Virus record (IMG/VR): IMGVR_UViG_3300010413_000269
Span: 1-32,896 of that record
DNA length: 32,896 bases
Direction: 5' to 3' (one strand)
Source of the DNA: a virus
The notes under the pieces are model-generated. The model saw only the letters and a program-made list of their open reading frames with translations. It searched no databases and had not been told where the DNA came from. The number at the start of each line of letters is the position of its first letter. The stretch's first letter is position 1. The position numbers and the translations under genes are program-made. This document shows, piece by piece, positions 1-32,896 of this stretch.

Positions 1-1757
1 TTGTATTTTCCAGGAGCGTGTAAATGATCGAATATAGCTGACCCATAAACTCTATGGCCAGCGGGATCATTCATTTTCTGTCCCCGTGGCCCTTCATCTC
101 CATGATGACTGACAAGTGTATTGGCAATGAATCTATCATCACCACGGCTTAACCATTCAAAACGTCCTTTCAATTCTGGATGATATGTTTCGATGTAATA
201 TTGAAGCGGATTAATATGGTCATAGTATTTTGTTGCAAGTTCGTTAGCAATCAACCAATTGACCGGAGGATTCTCCTTTTCATATCGCTTTTCATTCAGG
301 TATCTATCTAAATGCTCATTATGATTGCTTGCTTTGATCCATATTTTAACTTTATCGTTTATATTGGATTTCCACTTTTTCAACTCTTCTGCATATTCAT
401 CCAATTCATTTTTTAGATAGATAAACCGTGGATCTTTTACTTTTTGCAGCTTAGTCCTGAAATCAAATTCATGATGATGACTGATAGAATGAGCATCAAA
501 AGAATCTGATAAAGTCACATAATCAACACCAAAATAATCAACCATATTAAAGCTTGCTTCTCTTGCATAATCAAGCGTCCAGGGTGGATGTAAATCGCCA
601 ATAGCAAGTAAAGATGCATCAGACTGTTTAACTTTACCGTCAGGGCTATAATGACGATTCATGTAATTAAATGAGCCATCTTCTTTCGCTTCTATCTGTC
701 TCCAATAGAAATAACCTGTATTTGTATCAACCTCAATGGCAACAAATCCTAACGCCATTCTGAGATTGCCAATATATCCGGCCCGTGTCTTTGGATAGGC
801 CCGTGGTGTAATTGTTCCAGTAGAAAGTGCAATACGTGGACTTTTAATGTCACCAGAATCTAATGACTTAATCCTCTGGACTGGATGGGCCACAATAATA
901 GACTGCCCCGGATGCTCGCATAAAAGCTCAACCTGATTCAAAGGATCTTTCTCAGTTGGAAAGACGTTCATATCAAGTGCTTTAATCTTTTCTGTGATCT
1001 TGATTTCAGTTGCAAAGTGATCCGATAAAGCTAAAATTTCAGGATCATAATATTTATGTGAATTATGCATTCCTCGCATATTCAATGTATGAAAGTGAGT
1101 CTCATCGAATCTTTCTTCGCCTTCTACTTCCATCATCTTTCGAATAGCTTTATAAATACCATTATGCAATTTAGCTTCTGGCATTACAGAAGTAATAATA
1201 TATAATTTCTTACCTTTCTTCTTTGATTCAGGGATTACAATATCAATACCTTTTCTTTCGAGTCTTCCTGGAATCTGATCTTTCAAGTCTGAAAAAGTGC
1301 CGAACAATGCTTCTGGTGCTGCATGATTTAATTTTGTATGCTCTCTCCAGTAATTTCTTGTAACATCGAATTTAGAATTAAAAGTTTCTTTGTGATATTT
1401 TTCCGCTATTTTTTCAAGATCATGAATCAACTCTTCTTTTGTTGGAAGGTCTTCAACACCCATCTCTTTAAGAATAAATTCTTTCAAATCTGCAAAGCTA
1501 TCAACATCAAACAATTGCATATATAAGTCACGCTTATAAGAATGTCTTTTATACACTTTCGCAAGGCCATCACGCTTTGCTTTATATGGTTGTTCAAACT
1601 GATTGAAGTAATCAATAGTTAGATTGTAAATATGGTTTTTTGTTTTAAGTGTTTCTAACTCTTCTTTTGTTTGTGATTGCTTTTCTGTTAGCTTTTCTTT
1701 TGTCCGCAGTTCTTCGAGTTTTGAAATTTGTTTTTCGCTTATATATTTGTAGACCAT
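1..1757 (-). CDS. Calcineurin-like metallophosphoesterase, T5 A1-like (3' end off window)
   Basis: The gene reads leftward from an ATG at 1757, with an in-frame TAA directly upstream, and stays open for 585 codons to the window edge, so the C-terminus is missing. The last 200 residues carry the ordered metal-binding motifs of a calcineurin-like phosphoesterase: GDLH at 387-390, a D-S-F-D cluster at 418-421, NHNEH at 478-482, SHHGDEG at 550-556 and an HLH near 578-580. The first 380 residues have no fold I can name; residues 301-345 hold a Ser/Thr/Gly-rich stretch (ALSTGTIT). The size, the long N-terminal extension and the NHNEH and SHHGDEG motifs recall the A1 protein of phage T5, needed for host DNA degradation. 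I hold the phosphoesterase call firmly and the A1 comparison loosely. It follows the 401-aa unknown gene by 37 bases with no clear Shine-Dalgarno site. Confidence 0.72.
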   Translation of the reverse strand, partial: MVYKYISEKQISKLEELRTKEKLTEKQSQTKEELETLKTKNHIYNLTIDYFNQFEQPYKAKRDGLAKVYKRHSYKRDLYMQLFDVDSFADLKEFILKEMGVEDLPTKEELIHDLEKIAEKYHKETFNSKFDVTRNYWREHTKLNHAAPEALFGTFSDLKDQIPGRLERKGIDIVIPESKKKGKKLYIITSVMPEAKLHNGIYKAIRKMMEVEGEERFDETHFHTLNMRGMHNSHKYYDPEILALSDHFATEIKITEKIKALDMNVFPTEKDPLNQVELLCEHPGQSIIVAHPVQRIKSLDSGDIKSPRIALSTGTITPRAYPKTRAGYIGNLRMALGFVAIEVDTNTGYFYWRQIEAKEDGSFNYMNRHYSPDGKVKQSDASLLAIGDLHPPWTLDYAREASFNMVDYFGVDYVTLSDSFDAHSISHHHEFDFRTKLQKVKDPRFIYLKNELDEYAEELKKWKSNINDKVKIWIKASNHNEHLDRYLNEKRYEKENPPVNWLIANELATKYYDHINPLQYYIETYHPELKGRFEWLSRGDDRFIANTLVSHHGDEGPRGQKMNDPAGHRVYGSAIFDHLHAPGKY

Positions 1758-1794
1758 TTATAAAACATACTTTATTCTTTCATTGAAAGTCAAT

Positions 1795-3000
1795 CTATGC
1801 AATAGAGTCTACTAATTCATCATGAACACTATCTAATTCATATTCATTTGATTCAACTGATTCTTCTTGAAAGCCCTCAAGATAAAAAAATTCTCTTAAA
1901 TCTTTATATTCTCTAAATATAGTTTGTTTTGCTCCAGACAATGCTCTCGAAAGTATTGCATATGTATATTGATCTATATCTTCGAGTTCCTTAATGTATT
2001 CCCCTATTTTTGAAACAGAATATTTTATTGCTTCTTTCTGGATATGAGATAAAGGACGGTGTATATAATTGCTTATTTTTGGATCATTGTTTGTTTTATT
2101 TAATTCTGGATAAATAAATTCTTTTAATTGATTATATTGCTTATCAGTAATTGGATGATTTGTCTTAACTCTTTCAATATTATTAAATCCTATATCATAA
2201 AATTTGCTTGCAATATCTATATCAGTCATCATTCCTATATATTCATTAAAATCGCTTTTATGATCTTCATTATCATGATAATCGACCATCCCAAATTTCC
2301 ATAAATCTGAAATGGCTGGCCAATGTCCATAATAAGCTCTCATAGCATCTATTTCTTTAATAATATCTTTGCACATCTTAGGCAAATCAAATTGATTAAC
2401 TTTATGATTTTTCTTTAATTCAGATACATCTGTATTGCCTATGGAACTCATATCAACAATTTTGCTTTCTATTTTTCCATCGTTTAATACGATAGAATAT
2501 CTACTTAACATATCATCGCTATTTAATACTTTTATCTTCAAGCTTGTTGATTCTGGTGGACGATAATTAACCGAAACCTTTACCTTGAATCCTGATGTAA
2601 TGATAAGGTTGGCTGCTTGCAGTCTTCTATACTCAAATGCAGCTTCTGAATCATTCCATTCAAAAAAATGATTCAGAAATGAAGATTCATTTTTTGCATA
2701 TGAGATAAGTTTTTCTGGAGTAATAAAACTTGAATTGTCCGATAAAGTTAAAAGTTCATCCTGAATTGTTTCTTCAATCCATTTTAATGATTCATTTTCT
2801 TTATAATCTTCTCCATACCCATTTTCTTCAAGGAAATACCAAAATTGACCACTTAGATATTCAAACTTTTCAGTATCTTCTTTTCTATATTCTTCTCTAA
2901 ATATAAAATGTTCGTCAAAGAATTTTCTATCGTCTCTTGATAGATCTTTTCTAAACGAGATAATTAATCCCTGTTTGATTTCTTTTTTGATTTTACTCAT
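1795..3000 (-). CDS. Unknown 401-aa protein
   Basis: I do not recognise this gene. It encodes an acidic, mainly helical 401-residue protein with no signal peptide or membrane segment. Near residue 220 it contains a Y-x-x-W-P-x4-L-W motif also found in the small protein at 28400-28738; in that protein the segment looks like part of a winged-helix or LexA-like region, but this is only a guess. The ATG at 3000 is preceded by AAGG about ten bases upstream, which is itself the last unit of the pentanucleotide array, so the array may supply the ribosome-binding site. It sits between the RAMP-like gene plus array and the phosphoesterase, probably in the same transcription unit. Confidence 0.75.
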   Translation of the reverse strand: MSKIKKEIKQGLIISFRKDLSRDDRKFFDEHFIFREEYRKEDTEKFEYLSGQFWYFLEENGYGEDYKENESLKWIEETIQDELLTLSDNSSFITPEKLISYAKNESSFLNHFFEWNDSEAAFEYRRLQAANLIITSGFKVKVSVNYRPPESTSLKIKVLNSDDMLSRYSIVLNDGKIESKIVDMSSIGNTDVSELKKNHKVNQFDLPKMCKDIIKEIDAMRAYYGHWPAISDLWKFGMVDYHDNEDHKSDFNEYIGMMTDIDIASKFYDIGFNNIERVKTNHPITDKQYNQLKEFIYPELNKTNNDPKISNYIHRPLSHIQKEAIKYSVSKIGEYIKELEDIDQYTYAILSRALSGAKQTIFREYKDLREFFYLEGFQEESVESNEYELDSVHDELVDSIA

Positions 3001-3091
3001 ATAAAAATAACCTTGCCTTAACAGATCTCACCAAACCCGACCTTACCCTGTCTAACCCTGCCAATGCGCGGATCGCCTCGGGAAAAAATAA

Positions 3092-3137
3092 ACTAACAAT
3101 AAATATTAGTGCATTGCTATCGTAAAAATACGATAGC
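3092..3137 (-). other. Spacer between array blocks A and B: two hairpins
   Basis: This spacer holds an ACTAA/TTAGT stem (3092-3096 with 3106-3110) followed by GCA, and a perfect 9-bp stem with a 4-base loop (GCTATCGTA 3116-3124 with TACGATAGC 3129-3137). The second is palindromic enough to act as a protein-binding site or as an RNA hairpin. It lacks a clean U-tract directly after the stem on the minus strand, so it is not a textbook terminator. Confidence 0.7.
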
Positions 3138-3201
3138 ACCCTGCCAAATCCCAGACCACCACACCTAACCGTGCCTCACCTCTGCACTCCTCAACAATAC
3201 A

Positions 3202-3227
3202 AATAAATACTAATATAAATTAGTGCA
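3202..3227 (-). other. Spacer between array blocks B and C: AT hairpin repeated from first spacer
   Basis: ACTAAT (3209-3214) pairs with ATTAGT (3219-3224) around an ATAA loop and is followed by GCA, as in the first spacer. Both copies are preceded by an A/T run containing AATAAA. The repetition of spacer as well as of block shows the array is a multi-unit element rather than a chance G-rich patch. Confidence 0.65.
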
Positions 3228-3306
3228 AAAACCCTCGCCATATCTTACCTAACGGAAGCCTACCAAACCTCACCTCACCGTGGCACTCCTGAACATATTA
3301 AAATAA

Positions 3307-3990
3307 TTAATCAGTATAATTATTCCAATTAACTTTTTTACTCCAATCAAATGATTCATCTACCATATCAGATGAAATATCAATTTGATATTGGCCGAAA
3401 AATCCTCCAGAACTTGGCCGAAAATCTCCTACTCCTTGACTGAATCCAGCAAGTTGAATAAGAGAGACAATTTGATCCAGAGAAACTCTTCCCGCATTAT
3501 ATAAAATAACAATTGAAGTTGTCCAGTCATAAAATCTTGGCCTGAATCTAATGTCTGTAGTCCCAGCTCCGATAGTAACTCTTGACTCATGGGTATCAAA
3601 TGAAGAGAAATCAATTTTAACATAATCCCCGCCCATTTTAGGCTTATCGCCTCCATTTTGATTGTAAAATCCCATTACATGGACTGCACCTTTTACCACT
3701 GTCATAGGAAGGGACTTGTCTGCAATTTGCCGACATGCTCCAACAATAGATCCTTTGAATGCACTTGCCGGAAGTCCATAAGAGTTTTTTGAAATTTTGT
3801 ATGCAGATTCTTCTACTTCTTTTTCAATGTTTCTTGCTTCTCTTCCTGTTCCGCCCTTTTTCTGCTGTTTATTAAGGATGCTTTCTTTTGTTGAATCAGC
3901 AAATCTATGCATCAATAAAGGAGTAACTCCTTTAATGCCGACTTTTAGTAATCGTGTGTCAATTGAATTGACGATTAAATTTTTATCCAT
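3307..3990 (-). CDS. RAMP/Cas7-like phage protein of unknown function
   Basis: This is a 227-aa soluble protein. It has three segments I associate with a phage family of unknown function: an N-terminal GVTPLLMHRF, a central LPASAFKGSIVGACRQI, and a C-terminal GVGDFRPSSGGFFGQY after a predicted beta strand (FRPRFYDWT). The central S-x-x-K-G and the Gly-rich C-terminal loop resemble the (G)SS-x-KGAxR helix and G-rich loop of RAMP proteins such as Cas7 and Csm3, which bind RNA along ferredoxin-like folds. That resemblance is my inference and has not been tested by structure comparison. It has its own promoter (4021-4048) and a strong AGGAGAG ribosome-binding site, and the pentanucleotide array begins about 15 bases after its stop. 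No cas genes, CRISPR array or nuclease lie nearby. Confidence 0.6.
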   Translation of the reverse strand: MDKNLIVNSIDTRLLKVGIKGVTPLLMHRFADSTKESILNKQQKKGGTGREARNIEKEVEESAYKISKNSYGLPASAFKGSIVGACRQIADKSLPMTVVKGAVHVMGFYNQNGGDKPKMGGDYVKIDFSSFDTHESRVTIGAGTTDIRFRPRFYDWTTSIVILYNAGRVSLDQIVSLIQLAGFSQGVGDFRPSSGGFFGQYQIDISSDMVDESFDWSKKVNWNNYTD

Positions 3991-4020
3991 TTTCCTATTC
4001 TCTCCTTGCCATTTTTAGCA

Positions 4021-4048
4021 ATTATGGATAAAGAAAATATTCTGTCAA
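4021..4048 (-). promoter_or_regulatory. Sigma70-like promoter for the RAMP-like gene
   Basis: On the minus strand a perfect TTGACA -35 (plus 4043-4048) is followed after 16 bases by CATAAT (plus 4021-4026), five of six matches to the -10 consensus. It lies in the gap between two genes and is followed by AGGAGAG before the ATG at 3990. Confidence 0.65.
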
Positions 4049-4079
4049 TAGAAAATTATATTTTTAGAAATTATTTTTA

Positions 4080-4601
4080 TCAGAATAAAGAACTTTGCGT
4101 AAGATACGAAGGATTATTATTTCTTGATTTAACAGCCTGTTCAACTTCAGTCAAAGACCATTTTTTATTGCCAGATACTTTTTCATACATATCTATATCT
4201 GCACGAATACAAACAAATATTTCTATCATGCGTCTATGATCGTGCAATATTTTATATCCAATGATCTCAAATACTCCACCATGCTTTATTATCGCTTCTC
4301 TCAATTCATTAATTTCTACATATTCACCGGATCTACTTTTATATAAATAGACACATGAATCTATCTTCATTTCTATAAACTGTAAATGCGGCAAAGCAAC
4401 AATAGGATACTTTGAGCTTCTTAATTCATTGGGCAGTCGGTCAACCATAGATCCTTTTAATCTGCCTGATTTTGTTTTTCTTTTACGCTTGTATATTTCT
4501 GGTTTTATTTCTTCAAAATCAATATTGGCGATATTATATGTATCTGCCTGTCTATGCCTTGACTTATTAACAATAGGATTGTCGTGAAATTTGAAATTCA
4601 T
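4080..4601 (-). CDS. Unknown 173-aa protein
   Basis: I do not recognise this gene. The N-terminal half is basic (a K/R-rich stretch around residues 36-52, KRKRKTKSGRLKG) and the rest looks mixed alpha/beta with no membrane segments. It begins two bases after the portal gene ends, so it is translationally linked to the virion genes, and it is the last gene before the promoter of the RAMP-like gene. The basic patch could bind nucleic acid or the head interior. No function can be assigned. Confidence 0.7.
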   Translation of the reverse strand: MNFKFHDNPIVNKSRHRQADTYNIANIDFEEIKPEIYKRKRKTKSGRLKGSMVDRLPNELRSSKYPIVALPHLQFIEMKIDSCVYLYKSRSGEYVEINELREAIIKHGGVFEIIGYKILHDHRRMIEIFVCIRADIDMYEKVSGNKKWSLTEVEQAVKSRNNNPSYLTQSSLF

Positions 4602-4602
4602 T

Positions 4603-6390
4603 TTACAAATTCAATACTAAAGCCTTTTTCTTTTCAGGTTTTACAGGCTCATCTTGCGCCTTAAACACATCATCAAGCATTGAGTCAAAGTTAAACTCTT
4701 CCTCTTCACCTTCCTGCTCTGGTTGCTCTTCTGCTTCTTGCGCCTGTTGTTGTCCTATAGCAGCTTGATACAACTGTGTAAAAGATTGCATTGAATCTTT
4801 TGGCATTGTTCCCATTATTTTTAATGTGTTAAGAAATGTTTCGTCATCAATACCCAAATCTTCTTTAGCAAATTGCCAGGCAGGCTTATCGTCGTCTTCA
4901 ATTCTTAATTGGTCAAAACCTGTATGAGTTTCAAAACGTTGCTTTTTAATCTTTTCTTCAAACTCTTTATCAGTAGGAACAATACCTGTAAATTCAAATT
5001 TATACTTTTCCCATAGATAACGGCCATCATGAGACTTTCTTTTCAGCCTCATCAATATTTCTTCTGCCACAGTCTCAAAAGAAATAAGTAAATCCCTTAA
5101 TCCTCTGTCTCTTGAAAATGCTTTACGGCCTTCTGTATTCTCTGACAATACAGCCTTAGATGATTGGAAATTTAATCCTAATTCATCGATATCTACACCC
5201 ATATGAGAAGCGATTAATCCACCCATCATTTGTAGATACTGGATGTATTCCATATCTCTCGGTGCTTTCATCAGATCAATTGGTTGAACATCACCATTGA
5301 TAATTGGAACGGCCCAAACATTTCGACCTGTAAAATTGGCTCTCCATTCTTGTTGAAAGCGTCTCATCTCTTCACGTGAGAAGTTAGACCCACCCTTCAT
5401 AGATAAAGCTATTTTAGGAATAGAGTTTCTTGAAAATGCATTAGCATTATATTGAAGAGAATTAAGAAACCCTCTAACCAATGCAGCAGCAACTTCCAAT
5501 CTTGATGGAGCATATCCATTATACCAAATATCAGAAGTTGAATCGGGTTGATAAAATACTAAATCTTTCCATTCAAATGCAGCAACAACTTGATTCCCAA
5601 TCTCTTGAACATATTTAACTTTATCAAAATCGGGGATCATCACCTCTCTTTCTTTTGTTACCCGTTCTGCAATTTCATTTGTTTTGAATTGCCTCAACTT
5701 AGGGTCAATAGAACCTTTATTGCCCATGTATCCATAGTCGCCAACTTTACGAATTGTTGCGCCATCAAGAAACCGGAAAAACGATGTGTCTTTTCCGTCT
5801 TTTGTTTCCACAACTTCTACAGCTACCCGATTCATAACCAGTGCATCTTCAACATATTTCGACAAATGTTTTTCTAATCCAGTTTCTCTTTCAGCCCATC
5901 CGTAATAGTCTGTTCTTCCACCAAATCTAAAAAAATTAGATAGCCATTTTATTTCTTCAATATCTTTCTTTGCGGCTTTCTCGTCAGGATCTCTTAATTT
6001 TATTCTATACCCAGGATCATTATCGTCATTGGATGGACGGGAAAATATTCTCACCTGAGATTTTCTTAAAAATAAAATAGCTCCGACAAGTGGAGTATGA
6101 GATACAGTTCTTAATACAGGATCAGGGACAATTGTCGGTCTATACTTAGAATAATTAACATTAAGATATTCAAACGTAGGATCAAGAAAGCCTTTTGTTG
6201 GATTGATCTCTTCTTTCTTTTCTTGCAAATCTCCAGCACGTCCAATAACCATTTCTTTGCTATCGCTTTTATCTTTAGCTTTTTCTAATCCAATTCTTTC
6301 AATGTTATCGGCAGAAAATACTTTATATATTTGATCTTCCGGGGCACCGAAAAACTCTTCCAATGGACTTTTTTCTTTATTATCGGACAT
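4603..6390 (-). CDS. Portal protein
   Basis: This 595-aa protein has the layout of phage portals of the PBSX/HK97-like group. A variable N-terminal arm leads to a helix-strand core beginning near residue 98 (TPLVGAILFLRKSQVRIFSR), then a wing with many Tyr/Trp residues, a clip region, an EWR-rich stem segment (FQQEWRANFTG near 350), and an acidic Gln/Glu-rich C-terminal tail. Portals form the dodecameric ring at one capsid vertex through which DNA is packaged. LEKA (35-38) and FKA in the C-terminal tail match the possible prohead-protease motif seen in neighbouring genes. It is transcribed after the tape-measure-like gene, whereas in most phages the portal precedes protease and capsid. Confidence 0.9.
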   Translation of the reverse strand: MSDNKEKSPLEEFFGAPEDQIYKVFSADNIERIGLEKAKDKSDSKEMVIGRAGDLQEKKEEINPTKGFLDPTFEYLNVNYSKYRPTIVPDPVLRTVSHTPLVGAILFLRKSQVRIFSRPSNDDNDPGYRIKLRDPDEKAAKKDIEEIKWLSNFFRFGGRTDYYGWAERETGLEKHLSKYVEDALVMNRVAVEVVETKDGKDTSFFRFLDGATIRKVGDYGYMGNKGSIDPKLRQFKTNEIAERVTKEREVMIPDFDKVKYVQEIGNQVVAAFEWKDLVFYQPDSTSDIWYNGYAPSRLEVAAALVRGFLNSLQYNANAFSRNSIPKIALSMKGGSNFSREEMRRFQQEWRANFTGRNVWAVPIINGDVQPIDLMKAPRDMEYIQYLQMMGGLIASHMGVDIDELGLNFQSSKAVLSENTEGRKAFSRDRGLRDLLISFETVAEEILMRLKRKSHDGRYLWEKYKFEFTGIVPTDKEFEEKIKKQRFETHTGFDQLRIEDDDKPAWQFAKEDLGIDDETFLNTLKIMGTMPKDSMQSFTQLYQAAIGQQQAQEAEEQPEQEGEEEEFNFDSMLDDVFKAQDEPVKPEKKKALVLNL

Positions 6391-6422
6391 TGTTATTATT
6401 TTAACCTAAATTTATATTGTTT

Positions 6423-8024
6423 TCAATCAGTTAAAAATTGCATAAAATAAGATTTTAAGCCTTTCTTTTTATTCTTTTCGTCACCACTTAAACTTTCATA
6501 TAATTCTTTTAATTCATTGGTTAACGAGTTTATTGATTTCGCAGACATTTGAGAAACTTCATCAAGACCTTCCAGCCCTTTTTGAACAAGTGGTGCTGAT
6601 TCATTGGCAATTTTAAGCATAGATTGCTCTGTAGCATATAATACATCTCTTGCCGCTTTAGCTCCGGGATGACTAATTCGAGTAGCTTTTTGTTCGGCCA
6701 TTAATCTTGCTTGTTTTGATACATCGCTTGTTACTCCTGTAGCGGTGATATCTTCTGGAACCGGCGCACCCGTTTTTTTCCCTGTAAATTTCCCCCAGTT
6801 TGCCAATAAATTAGAAGTTGTTAATCCTGTCTGATAAACTTGTTGATTTAATGCGATATATCTTGCAGCAGATCCAGCTTCTTCTGCAATCTTCTTTTGC
6901 ATTTGTTCACCAATATCGACCCCACCGGCACCCTCATTCATTAGTCCAACCATAGCCATTCTTTCCGAATGAGATAATTCACCTGATTCTAATCTTTCTT
7001 GGCTGATACCTAACTGACCTCCTATTTTTTTTCTTAATCCAGCATCAGCACCAATCATTTGCATGGATAGTGCAGTAGTTCTTGCTGTTAATGCGTTTTG
7101 TCCAAAAGATCCTTTTGACACGGCATCACTGATTGATCTTCTTTGTTCTATAGACTTCTGTATAGACTTTAGTGATCTTGACGGGTCAGCAGCGGCATAA
7201 GAAGCAACCTCTTTCGCAAAAGATTCAGACAACTTAGCATCTTTAACACCATTAGAAACAGCCGTCTCCATTACATCTTCCATCATTCTCATCATTAATG
7301 GAAGTTCTGTCTGGATGCCTCCTTCTTTCGCCGTGATCCTTAATACATCTTCTAATCCCTGTGTTCCACCAGGGCCACCAGCACCCTGAGACATTCTATC
7401 CATAAGCCCTTGTATTTGAGCTACGGATTGAACATCACCAAATCTTTCAGCATATCTATAAGATCTTGAATCTTCTTTTAGCCCTGCCTCACTCTGAAGT
7501 CTGCCGGACTGCATACGTCTTGTCTTTGTATATTGAGCTACTTCTGTAGGATCTAATATCCCAACATTTGACTCAATTGTTCCAGCTACACCGACAGTTG
7601 ATTTTTGCTCCATCAATGCTTCACGAGAAGCACGTCCCAAATCCATTACTTTCTTTGCTAGATATCCAAATCCAGCAATAGCAGCACCAATAAATGGAAT
7701 AGAAGCACCCATTGACCCTATACCACCGCCTCCGCCACCTCCAGAAGTCCCTCCACCAGTTGAAGGACCACCACCGGCCTGAGAAGCCATAGTATTTTTT
7801 TCTATAGAAGTCTTTAGGTCTTTAATGCTTTTATCAACACTTGTTAAAGATTTAACAAGCTTCTTTGTCTCCTGAAGCATTAATTTCTGAGTCTTTACGG
7901 ATTGTTTGCCAACAGTTAAAGCCTGCTTGCTTGTATCAGCAGCAGACTTTACACCCATGCCAGTAGTTGGCCTGGAAACCTGTTTTTTAGCACCAACACT
8001 GACTTCTATTTTATTTGTTGCCAT
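6423..8024 (-). CDS. Tape-measure-like tail protein
   Basis: This 533-aa protein starts with a Ser/Thr/Lys-rich helical segment, followed by a Gly-rich linker at residues 84-103, a hydrophobic segment at 107-122 (SIPFIGAAIAGFG) and a long Ala/Ser-rich helical remainder. Such a mix of coiled helix and hydrophobic segment is typical of tape measure proteins. The two preceding genes overlap at a homopolymer like the G/GT tail-assembly chaperones that precede the tape measure in many phages, which is the main reason for the call. At the usual rule of about 1.5 angstrom per residue, 533 residues imply a short tail of roughly 80 nm. An alternative is an internal head protein, because the portal follows directly. 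Confidence 0.5.
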   Translation of the reverse strand: MATNKIEVSVGAKKQVSRPTTGMGVKSAADTSKQALTVGKQSVKTQKLMLQETKKLVKSLTSVDKSIKDLKTSIEKNTMASQAGGGPSTGGGTSGGGGGGGIGSMGASIPFIGAAIAGFGYLAKKVMDLGRASREALMEQKSTVGVAGTIESNVGILDPTEVAQYTKTRRMQSGRLQSEAGLKEDSRSYRYAERFGDVQSVAQIQGLMDRMSQGAGGPGGTQGLEDVLRITAKEGGIQTELPLMMRMMEDVMETAVSNGVKDAKLSESFAKEVASYAAADPSRSLKSIQKSIEQRRSISDAVSKGSFGQNALTARTTALSMQMIGADAGLRKKIGGQLGISQERLESGELSHSERMAMVGLMNEGAGGVDIGEQMQKKIAEEAGSAARYIALNQQVYQTGLTTSNLLANWGKFTGKKTGAPVPEDITATGVTSDVSKQARLMAEQKATRISHPGAKAARDVLYATEQSMLKIANESAPLVQKGLEGLDEVSQMSAKSINSLTNELKELYESLSGDEKNKKKGLKSYFMQFLTD

Positions 8025-8026
8025 TA

Positions 8027-8638
8027 CTATTCCGCATCATCAAGATTGAAAAATGTTTTTGCATTATTACTGATATCTATTTTATCATTATTTTCTGATT
8101 GATTCAATGTGATATTTTTATACTCTTCCATATATCTTTCACGCTTTTCTGAATCTATTATATTGCTGAATCTATTAATCTTTTCTTTCACAGAATTTAC
8201 ATAATTATATCTTTCATATAATTCATCCATTAATCTTGCTTTGATTTCTTTAGCTTTACTCTGTATGTATTCAAACTCAGAAATATTTTTTTGCCTGCAT
8301 ACAATAGATATTTTTTCTTTTGTCAGTCCTACATCTTCAGGCAATACAAATTCTTTATTTTTAATTTCATCGTATTGCTCCATAAATTCATCGTAATTTC
8401 TTAGAGCATCAGGGGAAAGTGCATTAGCTACAAAGTGAGCTAAATAAGCTATATTATAGTCAGTAAAATCTTCTTGTTTCTTTGCACCCGGTGGCCACCA
8501 ATTGCCTTGAGACCACCGGATTAGAAAGGCTTCATGCGGATGGTTTTTCAGTGCGTCCTGACGGGCTTTTATGGCCAAATTTTCCTTGCTGTATTTTTTT
8601 TTCCAAATCCTCTTTATGTTTGAGGATTTCTTCAGCAA
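8027..8638 (-). CDS. Tail-assembly chaperone extension (T-like), probably reached by frameshift
   Basis: The frame runs 203 codons from a possible TTG at 8638 and ends just before the tape-measure-like gene. It overlaps the 138-aa upstream gene by 107 bases, an unusually long overlap, and the overlap contains a run of nine A (plus 8594-8602). A +1 or -2 shift on that run would join residue 118 of the upstream protein to K/Y-S-K-E-N-L-A-I-K here, giving a fusion of about 306 aa. That is the G/GT chaperone arrangement, although lambda uses -1. There is no ATG early in this frame and only a weak SD (AAGAGA) before the TTG, which also favours a shifted fusion. The C-terminal half is charged and helical. 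Confidence 0.55.
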   Translation of the reverse strand: MLKKSSNIKRIWKKKYSKENLAIKARQDALKNHPHEAFLIRWSQGNWWPPGAKKQEDFTDYNIAYLAHFVANALSPDALRNYDEFMEQYDEIKNKEFVLPEDVGLTKEKISIVCRQKNISEFEYIQSKAKEIKARLMDELYERYNYVNSVKEKINRFSNIIDSEKRERYMEEYKNITLNQSENNDKIDISNNAKTFFNLDDAE

Positions 8639-8948
8639 GTTCTCTTACTAGCCCATCATCAGGCATATTCAACGGGTTACTATCATATGACTCTTTATAC
8701 CATCCAGGGCCATCTATTACACTTACAACAACATATGTAAGATTTTCTATTTCAACTAATTCGTCATATTTAATATTATGAAGTTCAAGGCCATTCAAAA
8801 GAATATGTCGTTGTTTCTTAAAATTGATTTTTTCAATATGCGTAATTGGTGGTCTAATTTTCCACTTGTCGCCACGGACTTTAATTTCTTTTTCTCTATC
8901 AGAATCGTCATACATCATGTCTCTATACAAAGACTTTTCATTTTCCAT
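8532..8948 (-). CDS. Tail-assembly chaperone (G-like)
   Basis: This 138-aa protein has the look of a myophage tail-assembly chaperone: an RGDKWKIRPP beta start, a helix reading KINFKKQRHILLNGLEL, a strand with a run of hydrophobics (LTYVVVSVIDGP), and a charged helical C-terminus. These chaperones coat the tape measure during tail polymerisation. It is the first gene after an intrinsic terminator and a good promoter, and its end overlaps the next frame at an A9 run where frameshifting is likely. After the run it reads only 20 more residues, of low-complexity Ser/Lys/Pro type, as expected of an unshifted short form. Confidence 0.6.
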   Translation of the reverse strand: MENEKSLYRDMMYDDSDREKEIKVRGDKWKIRPPITHIEKINFKKQRHILLNGLELHNIKYDELVEIENLTYVVVSVIDGPGWYKESYDSNPLNMPDDGLVRELAEEILKHKEDLEKKIQQGKFGHKSPSGRTEKPSA

Positions 8949-8979
8949 AAATTAGTAACCTGTTATTTATATTGTATTT

Positions 8980-9008
8980 AGAATATATTTTTTGAATTGC
9001 AAAGTCAA
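8980..9008 (-). promoter_or_regulatory. Sigma70-like promoter for the chaperone/tape/portal unit
   Basis: Minus-strand TTGACT (plus 9003-9008), spacer of 17 bases, then TATTCT (plus 8980-8985). It lies directly after the terminator at 9011-9044, so it would restart transcription for the tail chaperone, tape-measure-like and portal genes. Confidence 0.55.
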
Positions 9009-9010
9009 AC

Positions 9011-9044
9011 AAAAAGGCCACCGGTTTTTTACTCCGATGGCCTT
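9011..9044 (-). terminator. Intrinsic terminator after the capsid/decoration genes
   Basis: An 11-bp stem with one mismatch (9014-9024 with 9034-9044) and a 9-base loop is followed on the minus strand by a T-rich run. It begins just after the stop of the 119-aa gene and closes the protease-to-decoration unit. Confidence 0.85.
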
Positions 9045-9051
9045 ATAAAAC

Positions 9052-9411
9052 TTAACCTTCGATCAAGATGCCAGAAACTGTGATTGCAGTTGTGGCAGTT
9101 GTCGCAATGGTAATATTGGATATTGTTCCATTTACCATGAAAAACGTTCCGTCTATACCATTAGTATTGGTATCATGCTTAAATGTTACGGTCCCGTTTC
9201 CAGTTACCCACAAAAAAGCAGCCTTCAATGGCCCTACTGGAGTCAAAGCAACTGTTCCATCACCAACAATTAATTCTTGTTCGATAATAGAATAGTTCTT
9301 AACGCCTGTGATTGTTGCCCATGAATCTTCAATAGCTTGCTGCCATTTATTGTCAGCAGTTGTTTCATCTTGAACAGAAAACAATCCAGAGGCAACTATT
9401 TGTTTAGGCAT
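9052..9411 (-). CDS. Small beta-rich virion protein (decoration or head fiber)
   Basis: This 119-aa protein is built of short Thr/Val/Ile/Gly-rich strands with few charges (for example VTFKHDTNTNGIDGTFF), as in head decoration or fiber proteins. It is the third of three small beta-rich genes after the capsid gene and ends right before the terminator. The ATG follows a GGAGGTGG ribosome-binding site. I cannot assign it to a named family. Confidence 0.65.
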   Translation of the reverse strand: MPKQIVASGLFSVQDETTADNKWQQAIEDSWATITGVKNYSIIEQELIVGDGTVALTPVGPLKAAFLWVTGNGTVTFKHDTNTNGIDGTFFMVNGTISNITIATTATTAITVSGILIEG

Positions 9412-9426
9412 TTAGCCACCTCCTAA

Positions 9427-9783
9427 TTACATTACAAACACTGAAGCAGCAACAGTCGCAACATCACTTGCAAAAGTTACAGCAGCATCAGTCCATGCAG
9501 TTGTTCCAGGATATAGACTTCCAGCTTTGTCCTGAGTAAGAACAATATAATAATCTGGAATTCTAGCAGTTCCAGAAGTATCTTTAAGAGTATGAGCCAC
9601 AGACACCTCTGTTCCTGGAGTTGCATCGGTAGTTACAGACAAAATTTGTCCTTTTGTAATTCGATCAATTAGACCAGGAAAATCAGGATGCACATTCTGA
9701 TTTTCTCCTAAGATTGCCGCTACAACTTGCTGGACTCTTTCAAGACTATGCTCTCTACCAGCAGATGGATGATTACTTCCCAT
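9427..9783 (-). CDS. Small virion-associated protein
   Basis: This 118-aa protein has a short polar N-terminus with a helix (SLERVQQVVAAILGE) and a beta-rich Thr/Ala/Val C-terminus resembling an immunoglobulin-like or receptor-exposed domain. It is second in the cluster of three small genes after the capsid gene, and the spacing to both neighbours is 15-35 bases with good SD sites. Its position suggests a head decoration, stabilising or fiber protein. No specific family is recognised. Confidence 0.65.
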   Translation of the reverse strand: MGSNHPSAGREHSLERVQQVVAAILGENQNVHPDFPGLIDRITKGQILSVTTDATPGTEVSVAHTLKDTSGTARIPDYYIVLTQDKAGSLYPGTTAWTDAAVTFASDVATVAASVFVM

Positions 9784-9816
9784 TTAATTTATTCCTCCGA
9801 AAAATGTGTGAGTTGC

Positions 9817-10149
9817 TTACTCATTTACCTTTACATAATATCCAGTAACAGGACCGGCAGTAGCAACTCGGATTCCACCGTCAACTCGTAATGGGATGGC
9901 TGGATTAAATGGACTACCAGCAGGAGCAGTAAATAAGGGATCAGTATTATAATCCGTTACTACAGCACCAACAGCAGCATGTGTAATAAACACAATTACA
10001 TTAGATGATCCATTAGAAATAAGCGACTCTCCAGCATTCAAAACAAAAGGATTATTTAATGCTTCTTGAATAAGATCATTAATTGTTTCTCTTTTTACTT
10101 TGAAGTTAGGAACACCATTTTTCTGAATTACTGCTTTTATTTCAGCCAT
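9817..10149 (-). CDS. Small virion-associated protein
   Basis: This 110-aa protein has an N-terminal segment (AEIKAVIQKNGV) then a helix and a beta-rich body ending VTGYYVKVNE. The even spread of small and beta-branched residues fits a capsid decoration protein. It is the first gene after the capsid gene and is separated from it by a 12-bp perfect hairpin that may set its expression apart. Its IKA near the N-terminus also matches the recurring hydrophobic-x-K-A pattern, although one match in a short protein means little. Confidence 0.65.
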   Translation of the reverse strand: MAEIKAVIQKNGVPNFKVKRETINDLIQEALNNPFVLNAGESLISNGSSNVIVFITHAAVGAVVTDYNTDPLFTAPAGSPFNPAIPLRVDGGIRVATAGPVTGYYVKVNE

Positions 10150-10169
10150 ATTAATTTACCACCATTACA

Positions 10170-10205
10170 TATTGTGTCGTGAACCATAAGATCCACGACA
10201 CAATA
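10170..10205 (-). promoter_or_regulatory. 12-bp perfect hairpin between capsid and decoration genes
   Basis: The arms 10170-10181 and 10194-10205 pair perfectly around a 12-base loop. On the minus strand the stem is not followed by a U-tract, so it is more likely an RNase III site, an mRNA stabiliser or a weak attenuator than an intrinsic terminator. Confidence 0.6.
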
Positions 10206-10212
10206 ATTACAA

Positions 10213-10458
10213 TTAAACTCCATTCATCCTTGGAAAAAACGGATGAAGCGAAGTAGCTTGACGACCAACAGGCATGTTTCTAATCATAGTAAAACGCCTT
10301 GGTTGATAATAAATAGGTGCATATGAAAAATTCACAAGTCCCTGGTCAAACGGTCCAGTTTTAGCCAGAGGATAGTTGTAAATTCCACCACCCAGAGAAC
10401 GAATTCCGAAAGATCGGCCTTCACCACTGATAGAAAGGTCCAGAAGGGCCTTCACCAC
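10213..10458 (-). pseudogene. Displaced C-terminal end of the major capsid protein
   Basis: This 81-codon frame opens at a GTG inside the capsid gene and overlaps its end. Its first residues (LLDLSISGEG) repeat the end of the capsid frame because both come from the two copies of a 31-bp tandem duplication. Its remaining 67 residues (including VNFSYAPIYYQPRRFTMIRNMP) read like the last strands of an HK97-fold capsid protein. Removing one 31-bp copy joins the two frames into one of 500 codons including the stop. It is therefore best read as the 3' part of the capsid gene, not as a separate gene. Confidence 0.8.
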
Positions 10459-10477
10459 TGATAGAAAGGTCCAGAAG
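10416..10477. repeat. Exact 31-bp tandem duplication inside the capsid gene
   Basis: Copy one is 10416-10446 and copy two 10447-10477, identical over 31 bases starting GGCCTTCACC. Because 31 is not a multiple of three it shifts the capsid frame and creates a stop at 10421-10423. Confidence 0.95.
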
Positions 10478-11743
10478 GAAAGCTGTAGTAGTTCCAGGGA
10501 TTATAAAGTTATAATCATAGAAAGTTACAGCAGAAGTTGAGTTCGCAGCAACACGTCCAATAGCTACATAATCAGCAGCACCCTCAGTTGATTCACCGTA
10601 TACAATATAGTATGTTGCCGGGTTAGGATCTCCAGCAGTAGGAGTGATAACCAGACTCATTCTTTGACCGGCTGCAATTGTGGTTGCAGCAGAAGTTTCA
10701 ATTGCAGTTGATACACCAAAACGGTTACCAGCAGCAACTTTATACTTATATCCAGTTCCACCACCAGACGGGCGTAAATCAGTATCAGTCCACTTACTTG
10801 TCGCTGGAGCAGCATCAGCCACAGCCGATGGAACCACAGACAACGGAGCCAATGGAGCACGAGCAGCAACAGAAGTTACAGGGACATCGTTTTCATAGGC
10901 ACTTGACAGAAACAGGTCAGGAATTGGAGTAATAGCACCGAACTGAGTATTAATCTTAGTTACGGAAGTTCCAAGCTGTGCGCTTCCATCAGGACCAAAT
11001 CCATAATTCCAACGCTGACGGTTAGTAGTTGCAGACTCAGTAATAATTCTTCCAAGCTGGTTTAGACCACCAGTAGAAGAAAACAATTTCAGATCGCTTG
11101 TGCTACCATAGTTATCCAGGATAACTCCGGTAAGATCAGAGAATTGCTGCTGAGTAGGCAGTGAACCACGAAGGTCAAGGATGTGGTCAGTTGAACCCAG
11201 ATCTACAATAGTTTTTTCGAATCCATCTACAGATTCAGTAACCATTGTGCTATCGCCTTTATACGCATTGAAGGTAAAAGTGTTTAGCAGTCTTTTTAGA
11301 GCAGCCTCTTTAGCTTCTGTTACGGCAGGGGAAAGAGTTTCAACTTGCTGTGCAACATCACCAGCTTTCCAAATTTGTCTCAGAAACTTAATATATGAGT
11401 GCTGACGCCTAAAATCAGGATCGGCCTCAGATGGATTCTCAAGCTGGCCTACCATACCGGTAGCCTGACCATAAGAAATACGCTGTGCATATTCCTCCAC
11501 TGTGCTTCGAGCCTTTTCCATCATTGGTCGAAGCGTATTCCAGAGAACATAATGACTATCTCTAACCTGTAGGTTATTGATAATATTCTCAAGAGACTGC
11601 GGCTGAAGAGCACCAAGTGATTGAAGCGACGCAGAATCAGTAATGCCCTCCATTGCTTCAAGAGCTTTAGCAATATGGTCAAACTCTACCGAAGTAGGAG
11701 CACCCATAGAGCCAGTGCTTGACATAAAATCAAATGCTGACAT
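10421..11743 (-). CDS. Major capsid protein, C-terminus displaced by a 31-bp duplication
   Basis: As read, the protein has 440 residues; without the duplicated 31 bp it would be 499. The N-terminal 280 residues have the helix-strand pattern of an HK97-fold capsid protein (N-arm, E-loop, spine helix around ETLSPAVTEAKEAALKRLLNTFTFNAYKG). Residues about 290-415 look like an inserted fibronectin/Ig-like surface domain (GTGYKYKVAAGNRFGVS and TYYIVYGESTEGAADY). An IAKA at 24-27 near the N-terminus could be a prohead-protease site. Its position after protease and scaffold, and the strong GGAGG ribosome-binding site, fit the most abundant virion protein. The truncation is probably an assembly error or a recent mutation, because the C-terminal strands are expected to be essential. 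Confidence 0.85.
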   Translation of the reverse strand: MSAFDFMSSTGSMGAPTSVEFDHIAKALEAMEGITDSASLQSLGALQPQSLENIINNLQVRDSHYVLWNTLRPMMEKARSTVEEYAQRISYGQATGMVGQLENPSEADPDFRRQHSYIKFLRQIWKAGDVAQQVETLSPAVTEAKEAALKRLLNTFTFNAYKGDSTMVTESVDGFEKTIVDLGSTDHILDLRGSLPTQQQFSDLTGVILDNYGSTSDLKLFSSTGGLNQLGRIITESATTNRQRWNYGFGPDGSAQLGTSVTKINTQFGAITPIPDLFLSSAYENDVPVTSVAARAPLAPLSVVPSAVADAAPATSKWTDTDLRPSGGGTGYKYKVAAGNRFGVSTAIETSAATTIAAGQRMSLVITPTAGDPNPATYYIVYGESTEGAADYVAIGRVAANSTSAVTFYDYNFIIPGTTTAFLLDLSISGEGPSGPFYQW

Positions 11744-11761
11744 TTATATTATTCCTCCATA

Positions 11762-11778
11762 GCTCTTTATTAAAGAGC
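11762..11778 (-). promoter_or_regulatory. Short hairpin between scaffold and capsid genes
   Basis: GCTCTTTA and TAAAGAGC flank a single base, and the stop codon of the scaffold gene lies inside. It precedes the strong GGAGG site of the capsid gene and could separate expression of the two genes by RNA processing. Confidence 0.4.
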
Positions 11779-12660
11779 CTTAATTAATTCCTCTGCCTTA
11801 TGCATTAAGCGGGGAGGAAGTTTTTTTAGTTTATCATACTCAAAATGGTTAAGACCAGATACAAGAGTAGCTATTTCGCCAACTGTAGAATCTTTACTTT
11901 TTGCAAATTCAGAATTTGCTTTAGCAAAGAAATCATTTACAGCATTAAGAGCACCATGAGAAGCAACAAGTTCATCTACAGCTTTAGCAAATCTTGCTTC
12001 AGGAGTATTAACAACTTCTTCGCCTTCTACAGCACCAACAATGCCTCTTGCATCAGCAGGAGCAGTTTCGCCTTCTGCCTTAGAAATGCTTTCGTCACTG
12101 GCCTTAGAAACAGTCTTTTCTGATTCAACATGCTTTTTAACAAGCAGAGCAATTCCAGGAATCATCTTATTAACAACATCAACAGCTTTTTCAAGCTTGT
12201 CTTCAACGCTGGATAGACGATCTTCAAAGTTTGCAGAACTTTCACCGCTTGCTTTTGCCACTTCTTCTACAGCTTTAGCAATGTTGTTAAAAGGCTCAAA
12301 GATACCTTTAATATCAACACCGCTATTCATTGCAGACATTGCAGATTCAGCTTCTTCAATATTGCTTTCAATAGCAGAAGAAATAGAGGAGATTTCTTCA
12401 CCTGCTTTAGTAACAGTTGAATCTTTTTTGCTCATATATTTCTTCATCATTTCAGGATACTTTTTTTTCATAGCATCCATTTCTTTCTCAAATTCCTCTT
12501 CGGACTTTTCGCCTTTATCCTTTTCTTCTCCAGCCTTGATTAGTCCTTCTTCAGAACTATAACCTGCTTCAACAGCAGCTTTTTCAAGACCTTCGATAAC
12601 TCCAGAATAATCAAGATCAGTCTCAGTCTGAGGATTTGCAGTTGCTTGAGTATCGCTCAT
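11770..12660 (-). CDS. Capsid scaffold protein
   Basis: This 296-aa protein is strongly acidic, rich in Glu/Lys/Ala/Ser, and predicted to be almost all helical or coiled coil, with a Lys/Leu-rich C-terminus (KLPPRLMHKAEELIKAL) like the capsid-binding end of scaffolds. It sits between protease and major capsid protein, the standard place for a scaffold. It contains about a dozen K-A dipeptides, mostly preceded by a hydrophobic or small residue two places before the Lys (for example LEKA, LIKA, VTKA, VSKA, ISKA, FAKA). A protein digested by the prohead protease during maturation would be expected to be rich in cleavage sites, so these are candidate sites. Confidence 0.75.
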   Translation of the reverse strand: MSDTQATANPQTETDLDYSGVIEGLEKAAVEAGYSSEEGLIKAGEEKDKGEKSEEEFEKEMDAMKKKYPEMMKKYMSKKDSTVTKAGEEISSISSAIESNIEEAESAMSAMNSGVDIKGIFEPFNNIAKAVEEVAKASGESSANFEDRLSSVEDKLEKAVDVVNKMIPGIALLVKKHVESEKTVSKASDESISKAEGETAPADARGIVGAVEGEEVVNTPEARFAKAVDELVASHGALNAVNDFFAKANSEFAKSKDSTVGEIATLVSGLNHFEYDKLKKLPPRLMHKAEELIKAL

Positions 12661-12669
12661 TTCAACCTC

Positions 12670-13587
12670 TTATCCTTTATTGTTTTTAGCTATTAAAGAT
12701 TTAATAGCATTATCAAACTTCTTCATAAAAAGAACCGCTTTGTCTTTTCCCACTTCGGATTCAACAAAACTGTTAATAGAATTGCGATTGTTTTTGAGTT
12801 CACCCCTTCGGAGTCTTAACCCAATCAATCTTGACAATCCCCTCTCATCTACACCTTCAAGCGATTGTTTTCTGGTTGCGTCAAATCCTCCCATTTTAGA
12901 AGAATCTGTCTCACTACCAACTTCCAATGCTTTTGATATTAAAGAATAATTACCTTTATTGTGGTCCTTAATATCACTCATTAATTCATTAATAGAATTA
13001 TAACATACAACATCCCCACATTCACACTCTCCATATACACCACGATCATTTTTAGCCTTAACCATTGATACAAGTGAGCCGGGAGACATTACGCGGTTAC
13101 GGGGTGCAATGGCAATATGGTCAAGATCCATAGTTTTAATCATTCGGATCTTTCTGCCTGTTTTTTCGTCTGTGCTTTCTTCAGACTCTAATACACTTCC
13201 ACCAATAGAAGCCTGTAGTGCTGGAACATTTGCAAGTAAGTGCGGTGAAATGAAACGTTTAACAGCCTCATTGCTTTTAGTAATATATCCATAGAATACA
13301 GGGACATCCCTTCCGTCCTGTTTTTCCCATTTGAATTCAGTTGGAGCACCTATAATGGATGAATATTTCTCATCGTCTGTTAAACCTTTGCGGGACTTAT
13401 GAAACCAATCGATAACGCCACGTTTTAAGAAATTGTTTGCAGCTTTATCAAATGCTTCTTTGGTTAGAATATCATCTTCTCGGTCATTCATCATTGAATG
13501 AGCAACAAGCCTGACCTTTATTCTGCCATCATCGTCTTGTGCTTTTTCGAGTTGAACAGAGACATCATCAAAAAGAAAATTCGCCAT
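12670..13587 (-). CDS. Prohead maturation protease
   Basis: This 305-aa protein has the order of elements of the phage prohead Ser proteases (peptidase U35/S78-like, XkdF-like). A beta-rich start is followed by NDREDDILTKEAF, a candidate catalytic His at residue 63 (DWFHKSR), a Ser at 127 (QASIGGSVL) and MDLDHIAIAP (153-162), where the family has the strand before the product release loop. It cuts scaffold and capsid N-termini during head maturation. Residues 180-200 include a short Cys cluster (ECECGDVVC). LEKA (13-16), SKA and VKAK (176-179) could be self-cleavage sites. The ATG at 13587 has an AAAGGAA site eight bases upstream, and the start region can fold into a hairpin. Confidence 0.8.
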   Translation of the reverse strand: MANFLFDDVSVQLEKAQDDDGRIKVRLVAHSMMNDREDDILTKEAFDKAANNFLKRGVIDWFHKSRKGLTDDEKYSSIIGAPTEFKWEKQDGRDVPVFYGYITKSNEAVKRFISPHLLANVPALQASIGGSVLESEESTDEKTGRKIRMIKTMDLDHIAIAPRNRVMSPGSLVSMVKAKNDRGVYGECECGDVVCYNSINELMSDIKDHNKGNYSLISKALEVGSETDSSKMGGFDATRKQSLEGVDERGLSRLIGLRLRRGELKNNRNSINSFVESEVGKDKAVLFMKKFDNAIKSLIAKNNKG

Positions 13588-13627
13588 TGAAAGAGTTCCT
13601 TTGTTTCTCTATAGCGGGCTTTCAATG
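13585..13627 (-). promoter_or_regulatory. Start-codon hairpin of the protease gene
   Basis: CATTGAAAG (plus 13585-13593) is the reverse complement of CTTTCAATG (plus 13619-13627), nine bases that include the ATG. The 25-base loop holds the ribosome-binding site. If formed in the mRNA it would sequester the start codon and limit protease translation. Confidence 0.4.
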
Positions 13628-13694
13628 TATCCCTTTTGTGAGAAGTGTATATAATCATAAATAAAATATCTTATATAAAAAATTCTATCACACA

Positions 13695-13982
13695 TTAAAC
13701 AGGTTTGTCAACTGCCTCTAATATGGACCCTTCATAATTCCCAAAATCATAAATCTTTTTTAAGCTTAATGCCTTATTGCATGATTTGCATATAATTAAA
13801 ACATTATCATTTCTTATCATAATAGTTTTTGGCTTCGGCAATACCACAGTTCTTTTGTGGCGTCTTGCAATAACAACATTGCAATTAGGACATCTATATT
13901 CCTGATCTATTGCATGTAATTTTATATAACCATCAGAATAAACTTCAAATTCATTCTCAATCTTTATATTTTTTTCTTCCAT
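13695..13982 (-). CDS. Small zinc-ribbon protein
   Basis: This 95-aa protein has two Cys pairs, CPNC near residue 31 and CKSC near residue 66, separated by a basic beta hairpin (RRHKRTVVLPKPKT). The CxxC-x(~31)-CxxC layout is a zinc ribbon, usually a nucleic-acid or protein binding module. It stands between the sigma-like gene and the protease. A role in transcription would fit the neighbour, but that is inference. The 107 bases between it and the protease contain no clear promoter or terminator. Confidence 0.6.
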   Translation of the reverse strand: MEEKNIKIENEFEVYSDGYIKLHAIDQEYRCPNCNVVIARRHKRTVVLPKPKTIMIRNDNVLIICKSCNKALSLKKIYDFGNYEGSILEAVDKPV

Positions 13983-14023
13983 CGGTATTGATTATAGCCC
14001 AAATACTTTGAATTGTCTAAATA

Positions 14024-15583
14024 TCATTTTTTCTTTTGCTCCTTTTCTTTTTGTCTGTATTCTTTCTCTTTTTTCTTTGCAAGCTTATCCTTTTCCTGTT
14101 TCTGCTTCACTTGTTCTTCATATTGCTTTTGCTCTCTTCCAACTTCCTCAATATCCTGGCCTACTTTTTCACCGGCAGTTCCTTTTATAGAATCGAACAA
14201 AATATCAATAACTTTTTTCAGGAATGTTTTTGTAGGATCAGCCATTGATTTTTCGGCTTCCTCTTTTGATATTCCTTCTTTCTGAATCTTTTCTTTTGTA
14301 TCTTTTAGGCCACCCATAAGATCGCCCATTGCTTCTTTAGTCTCATCTTGTGGAGACTTAGATTCTGTTTTGCCGTTCTTATCTTTTGCAGGATTTTCTT
14401 TCTTTTCGGGTTTACCAGAATCAGAAACAGGAACAATTTTATCTTGTGCTAATTTCTTAACTTTTTGCCCCGATGGCTGTGTCCATGTTTCACCAATCTC
14501 TCTACGTTTAGCTTTTATTAATTCGCTTATAATTTGAAGTTCCTCATCAATCAATCCTTCTGCTTTGAAGTATTCATGAGGATTAAATCTAATTCTTTTA
14601 GCTTCCATCCAGGCAAGCTTTTCACCCTGCTTTTTAACATTATAAACAGTCTGTATTGATACACCTACCTGCTTTGCTACTTCGGGAGGATCTTTATATT
14701 CTGCTTTAAGCAACCACCAAACCTTTTTGGCCTTGGCTTGATCGGCCCCTTTTATTTTTCTCGCTACTCCATCAAGTATTTTTAATGATGAATCAAGAAC
14801 ATATTCGCGAATTAATCTTTCTTCCGGTGATTCATAAGTGGATTCTATTGTATCCATTAAAGTGCCGGAATCTTCATCTTTCTGAAAATCAAGACTGACA
14901 GCAGTATTATAAACTCTTCCGCCTTTACGCTTTTGTTCTAATGCAAGATTTCTGTATATCCCACCAACATAAGATGGAAATTGTTTTGCTTCTAAATGTG
15001 CAGGAAATTTACCTTTATCATAAATCTCGCCCATACGCAAGCCAACATCTTTCAATAAATCAGTTCCATCTTGCGACTTATAGTTTTCCTTCCATGTCAA
15101 ATACTTTCTTCCAATCTTCGGAGCAATCTTATTGACATACTCATCACTCCACATTACACGATTGATATAATCTTGCATTGCACCAGGAGCACCTGATTTA
15201 ATGTTGGCCCACTCTTGAACAGACGGTAAATGTTTCTTATACCATTCTGTGTTTGGTTCATCTCCATGATCCGGCCTTTCTACTTTATCTTCATTTTTCT
15301 TTTTATAATAACGATACCGCCATTTACCATCCGGCCCCATCCATTTTTCTTCATATTTAGTAGGGCCGCCTTTTGCTTTTAATATAGCTTCGCCTAAAAA
15401 CATAAACGGATTAAGTGCTTTACTTACATTTTTACTCTTCTTATATCCGCCACCCATTGATTGGTAAATATGACTGATTAAGGCCCAATTTTTAGATTTA
15501 CCCTGTTCGGCAGCTTTCTTTTTGGCCTTTCCCCATAATGCGGGATGAGTTATTATTTCTTCACCGGATTTAGTAGTTGGCAT
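14024..15583 (-). CDS. Sigma-factor-like DNA-binding protein, possible packaged cargo
   Basis: This 519-aa protein is modular. Residues 10-45 carry a WALISHIYQSMGGGY domain shared with the next gene upstream. Residues 53-70 hold VSKALNPF and AILKAK motifs, then WMGPDGKWRYRYY. Residues about 200-330 resemble a sigma70-family protein: QFPSYVGGIYRNLALEQKRK, the linker YESPEERLIREYVLDSSLKIL and a region-4-like helix-turn-helix at 297-318 (DPPEVAKQVGVSIQTVYNVK). The C-terminal 150 residues are very basic and charged (Lys/Glu/Gln repeats), apparently disordered. A role as phage transcription factor is inferred. Its position among the head genes and the shared N-terminal domain suggest it may be carried in the capsid. 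Confidence 0.55.
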   Translation of the reverse strand: MPTTKSGEEIITHPALWGKAKKKAAEQGKSKNWALISHIYQSMGGGYKKSKNVSKALNPFMFLGEAILKAKGGPTKYEEKWMGPDGKWRYRYYKKKNEDKVERPDHGDEPNTEWYKKHLPSVQEWANIKSGAPGAMQDYINRVMWSDEYVNKIAPKIGRKYLTWKENYKSQDGTDLLKDVGLRMGEIYDKGKFPAHLEAKQFPSYVGGIYRNLALEQKRKGGRVYNTAVSLDFQKDEDSGTLMDTIESTYESPEERLIREYVLDSSLKILDGVARKIKGADQAKAKKVWWLLKAEYKDPPEVAKQVGVSIQTVYNVKKQGEKLAWMEAKRIRFNPHEYFKAEGLIDEELQIISELIKAKRREIGETWTQPSGQKVKKLAQDKIVPVSDSGKPEKKENPAKDKNGKTESKSPQDETKEAMGDLMGGLKDTKEKIQKEGISKEEAEKSMADPTKTFLKKVIDILFDSIKGTAGEKVGQDIEEVGREQKQYEEQVKQKQEKDKLAKKKEKEYRQKEKEQKKK

Positions 15584-15805
15584 TTATTTGACCTTATTCA
15601 TTATCAATTGTCCGAGAGCAATAAACGGATTGTCAGCTTTACTCATTTTCTTCTTTTGGCGTGTGCGATATTTGCCACCCATCTTTTGATAGATATGATT
15701 TATTAAAGCCCATTCATCGTCTGGCTTTTGTTTTTTAGCTTCTTTTTTTGCTCTTGCAAGAATGTCTTGATCTGCATATTGATCTGGGTCATACATTTTT
15801 CCCAT
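15584..15805 (-). CDS. Small protein sharing the WALI-x-HIYQ-x-MGG domain
   Basis: This 73-aa protein is almost only the short domain found at the N-terminus of the following 519-aa protein: a basic helix, then WALINHIYQKMGGKY, then MSKADNPF and LGQLIMNKVK. The pair looks like a duplication in which one copy stands alone. Its stop is adjacent to the start of the 519-aa gene and its ATG adjoins the stop of the 172-aa gene, so the three are translated together. The function is unknown; a head-targeting module is one possibility. Confidence 0.65.
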   Translation of the reverse strand: MGKMYDPDQYADQDILARAKKEAKKQKPDDEWALINHIYQKMGGKYRTRQKKKMSKADNPFIALGQLIMNKVK

Positions 15806-16324
15806 TTATGATACCGCCTTTATGACTTCCGGTGCTTGTGCCGGTTTATTATGATTGCTTTTATTAATCCACTGCCTGAACTGATCGATTGTCATCGGCT
15901 CAATTGAAAGAATATTTTCTTCCCATCCATCATCATAATTAGACAAATATCCATCTACAGCATCATCCATGACACTGAATCCCACCATTACTTTATGTTC
16001 ATCAAATGAATCTTTGCCTTTTTTTGATTGATTTATAATATAAACAATTTCTGATTCTGGATCGGGACCGATAAAAACATCTATATGATCGCCATCATTT
16101 CCAGTTGTTCCTTTGATGTATCCATAATCTAATGTGATCTTATTTGACCATTTATTTCCATCGGCATCCATCCCGCTTCGGATAGATCCTTTTTTATTCT
16201 CAATGGCTATATTAAATCCATGAATCTTTACATGGTCTTTCTTGTAGTTACCGGCTTCTTTTTGTGCTTCGGTTGGTTGTTTTGATTTTAATATTAGATT
16301 TGATAAATGGACAAATTCATTCAT
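15806..16324 (-). CDS. Inorganic-pyrophosphatase-like domain protein
   Basis: This 172-aa protein has the conserved run of the small phage and mobile-element domain called inorganic-pyrophosphatase-like in polyvalent proteins. It reads IHGFNIAIENKKGSIRSG, then YGYIKGTTGNDGDHIDVFIG (about 89-108), then YIINQS, FDEHKVMVGF and a final FRQWI. The D/E-rich G-x-DGDHIDVF segment is where pyrophosphatases bind metal. Such domains are thought to act on phosphorylated substrates or protect incoming phage DNA, but this is not established. The N-terminus (VHLSNLILKSK, 5-15) resembles the ILKAK segments of neighbouring genes. It ends directly at the start of the 73-aa gene. Confidence 0.75.
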   Translation of the reverse strand: MNEFVHLSNLILKSKQPTEAQKEAGNYKKDHVKIHGFNIAIENKKGSIRSGMDADGNKWSNKITLDYGYIKGTTGNDGDHIDVFIGPDPESEIVYIINQSKKGKDSFDEHKVMVGFSVMDDAVDGYLSNYDDGWEENILSIEPMTIDQFRQWINKSNHNKPAQAPEVIKAVS

Positions 16325-16363
16325 GGTTAATCAATGATAACACAAAACAAGGATCGTTTCAAA

Positions 16364-16729
16364 TCACCACGAATCATTAACTGGAATTTCACTGGCTTCA
16401 CTCTCAATGCTTTCGTCAACTTTATTGACTTCAATCAGCTTATTGAAATCCTCTTTTAGCATCTTGATAATATTCCCGACTTCTTCATTATCTTCGATTG
16501 GCCAGAATGGATTAATGTCTACCCTATCATAACTATCAATCCATAGTTCTCCAGTAATGGAATTAAACACCCTTAATGAATATGCGTCTTGTCCTTTAAG
16601 CTTTCCGAGGATAATAGCTGGAAGCGTGAATTGTCCGGCATATACTATTTTACCAGGCGTCAATTCATCTACTGTCATTTCTCTGGTAGGATCAAATGAA
16701 TCTAATTCTTTGTCGGTCATCATTCTCAT
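16364..16729 (-). CDS. Unknown 121-aa protein
   Basis: I do not recognise this protein. The first two thirds look like a small beta barrel (PGKIVYAGQFTLPAIILGKL), and the C-terminus is an acidic helix. It starts with ATG behind AAGGAT about eleven bases upstream. It lies in the cluster of probable head-associated genes between the 105-aa and pyrophosphatase-like genes, and lacks the KA motif that its neighbours have. Confidence 0.65.
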   Translation of the reverse strand: MRMMTDKELDSFDPTREMTVDELTPGKIVYAGQFTLPAIILGKLKGQDAYSLRVFNSITGELWIDSYDRVDINPFWPIEDNEEVGNIIKMLKEDFNKLIEVNKVDESIESEASEIPVNDSW

Positions 16730-16756
16730 GATTAATAAATCCTTGCATGTGTATCT

Positions 16757-17074
16757 TTAAGTATTGCTAAAACTTCCATTTCCCATCTTGATCGCTGAGT
16801 CTTTTTCTCTTTCCCTAATTTTTTTTCCACGGGATACGATGATATTTCTCAATTGATCGTCTGACATATTCTTGACAATTTTTTCAAACTTAGATGGATC
16901 TTTTGCAAGATTAAATATGGAATATAATTCTTCTTTTTGTTTTTGCGGCATATTGGAAGGATCACTAGTATATTCGTATTTATAATTTCCAGGGGTTCCA
17001 GTTCGTTTGATGTATTTAGCCTTTAATATCTCATCGTAAAAATCATAAACTTCTTGCGAGTTATTTATGTCCAT
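16757..17074 (-). CDS. Unknown 105-aa protein with an N-terminal EILKAKYIKRTGTPGNY segment
   Basis: I chose the ATG at 17074 because the frame upstream runs through an intrinsic terminator (17110-17131). The 105-aa protein begins with a short helix and EILKAKYIKRTGTPGNY, followed by YKYEYT. Similar K-A-(K/R)-Y-x-K-R-x-G-x-x-G-x-Y-x-Y segments occur in other phage proteins as linkers. The remainder is charged and helical. TGTTATAAT lies only seven bases upstream of the ATG, so the message may be leaderless. Confidence 0.6.
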   Translation of the reverse strand: MDINNSQEVYDFYDEILKAKYIKRTGTPGNYKYEYTSDPSNMPQKQKEELYSIFNLAKDPSKFEKIVKNMSDDQLRNIIVSRGKKIREREKDSAIKMGNGSFSNT

Positions 17075-17081
17075 AAATTGA

Positions 17082-17090
17082 ATTATAACA
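17082..17090 (-). promoter_or_regulatory. Extended -10 promoter, probably leaderless
   Basis: On the minus strand TGTTATAAT matches the TGnTATAAT extended -10 (TATAAT at plus 17082-17087), seven bases before the ATG at 17074. A normal start site would fall on or next to the A of the ATG. No clear -35 is present. Confidence 0.5.
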
Positions 17091-17100
17091 TATGGAAAAG

Positions 17101-17131
17101 GCAAAAGAAAACCCGGCACATTGTCCGGGTT
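17101..17131 (-). terminator. Intrinsic terminator
   Basis: AACCCGG (17110-17116) pairs with CCGGGTT (17125-17131) around an 8-base loop, and the minus strand continues TTCTTTT. It closes the small-gene unit upstream and sits just before the promoter at 17082. Confidence 0.85.
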
Positions 17132-17155
17132 CATCATGGTTGAATATAATAAATG

Positions 17156-17404
17156 TTATCCTGCTTGCATCTTTTTTTCTGCTTTGATTCTTGCTTCATT
17201 AATCTCTCTGATTCTATTCCCTCCACCTACTCCAAGCTCAATTTGACGATTAAATTCTGCCACAGTCTCAGAAAGTTTCTGAAGCATTTCAAGACGTTGC
17301 TCTTTACGTTCTTTTTCAATCCTTGCTTCAATCCATTCAAGTCGATCAAGAGCGATTGATCTAACATCCTGCCTGTGTTCTCTTGCCCTGAATCCTTCTT
17401 TCAA
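17156..17404 (-). CDS. Small charged helical protein
   Basis: This frame encodes up to 82 residues from a TTG at 17404, an Arg/Glu-rich amphipathic helix throughout (for example DRLEWIEARIEKERKEQRLEML) with a Gly-rich break near residue 60. The preceding gene ends in an AGAAAGGA ribosome-binding site located upstream of this frame, and the frame is open back to a CTG at 17431, which has better spacing to that site than the TTG. The start is therefore unsettled. Its function is unknown. The C-terminal RIKAEKK contains the recurring KA pattern. Confidence 0.55.
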   Translation of the reverse strand: MKEGFRAREHRQDVRSIALDRLEWIEARIEKERKEQRLEMLQKLSETVAEFNRQIELGVGGGNRIREINEARIKAEKKMQAG

Positions 17405-17449
17405 ATCATTCTTAACAGAATAGGAAATCAGGCTTGAAATCCTTTCTGA

Positions 17450-17554
17450 TTAAGTTTGTGTATTTGCATCCCTGATTGAGGCTCTCATCTTTTTAAGAAA
17501 CTCTACAATCATTGTGCCGTCATATTTCATATTCAATCCGAATTTAACTTTCAT
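17450..17554 (-). CDS. 34-aa small protein
   Basis: The start at 17554 is chosen because CGGAGAA lies about ten bases upstream; the longer frame reaching 17638 would read through a strong hairpin. The product is 34 residues, MKVKFGLNMKYDGTMIV and a basic helical end. It is preceded by the second of two homologous hairpins and followed directly by the ribosome-binding site of the next gene. Function unknown. Confidence 0.5.
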   Translation of the reverse strand: MKVKFGLNMKYDGTMIVEFLKKMRASIRDANTQT

Positions 17555-17587
17555 TTTCTCATTCTCCGTTTTTGTTTTTAATCCCTT

Positions 17588-17640
17588 AATTGTCTTGATA
17601 AGTCCACCACAATAACAATGATGGACAAATCGAGACAATT
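17588..17640 (-). ncRNA. Structured hairpin element, copy 2
   Basis: A 12-bp outer stem with one G-U (17588-17599 with 17629-17640), a 2x2 A/A internal loop and a 9-bp inner stem (17602-17610 with 17618-17626) close on a 7-base loop. It overlaps the stop of the 46-aa gene and lies upstream of the 34-aa gene. It shares architecture and loop-proximal CATCATTG..GGTGG with copy 1 while stem bases differ in a compensatory way. A likely role is an RNase III processing site between small genes. Confidence 0.75.
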
Positions 17641-17779
17641 AAGCATACAGCATAATAAGCACTTGGCTATTCAAATATTTTACAGCCTTTCTATGAAAAG
17701 CTTCTTTGCTTGCTGCGTTTCTTTTTCTTTCTGCCCATTCAGCAGTGTTTTTCATGTTTTCTTTCTTGTTTATCTTCAT
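17639..17779 (-). CDS. 46-aa small basic protein
   Basis: The gene starts at ATG 17779 with AAGGAA six bases upstream (a second ATG at 17785 is too close to that site). The product begins MKINKKENMKNTAEWAERKR and is a basic amphipathic helix ending in a hydrophobic LIMLYA. It lies between the two homologous hairpin elements, and its stop codon is inside the stem of copy 2. Function unknown. Confidence 0.55.
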   Translation of the reverse strand: MKINKKENMKNTAEWAERKRNAASKEAFHRKAVKYLNSQVLIMLYA

Positions 17780-17811
17780 TCTCATTTCCTTTATATTTTA
17801 TAGACAGCTTA

Positions 17812-17868
17812 TTAACTATCTTATAATAGCCACCATATATTTCAATGATGACTATGAAAGAGAGTTAA
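17812..17868 (-). ncRNA. Structured hairpin element, copy 1
   Basis: An inner 11-bp stem with two G-U pairs (17826-17836 with 17845-17855) and an 8-base loop sits on an outer stem of 6 bp plus 4 bp with one mismatch (17812-17825 with 17856-17868). The stop codon of the 76-aa gene is in the outer stem and the 46-aa gene follows. The same arrangement is seen in copy 2. Confidence 0.7.
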
Positions 17869-18095
17869 ACTGCAATTATTCTTACAGCTTCTTTTGCTTC
17901 GTCTCCTGATAATTCAAGAAAAGAAACGCTATCGTTTACATCAAATTGCTTGCTTTTCTTGAGGTAATTTAATTCGTCACCATCAATGTAAACAGAAACT
18001 ATTTGTTCCAAATCTGCCCTTGGTATTCTCATTGATACAGGAAGTAACCAATGTGTATCTTTAATCTCGTTATTTTCTTTGTAATAAATTATCAT
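17865..18095 (-). CDS. Unknown 76-aa protein
   Basis: The ATG at 18095 is preferred because AAAGGAGAAAGG lies directly upstream; a further upstream ATG at 18113 would place that site inside the gene. The 76-aa product (MIIYYKENNEIKDTHWLLP and a predicted alpha/beta body) is soluble and acidic. Its message carries a leader of about 235 bases that begins at a hammerhead ribozyme cleavage site and contains five hairpins, which suggests RNA-level control. Function unknown. Confidence 0.65.
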   Translation of the reverse strand: MIIYYKENNEIKDTHWLLPVSMRIPRADLEQIVSVYIDGDELNYLKKSKQFDVNDSVSFLELSGDEAKEAVRIIAV

Positions 18096-18176
18096 CGTCC
18101 TTTCTCCTTTCATTCAAATACTTATCTATATTAAAAATAAGTGCATATTGTCCAGCTTATTTCATCTGAACGTATG

Positions 18177-18295
18177 AATCGGCTTTTCCGATTAAAGCAT
18201 TCACCGATAATCCCCGGTGAACCAGGTATTGAACTATCCGGTTTTTCCTAATAGTTCAAATTTCAATTGCTCCGGGCCAGGGAGCGTGACGTCAC
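18177..18295 (-). ncRNA. Run of five hairpins in the leader of the 76-aa gene
   Basis: In order on the minus strand: a perfect 10-bp palindrome GTGACGTCAC (18286-18295); GCTCC/GGAGC with a 7-base loop (18269-18285); a 9-bp stem TTGAACTAT/ATAGTTCAA (18229-18237, 18251-18259); a 7-bp stem TTCACCG/CGGTGAA (18200-18206, 18215-18221); and a 6-bp AATCGG/CCGATT stem (18177-18182, 18188-18193). The segment is more GC-rich than the neighbouring genes and has no reading frame of note. It does not match a riboswitch I know. It is the 3' neighbour of the hammerhead ribozyme. Confidence 0.6.
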
Positions 18296-18325
18296 TTAGT
18301 TTGTGATATATGCTTGGTTTAGCTT

Positions 18326-18391
18326 TCCACTATCCTGCATTATTGTTTTACAGGATTTCGACCGGTTGCTATACGGTTCTCATCAGGTGGA
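18326..18391 (-). ncRNA. Hammerhead self-cleaving ribozyme (stem I open, type I)
   Basis: All core parts are present in order on the minus strand. Stem I is TCCAC/GTGGA (18387-18391 with 18326-18330). CTGATGA is at 18380-18386. Stem II is at 18360-18379 (five pairs, one bulged A, 9-base loop). GAAA is at 18356-18359. Stem III is TCCTG/CAGGA (18351-18355 with 18333-18337, 13-base loop), and the cleavage dinucleotide is UA at 18332-18331. Cleavage is expected between 18331 and 18330. It begins five bases after the stop of the 59-aa gene and separates that gene from the structured leader of the 76-aa gene. Confidence 0.85.
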
Positions 18392-18396
18392 TGTTC

Positions 18397-18576
18397 TTAT
18401 TTATTTTTTAATATTTCATCAATTGACAAAATTGAATCTTGAAAATATGAAACATATCTTTCTTTTACCCAAAAAGTTAATTCATAAAAATCATTTTTCT
18501 TTGTTGATTTAACCATTGGTTGTCCAGCAATTGCCAAAAATTCTTTTGTTGATTTTACTGTGATTGTTGTTCTCAT
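18397..18576 (-). CDS. 59-aa small protein
   Basis: The ATG at 18576 has GAGAGGGA about eight bases upstream. The product of 59 residues begins MRTTITVKSTKEFLAIAGQP, with a beta-like N-terminus and a helical, aromatic C-terminus (FWVKERYVSYFQDS). It is the first gene of the leftward small-gene unit behind the promoter at 18596-18623, and the hammerhead follows its stop. No family is recognised. Confidence 0.7.
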   Translation of the reverse strand: MRTTITVKSTKEFLAIAGQPMVKSTKKNDFYELTFWVKERYVSYFQDSILSIDEILKNK

Positions 18577-18595
18577 TTTCTATTCCCTCTCAATG

Positions 18596-18623
18596 TTTAT
18601 ATTTATAAGTGTCGGCACATCAA
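18596..18623 (-). promoter_or_regulatory. Leftward promoter for the small-gene unit
   Basis: TTGATG (plus 18618-18623), 16-base spacer, TATAAA (plus 18596-18601) on the minus strand, about 20 bases before the 59-aa gene. It lies in a divergent gap with the plus-strand gene. Confidence 0.5.
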
Positions 18624-18672
18624 AAAAATTAAAACACTTTTTTTATAAAAACGAAAAAAAATTACTTTTTTA

Positions 18673-18705
18673 TTGACACATTTTTGCCGTCTATTTAACT
18701 ATAAA
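18673..18705 (+). promoter_or_regulatory. Possible rightward promoter of the plus-strand gene
   Basis: A perfect TTGACA (18673-18678) precedes TATAAA (18700-18705), but the spacing is 21 bases, longer than the usual 16-18; at 17 bases the hexamer is TAACTA, a poor match. The -35 is convincing and the -10 is uncertain. AAAGGAAG follows before the ATG at 18734. Confidence 0.4.
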
Positions 18706-18733
18706 AACACAAACAAGAAAGGAAGAAAAACAA

Positions 18734-18931
18734 ATGTATTCACAATCAGACATTGAAGAAATATTACTAGTAAAAGAATTAAATGAGAAAAAGCAAAGAC
18801 ACGCTTTTAGTATTGCAAGCATGATGAAAAGAAAAAGAGAATCTATAATGCAAAACAAGCAAAAAGATTTTGACCTGTATAGAATTAATGCAAAAACTGG
18901 AGAGAAAGAAAGTATCCCCGTCCTTAAATAA
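18734..18931 (+). CDS. Lone plus-strand 65-aa protein
   Basis: This is the only convincing gene on the plus strand. The 65-aa product is basic and helical (for example HAFSIASMMKRKRESIMQNK) with an acidic N-terminal helix. It has a good ribosome-binding site (AAAGGAAG, ten bases upstream), a TTGACA upstream and an intrinsic terminator whose stem overlaps the last codons. No helix-turn-helix is clear. Its divergent placement next to the small-gene unit suggests a regulator or early gene, which is inference. Confidence 0.7.
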   Translation: MYSQSDIEEILLVKELNEKKQRHAFSIASMMKRKRESIMQNKQKDFDLYRINAKTGEKESIPVLK

Positions 18932-18945
18932 GACGGGGATTTTAT
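18914..18945. terminator. Bidirectional terminator between convergent genes
   Basis: ATCCCCGTC (18914-18922) pairs with GACGGGGAT (18932-18940) over a 9-base loop. The plus strand continues TTTATT; the minus strand is less T-rich. It ends the plus-strand gene and lies between it and the tail tube gene. Confidence 0.85.
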
Positions 18946-18948
18946 TAA

Positions 18949-19416
18949 TTAACCTGATACATAAATACCGGATGCCATACGCTTGAATTCAAAGTTTATT
19001 GATTTCTCAAGCATACCGACAGCCGGGTTTGTGTATTGTCCGCTTGATGGCTTACCATCAATCAAAGTCAGAACAACAACACTCGAATCAATATCCATCC
19101 ATGTAAAAGATGTATATCCACCGTAGTTAATATTGTTTGTAGAATCTGTTTGCCATCCCGTTTCTTGAATGGCTCCCGGATCATTTTCAGCAACAATCAT
19201 CATTGTTCCCAATGAAGCTCTTACCTGCAAATCAGTTGACTTTAATGCAATGGCTCCGTGAAAACCAATCGCATTAAGTCTCTGGATTGCGTTATCATAA
19301 TCTACTGTAAAGTTTGTTCCATACGCTATGATGCGACCTTCCTGCAAGATGGTCACATCCTGACCGGCGCGTTGTGGATCGTCGGCCACCGTAGGATATG
19401 CGTCTCTAATACTCAT
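18949..19416 (-). CDS. Tail tube protein
   Basis: This 155-aa protein follows the sheath gene by 17 bases. Its size and pattern fit tail tube subunits of contractile tails: a beta-rich body, a loop, and alternating strands ending FEFKRMASGIYVSG. It forms the inner tube inside the sheath, built on the tape measure. The call rests mainly on its position after the sheath, since tube proteins diverge strongly in sequence. A strong GGAGG site precedes the ATG. Confidence 0.7.
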   Translation of the reverse strand: MSIRDAYPTVADDPQRAGQDVTILQEGRIIAYGTNFTVDYDNAIQRLNAIGFHGAIALKSTDLQVRASLGTMMIVAENDPGAIQETGWQTDSTNNINYGGYTSFTWMDIDSSVVVLTLIDGKPSSGQYTNPAVGMLEKSINFEFKRMASGIYVSG

Positions 19417-19433
19417 TAGTCATAACCTCCGAT

Positions 19434-21260
19434 TTATGCCACATTACTAAATGTGGTTTCTCCAGATCCAGCCGGTCGATATTTATGTTGACCTATAACA
19501 TAAACCAGTGGTAATGGAATATTTCCTTTGAACCAGTAATACAATGCATCACCATCAAAGCTAAAAACAATACTGTTAGCATCAAATGCAGGATCGCCAT
19601 TAAGTCCAGCGGCAAGAACTTTCTCTTTAACAAGCGAAGGAAAGTAATTTGATACAAGATCATTAATAAACTCATTGACAATCGGATCGCTTCCAGATTC
19701 AACAATATTTGAAATCCTATCAGTCAAATATCTTTCTGTCTTATTATCAATATAATCAGCAGTAGATACACCAGAAGGATAATGCAAGATTTTAGATTTA
19801 GTAACATCCTGCAATGTTGTCGGATTGTGCATTACTTTGTAAATGCTTCGATCTCTCGTAAACATTGTTGCGCCAATAGCAAGCAATCCATCAATTTCCG
19901 TATCAGTATAAACTGGTTTCAATTCAAGCACATTTATTTCTTTTAGAATTGGATGTGCTCCAACTCCACCAGACCCAAAACGAATACCGGCTGGCAATGC
20001 AGCACCCATAAAAGGAGCATACTCAGTAATCACATTATTATTAAACGGGTCACGTCTCTTAAAGTGAGTAACTGCATATTCAGCCCTTGCACTATTTAGA
20101 GATTTTATTCCTGTTTTCATGTCAGTTACAGTATCAGCATAAGCCGCACCGGTTCCCATTGTTCGCCGTCTCTTAACTCCAAATTTAGAGTTATCATCAC
20201 AGTGAGTCTTGAACAATGCCTGAATAGACTGGTCACCTGTAGCAACAAGGATATGATTAATCTGCAAACCAGTCTGGCTTGTAAGATTTGTCAAATATGT
20301 TGCAGCACCCTGCCATTCTGTAGTCGTTGCCGTTCCATCACTTCCGCCTGTAAAATTGTTATAAGTGGAAAGAAGACCAACAGGAATATATGTTGCTCCA
20401 GCAGACAATGCAGCAGTAACTTCACCACCGCTTTCAAGATTAAACCAGTCAATCAATGCAGCAGTATGAGCCGTAACTGTTACAGCAGCAGTTTTAATAT
20501 CAACGGCTGTAACAACATCCATTACAGTTACATCTCTATCAGGCCTTTCATTCAATGTCACAGTATAGTATGGACTACTATTAATATAATCCACTAATTG
20601 TTCAATTGTTGTAATTCCAAGTGAAGCAAAAGTAATCGCAAGGTCTTCAGTAGGGTCTGTGCAAGTAGTTGTCAAAGTTGTTGACGTAATACTCATTGTG
20701 CAGGTTGCAGAAGTGCCTACATGCTGAATAGAAAAATACTCATATCCAACATCATCTTTTGTTAAAAGATTATTCCCTTCAAGTCTTAAAGTAGGTTTAT
20801 ATCCATAATTCGTTCCCGCTTCAATTTTAAGATTAGGGAAAAGATTTGTATAATTACCAAACCTTGAAGTAGTAAGACCAACAATATCTACAAGACCAGT
20901 TGCATTATCTAATAGCGTAATTGTTCCTTGAGTTGAAGGATTTACACCAACAAAAAATACTCTTTGAGGCAATGGCAATGCATCAGCAGGTGAAGCATCC
21001 ATATACATGTATGCCATTTGAGCACCATCACCACCTTTCAATGTATCAACTAAAACACTTTTATCTGTAAATACATTTAATCTATCTTCTATACTATCAG
21101 TTGTAGCATTATATGGGACGCCACCTTTGGAGAGACCGACGACAACCACATTTGTTGTCGCTACACCCGTCCCTGCTCCGGTTGGTGGAAAAGATGATTC
21201 AACATATCCACCAGGTTTATATACCAGCTTCCCATTTACGTTTTTAGCTGGAACTGCCAT
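19434..21260 (-). CDS. Tail sheath protein
   Basis: This 608-aa protein has the features of contractile-tail sheaths. The N-terminus (VNGKLVYKPGGYVESSFPP) leads to a VVVVGLSKGGVPYN strand-loop. A middle part with many Thr/Ser, probably a surface-exposed domain, follows. The C-terminal core reads RRDPFNNNVITEYAPFMGAALPAGIRFGSG, then a basic RYLTDRISNIVESG helix and a final strand region (ALYYWFKGNIPLPLVYVIGQHKYRP). It polymerises around the tail tube and contracts at infection. The ATG follows GGAGGAATTATAACTT. Confidence 0.88.
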   Translation of the reverse strand: MAVPAKNVNGKLVYKPGGYVESSFPPTGAGTGVATTNVVVVGLSKGGVPYNATTDSIEDRLNVFTDKSVLVDTLKGGDGAQMAYMYMDASPADALPLPQRVFFVGVNPSTQGTITLLDNATGLVDIVGLTTSRFGNYTNLFPNLKIEAGTNYGYKPTLRLEGNNLLTKDDVGYEYFSIQHVGTSATCTMSITSTTLTTTCTDPTEDLAITFASLGITTIEQLVDYINSSPYYTVTLNERPDRDVTVMDVVTAVDIKTAAVTVTAHTAALIDWFNLESGGEVTAALSAGATYIPVGLLSTYNNFTGGSDGTATTTEWQGAATYLTNLTSQTGLQINHILVATGDQSIQALFKTHCDDNSKFGVKRRRTMGTGAAYADTVTDMKTGIKSLNSARAEYAVTHFKRRDPFNNNVITEYAPFMGAALPAGIRFGSGGVGAHPILKEINVLELKPVYTDTEIDGLLAIGATMFTRDRSIYKVMHNPTTLQDVTKSKILHYPSGVSTADYIDNKTERYLTDRISNIVESGSDPIVNEFINDLVSNYFPSLVKEKVLAAGLNGDPAFDANSIVFSFDGDALYYWFKGNIPLPLVYVIGQHKYRPAGSGETTFSNVA

Positions 21261-21308
21261 AAGTTATAATTCCTCCGATCGGTTCTAAGTAGCTACTTTT
21301 CGACAATT

Positions 21309-21617
21309 TCATTTGTCGTTATCATCATTAAATTTACGTTCGATAAATTTTTCGTATTCTTTGATCCATTCATCATTAGAATCAAAGCGATAAATTTTTT
21401 TCTTATTGCAATAAGTTCTAAATGCCTGATCCATCCCAATACCGGCTTTTCTTACTCGTGTATCGGATGCGATAAAATCATCTACTGTTATAAATGCACG
21501 TTTTTTTCTTTTGGCAGGTTCAGACTTTTCTTCTTTTTTAATATCTATAGATTCTTCTATAATCTTTAATGCTTCTTCTGCCGGGACTGTTTCGTTTTCA
21601 TTATCTTTTCTTGCCAT
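21309..21617 (-). CDS. Unknown 102-aa protein upstream of sheath
   Basis: This highly charged 102-aa protein has an acidic N-terminus, a basic KRKKRA segment near residue 38 and a helical C-terminus. Its ATG overlaps the last base of the 277-aa gene. It has no recognised family. Its place between tail-completion candidates and sheath suggests a tail-associated or assembly role, which is inference only. Confidence 0.65.
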   Translation of the reverse strand: MARKDNENETVPAEEALKIIEESIDIKKEEKSEPAKRKKRAFITVDDFIASDTRVRKAGIGMDQAFRTYCNKKKIYRFDSNDEWIKEYEKFIERKFNDDNDK

Positions 21618-22450
21618 TATTGCCTAACTCCGCTTAGTTCATCTCTTGTTCTTGAATCATAGCTTTCTTCATAAAATGCTTTGTATTCATTATCACTGCT
21701 AACAGGCAACCATGATTGTCCAACGGTTCCAGCCTGGTCATATACTGTAATTGTCCAATAATAATTGGTAAAAGTCAAATTTTTCTCAATTCCGAACAGT
21801 GGCCGACCATATGTAAAATTGGTATGACCCCACTCTTCGGATATATTAAAGTTTCTTAACTTTGGACCGGCTATTTCTCCAAGATCCTGAAGTATCCCGT
21901 CTGTAAAATCTGCCAGTAAATTTGCATCTTCCTCTTCTTCATGAGTCCATATTTGAACCTTAACGCTTTCTTCTTTCCATTTACCTTTGATCTCTGCTTT
22001 CAATGATCCTAACTGAGTAATTCTAGTTTGCATTTTATCAATCTGGCCATCAGTTAAAATCATATACTCTTCACGTTTTCCAATCGGCAAATCAGCACGA
22101 ATTTTATCTATGAACTCTTGATCTATTGATATAGTCTTTCGGTATCCATAAGCATAAGTTTGTGACGGTGTATATCTTTTAGAACTTTGCCAGATAGATA
22201 TTGCTGGAAAGTATCCTTGTATTTGATCGAAGTTCTGGACCGGCTCACTCAATGGCATTAATCCTATCACACGCGGCTGTCTATTACTCATGTGGAAGCT
22301 TGAATAATCTGGATTATTTTCTTCTCTCTCATAATAAAATCCGCCGTAATCTCTCAGCACTAACTCTTCTCTAAAAAAGACACGTATATCTTGCGGTGTT
22401 CTTGCGTTGTATCCATTGAATTTTAGTAAAACATCACCAGTTGCAAACAT
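21617..22450 (-). CDS. Unknown virion protein, tail-completion candidate
   Basis: This 277-aa protein is rich in aromatic residues (FGGFYYEREENNPDYSSF type segments) and probably beta-rich with a central helix, with no signal or membrane segment. In contractile-tail phages the genes before the sheath usually encode neck, tail-completion or tail-terminator proteins. It fits that slot but no specific family was recognised. It starts one base after the upstream 258-aa gene ends. Confidence 0.6.
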   Translation of the reverse strand: MFATGDVLLKFNGYNARTPQDIRVFFREELVLRDYGGFYYEREENNPDYSSFHMSNRQPRVIGLMPLSEPVQNFDQIQGYFPAISIWQSSKRYTPSQTYAYGYRKTISIDQEFIDKIRADLPIGKREEYMILTDGQIDKMQTRITQLGSLKAEIKGKWKEESVKVQIWTHEEEEDANLLADFTDGILQDLGEIAGPKLRNFNISEEWGHTNFTYGRPLFGIEKNLTFTNYYWTITVYDQAGTVGQSWLPVSSDNEYKAFYEESYDSRTRDELSGVRQ

Positions 22451-22451
22451 A

Positions 22452-23228
22452 TTATTTCTCCAATGCTTTTTTGAATCTTTCCAAATAAGCTACTGCAATG
22501 TTATCCATTACATCATTAATAATTGATTTTGTATAATCTTCCATTCCAGCAAATACAGGAGTAGCCGGTTTACCCGGATGCAACCAACCTTTGCTATCAG
22601 GAGTAACAACACGAAATGTAAAATATCCACCACCTGTTTTAGTCAATCCTGTAAGTATAGATCCTTTATGCCTTACTTCTCTCGGTATAAATCTTTGAGC
22701 CATTGATTCAGTAATTGGAACACGGTTTTTAACCATCTTATAAATTTCTGATGGCATTACCTTTGAGAATGCAGCGGTTTTCTTTCCAGTATTTTTTGTT
22801 GATAATGTTCTCCATCTAAATGGAACAATAGCATAAGGTCTGCCTGTTAATGTGGAGTATTTTACTTTTCTTCCAGACAGTAAACCAGCTTTAATGTCAA
22901 AGGCTTTAACTCCATTCTCCATCATCTCTACAAATTTATAGCTTTCACTTGCCTCATTTGTATATACTGTGGCAGAATCACCCAAAGATTTAGCCATATC
23001 AACAGTTATTGTGGAAGCATACTTTTCTCCCCAGGGTGAAGCGTTCTGTGCCCGTGATGACCACTCAGAAGCAATCATTCCAGCGATCCCATTTACAACA
23101 CCATGAACATCCATTGTGATTTCTTTATATATCTGAGGAACGACATCATGTGCAAGCTCTACAGACTCAAAAAACATTCTTGTCTGATCGTCCTCTAAAA
23201 CATCAAATACATCTAAAGAAATTATCAT
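22452..23228 (-). CDS. Neck or tail-completion protein candidate (HK97 gp10-like)
   Basis: This 258-aa protein has an N-terminal helix and then a segment FVEMMENGVKAFDIKAGLLSG, followed by a YSTLTGRPYAIVPFRWRTLS strand region and a basic middle. That pattern is reminiscent of HK97 gp10-type tail-completion proteins. The resemblance is by eye and weak. It stands in the neck position before the tail genes and after the coiled-coil membrane protein. Confidence 0.45.
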   Translation of the reverse strand: MIISLDVFDVLEDDQTRMFFESVELAHDVVPQIYKEITMDVHGVVNGIAGMIASEWSSRAQNASPWGEKYASTITVDMAKSLGDSATVYTNEASESYKFVEMMENGVKAFDIKAGLLSGRKVKYSTLTGRPYAIVPFRWRTLSTKNTGKKTAAFSKVMPSEIYKMVKNRVPITESMAQRFIPREVRHKGSILTGLTKTGGGYFTFRVVTPDSKGWLHPGKPATPVFAGMEDYTKSIINDVMDNIAVAYLERFKKALEK

Positions 23229-23229
23229 G

Positions 23230-23838
23230 CTATTTTATTATAAGATTTTCCAGGACTTTATTAAAGCCTGTAACATATGCAGAAAGACCGGCAATAGCAA
23301 TACCAATAACTAAAGATATAGAAGTAACAATTACTGTTATCTTCTCAGTTTTCTTTAATTTCTGATCTTTACTAATTGATCCCAATATTAATTGAATAGA
23401 ATCTTTTATAGTCTTTATTTCATTTATTGTCTGATTTGTATAAACATCCAATCTATCTTTTAATGTTTCCGATGAATCCAGATAAGCAGACAATAGATTT
23501 GCAAGCTTATCCAATATAAAAGAAATTTGATTTGATAAATCCCTCATGTCAGAAACAAGATTCCATATTTTGGCCATCATCATTTCATGATATTTCGATT
23601 GATCTTCTACCTTATCAATAATATATTTTGTTTTATCATTTATTGAGTCAGTAGAAACTTTCAGTGAATTATTTTCCGATACAACACTATGAACCGCATG
23701 TATTGTATCTCTTTCACTTGATAATAATTCAAACAATTGATTTGCTATTATATTCTGATTGTTTTTTATGTTGCTCAGTTCATCTTGAATATCATTAAAT
23801 TTTCTTCTTATATATTCTGAACTAACTTTTTCTGACAT
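23230..23838 (-). CDS. Coiled-coil protein with C-terminal membrane segment
   Basis: This 202-aa protein is almost all charged coiled coil (heptads of I/L/N/S with many Asn/Gln) up to about residue 160, followed by one membrane segment at roughly 168-190 (TVIVTSISLVIGIAIAGL) and a short tail. A tail-anchored coiled coil could sit in the cell envelope during infection or lysis. It is not typical for a virion protein, and the neighbours do not settle its role. Confidence 0.6.
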   Translation of the reverse strand: MSEKVSSEYIRRKFNDIQDELSNIKNNQNIIANQLFELLSSERDTIHAVHSVVSENNSLKVSTDSINDKTKYIIDKVEDQSKYHEMMMAKIWNLVSDMRDLSNQISFILDKLANLLSAYLDSSETLKDRLDVYTNQTINEIKTIKDSIQLILGSISKDQKLKKTEKITVIVTSISLVIGIAIAGLSAYVTGFNKVLENLIIK

Positions 23839-23852
23839 TTGAGAGAATCGCT

Positions 23853-24230
23853 TTATATAATCGTTTTTTCATCGTTACGCAATGTTTCCAATGAATTATA
23901 ATCATTTTTACTATCTTTTTCAACTTCTTGTATTAGTTGTTTTCTACTTATCTTCAAAACATTTGAATAGACTGTATTTATACAAAGCATATTCTCTATT
24001 GTCTTATTTGTTCTATAAAATTTATTCTTTTCTAATTCTGCAAGCCAGATATATTTCCCGTTAAAATGAACATGGACTCCGGGGATTAATTCACTTTCAT
24101 AGCTTTCTAATATTTCTTGAATATTTTCATTCGGCTGTGTTTCAATAAATTTAATTTGATCCATAAGGCGTGAGTATATATCACCCGCTTCCTTCTTATC
24201 AATTAAATTGTATCCCCGGCTTGCCATCAC
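23853..24230 (-). CDS. Unknown 125-aa protein
   Basis: This 125-aa protein has a helical N-terminus, a beta segment (GVHVHFNGKYIWLAE) and a charged C-terminus. I do not recognise it. The listed start is GTG, with an ATG directly after; both are plausible and no strong ribosome-binding site decides. It stands between the ferritin gene and the coiled-coil membrane protein. Confidence 0.6.
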   Translation of the reverse strand: MMASRGYNLIDKKEAGDIYSRLMDQIKFIETQPNENIQEILESYESELIPGVHVHFNGKYIWLAELEKNKFYRTNKTIENMLCINTVYSNVLKISRKQLIQEVEKDSKNDYNSLETLRNDEKTII

Positions 24231-24261
24231 AATTCCATTTTATACTTTTTTAACAGTAATT

Positions 24262-24789
24262 TCAACCGCACTTTTCTTCAAGGTATTCGTCATACTCATG
24301 AAGTTCTACACCTTGCGCTCCATGATCCGCCATCGCATTACCGCCGAGAATATTAGCACGATCAAAGATTTCTCTAAATAGGGAAAGCTCTTCTGTTTGT
24401 TCTTTATTGAACCAGTCCAGAAAGTCCCGCGTATTGTATTGTCTTTTGCGGTCTGCCAGTTCTGAAAGATCAAGGATACTTTGAGTTACTGCATGTTCAT
24501 GAGTAAGTGATTGTGATACTGCGTCATAAATACTTTTGAAATCATTGGGGGGCAATTGACCGGGATTAACCATCGGGTTTGCATTCATATCATTCATGAA
24601 CTCAATGATTTTGTGCATGTGGACAAGTTCTTCTTCTGATTGCTTTTTGAAAAACTTATATCCGCCAACAAGCGATCTTTTTGAACACCAATTGGCCATA
24701 CTCAAATATAGAAAGGATGAATACGCTTCGTTCTTGATTTGTTCGTTTAATGCTCGCTCTAATTCAGGATCAAGTGTGACTTCTTTCAT
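24262..24789 (-). CDS. ftnA: Ferritin (bacterial FtnA-like non-heme ferritin)
   Basis: This 175-aa protein aligns by eye along nearly its full length with bacterial FtnA. The helix-A motif LNEQIKNEAYSS is followed by YLSMANWCS, EEELVHM, LTHEHAVTQSI and FLDWFNKEQTEE. The ferroxidase residues are present: Glu21, Tyr28, Glu54, His57, Glu98, Gln131 and Glu134 (FtnA Glu17, Tyr24, Glu50, His53, Glu94, Gln127, Glu130). Its length matches the family, so it should assemble into a 24-mer cage that oxidises and stores iron. It has its own extended -10 promoter. Ferritin is rare in phages; here it may protect against iron and peroxide or be a cargo or structural relic. Confidence 0.9.
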   Translation of the reverse strand: MKEVTLDPELERALNEQIKNEAYSSFLYLSMANWCSKRSLVGGYKFFKKQSEEELVHMHKIIEFMNDMNANPMVNPGQLPPNDFKSIYDAVSQSLTHEHAVTQSILDLSELADRKRQYNTRDFLDWFNKEQTEELSLFREIFDRANILGGNAMADHGAQGVELHEYDEYLEEKCG

Positions 24790-24814
24790 GTGATATAATA
24801 ACCTCTTGAAAGCT

Positions 24815-24823
24815 ATTATACCA
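24815..24823 (-). promoter_or_regulatory. Extended -10 promoter of the ferritin gene
   Basis: TGGTATAAT on the minus strand (TATAAT at plus 24815-24820) matches the extended -10 consensus; the -35 is weak (TACAAA at a 16-base spacing). It lies about 26 bases before the ATG, with AGAGG between. Confidence 0.55.
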
Positions 24824-24861
24824 CATTATCGAAAATTTTGTATAACTGTTTTAATGATCAT

Positions 24862-25116
24862 TTAAGAACGAGAAACTATGGAAAAAATATAATTTACGAT
24901 ACTTTTTCTTATTTTTTTAATAAATCTTTCCCTTAATCCACAAAATTTATAATATGTCCCAATATATTTTTTATCAATAATTTTCAAATAGTACATTAAT
25001 CCAAAAACATGAGCAGGTTCTTTTTTGGAATTAATAACAATGATTATAGTGTCAGCAAAATTCAGTGGAATAATTCCAGCTATAGCCATCAATATATGGT
25101 TTCTAATATTTTTCAT
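24862..25116 (-). CDS. Unknown 84-aa protein
   Basis: This small basic protein has a hydrophobic start (NHILMAIAGIIPLNFADTIIIVI) that could be a signal or membrane segment, followed by a strongly basic C-terminal half. I do not recognise it. The ATG follows GGAGAAT at the end of the preceding 62-aa gene, so they are translated together. Confidence 0.5.
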   Translation of the reverse strand: MKNIRNHILMAIAGIIPLNFADTIIIVINSKKEPAHVFGLMYYLKIIDKKYIGTYYKFCGLRERFIKKIRKSIVNYIFSIVSRS

Positions 25117-25124
25117 TTTAGTAT

Positions 25125-25313
25125 CTATTCTCCTTTATCAATCTTTTCCGGCTTCACATACTGCTTCCCATCAATCACAATAGGAACACCCGCTTCAACC
25201 AATTTATTAAATACAGGCATTGATTCCATAAAGGTTACATCCTGACCGGCCAATACAGATTTAATAATTGTTTCTACTTCTTTGCGTGTAAATGTTATTG
25301 TAAATTCGTTCAT
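25125..25313 (-). CDS. Unknown 62-aa protein
   Basis: A short soluble protein with a beta start (FTITFTRKEVETI) and a GVPIVIDGKQYV strand-turn. Nothing identifies it beyond small-phage-protein character. It directly follows the helicase gene and precedes the 84-aa gene. Confidence 0.55.
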   Translation of the reverse strand: MNEFTITFTRKEVETIIKSVLAGQDVTFMESMPVFNKLVEAGVPIVIDGKQYVKPEKIDKGE

Positions 25314-25322
25314 AATTCATCC

Positions 25323-26744
25323 TTAAAAGCTAATATCCGAATCGTCAAGATTTGCCCCATTATGCCATTCATCAAATCTGTAAATCTCAGGACGATAACT
25401 TAACTTAATAGATCCAGTCGGCCCCTGTCTATGCTTTGCTATAATCAATTCCATCAATCGTCTTTTTGTTGTAATGTCTGACTCTTCATCCTCAAACTTA
25501 TTATGATTGTGTAAAAATAATACTATATCTGCATCCTGTTCAAGCGCTCCAGATTCTTTCAGGTCTGATAATTGAGGACGCGCATTAGATCCTGTCTTTC
25601 TTTGCTCGACCGATCTATTCATTTGAGCTAATACAACAATAGGAACGTTCAAATCTTTTGCAAGTGTTTTTATTCGTCTTGAAATCTCTGATACTTCCTC
25701 ATTCCTGCCCCGACGCTTTGAATCTGGTTCTGACAATAACTGAATATAATCAACGACAATCAATCCTAATTCTTTTCCGCTTGACTCCAATTCAAGTTTA
25801 TATTTCCTTGCGCTTGTCATCAAATCCCATATAGTCATATTGCACTTATCTGTAATAGACATATTTGCTTTTGATATTTGTTTCATCACATTCAGAAATA
25901 TATTCTTTTTGCTTTGCGAGACATATCCTCTTTTTAACTGACTGCTATTATATCTTAATTCAGAACATAACGATCTTTCTAATACTTCATCCCGTGTCAT
26001 TTCAAGAGAGAATAGAGCGACATATTTATCACTTCGCATTGAAACAACATTGGCGATATTCATTGCAAAGGTTGTTTTACCTGTTCCTGGTCTACCGGCA
26101 ACAATTATCATTTGTCCACCACGGAAACCGCTTGTAATATTATCAAATGACTTATACCCACTTGATATACCGGCAAGCTCTCCCTTTCTTGTTAAGAGAT
26201 TTTCAATATGTGGTGTAAATGATTCAGCTACAATTTTAGAAACTGATCTTAAATCGTTTGAATTTTCAGTATTACTATATGATTTAAGGATTTGCTCTAC
26301 AACTGCATTTGAGAAAGAACTAAAATCAGGATATTTATCTCTCCATTTACCTGTATGTGCTGATTGTTGAGCGCGACTTAATATATTGCTGACATCTAAT
26401 TCTGAATATAACTGAACTAACTCTTTTGCTGTCTTAATAGCATAAGCCGGAACTGTAATTTCTTCCTGCGTTTCAAGCAAGTAAATCTGAGGGTTACCAA
26501 TCTCTTTTACTCTATCAGCATGACACGATATTTTTCCAATTACAGCAAGATCAGTAATTTCTTTTACGTCTTTATTGCATTCCTGAAATACTTCATGTAT
26601 AGCCTGCCATACAATAGAAGTCTTTATGCCGGTCATCTTTCTACCAGCTATAATCCTATCTACTCTTAGAAATACTTCGGGATTGATTAATACTGAACCA
26701 ATGATTGATTCTTCTAATCGGTTGATATGGTTTTTGTCGATCAT
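25323..26744 (-). CDS. dnaB: Replicative DNA helicase, DnaB family
   Basis: I chose the ATG at 26744, giving 473 aa; a TTG nine codons upstream lies inside a terminator. The N-terminal helical domain (RLEESIIGSVLINPEVF) leads to a RecA-like motor: Walker A GRPGTGKT (217-224), ALFSLEM, Walker B LIVVDYIQLL (Asp332), a SEISRRIKTLAKDLNVPIV helix, QMNR and ALEQDADIVLFLH. It unwinds DNA at the phage replication fork. The ATPase at 30242-30919 is the likely loader. The C-terminal region reads KHRQGPTGSIKLSYRPE, as in DnaB. Confidence 0.93.
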   Translation of the reverse strand: MIDKNHINRLEESIIGSVLINPEVFLRVDRIIAGRKMTGIKTSIVWQAIHEVFQECNKDVKEITDLAVIGKISCHADRVKEIGNPQIYLLETQEEITVPAYAIKTAKELVQLYSELDVSNILSRAQQSAHTGKWRDKYPDFSSFSNAVVEQILKSYSNTENSNDLRSVSKIVAESFTPHIENLLTRKGELAGISSGYKSFDNITSGFRGGQMIIVAGRPGTGKTTFAMNIANVVSMRSDKYVALFSLEMTRDEVLERSLCSELRYNSSQLKRGYVSQSKKNIFLNVMKQISKANMSITDKCNMTIWDLMTSARKYKLELESSGKELGLIVVDYIQLLSEPDSKRRGRNEEVSEISRRIKTLAKDLNVPIVVLAQMNRSVEQRKTGSNARPQLSDLKESGALEQDADIVLFLHNHNKFEDEESDITTKRRLMELIIAKHRQGPTGSIKLSYRPEIYRFDEWHNGANLDDSDISF

Positions 26745-26760
26745 ATATGCTCGGTATAAA

Positions 26761-26782
26761 ACCGCCTGCAATTACAGGCGGT
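26761..26782 (-). terminator. Intrinsic terminator between SPFH and helicase genes
   Basis: ACCGCCTG (26761-26768) pairs with CAGGCGGT (26775-26782) over six bases, and the minus strand continues TTTATA. It ends the SPFH unit just before the helicase gene. No strong promoter is visible between it and the helicase ATG, so it may be partial (attenuator). Confidence 0.8.
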
Positions 26783-26792
26783 ATTTTTGCAA

Positions 26793-27629
26793 TTACTTAA
26801 TATTAATGAATGGCACTGTAGATCCAGGGATCATAGATGTAGGAAGTTGACCATTCCATTTTTCAGCATAGATTCTTTGAACTTTTAGTCTCTCCCATTC
26901 AATATTTTTCTCGGACAAACTCTGATTTCGGAGCCTTAAAGATTCTGCTTCACCACGTGCTTCAGCAATTTTCTTGTCTGCTTCAGCTCTTGCTTCAGCC
27001 ACTTCGTTTTCTCTTTGTTGCGCTTTTTGCGTTGCTTGAACCTTAGCATTAAGTGCGTTTGTTACTGCTTCCGGCAATCTTAGATCTCCAATCCAATAAA
27101 GTTTGTCAACAATAATGCCAAATTCAGAAACCTGCCTTGATACGTCTGCTTGAACCTTTTCAATAAGATCAGCTTTCCCAGCACCATATACTGATTCAAT
27201 TTCATAATTTCCAGCAATTTTATTAATTGAATCTCTAACATAGTTGCGTAAATAAATGTCAGTTATTTCATCAGTCCCTTTTCTAAATTTTTCAAACAAA
27301 GCAGATACTTTTGTTGGATCAATATGATACGAAATTCCAACATCAGCTGAAACTTTCATACCCTCTTTTGTCTGAAAAGAAATTGACTCATCATTTTCAG
27401 AACCTTCAGTTACGCTTGCAGTCCATACATAGTTTTGTTGAAATGTTGGAAATAAATATAGCTCTTCATTCATTCCTATATAATATCTTCCAACTCCAAG
27501 CTCTTCATGATCAACACCTTTTGATGTCCCAAGAAGATACACTTTAACACCAACATTGCCAGCTGGAACTTTCGAACATGATGCAATTACAAAAAGCATC
27601 ACAAATAGAATACCAATCTTTTTAACCAT
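26793..27629 (-). CDS. SPFH/prohibitin-like lipoprotein
   Basis: This 278-aa protein starts with a short basic N-terminus, a hydrophobic segment and a lipobox, I-A-S-C at residues 15-18, so it should be a lipoprotein anchored at Cys18. The body is a band-7/prohibitin-type domain: GNVGVKVYLLG near 24-34, FQTKEGMKVSADVGISY and RDSINKIAGNYEIESVYG, then Ala/Glu-rich heptads (ENEVAEARAEADKKIAEARGEAE) that drive ring assembly. SPFH rings organise membranes and proteases. Phage copies are known and their role is unclear; protection of the infected membrane or superinfection exclusion are possibilities. It overlaps the preceding membrane gene by eight bases. Confidence 0.85.
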   Translation of the reverse strand: MVKKIGILFVMLFVIASCSKVPAGNVGVKVYLLGTSKGVDHEELGVGRYYIGMNEELYLFPTFQQNYVWTASVTEGSENDESISFQTKEGMKVSADVGISYHIDPTKVSALFEKFRKGTDEITDIYLRNYVRDSINKIAGNYEIESVYGAGKADLIEKVQADVSRQVSEFGIIVDKLYWIGDLRLPEAVTNALNAKVQATQKAQQRENEVAEARAEADKKIAEARGEAESLRLRNQSLSEKNIEWERLKVQRIYAEKWNGQLPTSMIPGSTVPFINIK

Positions 27630-27840
27630 TATTATTCTCCTGTTTTTCAGAATTTGAAATCTTTTTTATAAGATATCTACCGATTTCAATAGTAGACCAG
27701 ATATCTGCAATTGCAATTAATATCCCGATAAAAACAAGATCGCTATGTTTATCAGATATCATAAAAGGCAATGCAAAACCAAATAAATATATATTAAACA
27801 ATATTGTAATTATTAGTAATACAATATATATTCTTTTCAT
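27622..27840 (-). CDS. Small two-span membrane protein
   Basis: This 72-aa protein has two hydrophobic segments (about 4-27 and 37-52) and a basic, Asn-rich tail. Its end overlaps the start of the SPFH lipoprotein by eight bases, so the two are likely translationally coupled and may form one membrane complex. A good GGAGGATT site precedes its ATG. Confidence 0.6.
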   Translation of the reverse strand: MKRIYIVLLIITILFNIYLFGFALPFMISDKHSDLVFIGILIAIADIWSTIEIGRYLIKKISNSEKQENNNG

Positions 27841-27867
27841 ATTTATTAATCCTCCAAATTATTTCTG

Positions 27868-28161
27868 TTATTCTTTACTCTGCAATTTCCCGATCAATTC
27901 AATGTAATTAGCTGACCGTTCAACATATTCTTTTGCTCTATCTTTACCCATTACTTCAATAGCAATGTAATGATATAAGAATCTTAAAACAAGATTTGTC
28001 ATTAACTTATTTTTGTCAATCACATTATCAACTTTGCATTCATTAATAAAATCCTCTGCCTCTTGACGGGATACTACAAACGCCGCCTGTGCTTTATGTT
28101 CATCGCTTATATTCATATGCTTATCTGATATTTCTTTATCTCTTGATCTTGATGCTTTCAT
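27868..28161 (-). CDS. Unknown 97-aa protein
   Basis: This 97-aa protein has a charged N-terminus and a helical C-terminal half (VLRFLYHYIAIEVMGKDRAKEYVERSANYI). I do not recognise it. It lies between membrane proteins in a run of small genes. Confidence 0.55.
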   Translation of the reverse strand: MKASRSRDKEISDKHMNISDEHKAQAAFVVSRQEAEDFINECKVDNVIDKNKLMTNLVLRFLYHYIAIEVMGKDRAKEYVERSANYIELIGKLQSKE

Positions 28162-28173
28162 TATTATTCCCTA

Positions 28174-28395
28174 TTATTTTCCAAACTTTTTCATCAACCT
28201 ATCAAAAATAACAATATATACATAAAGACCAGACATGAATCCAGCAAATGAGAAAAACATCCACAATCCAATAATATTGTCTATTGTAATGTGATTTGCC
28301 CCGAACATATTTAGCTTGAATTGAATAGTATATGAAATCACAAATCCAATTCCAGTAAATACGGCCAATGTAAAAAACAATAAAAATCTTTCCAT
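28174..28395 (-). CDS. Small two-span membrane protein
   Basis: The ATG at 28395 follows GAGGAG by seven bases, a better start than the ATGs at 28413-28419, which overlap the previous gene. The 73-aa product has two membrane segments (about 2-24 and 42-63) with a short basic tail. No function is apparent beyond being a phage membrane protein near the SPFH cluster. Confidence 0.6.
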   Translation of the reverse strand: MERFLLFFTLAVFTGIGFVISYTIQFKLNMFGANHITIDNIIGLWMFFSFAGFMSGLYVYIVIFDRLMKKFGK

Positions 28396-28399
28396 AAAT

Positions 28400-28738
28400 T
28401 TACTCCTCTTCATCATCAAAATTAAACAGATTGATTTGCTTAATTGAATTAATACTAATTTTATTAATAGAAGAAATCTCTTCCTTAATTTTTCTTTTCA
28501 ACAATTCTATCTTCTTTTCTTTATTGATAGGATTATATGTTAATCTTACTGTTTCTCCATTATCAACAGGGACAATTAAATTAACATCTCTCATTAAAAC
28601 AATCATCTTTTTGAATAATGCAATCTTTAAGCTATCGTTTGCATATTCTGGAAATCTTTCCCACAACATAGTAGTAGTAGGCCAATAATCATATTCATTT
28701 TTTATAGAGACAATAGTTGAAGCAATACGTTTATACAT
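28400..28738 (-). CDS. Unknown 112-aa protein with YxxWP-x4-LW motif
   Basis: This 112-aa protein has a Y-x-x-W-P-x4-L-W motif (residues about 17-25) resembling the unknown 401-aa protein at 1795-3000. The segment has the look of a LexA-type winged-helix start, where Y-x-P-T-x-R-E-L is the pattern, but the match is loose. The C-terminus is charged and helical. Its ATG lies eight bases after a TATAAT, so the mRNA may be leaderless. Confidence 0.55.
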   Translation of the reverse strand: MYKRIASTIVSIKNEYDYWPTTTMLWERFPEYANDSLKIALFKKMIVLMRDVNLIVPVDNGETVRLTYNPINKEKKIELLKRKIKEEISSINKISINSIKQINLFNFDDEEE

Positions 28739-28746
28739 GCATTAGG

Positions 28747-28774
28747 ATTATACATATATATGTTTAGTGTTCAA
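28747..28774 (-). promoter_or_regulatory. Promoter, probably leaderless
   Basis: TTGAAC (plus 28769-28774), 16-base spacer and TATAAT (plus 28747-28752) on the minus strand, eight bases before the ATG at 28738. A normal start site falls at or next to the ATG. Confidence 0.6.
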
Positions 28775-28783
28775 CAACTTTTT

Positions 28784-29152
28784 TTATTTTAGAGATATTT
28801 TTATTGACATAGGTTCTATCTTTTTATTTATGACTTCTATTTTTTCAGATAACAATAAAGCAAGAATATCTTTTGCCTCTTCTATATTACCGGCTTCAAC
28901 TGTATACTCTTCTTTTTCTCCAGTAAACGTGAATAAATATTTATCAACGAAAGAAAAATAACCGGGCAATATCTTATTAAGTATTTTCTTAATCTTTTCA
29001 TTTTCTGAATATGTTACTTCATAAGGAGTCCCTTCTTTAGCAGATCGGTCAACATATCCCTGATAATAAACTTCTTTGAAAAGAATATATATAAATCGCA
29101 TCCTCTTTTCTCTTACCGGCTTATTTTCTACTTCATTGCTATTGTTGTCCAT
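28784..29152 (-). CDS. Unknown 122-aa protein
   Basis: This 122-aa protein is a charged alpha/beta protein (RFIYILFKEVYYQGYVDRS and SFVDKYLFTFTGEKEEYTVEAG). It overlaps the end of the 132-aa gene by 14 bases. No family is recognised. Confidence 0.6.
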   Translation of the reverse strand: MDNNSNEVENKPVREKRMRFIYILFKEVYYQGYVDRSAKEGTPYEVTYSENEKIKKILNKILPGYFSFVDKYLFTFTGEKEEYTVEAGNIEEAKDILALLLSEKIEVINKKIEPMSIKISLK

Positions 29153-29537
29153 ATTGATCTTTTACCTTTTCGCTTACTTCGGAAATTTCGTCTTTATGTT
29201 CTTCAGCCATATATTGAATAATGTTTGAGGCGGCTACTGCTGTAGTTGATCCTATTTCCTCAGATAATTCATTAGACCATATCTTTGCAATTAGAGGACC
29301 GTATTTTTCATGATTAAATAATTCATTCATATTCTTAAAGTCTTCATCGCTTAAAATGCTTCGATGAGCTTTCTTTAATGCACTGTGAAATTCAGCTTTC
29401 ATATAATCAGTATCTTTATCTGTTATTTTAAGCCCCATTTTGCTGTATTCATTTGCAAATCCACGAGTGAATACTTCCGATGCATTCAAGATTTGTTGTT
29501 GATTCATTGCTGTTTCAAATTCTGTTTCTGCGCTCAT
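29139..29537 (-). CDS. Unknown 132-aa helical protein
   Basis: This 132-aa protein is almost all helical and charged, ending in a Lys/Glu/Gln segment. It overlaps the following gene and is close to the 72-aa gene upstream. No function is apparent. Confidence 0.6.
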   Translation of the reverse strand: MSAETEFETAMNQQQILNASEVFTRGFANEYSKMGLKITDKDTDYMKAEFHSALKKAHRSILSDEDFKNMNELFNHEKYGPLIAKIWSNELSEEIGSTTAVAASNIIQYMAEEHKDEISEVSEKVKDQYGQQ

Positions 29538-29538
29538 A

Positions 29539-29757
29539 CTATTTCCTATTTGACTTAATTTTATCTATCATGCTATTTGCAACTAAATCGAATTGATCGT
29601 TATTTAATCCAATAAAATTCCAATCTTTAATTATTTCTTTTCTCTCGTCTTTACTTAGGTTTATATTTTTGTAATTAAGATATATATTTAGATACTTACT
29701 AAAATTCATTTTGTTGTATTTTTTAATTATTTTTTTTGCTTCCAGTAATTCTTTCAT
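29539..29757 (-). CDS. Unknown 72-aa protein
   Basis: This small helical protein is rich in Asn/Lys/Ile and has a Tyr-rich centre (YLNIYLNYKNINL). It is packed against its neighbours with gaps of two bases or less, which supports it as a real gene. No family is recognised. Confidence 0.5.
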   Translation of the reverse strand: MKELLEAKKIIKKYNKMNFSKYLNIYLNYKNINLSKDERKEIIKDWNFIGLNNDQFDLVANSMIDKIKSNRK

Positions 29758-29759
29758 AA

Positions 29760-29975
29760 TTAATCTTTATCTTGTTTTTTCAAAATACCATCAAAAGAAT
29801 TTTGTATCCATTCAATATTTTCATCACTATATTTTTCTATTATGAAAGCACCTTGTGAATCTTCATGAGAGATAGATAATCCATGTTTTTTTGAAATTTC
29901 AATAACATCATACAAAAAATCGTCCACTTTTTTATTCTCTTTATATCCTTTATCCATATAATTCCATCTTTTCAT
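29760..29975 (-). CDS. Conserved phage protein with SHEDSQGAFIIE motif
   Basis: This 71-aa protein carries KHGLSISHEDSQGAFIIE (about 30-47) and a following NIEWIQ, a pattern I have seen in small phage proteins of unknown function. Its ATG follows GAGGATG. The motif makes it more likely than its neighbours to be a real conserved gene, although its role is unknown. Confidence 0.6.
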   Translation of the reverse strand: MKRWNYMDKGYKENKKVDDFLYDVIEISKKHGLSISHEDSQGAFIIEKYSDENIEWIQNSFDGILKKQDKD

Positions 29976-29987
29976 TTTTGCACATCC

Positions 29988-30245
29988 TCACTTACTATAA
30001 TTATTCTCTTCATCCGATTCTTTTAACTTCATATCATCTTTACATACCGGGCATGGTATTGTATAGGAATCTTTAATAAAAGATTGATAATCATCATTAT
30101 CTTTGCCATATATATCAATTACATTTTCTATCTTCTTTATCTTTTGCCCGTCTTTCATTTCGAACATATCTATCCAGAATAATCCATCACAATTTTTGCA
30201 TTCAGGATTACCGGTCCACTTAACTCCACGGGTGTCTTCCATCAT
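29988..30245 (-). CDS. Small zinc-finger protein
   Basis: This 85-aa protein has CKNC near residue 16 and CPVC near residue 65, a wide CxxC-CxxC pair that could bind zinc. Its ATG overlaps the stop of the ATPase gene (four-base overlap), so the two are translationally coupled. A role with the helicase loader is possible but unsupported by sequence. Confidence 0.6.
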   Translation of the reverse strand: MMEDTRGVKWTGNPECKNCDGLFWIDMFEMKDGQKIKKIENVIDIYGKDNDDYQSFIKDSYTIPCPVCKDDMKLKESDEENNYSK

Positions 30246-30919
30246 TGTTCTTTTCCATCCGTCATCTTAAGAGACTTCCCTGCAAACAACATGTCAAGCC
30301 TTTTTCGTAACCAGTTGTCTTTATCTTTTATGACTTCTGCAAAATGATTTTCTGATTCCATAACTATATGAACCTTTGTTTCCAGTCTATATAATCTATC
30401 AATAAATTCTTTATACATTTGTCTCTGATATATTGCCGGTCTGCTATTTTCCCAGAATAAAGAAAAATTGTCTGGCTCGAAACAATCGCCAATAAATATA
30501 ATAGATACAGTTTCAAGCTTGTTGAAAAATGTTTCTGCATTTCTATTGTTAGACAATACATTATGTATCAACCATCTTTCTGAGACTGAAATAATTTGAT
30601 CGTCTCTCCCTTTATAGCTATCTATAAAGAAATTCTGTAAAGCAAGAGAGATTGTAGTTTTACCTGTTCCACCATACAAAAACATTGAAGTAGGATTATT
30701 GAAGTCATTTGTTTGTCTCTTTACCCATTCATAAGCTTTAAGATTGACCCGCTTTACATCTTCAAATGTAACCACTTTACCTTTAATCAATCTTTTCTTT
30801 GATTGTATTTCATGAGCGCGTTCCGTAGTTATAACATCTTTTGCTTTGTTTTCATCGGGAACAACTTTCAATCCATCGATGTTAAAATTAGAAAAAAATT
30901 CCTGTTCTTTGTTGTCCAT
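30242..30919 (-). CDS. DnaC/IstB-like ATPase, candidate helicase loader
   Basis: This 225-aa protein has the organisation of DnaC/IstB-type AAA+ proteins: an N-terminal linker, FEDVKRVNLKAYEWVKRQT, a P-loop MFLYGGTGKTT, a Walker B VSIIFIGD and a C-terminal WLRKRLDML sensor region. The P-loop is short by two residues compared with the usual GPPGTGKT (here GGTGKT). As a loader it would place the DnaB-type helicase encoded 4 kb downstream on DNA. Confidence 0.75.
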   Translation of the reverse strand: MDNKEQEFFSNFNIDGLKVVPDENKAKDVITTERAHEIQSKKRLIKGKVVTFEDVKRVNLKAYEWVKRQTNDFNNPTSMFLYGGTGKTTISLALQNFFIDSYKGRDDQIISVSERWLIHNVLSNNRNAETFFNKLETVSIIFIGDCFEPDNFSLFWENSRPAIYQRQMYKEFIDRLYRLETKVHIVMESENHFAEVIKDKDNWLRKRLDMLFAGKSLKMTDGKEQ

Positions 30920-31861
30920 TTATTCATCTTCTTCAATATCTATTATGTTACTAAATATCTTGCTTGCCGCATGAGTAATATTTTCTTGCGCTCTTTCAAG
31001 CTTATCAATATCATCACCAAACGCGTCAACAAGAACATTCTGCAATTCAGCAAAAAATGCAGACATCTTTTCAAGAGAAACAGAATTAGATTTAACATAA
31101 TCCTTACTCTTAACAAGAGATCCGATCTTATCAAATATTGGCATGTATCTGTCAATATTTTCTTTCGATCCAAATACTTCTGTAACATTGGCAATCATGA
31201 ATTTCAACCAATGCGAAATATTCACGTCATCCATATTACCGTTCAAGTCTACATTTATAAATGAATTAAATTTGTCGTCAAGTCGTTTTTTAGCAGGATC
31301 ATCCATAAAAGTTGAATACTCAATTAATGCTTGACCGGCTTTAATTGGATCGTATAATTCAATCTCTCTCTCTTCAACTATTATCGGTTCGCCTTCATCA
31401 CGAGGCATTACAGTGTCTTTATACTTAAATTTTCTTACTGCACGGGCAAGGCTTCTATTCCAATTTTGCGGGGCAGTCATTCCATTTTCGTCATAGAAAT
31501 CTTTAAGCGTTGCGCTACTGATAGAATGTAACCCGTCTATGATTACACCCTTATAATATAATGCCCCGGACAATCCACGGGAAATCAATCTATTGCTTAT
31601 TGCCCTTCGAACTTCAGTATCGAAAGGCAATTTTCTTAATAAAATTTGAATCTGATTTTTGTCTTCTATTCCTAAAGACTCTATTGCTTTCTGGTAATTA
31701 AATTCTGAATCAATATAACTATCGGCAAACATTTCGAGAAATATAGTTTTCTCGTCATCTTGCTCCAGGTATTCTTTGGGTATTGAAATTTGCGGGGCTT
31801 TCTTTTTATTTACAGGCTGTTTCTTTTTCGCCTTCCCCGATGTTTCTTTTTTTTGCGTCAT
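30920..31861 (-). CDS. Unknown 313-aa protein, small-terminase candidate
   Basis: This 313-aa protein has a basic N-terminus (KKKQPVNKKKAPQ), a helical centre that may bind DNA, and an acidic C-terminus. It is the second gene after the TerL end, and small terminase subunits are usually adjacent to TerL, so it is a candidate for that role by position. Nothing in its sequence identifies it, and its length is above the usual 140-200 aa for small subunits. It joins the ATPase gene with no gap. Confidence 0.45.
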   Translation of the reverse strand: MTQKKETSGKAKKKQPVNKKKAPQISIPKEYLEQDDEKTIFLEMFADSYIDSEFNYQKAIESLGIEDKNQIQILLRKLPFDTEVRRAISNRLISRGLSGALYYKGVIIDGLHSISSATLKDFYDENGMTAPQNWNRSLARAVRKFKYKDTVMPRDEGEPIIVEEREIELYDPIKAGQALIEYSTFMDDPAKKRLDDKFNSFINVDLNGNMDDVNISHWLKFMIANVTEVFGSKENIDRYMPIFDKIGSLVKSKDYVKSNSVSLEKMSAFFAELQNVLVDAFGDDIDKLERAQENITHAASKIFSNIIDIEEDE

Positions 31862-31869
31862 CTAAAAAA

Positions 31870-32223
31870 TTAATCTTTGCTTGATTCAAGGATAACATAT
31901 TCAAGCATTCCAATTTGATCTTTAATATTTTCGGCCAGTTCGGTTGTCCCGTTATTTTCCTTTACGAATTCTGCAATATCATCTATTTCGATTGTATCAC
32001 CATCCGGCTTTGAATAATATTCGATTGAATCAATTTCGCAATCTGTCATCATTACGCCGATTGACCATTCGCCTTCGTCTAATCCATACTCAACAAAATA
32101 ATCCTCTGGGACATATACAGAAGCCTTAACACTTCCATCAAGCGTAATGTTATCAACCGTTACAACATCTATATCTTCGATGACATCAAGCAAAGATTTT
32201 AATTGTCGCGCTTTATTCAGCAT
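31870..32223 (-). CDS. Unknown 117-aa acidic protein
   Basis: This 117-aa acidic protein has a helical start, an alternating Val/Thr/Ile centre (VVTVDNITLDGSVKASVYVPEDYF) and an acidic C-terminus. No family is recognised. It is the first gene behind the strong TTGACA promoter and has an AAGGATG site upstream of its ATG. Confidence 0.65.
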   Translation of the reverse strand: MLNKARQLKSLLDVIEDIDVVTVDNITLDGSVKASVYVPEDYFVEYGLDEGEWSIGVMMTDCEIDSIEYYSKPDGDTIEIDDIAEFVKENNGTTELAENIKDQIGMLEYVILESSKD

Positions 32224-32252
32224 TATATAATACCATCCTTATGTATAAATAA

Positions 32253-32281
32253 ACGATAATTCATAGCACAAACCTTGTCAA
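32253..32281 (-). promoter_or_regulatory. Sigma70-like promoter after TerL
   Basis: Perfect TTGACA (plus 32276-32281), 17-base spacer, TATCGT (plus 32253-32258) on the minus strand. It lies in the gap between TerL and the 117-aa gene and would drive the early gene block. Confidence 0.65.
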
Positions 32282-32297
32282 GATAAAATCGCTATTC

Positions 32298-32896
32298 TTA
32301 CATAATAACGCCGACTCTTCCACTTCCATATCTTGTCAAATAGAATTGGCCGACTCTTGCATACATATCGGCATCCATCAAGTGATGCTCTCCATATTGT
32401 CGGATCGCTTCATATTCACGGTCATATTTTGCGTCCCATAGTGGCTGAATACCTAAGTTTGTATGGTGCTGAATAAATGTGTTAATAATTCCAGATTCTT
32501 CGCCAACCATTGAAGGTATTCCGGTTTCATTTTCTTTGTATTCTCTTTGAATCATTCTTACCATTTGAATTTGAGACATGGTAACTTTACCCGCTTCGCC
32601 GTTAGTTCCTTTCTGAAATTTCGGCTCAACATTCATATTATTCAACTGAATCGCACCGGTCAATTGAGATTTTTGCTCTGCTGTATTCCACCATGCTCCC
32701 CAAACCTTAGTCGGAAATTTACGCTTTAATTTTAAGTGTCTATCGCCACCCATTCCGTTGGCATCATTTATGATTATGTTAGCCTGGAATATTTCTGCAA
32801 GCTTTATAACTCTTGCAACATGTTCGTAGTCTTGATTTTCAGCGACTCCAGTATATCCTAATGCTCTCAAATTCTCTTCATTAATATGCTCTATAT
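32298..32896 (-). CDS. terL: Terminase large subunit, C-terminal part (5' end off window)
   Basis: The frame is open to the right edge of the window, so the N-terminal ATPase half is not visible; 199 residues remain. The visible part reads as the nuclease domain: AEIFQANIIINDANGMGGDRHL (a strand ending in an acidic D-A-N-G motif) and VKVWGAWWNT, then MVGEESGIINTFIQHHTNLGIQPLW and HHLMDADMYARVGQFYL with a D-A-D near the end. TerL packages DNA into the prohead and cuts it from the concatemer. The first catalytic Asp cannot be seen. Confidence 0.8.
   Translation of the reverse strand, partial: IEHINEENLRALGYTGVAENQDYEHVARVIKLAEIFQANIIINDANGMGGDRHLKLKRKFPTKVWGAWWNTAEQKSQLTGAIQLNNMNVEPKFQKGTNGEAGKVTMSQIQMVRMIQREYKENETGIPSMVGEESGIINTFIQHHTNLGIQPLWDAKYDREYEAIRQYGEHHLMDADMYARVGQFYLTRYGSGRVGVIM

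Follow-up and report, generated by a model that had tools for sequence, protein, structure and literature searches.

A predicted type I pseudoknot hammerhead ribozyme in a tailed phage, flanked by two small genes

Introduction

Pseudoknot hammerheads of all three types have been described, several of them flanking prophage genes (Perreault et al. 2011, PMC3088659). Cleavage by these ribozymes was observed in vitro and, for the Agrobacterium hammerhead, also upon expression in E. coli; breaking the pseudoknot abolished activity (PMC3088659). The same study reported a hammerhead variant 13 nt upstream of the helicase gene in haloviruses HF1 and HF2.

Here, we analyze a 32.9-kb tailed-phage fragment, IMG/VR record IMGVR_UViG_3300010413_000269; the whole 32,896-nt stretch is referred to as the window. 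A first-pass annotation had proposed a hammerhead at 18391–18326, leaving its strand unstated. We find that a hammerhead is indeed present there, on the minus strand, and our analysis supports reading it as a ribozyme, with self-cleavage predicted from its sequence and a small phage gene on either side. The ribozyme itself fits a known type, and the long folded leader that follows it is the distinctive part of the locus.

Results

Phage genes around the ribozyme

The window contains genes for portal, major head, tail sheath, terminase and DnaB proteins, and its known relatives are only distant. Searches for near relatives of the phage using the 82-aa ORF, the capsid, the tail sheath and DnaB returned either nothing or distant matches only. 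Nearly all genes of the window lie on the minus strand. The hammerhead is located between a 59-aa and a 76-aa ORF (Table 1), in sense orientation and on the same strand as the structural genes. It begins 5 nt past the stop codon of the 59-aa ORF, as first annotated. Neither small protein has a match in PHROG or Pfam, and the 76-aa protein has no relative among viral contigs. A Shine-Dalgarno sequence, AAAGGAG at 18110–18104, precedes the start codon of the 76-aa gene, ATG 18095; an in-frame ATG at 18113 is without a Shine-Dalgarno. No tRNA or tmRNA was found in the window.

Other features of the fragment were recorded in passing. The major head protein gene contains, close to its 3′ end, a perfect 31-bp tandem duplication (10416–10478), which causes a frameshift and premature end of the ORF; the next ORF (10213–10458) is likely to be the C-terminal part. 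The duplication could have arisen in assembly or could be a genuine interruption. Among the tailed-phage genes is one for a ferritin-like protein (PF00210, E 2.4e-32), at 24262–24789 (−), and another, at 26793–27629 (−), encodes a Band 7/SPFH protein with an apparent lipoprotein signal, judged by eye. A stand-alone InPase domain protein (PF18823) is encoded at 15806–16324 (−); in the best-matching phage families, this domain is found mostly within much larger proteins. A lone 65-aa ORF at 18672–18940 (+) runs opposite to the surrounding genes; it has what looks by eye like a promoter, and it ends in a hairpin repeat resembling a terminator.

Table 1. Coordinates of the ribozyme, its leader and the neighbouring genes in the window
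Feature	Position	Strand	Basis
59-aa gene upstream of the hammerhead	18397..18576	-	ORF list; stop 18399-18397
Complete hammerhead, type I (stem I open), including 3′ pseudoknot strand	18320..18391	-	Covariance model R1 match 18391-18317
Stem I, 5′ strand UCCAC	18387..18391	-	Sequence; 5 bp with GUGGA
Core CUGAUGA	18380..18386	-	Sequence
Stem II: G10.1-C11.1, bulged A18378, ACCG/CGGU, loop UAUAGCAAC	18360..18379	-	Fold
Loop II UAGC, pseudoknot strand 1	18368..18371	-	Complementary to 18323-18320
Core GAAA, final A = A15.1	18356..18359	-	Sequence
Stem III AUCCUGUA/UGCAGGAU, 9-nt loop	18332..18356	-	Fold; pair probabilities 0.86-0.999
Predicted cleavage site, after A17 (18331), triplet A-U-A	18330..18331	-	Hammerhead core rules
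Stem I, 3′ strand GUGGA; would form the start of the downstream RNA	18326..18330	-	Sequence
GCUA, pseudoknot strand 2	18320..18323	-	Complementary to loop II UAGC; relatives' alignment columns
Leader predicted to remain on the downstream message	18096..18330	-	235 nt, predicted cleavage site to ATG 18095
Domain of six hairpins, outer stem GCAUAU/AUAUGC	18143..18313	-	Predicted fold
76-aa gene downstream of the hammerhead	17865..18095	-	ORF list; start ATG 18095

Architecture of the hammerhead

Read 5′ to 3′, the element is UCCAC-CUGAUGA-G-A-ACCG-UAUAGCAAC-CGGU-C-GAA-AUCCUGUA-loop-UGCAGGAU-A-GUGGA. The bases that define the class (C3 U G A N G A9, G12 A A A15.1, and U16.1 H17) are all present, as CUGAUGA, GAAA and U-A at 18386–18331. 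Three Watson-Crick stems adjoin this core: stem I of 5 bp, stem II of 1 + 4 bp, and stem III of 8 bp, counting A15.1-U16.1 and one G-U. The first-pass annotation had claimed a complete invariant core (CUGAUGA, GAAA and U-H before the cleavage site) and three stems, including a perfect 5-bp stem I. Both claims are borne out by the sequence, where stem I is UCCAC/GUGGA, stem II has a bulged A and stem III a G-U. A-U-A is one of the less common hammerhead cleavage triplets; U-A at the cleavage site is also seen in 7 distinct relatives.

Stem I is open while stems II and III are closed by loops, as in the type I pseudoknot hammerheads of phages. Two further features of that group are the position on the sense strand between genes of a phage operon and, judged by complementarity, the match of loop II UAGC to a GCUA 3′ of stem I. 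This GCUA starts two nucleotides past stem I and would form a candidate 4-bp pseudoknot with loop II. High-speed hammerheads need a tertiary contact of this loop II/tail kind. Because GCUA at 18323–18320 can pair with loop II, we place the end of the ribozyme at 18320. The first-pass annotation had the start right (18391) but closed the element at 18326, missing the GCUA strand.

Locally, the RNA is predicted to fold in a hammerhead-like manner (−16.7 kcal/mol, z −2.26). When the whole leader region was folded without a pseudoknot term, the global energy minimum (−78.2 kcal/mol) disrupted the ribozyme and was better by 2.7 kcal/mol than the fold constrained to contain the hammerhead (−75.5 kcal/mol).

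Related hammerheads in viral contigs

A degenerate pattern taken from the window, with fixed stem I (CCAC/GTGG), CTGATGAG, CGAAA and TA only, matched 7 viral-contig stretches; allowing any cleavable base, the number was 54. From viral contigs, 46 distinct hammerheads were obtained besides that of the window. The CCAC/GUGG of stem I is common to all 46, having been set by the search pattern. A further viral scan with the same loop II added a few more hammerheads and no counterpart of the leader.

We aligned 26 of the 46 distinct relatives, leaving the window out (alignment A1). Neither stem II nor stem III had been constrained by the pattern, yet both pair and covary among these 26. So does the contact between loop II and the tail: 87.4% of cells are paired, versus 30–48% in slid controls, the covariation score is 0.280 versus 0.114 in shuffles, and both sides change in 4/4 pairs. 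In a permutation test of loop II against tails, the mean longest complement was 3.09 versus 2.46, a value reached in 0/2000 permutations. With the window included, 16/47 hammerheads have at least four Watson-Crick loop II/tail pairs, compared with 4.7 expected. The contact in the window occupies the covarying alignment columns of its relatives. An extra nucleotide beside G10.1-C11.1, corresponding to the bulged A of the window, recurs in several relatives (L031, L043, L050, L070 and others). The loop II/tail contact missed at first, together with 46 distinct relatives of the same design, strengthens the original identification.

A covariance search had been suggested in the first-pass annotation. 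Model R1, built from the 26 with the window held out, finds the site at 18391–18317 as its sole match in the window (60.6 bits, E 6.7e-15). This E-value is too favourable, since the relatives' pattern was taken from the window and the stem I and core columns therefore match by construction. A fair control is given by those pattern matches whose fold is not that of a hammerhead. These score 18–20 bits with R1, about 40 bits below the window, a gap that is due to features absent from the search pattern. The pattern also matched 7 sites in a genome collection. Three of these adopt a hammerhead fold (L086, L087 and L082, the last identical to L032); the other four do not, and were used as a chance control. 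We also generated 79.2 Mb of order-1 Markov sequence and applied looser rules (stems I and III of at least 5 bp). Under these rules 13 matches were found, or about 0.01 per window, in agreement with the earlier judgement that a chance origin is very unlikely.

The relatives' ribozymes are intergenic, mostly 24–61 nt upstream of a start codon. When 40 whole records were searched for such ribozymes, 39/40 had at least one, 14/40 had two or more, and the maximum was 7; the window has one match in its 33 kb. Along single viral contigs, series of 2–7 hammerheads are seen (L030, L050, L058, L074, L080 and others), and in L030, two serial hammerheads precede related genes. None of the sites in these series reaches the curated cut-off of Rfam in the loci tested. 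A subgroup of relatives (L037, L042, L056, L057, L072, L077) has a longer stem III and tails such as UUAUCCACAG, followed by 200–400 nt without a clear gene; this subgroup is without the loop II/tail contact.

A circular RNA unit of the retrozyme or viroid kind was considered and rejected: the window contains a single match to a type I or III layout, hence no second hammerhead of these types, and no type II hammerhead by Rfam.

Comparison with Rfam

At gathering and relaxed thresholds, Rfam assigns no family to the ribozyme or the leader. The best Rfam alignment of the site is to RAGATH-1-hammerhead (RF03152), with which it shares the core, stem I and stem III. It scores 22.1 bits, against a gathering cut-off of 56.3 bits, and has no convincing counterpart of the extra 5′ hairpin of that family. 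Hammerhead_1 (RF00163) represents the same ribozyme class and core, but its curated model reports no match at the site, which lies below the gathering cut-off. The relatives behave similarly. In 15 relative loci tested, the curated cut-offs report no type I site, and the sole Rfam hammerhead is a type II in L065, elsewhere in that locus. Type I sites in these 15 loci thus fall below the curated cut-off, which implies that routine annotation misses this subtype.

A long folded leader

Cleavage at the predicted site would leave a leader of 235 nt, the length first annotated, provided that translation starts at ATG 18095. Its predicted fold comprises six hairpins within an outer GCAUAU/AUAUGC stem plus one additional hairpin, instead of the five hairpins proposed earlier. 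The earlier description of this linked leader as unusual stands, given that other copies are mostly 24–61 nt from the start codon. Segment 18326–18114 has a minimum free energy of −58.6 kcal/mol (z −4.36), with 0/200 shuffles as stable. In a scan of 104 stretches across the window, with 20 shuffles per stretch, the leader ranked as the most structured; its z of −5.8 there is rough, given the small number of shuffles.

No homologue of the leader was found in Rfam, and a BLAST search of annotated phages and plasmids with the region gave no match. A single-sequence covariance model of the leader likewise found none in 62 other loci, 40 whole records and 25 further loci, although a null from a single sequence is a weak one. 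A 16-mer from one leader hairpin has six viral matches; none is matched by the leader model, and these were taken as chance. Since the leader is an orphan sequence, its fold is a single-sequence prediction. For its putative function, end protection, protein binding or translational control would be our guesses.

Discussion

We propose that the type I pseudoknot hammerhead cleaves in cis the phage operon transcript to which it belongs, separating the 59-aa gene from the 76-aa gene, and hold this reading with a confidence of 0.86. The hammerhead architecture, its sense intergenic placement, and the covariation of stems and tertiary contact among its relatives are all apparent in the sequences. 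Cleavage itself, the chemistry of the ends and an effect on expression we infer. The transcript would be cut between 18331 and 18330. Stems II and III, ending in a 2′,3′-cyclic phosphate, would stay at the 3′ end of the upstream message, and the downstream message would begin with a 5′-OH, followed by the 235-nt strongly folded leader. Such ends (5′-OH; 2′,3′-cyclic phosphate) are established hammerhead chemistry. The likely role would be co-transcriptional processing of polycistronic phage RNA. The message for the 76-aa protein would thereby be split off, and its new 5′ end would in turn allow it a stability and a level of translation distinct from those of the rest of the transcript.

It is also conceivable that the ribozyme mainly sets the 5′ end of a separate six-hairpin RNA, trans-acting or protein-binding, whose 3′ end is freed by a host nuclease. 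The domain has its own closing stem, its stability relative to shuffles (z −4.36) and its top rank among the 104 stretches are in line with this idea, and most other hammerheads are without such a long leader. On the other hand, the fold comes from one sequence and has no covariation support, no homologue of the domain was found in Rfam, in annotated phages and plasmids, in hammerhead-bearing records or with a model of the domain, and the domain lies directly upstream of a good Shine-Dalgarno. For these reasons, we consider a separate RNA unlikely, though it is the alternative that fares best. Similarly tentative, and likewise improbable on balance, is the broader notion that the hammerhead belongs with the six-hairpin domain to a single functional unit, in which self-cleavage would define the 5′ end of either a structured RNA or a nuclease-resistant or protein-binding leader. 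Such a unit would amount to a ribozyme-matured phage riboregulator, a kind without description in the literature surveyed, and we regard this interpretation as equally doubtful.

Another possibility is that the ribozyme acts as a translation switch. Before cleavage, its 5′ strand (CAUC, CCU) could pair around the translation start of the 76-aa gene, at the start codon (GAUG) and in the Shine-Dalgarno region (AGG), and cleavage would remove that strand. The minimum-energy structure predicted for uncleaved RNA includes this pairing, whose probability is about 0.3. Yet it consists of just 7 interrupted bp over about 290 nt, CAU can pair with any AUG, which makes a chance pairing likely, and the start region becomes only partly more open after cleavage. 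Moreover, local co-transcriptional folding should favour the hammerhead. We therefore consider a switch of this sort quite improbable. Least credible of all is a chance likeness or a decayed, inactive hammerhead: the Rfam curated cut-offs are unreached (22.1 versus 56.3 bits for RAGATH-1-hammerhead, the best), but clear hammerheads in the relatives also lie below them, chance pattern matches score about 40 bits lower, and no core base, stem or pair of the 4-bp tertiary contact is missing here, with the register being that of the family.

The locus offers a clean, easily tested case of a phage that may rely on RNA alone to cut its operon message. Hammerheads of this subtype occur on dozens of viral contigs, where series of 2–7 are frequent. 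The long folded leader provides a concrete system for asking why phages separate genes with self-cleaving ribozymes.

Finally, we return to the described systems. In HHphage of HF1/HF2 (PMC3088659), as here, a hammerhead lies upstream of the start codon of a phage gene. HHphage, however, is a variant and sits 13 nt before a helicase start, whereas our site has the consensus core and sits 235 nt before a gene of no known family. The (pro)phage pseudoknot hammerheads of PMC3088659 are closer: they share with our site the consensus core, the pairing of loop II with a strand beside stem I, and a location between phage genes. The site fits this group, and its ribozyme is thus of a kind already known. 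Several copies per genome are frequent in the group, though not a requirement, and one copy is present in this 33-kb fragment, which covers part of its genome. The site differs from the group in having a new sequence, from an unclassified tailed phage, and in being followed by a 235-nt folded leader.
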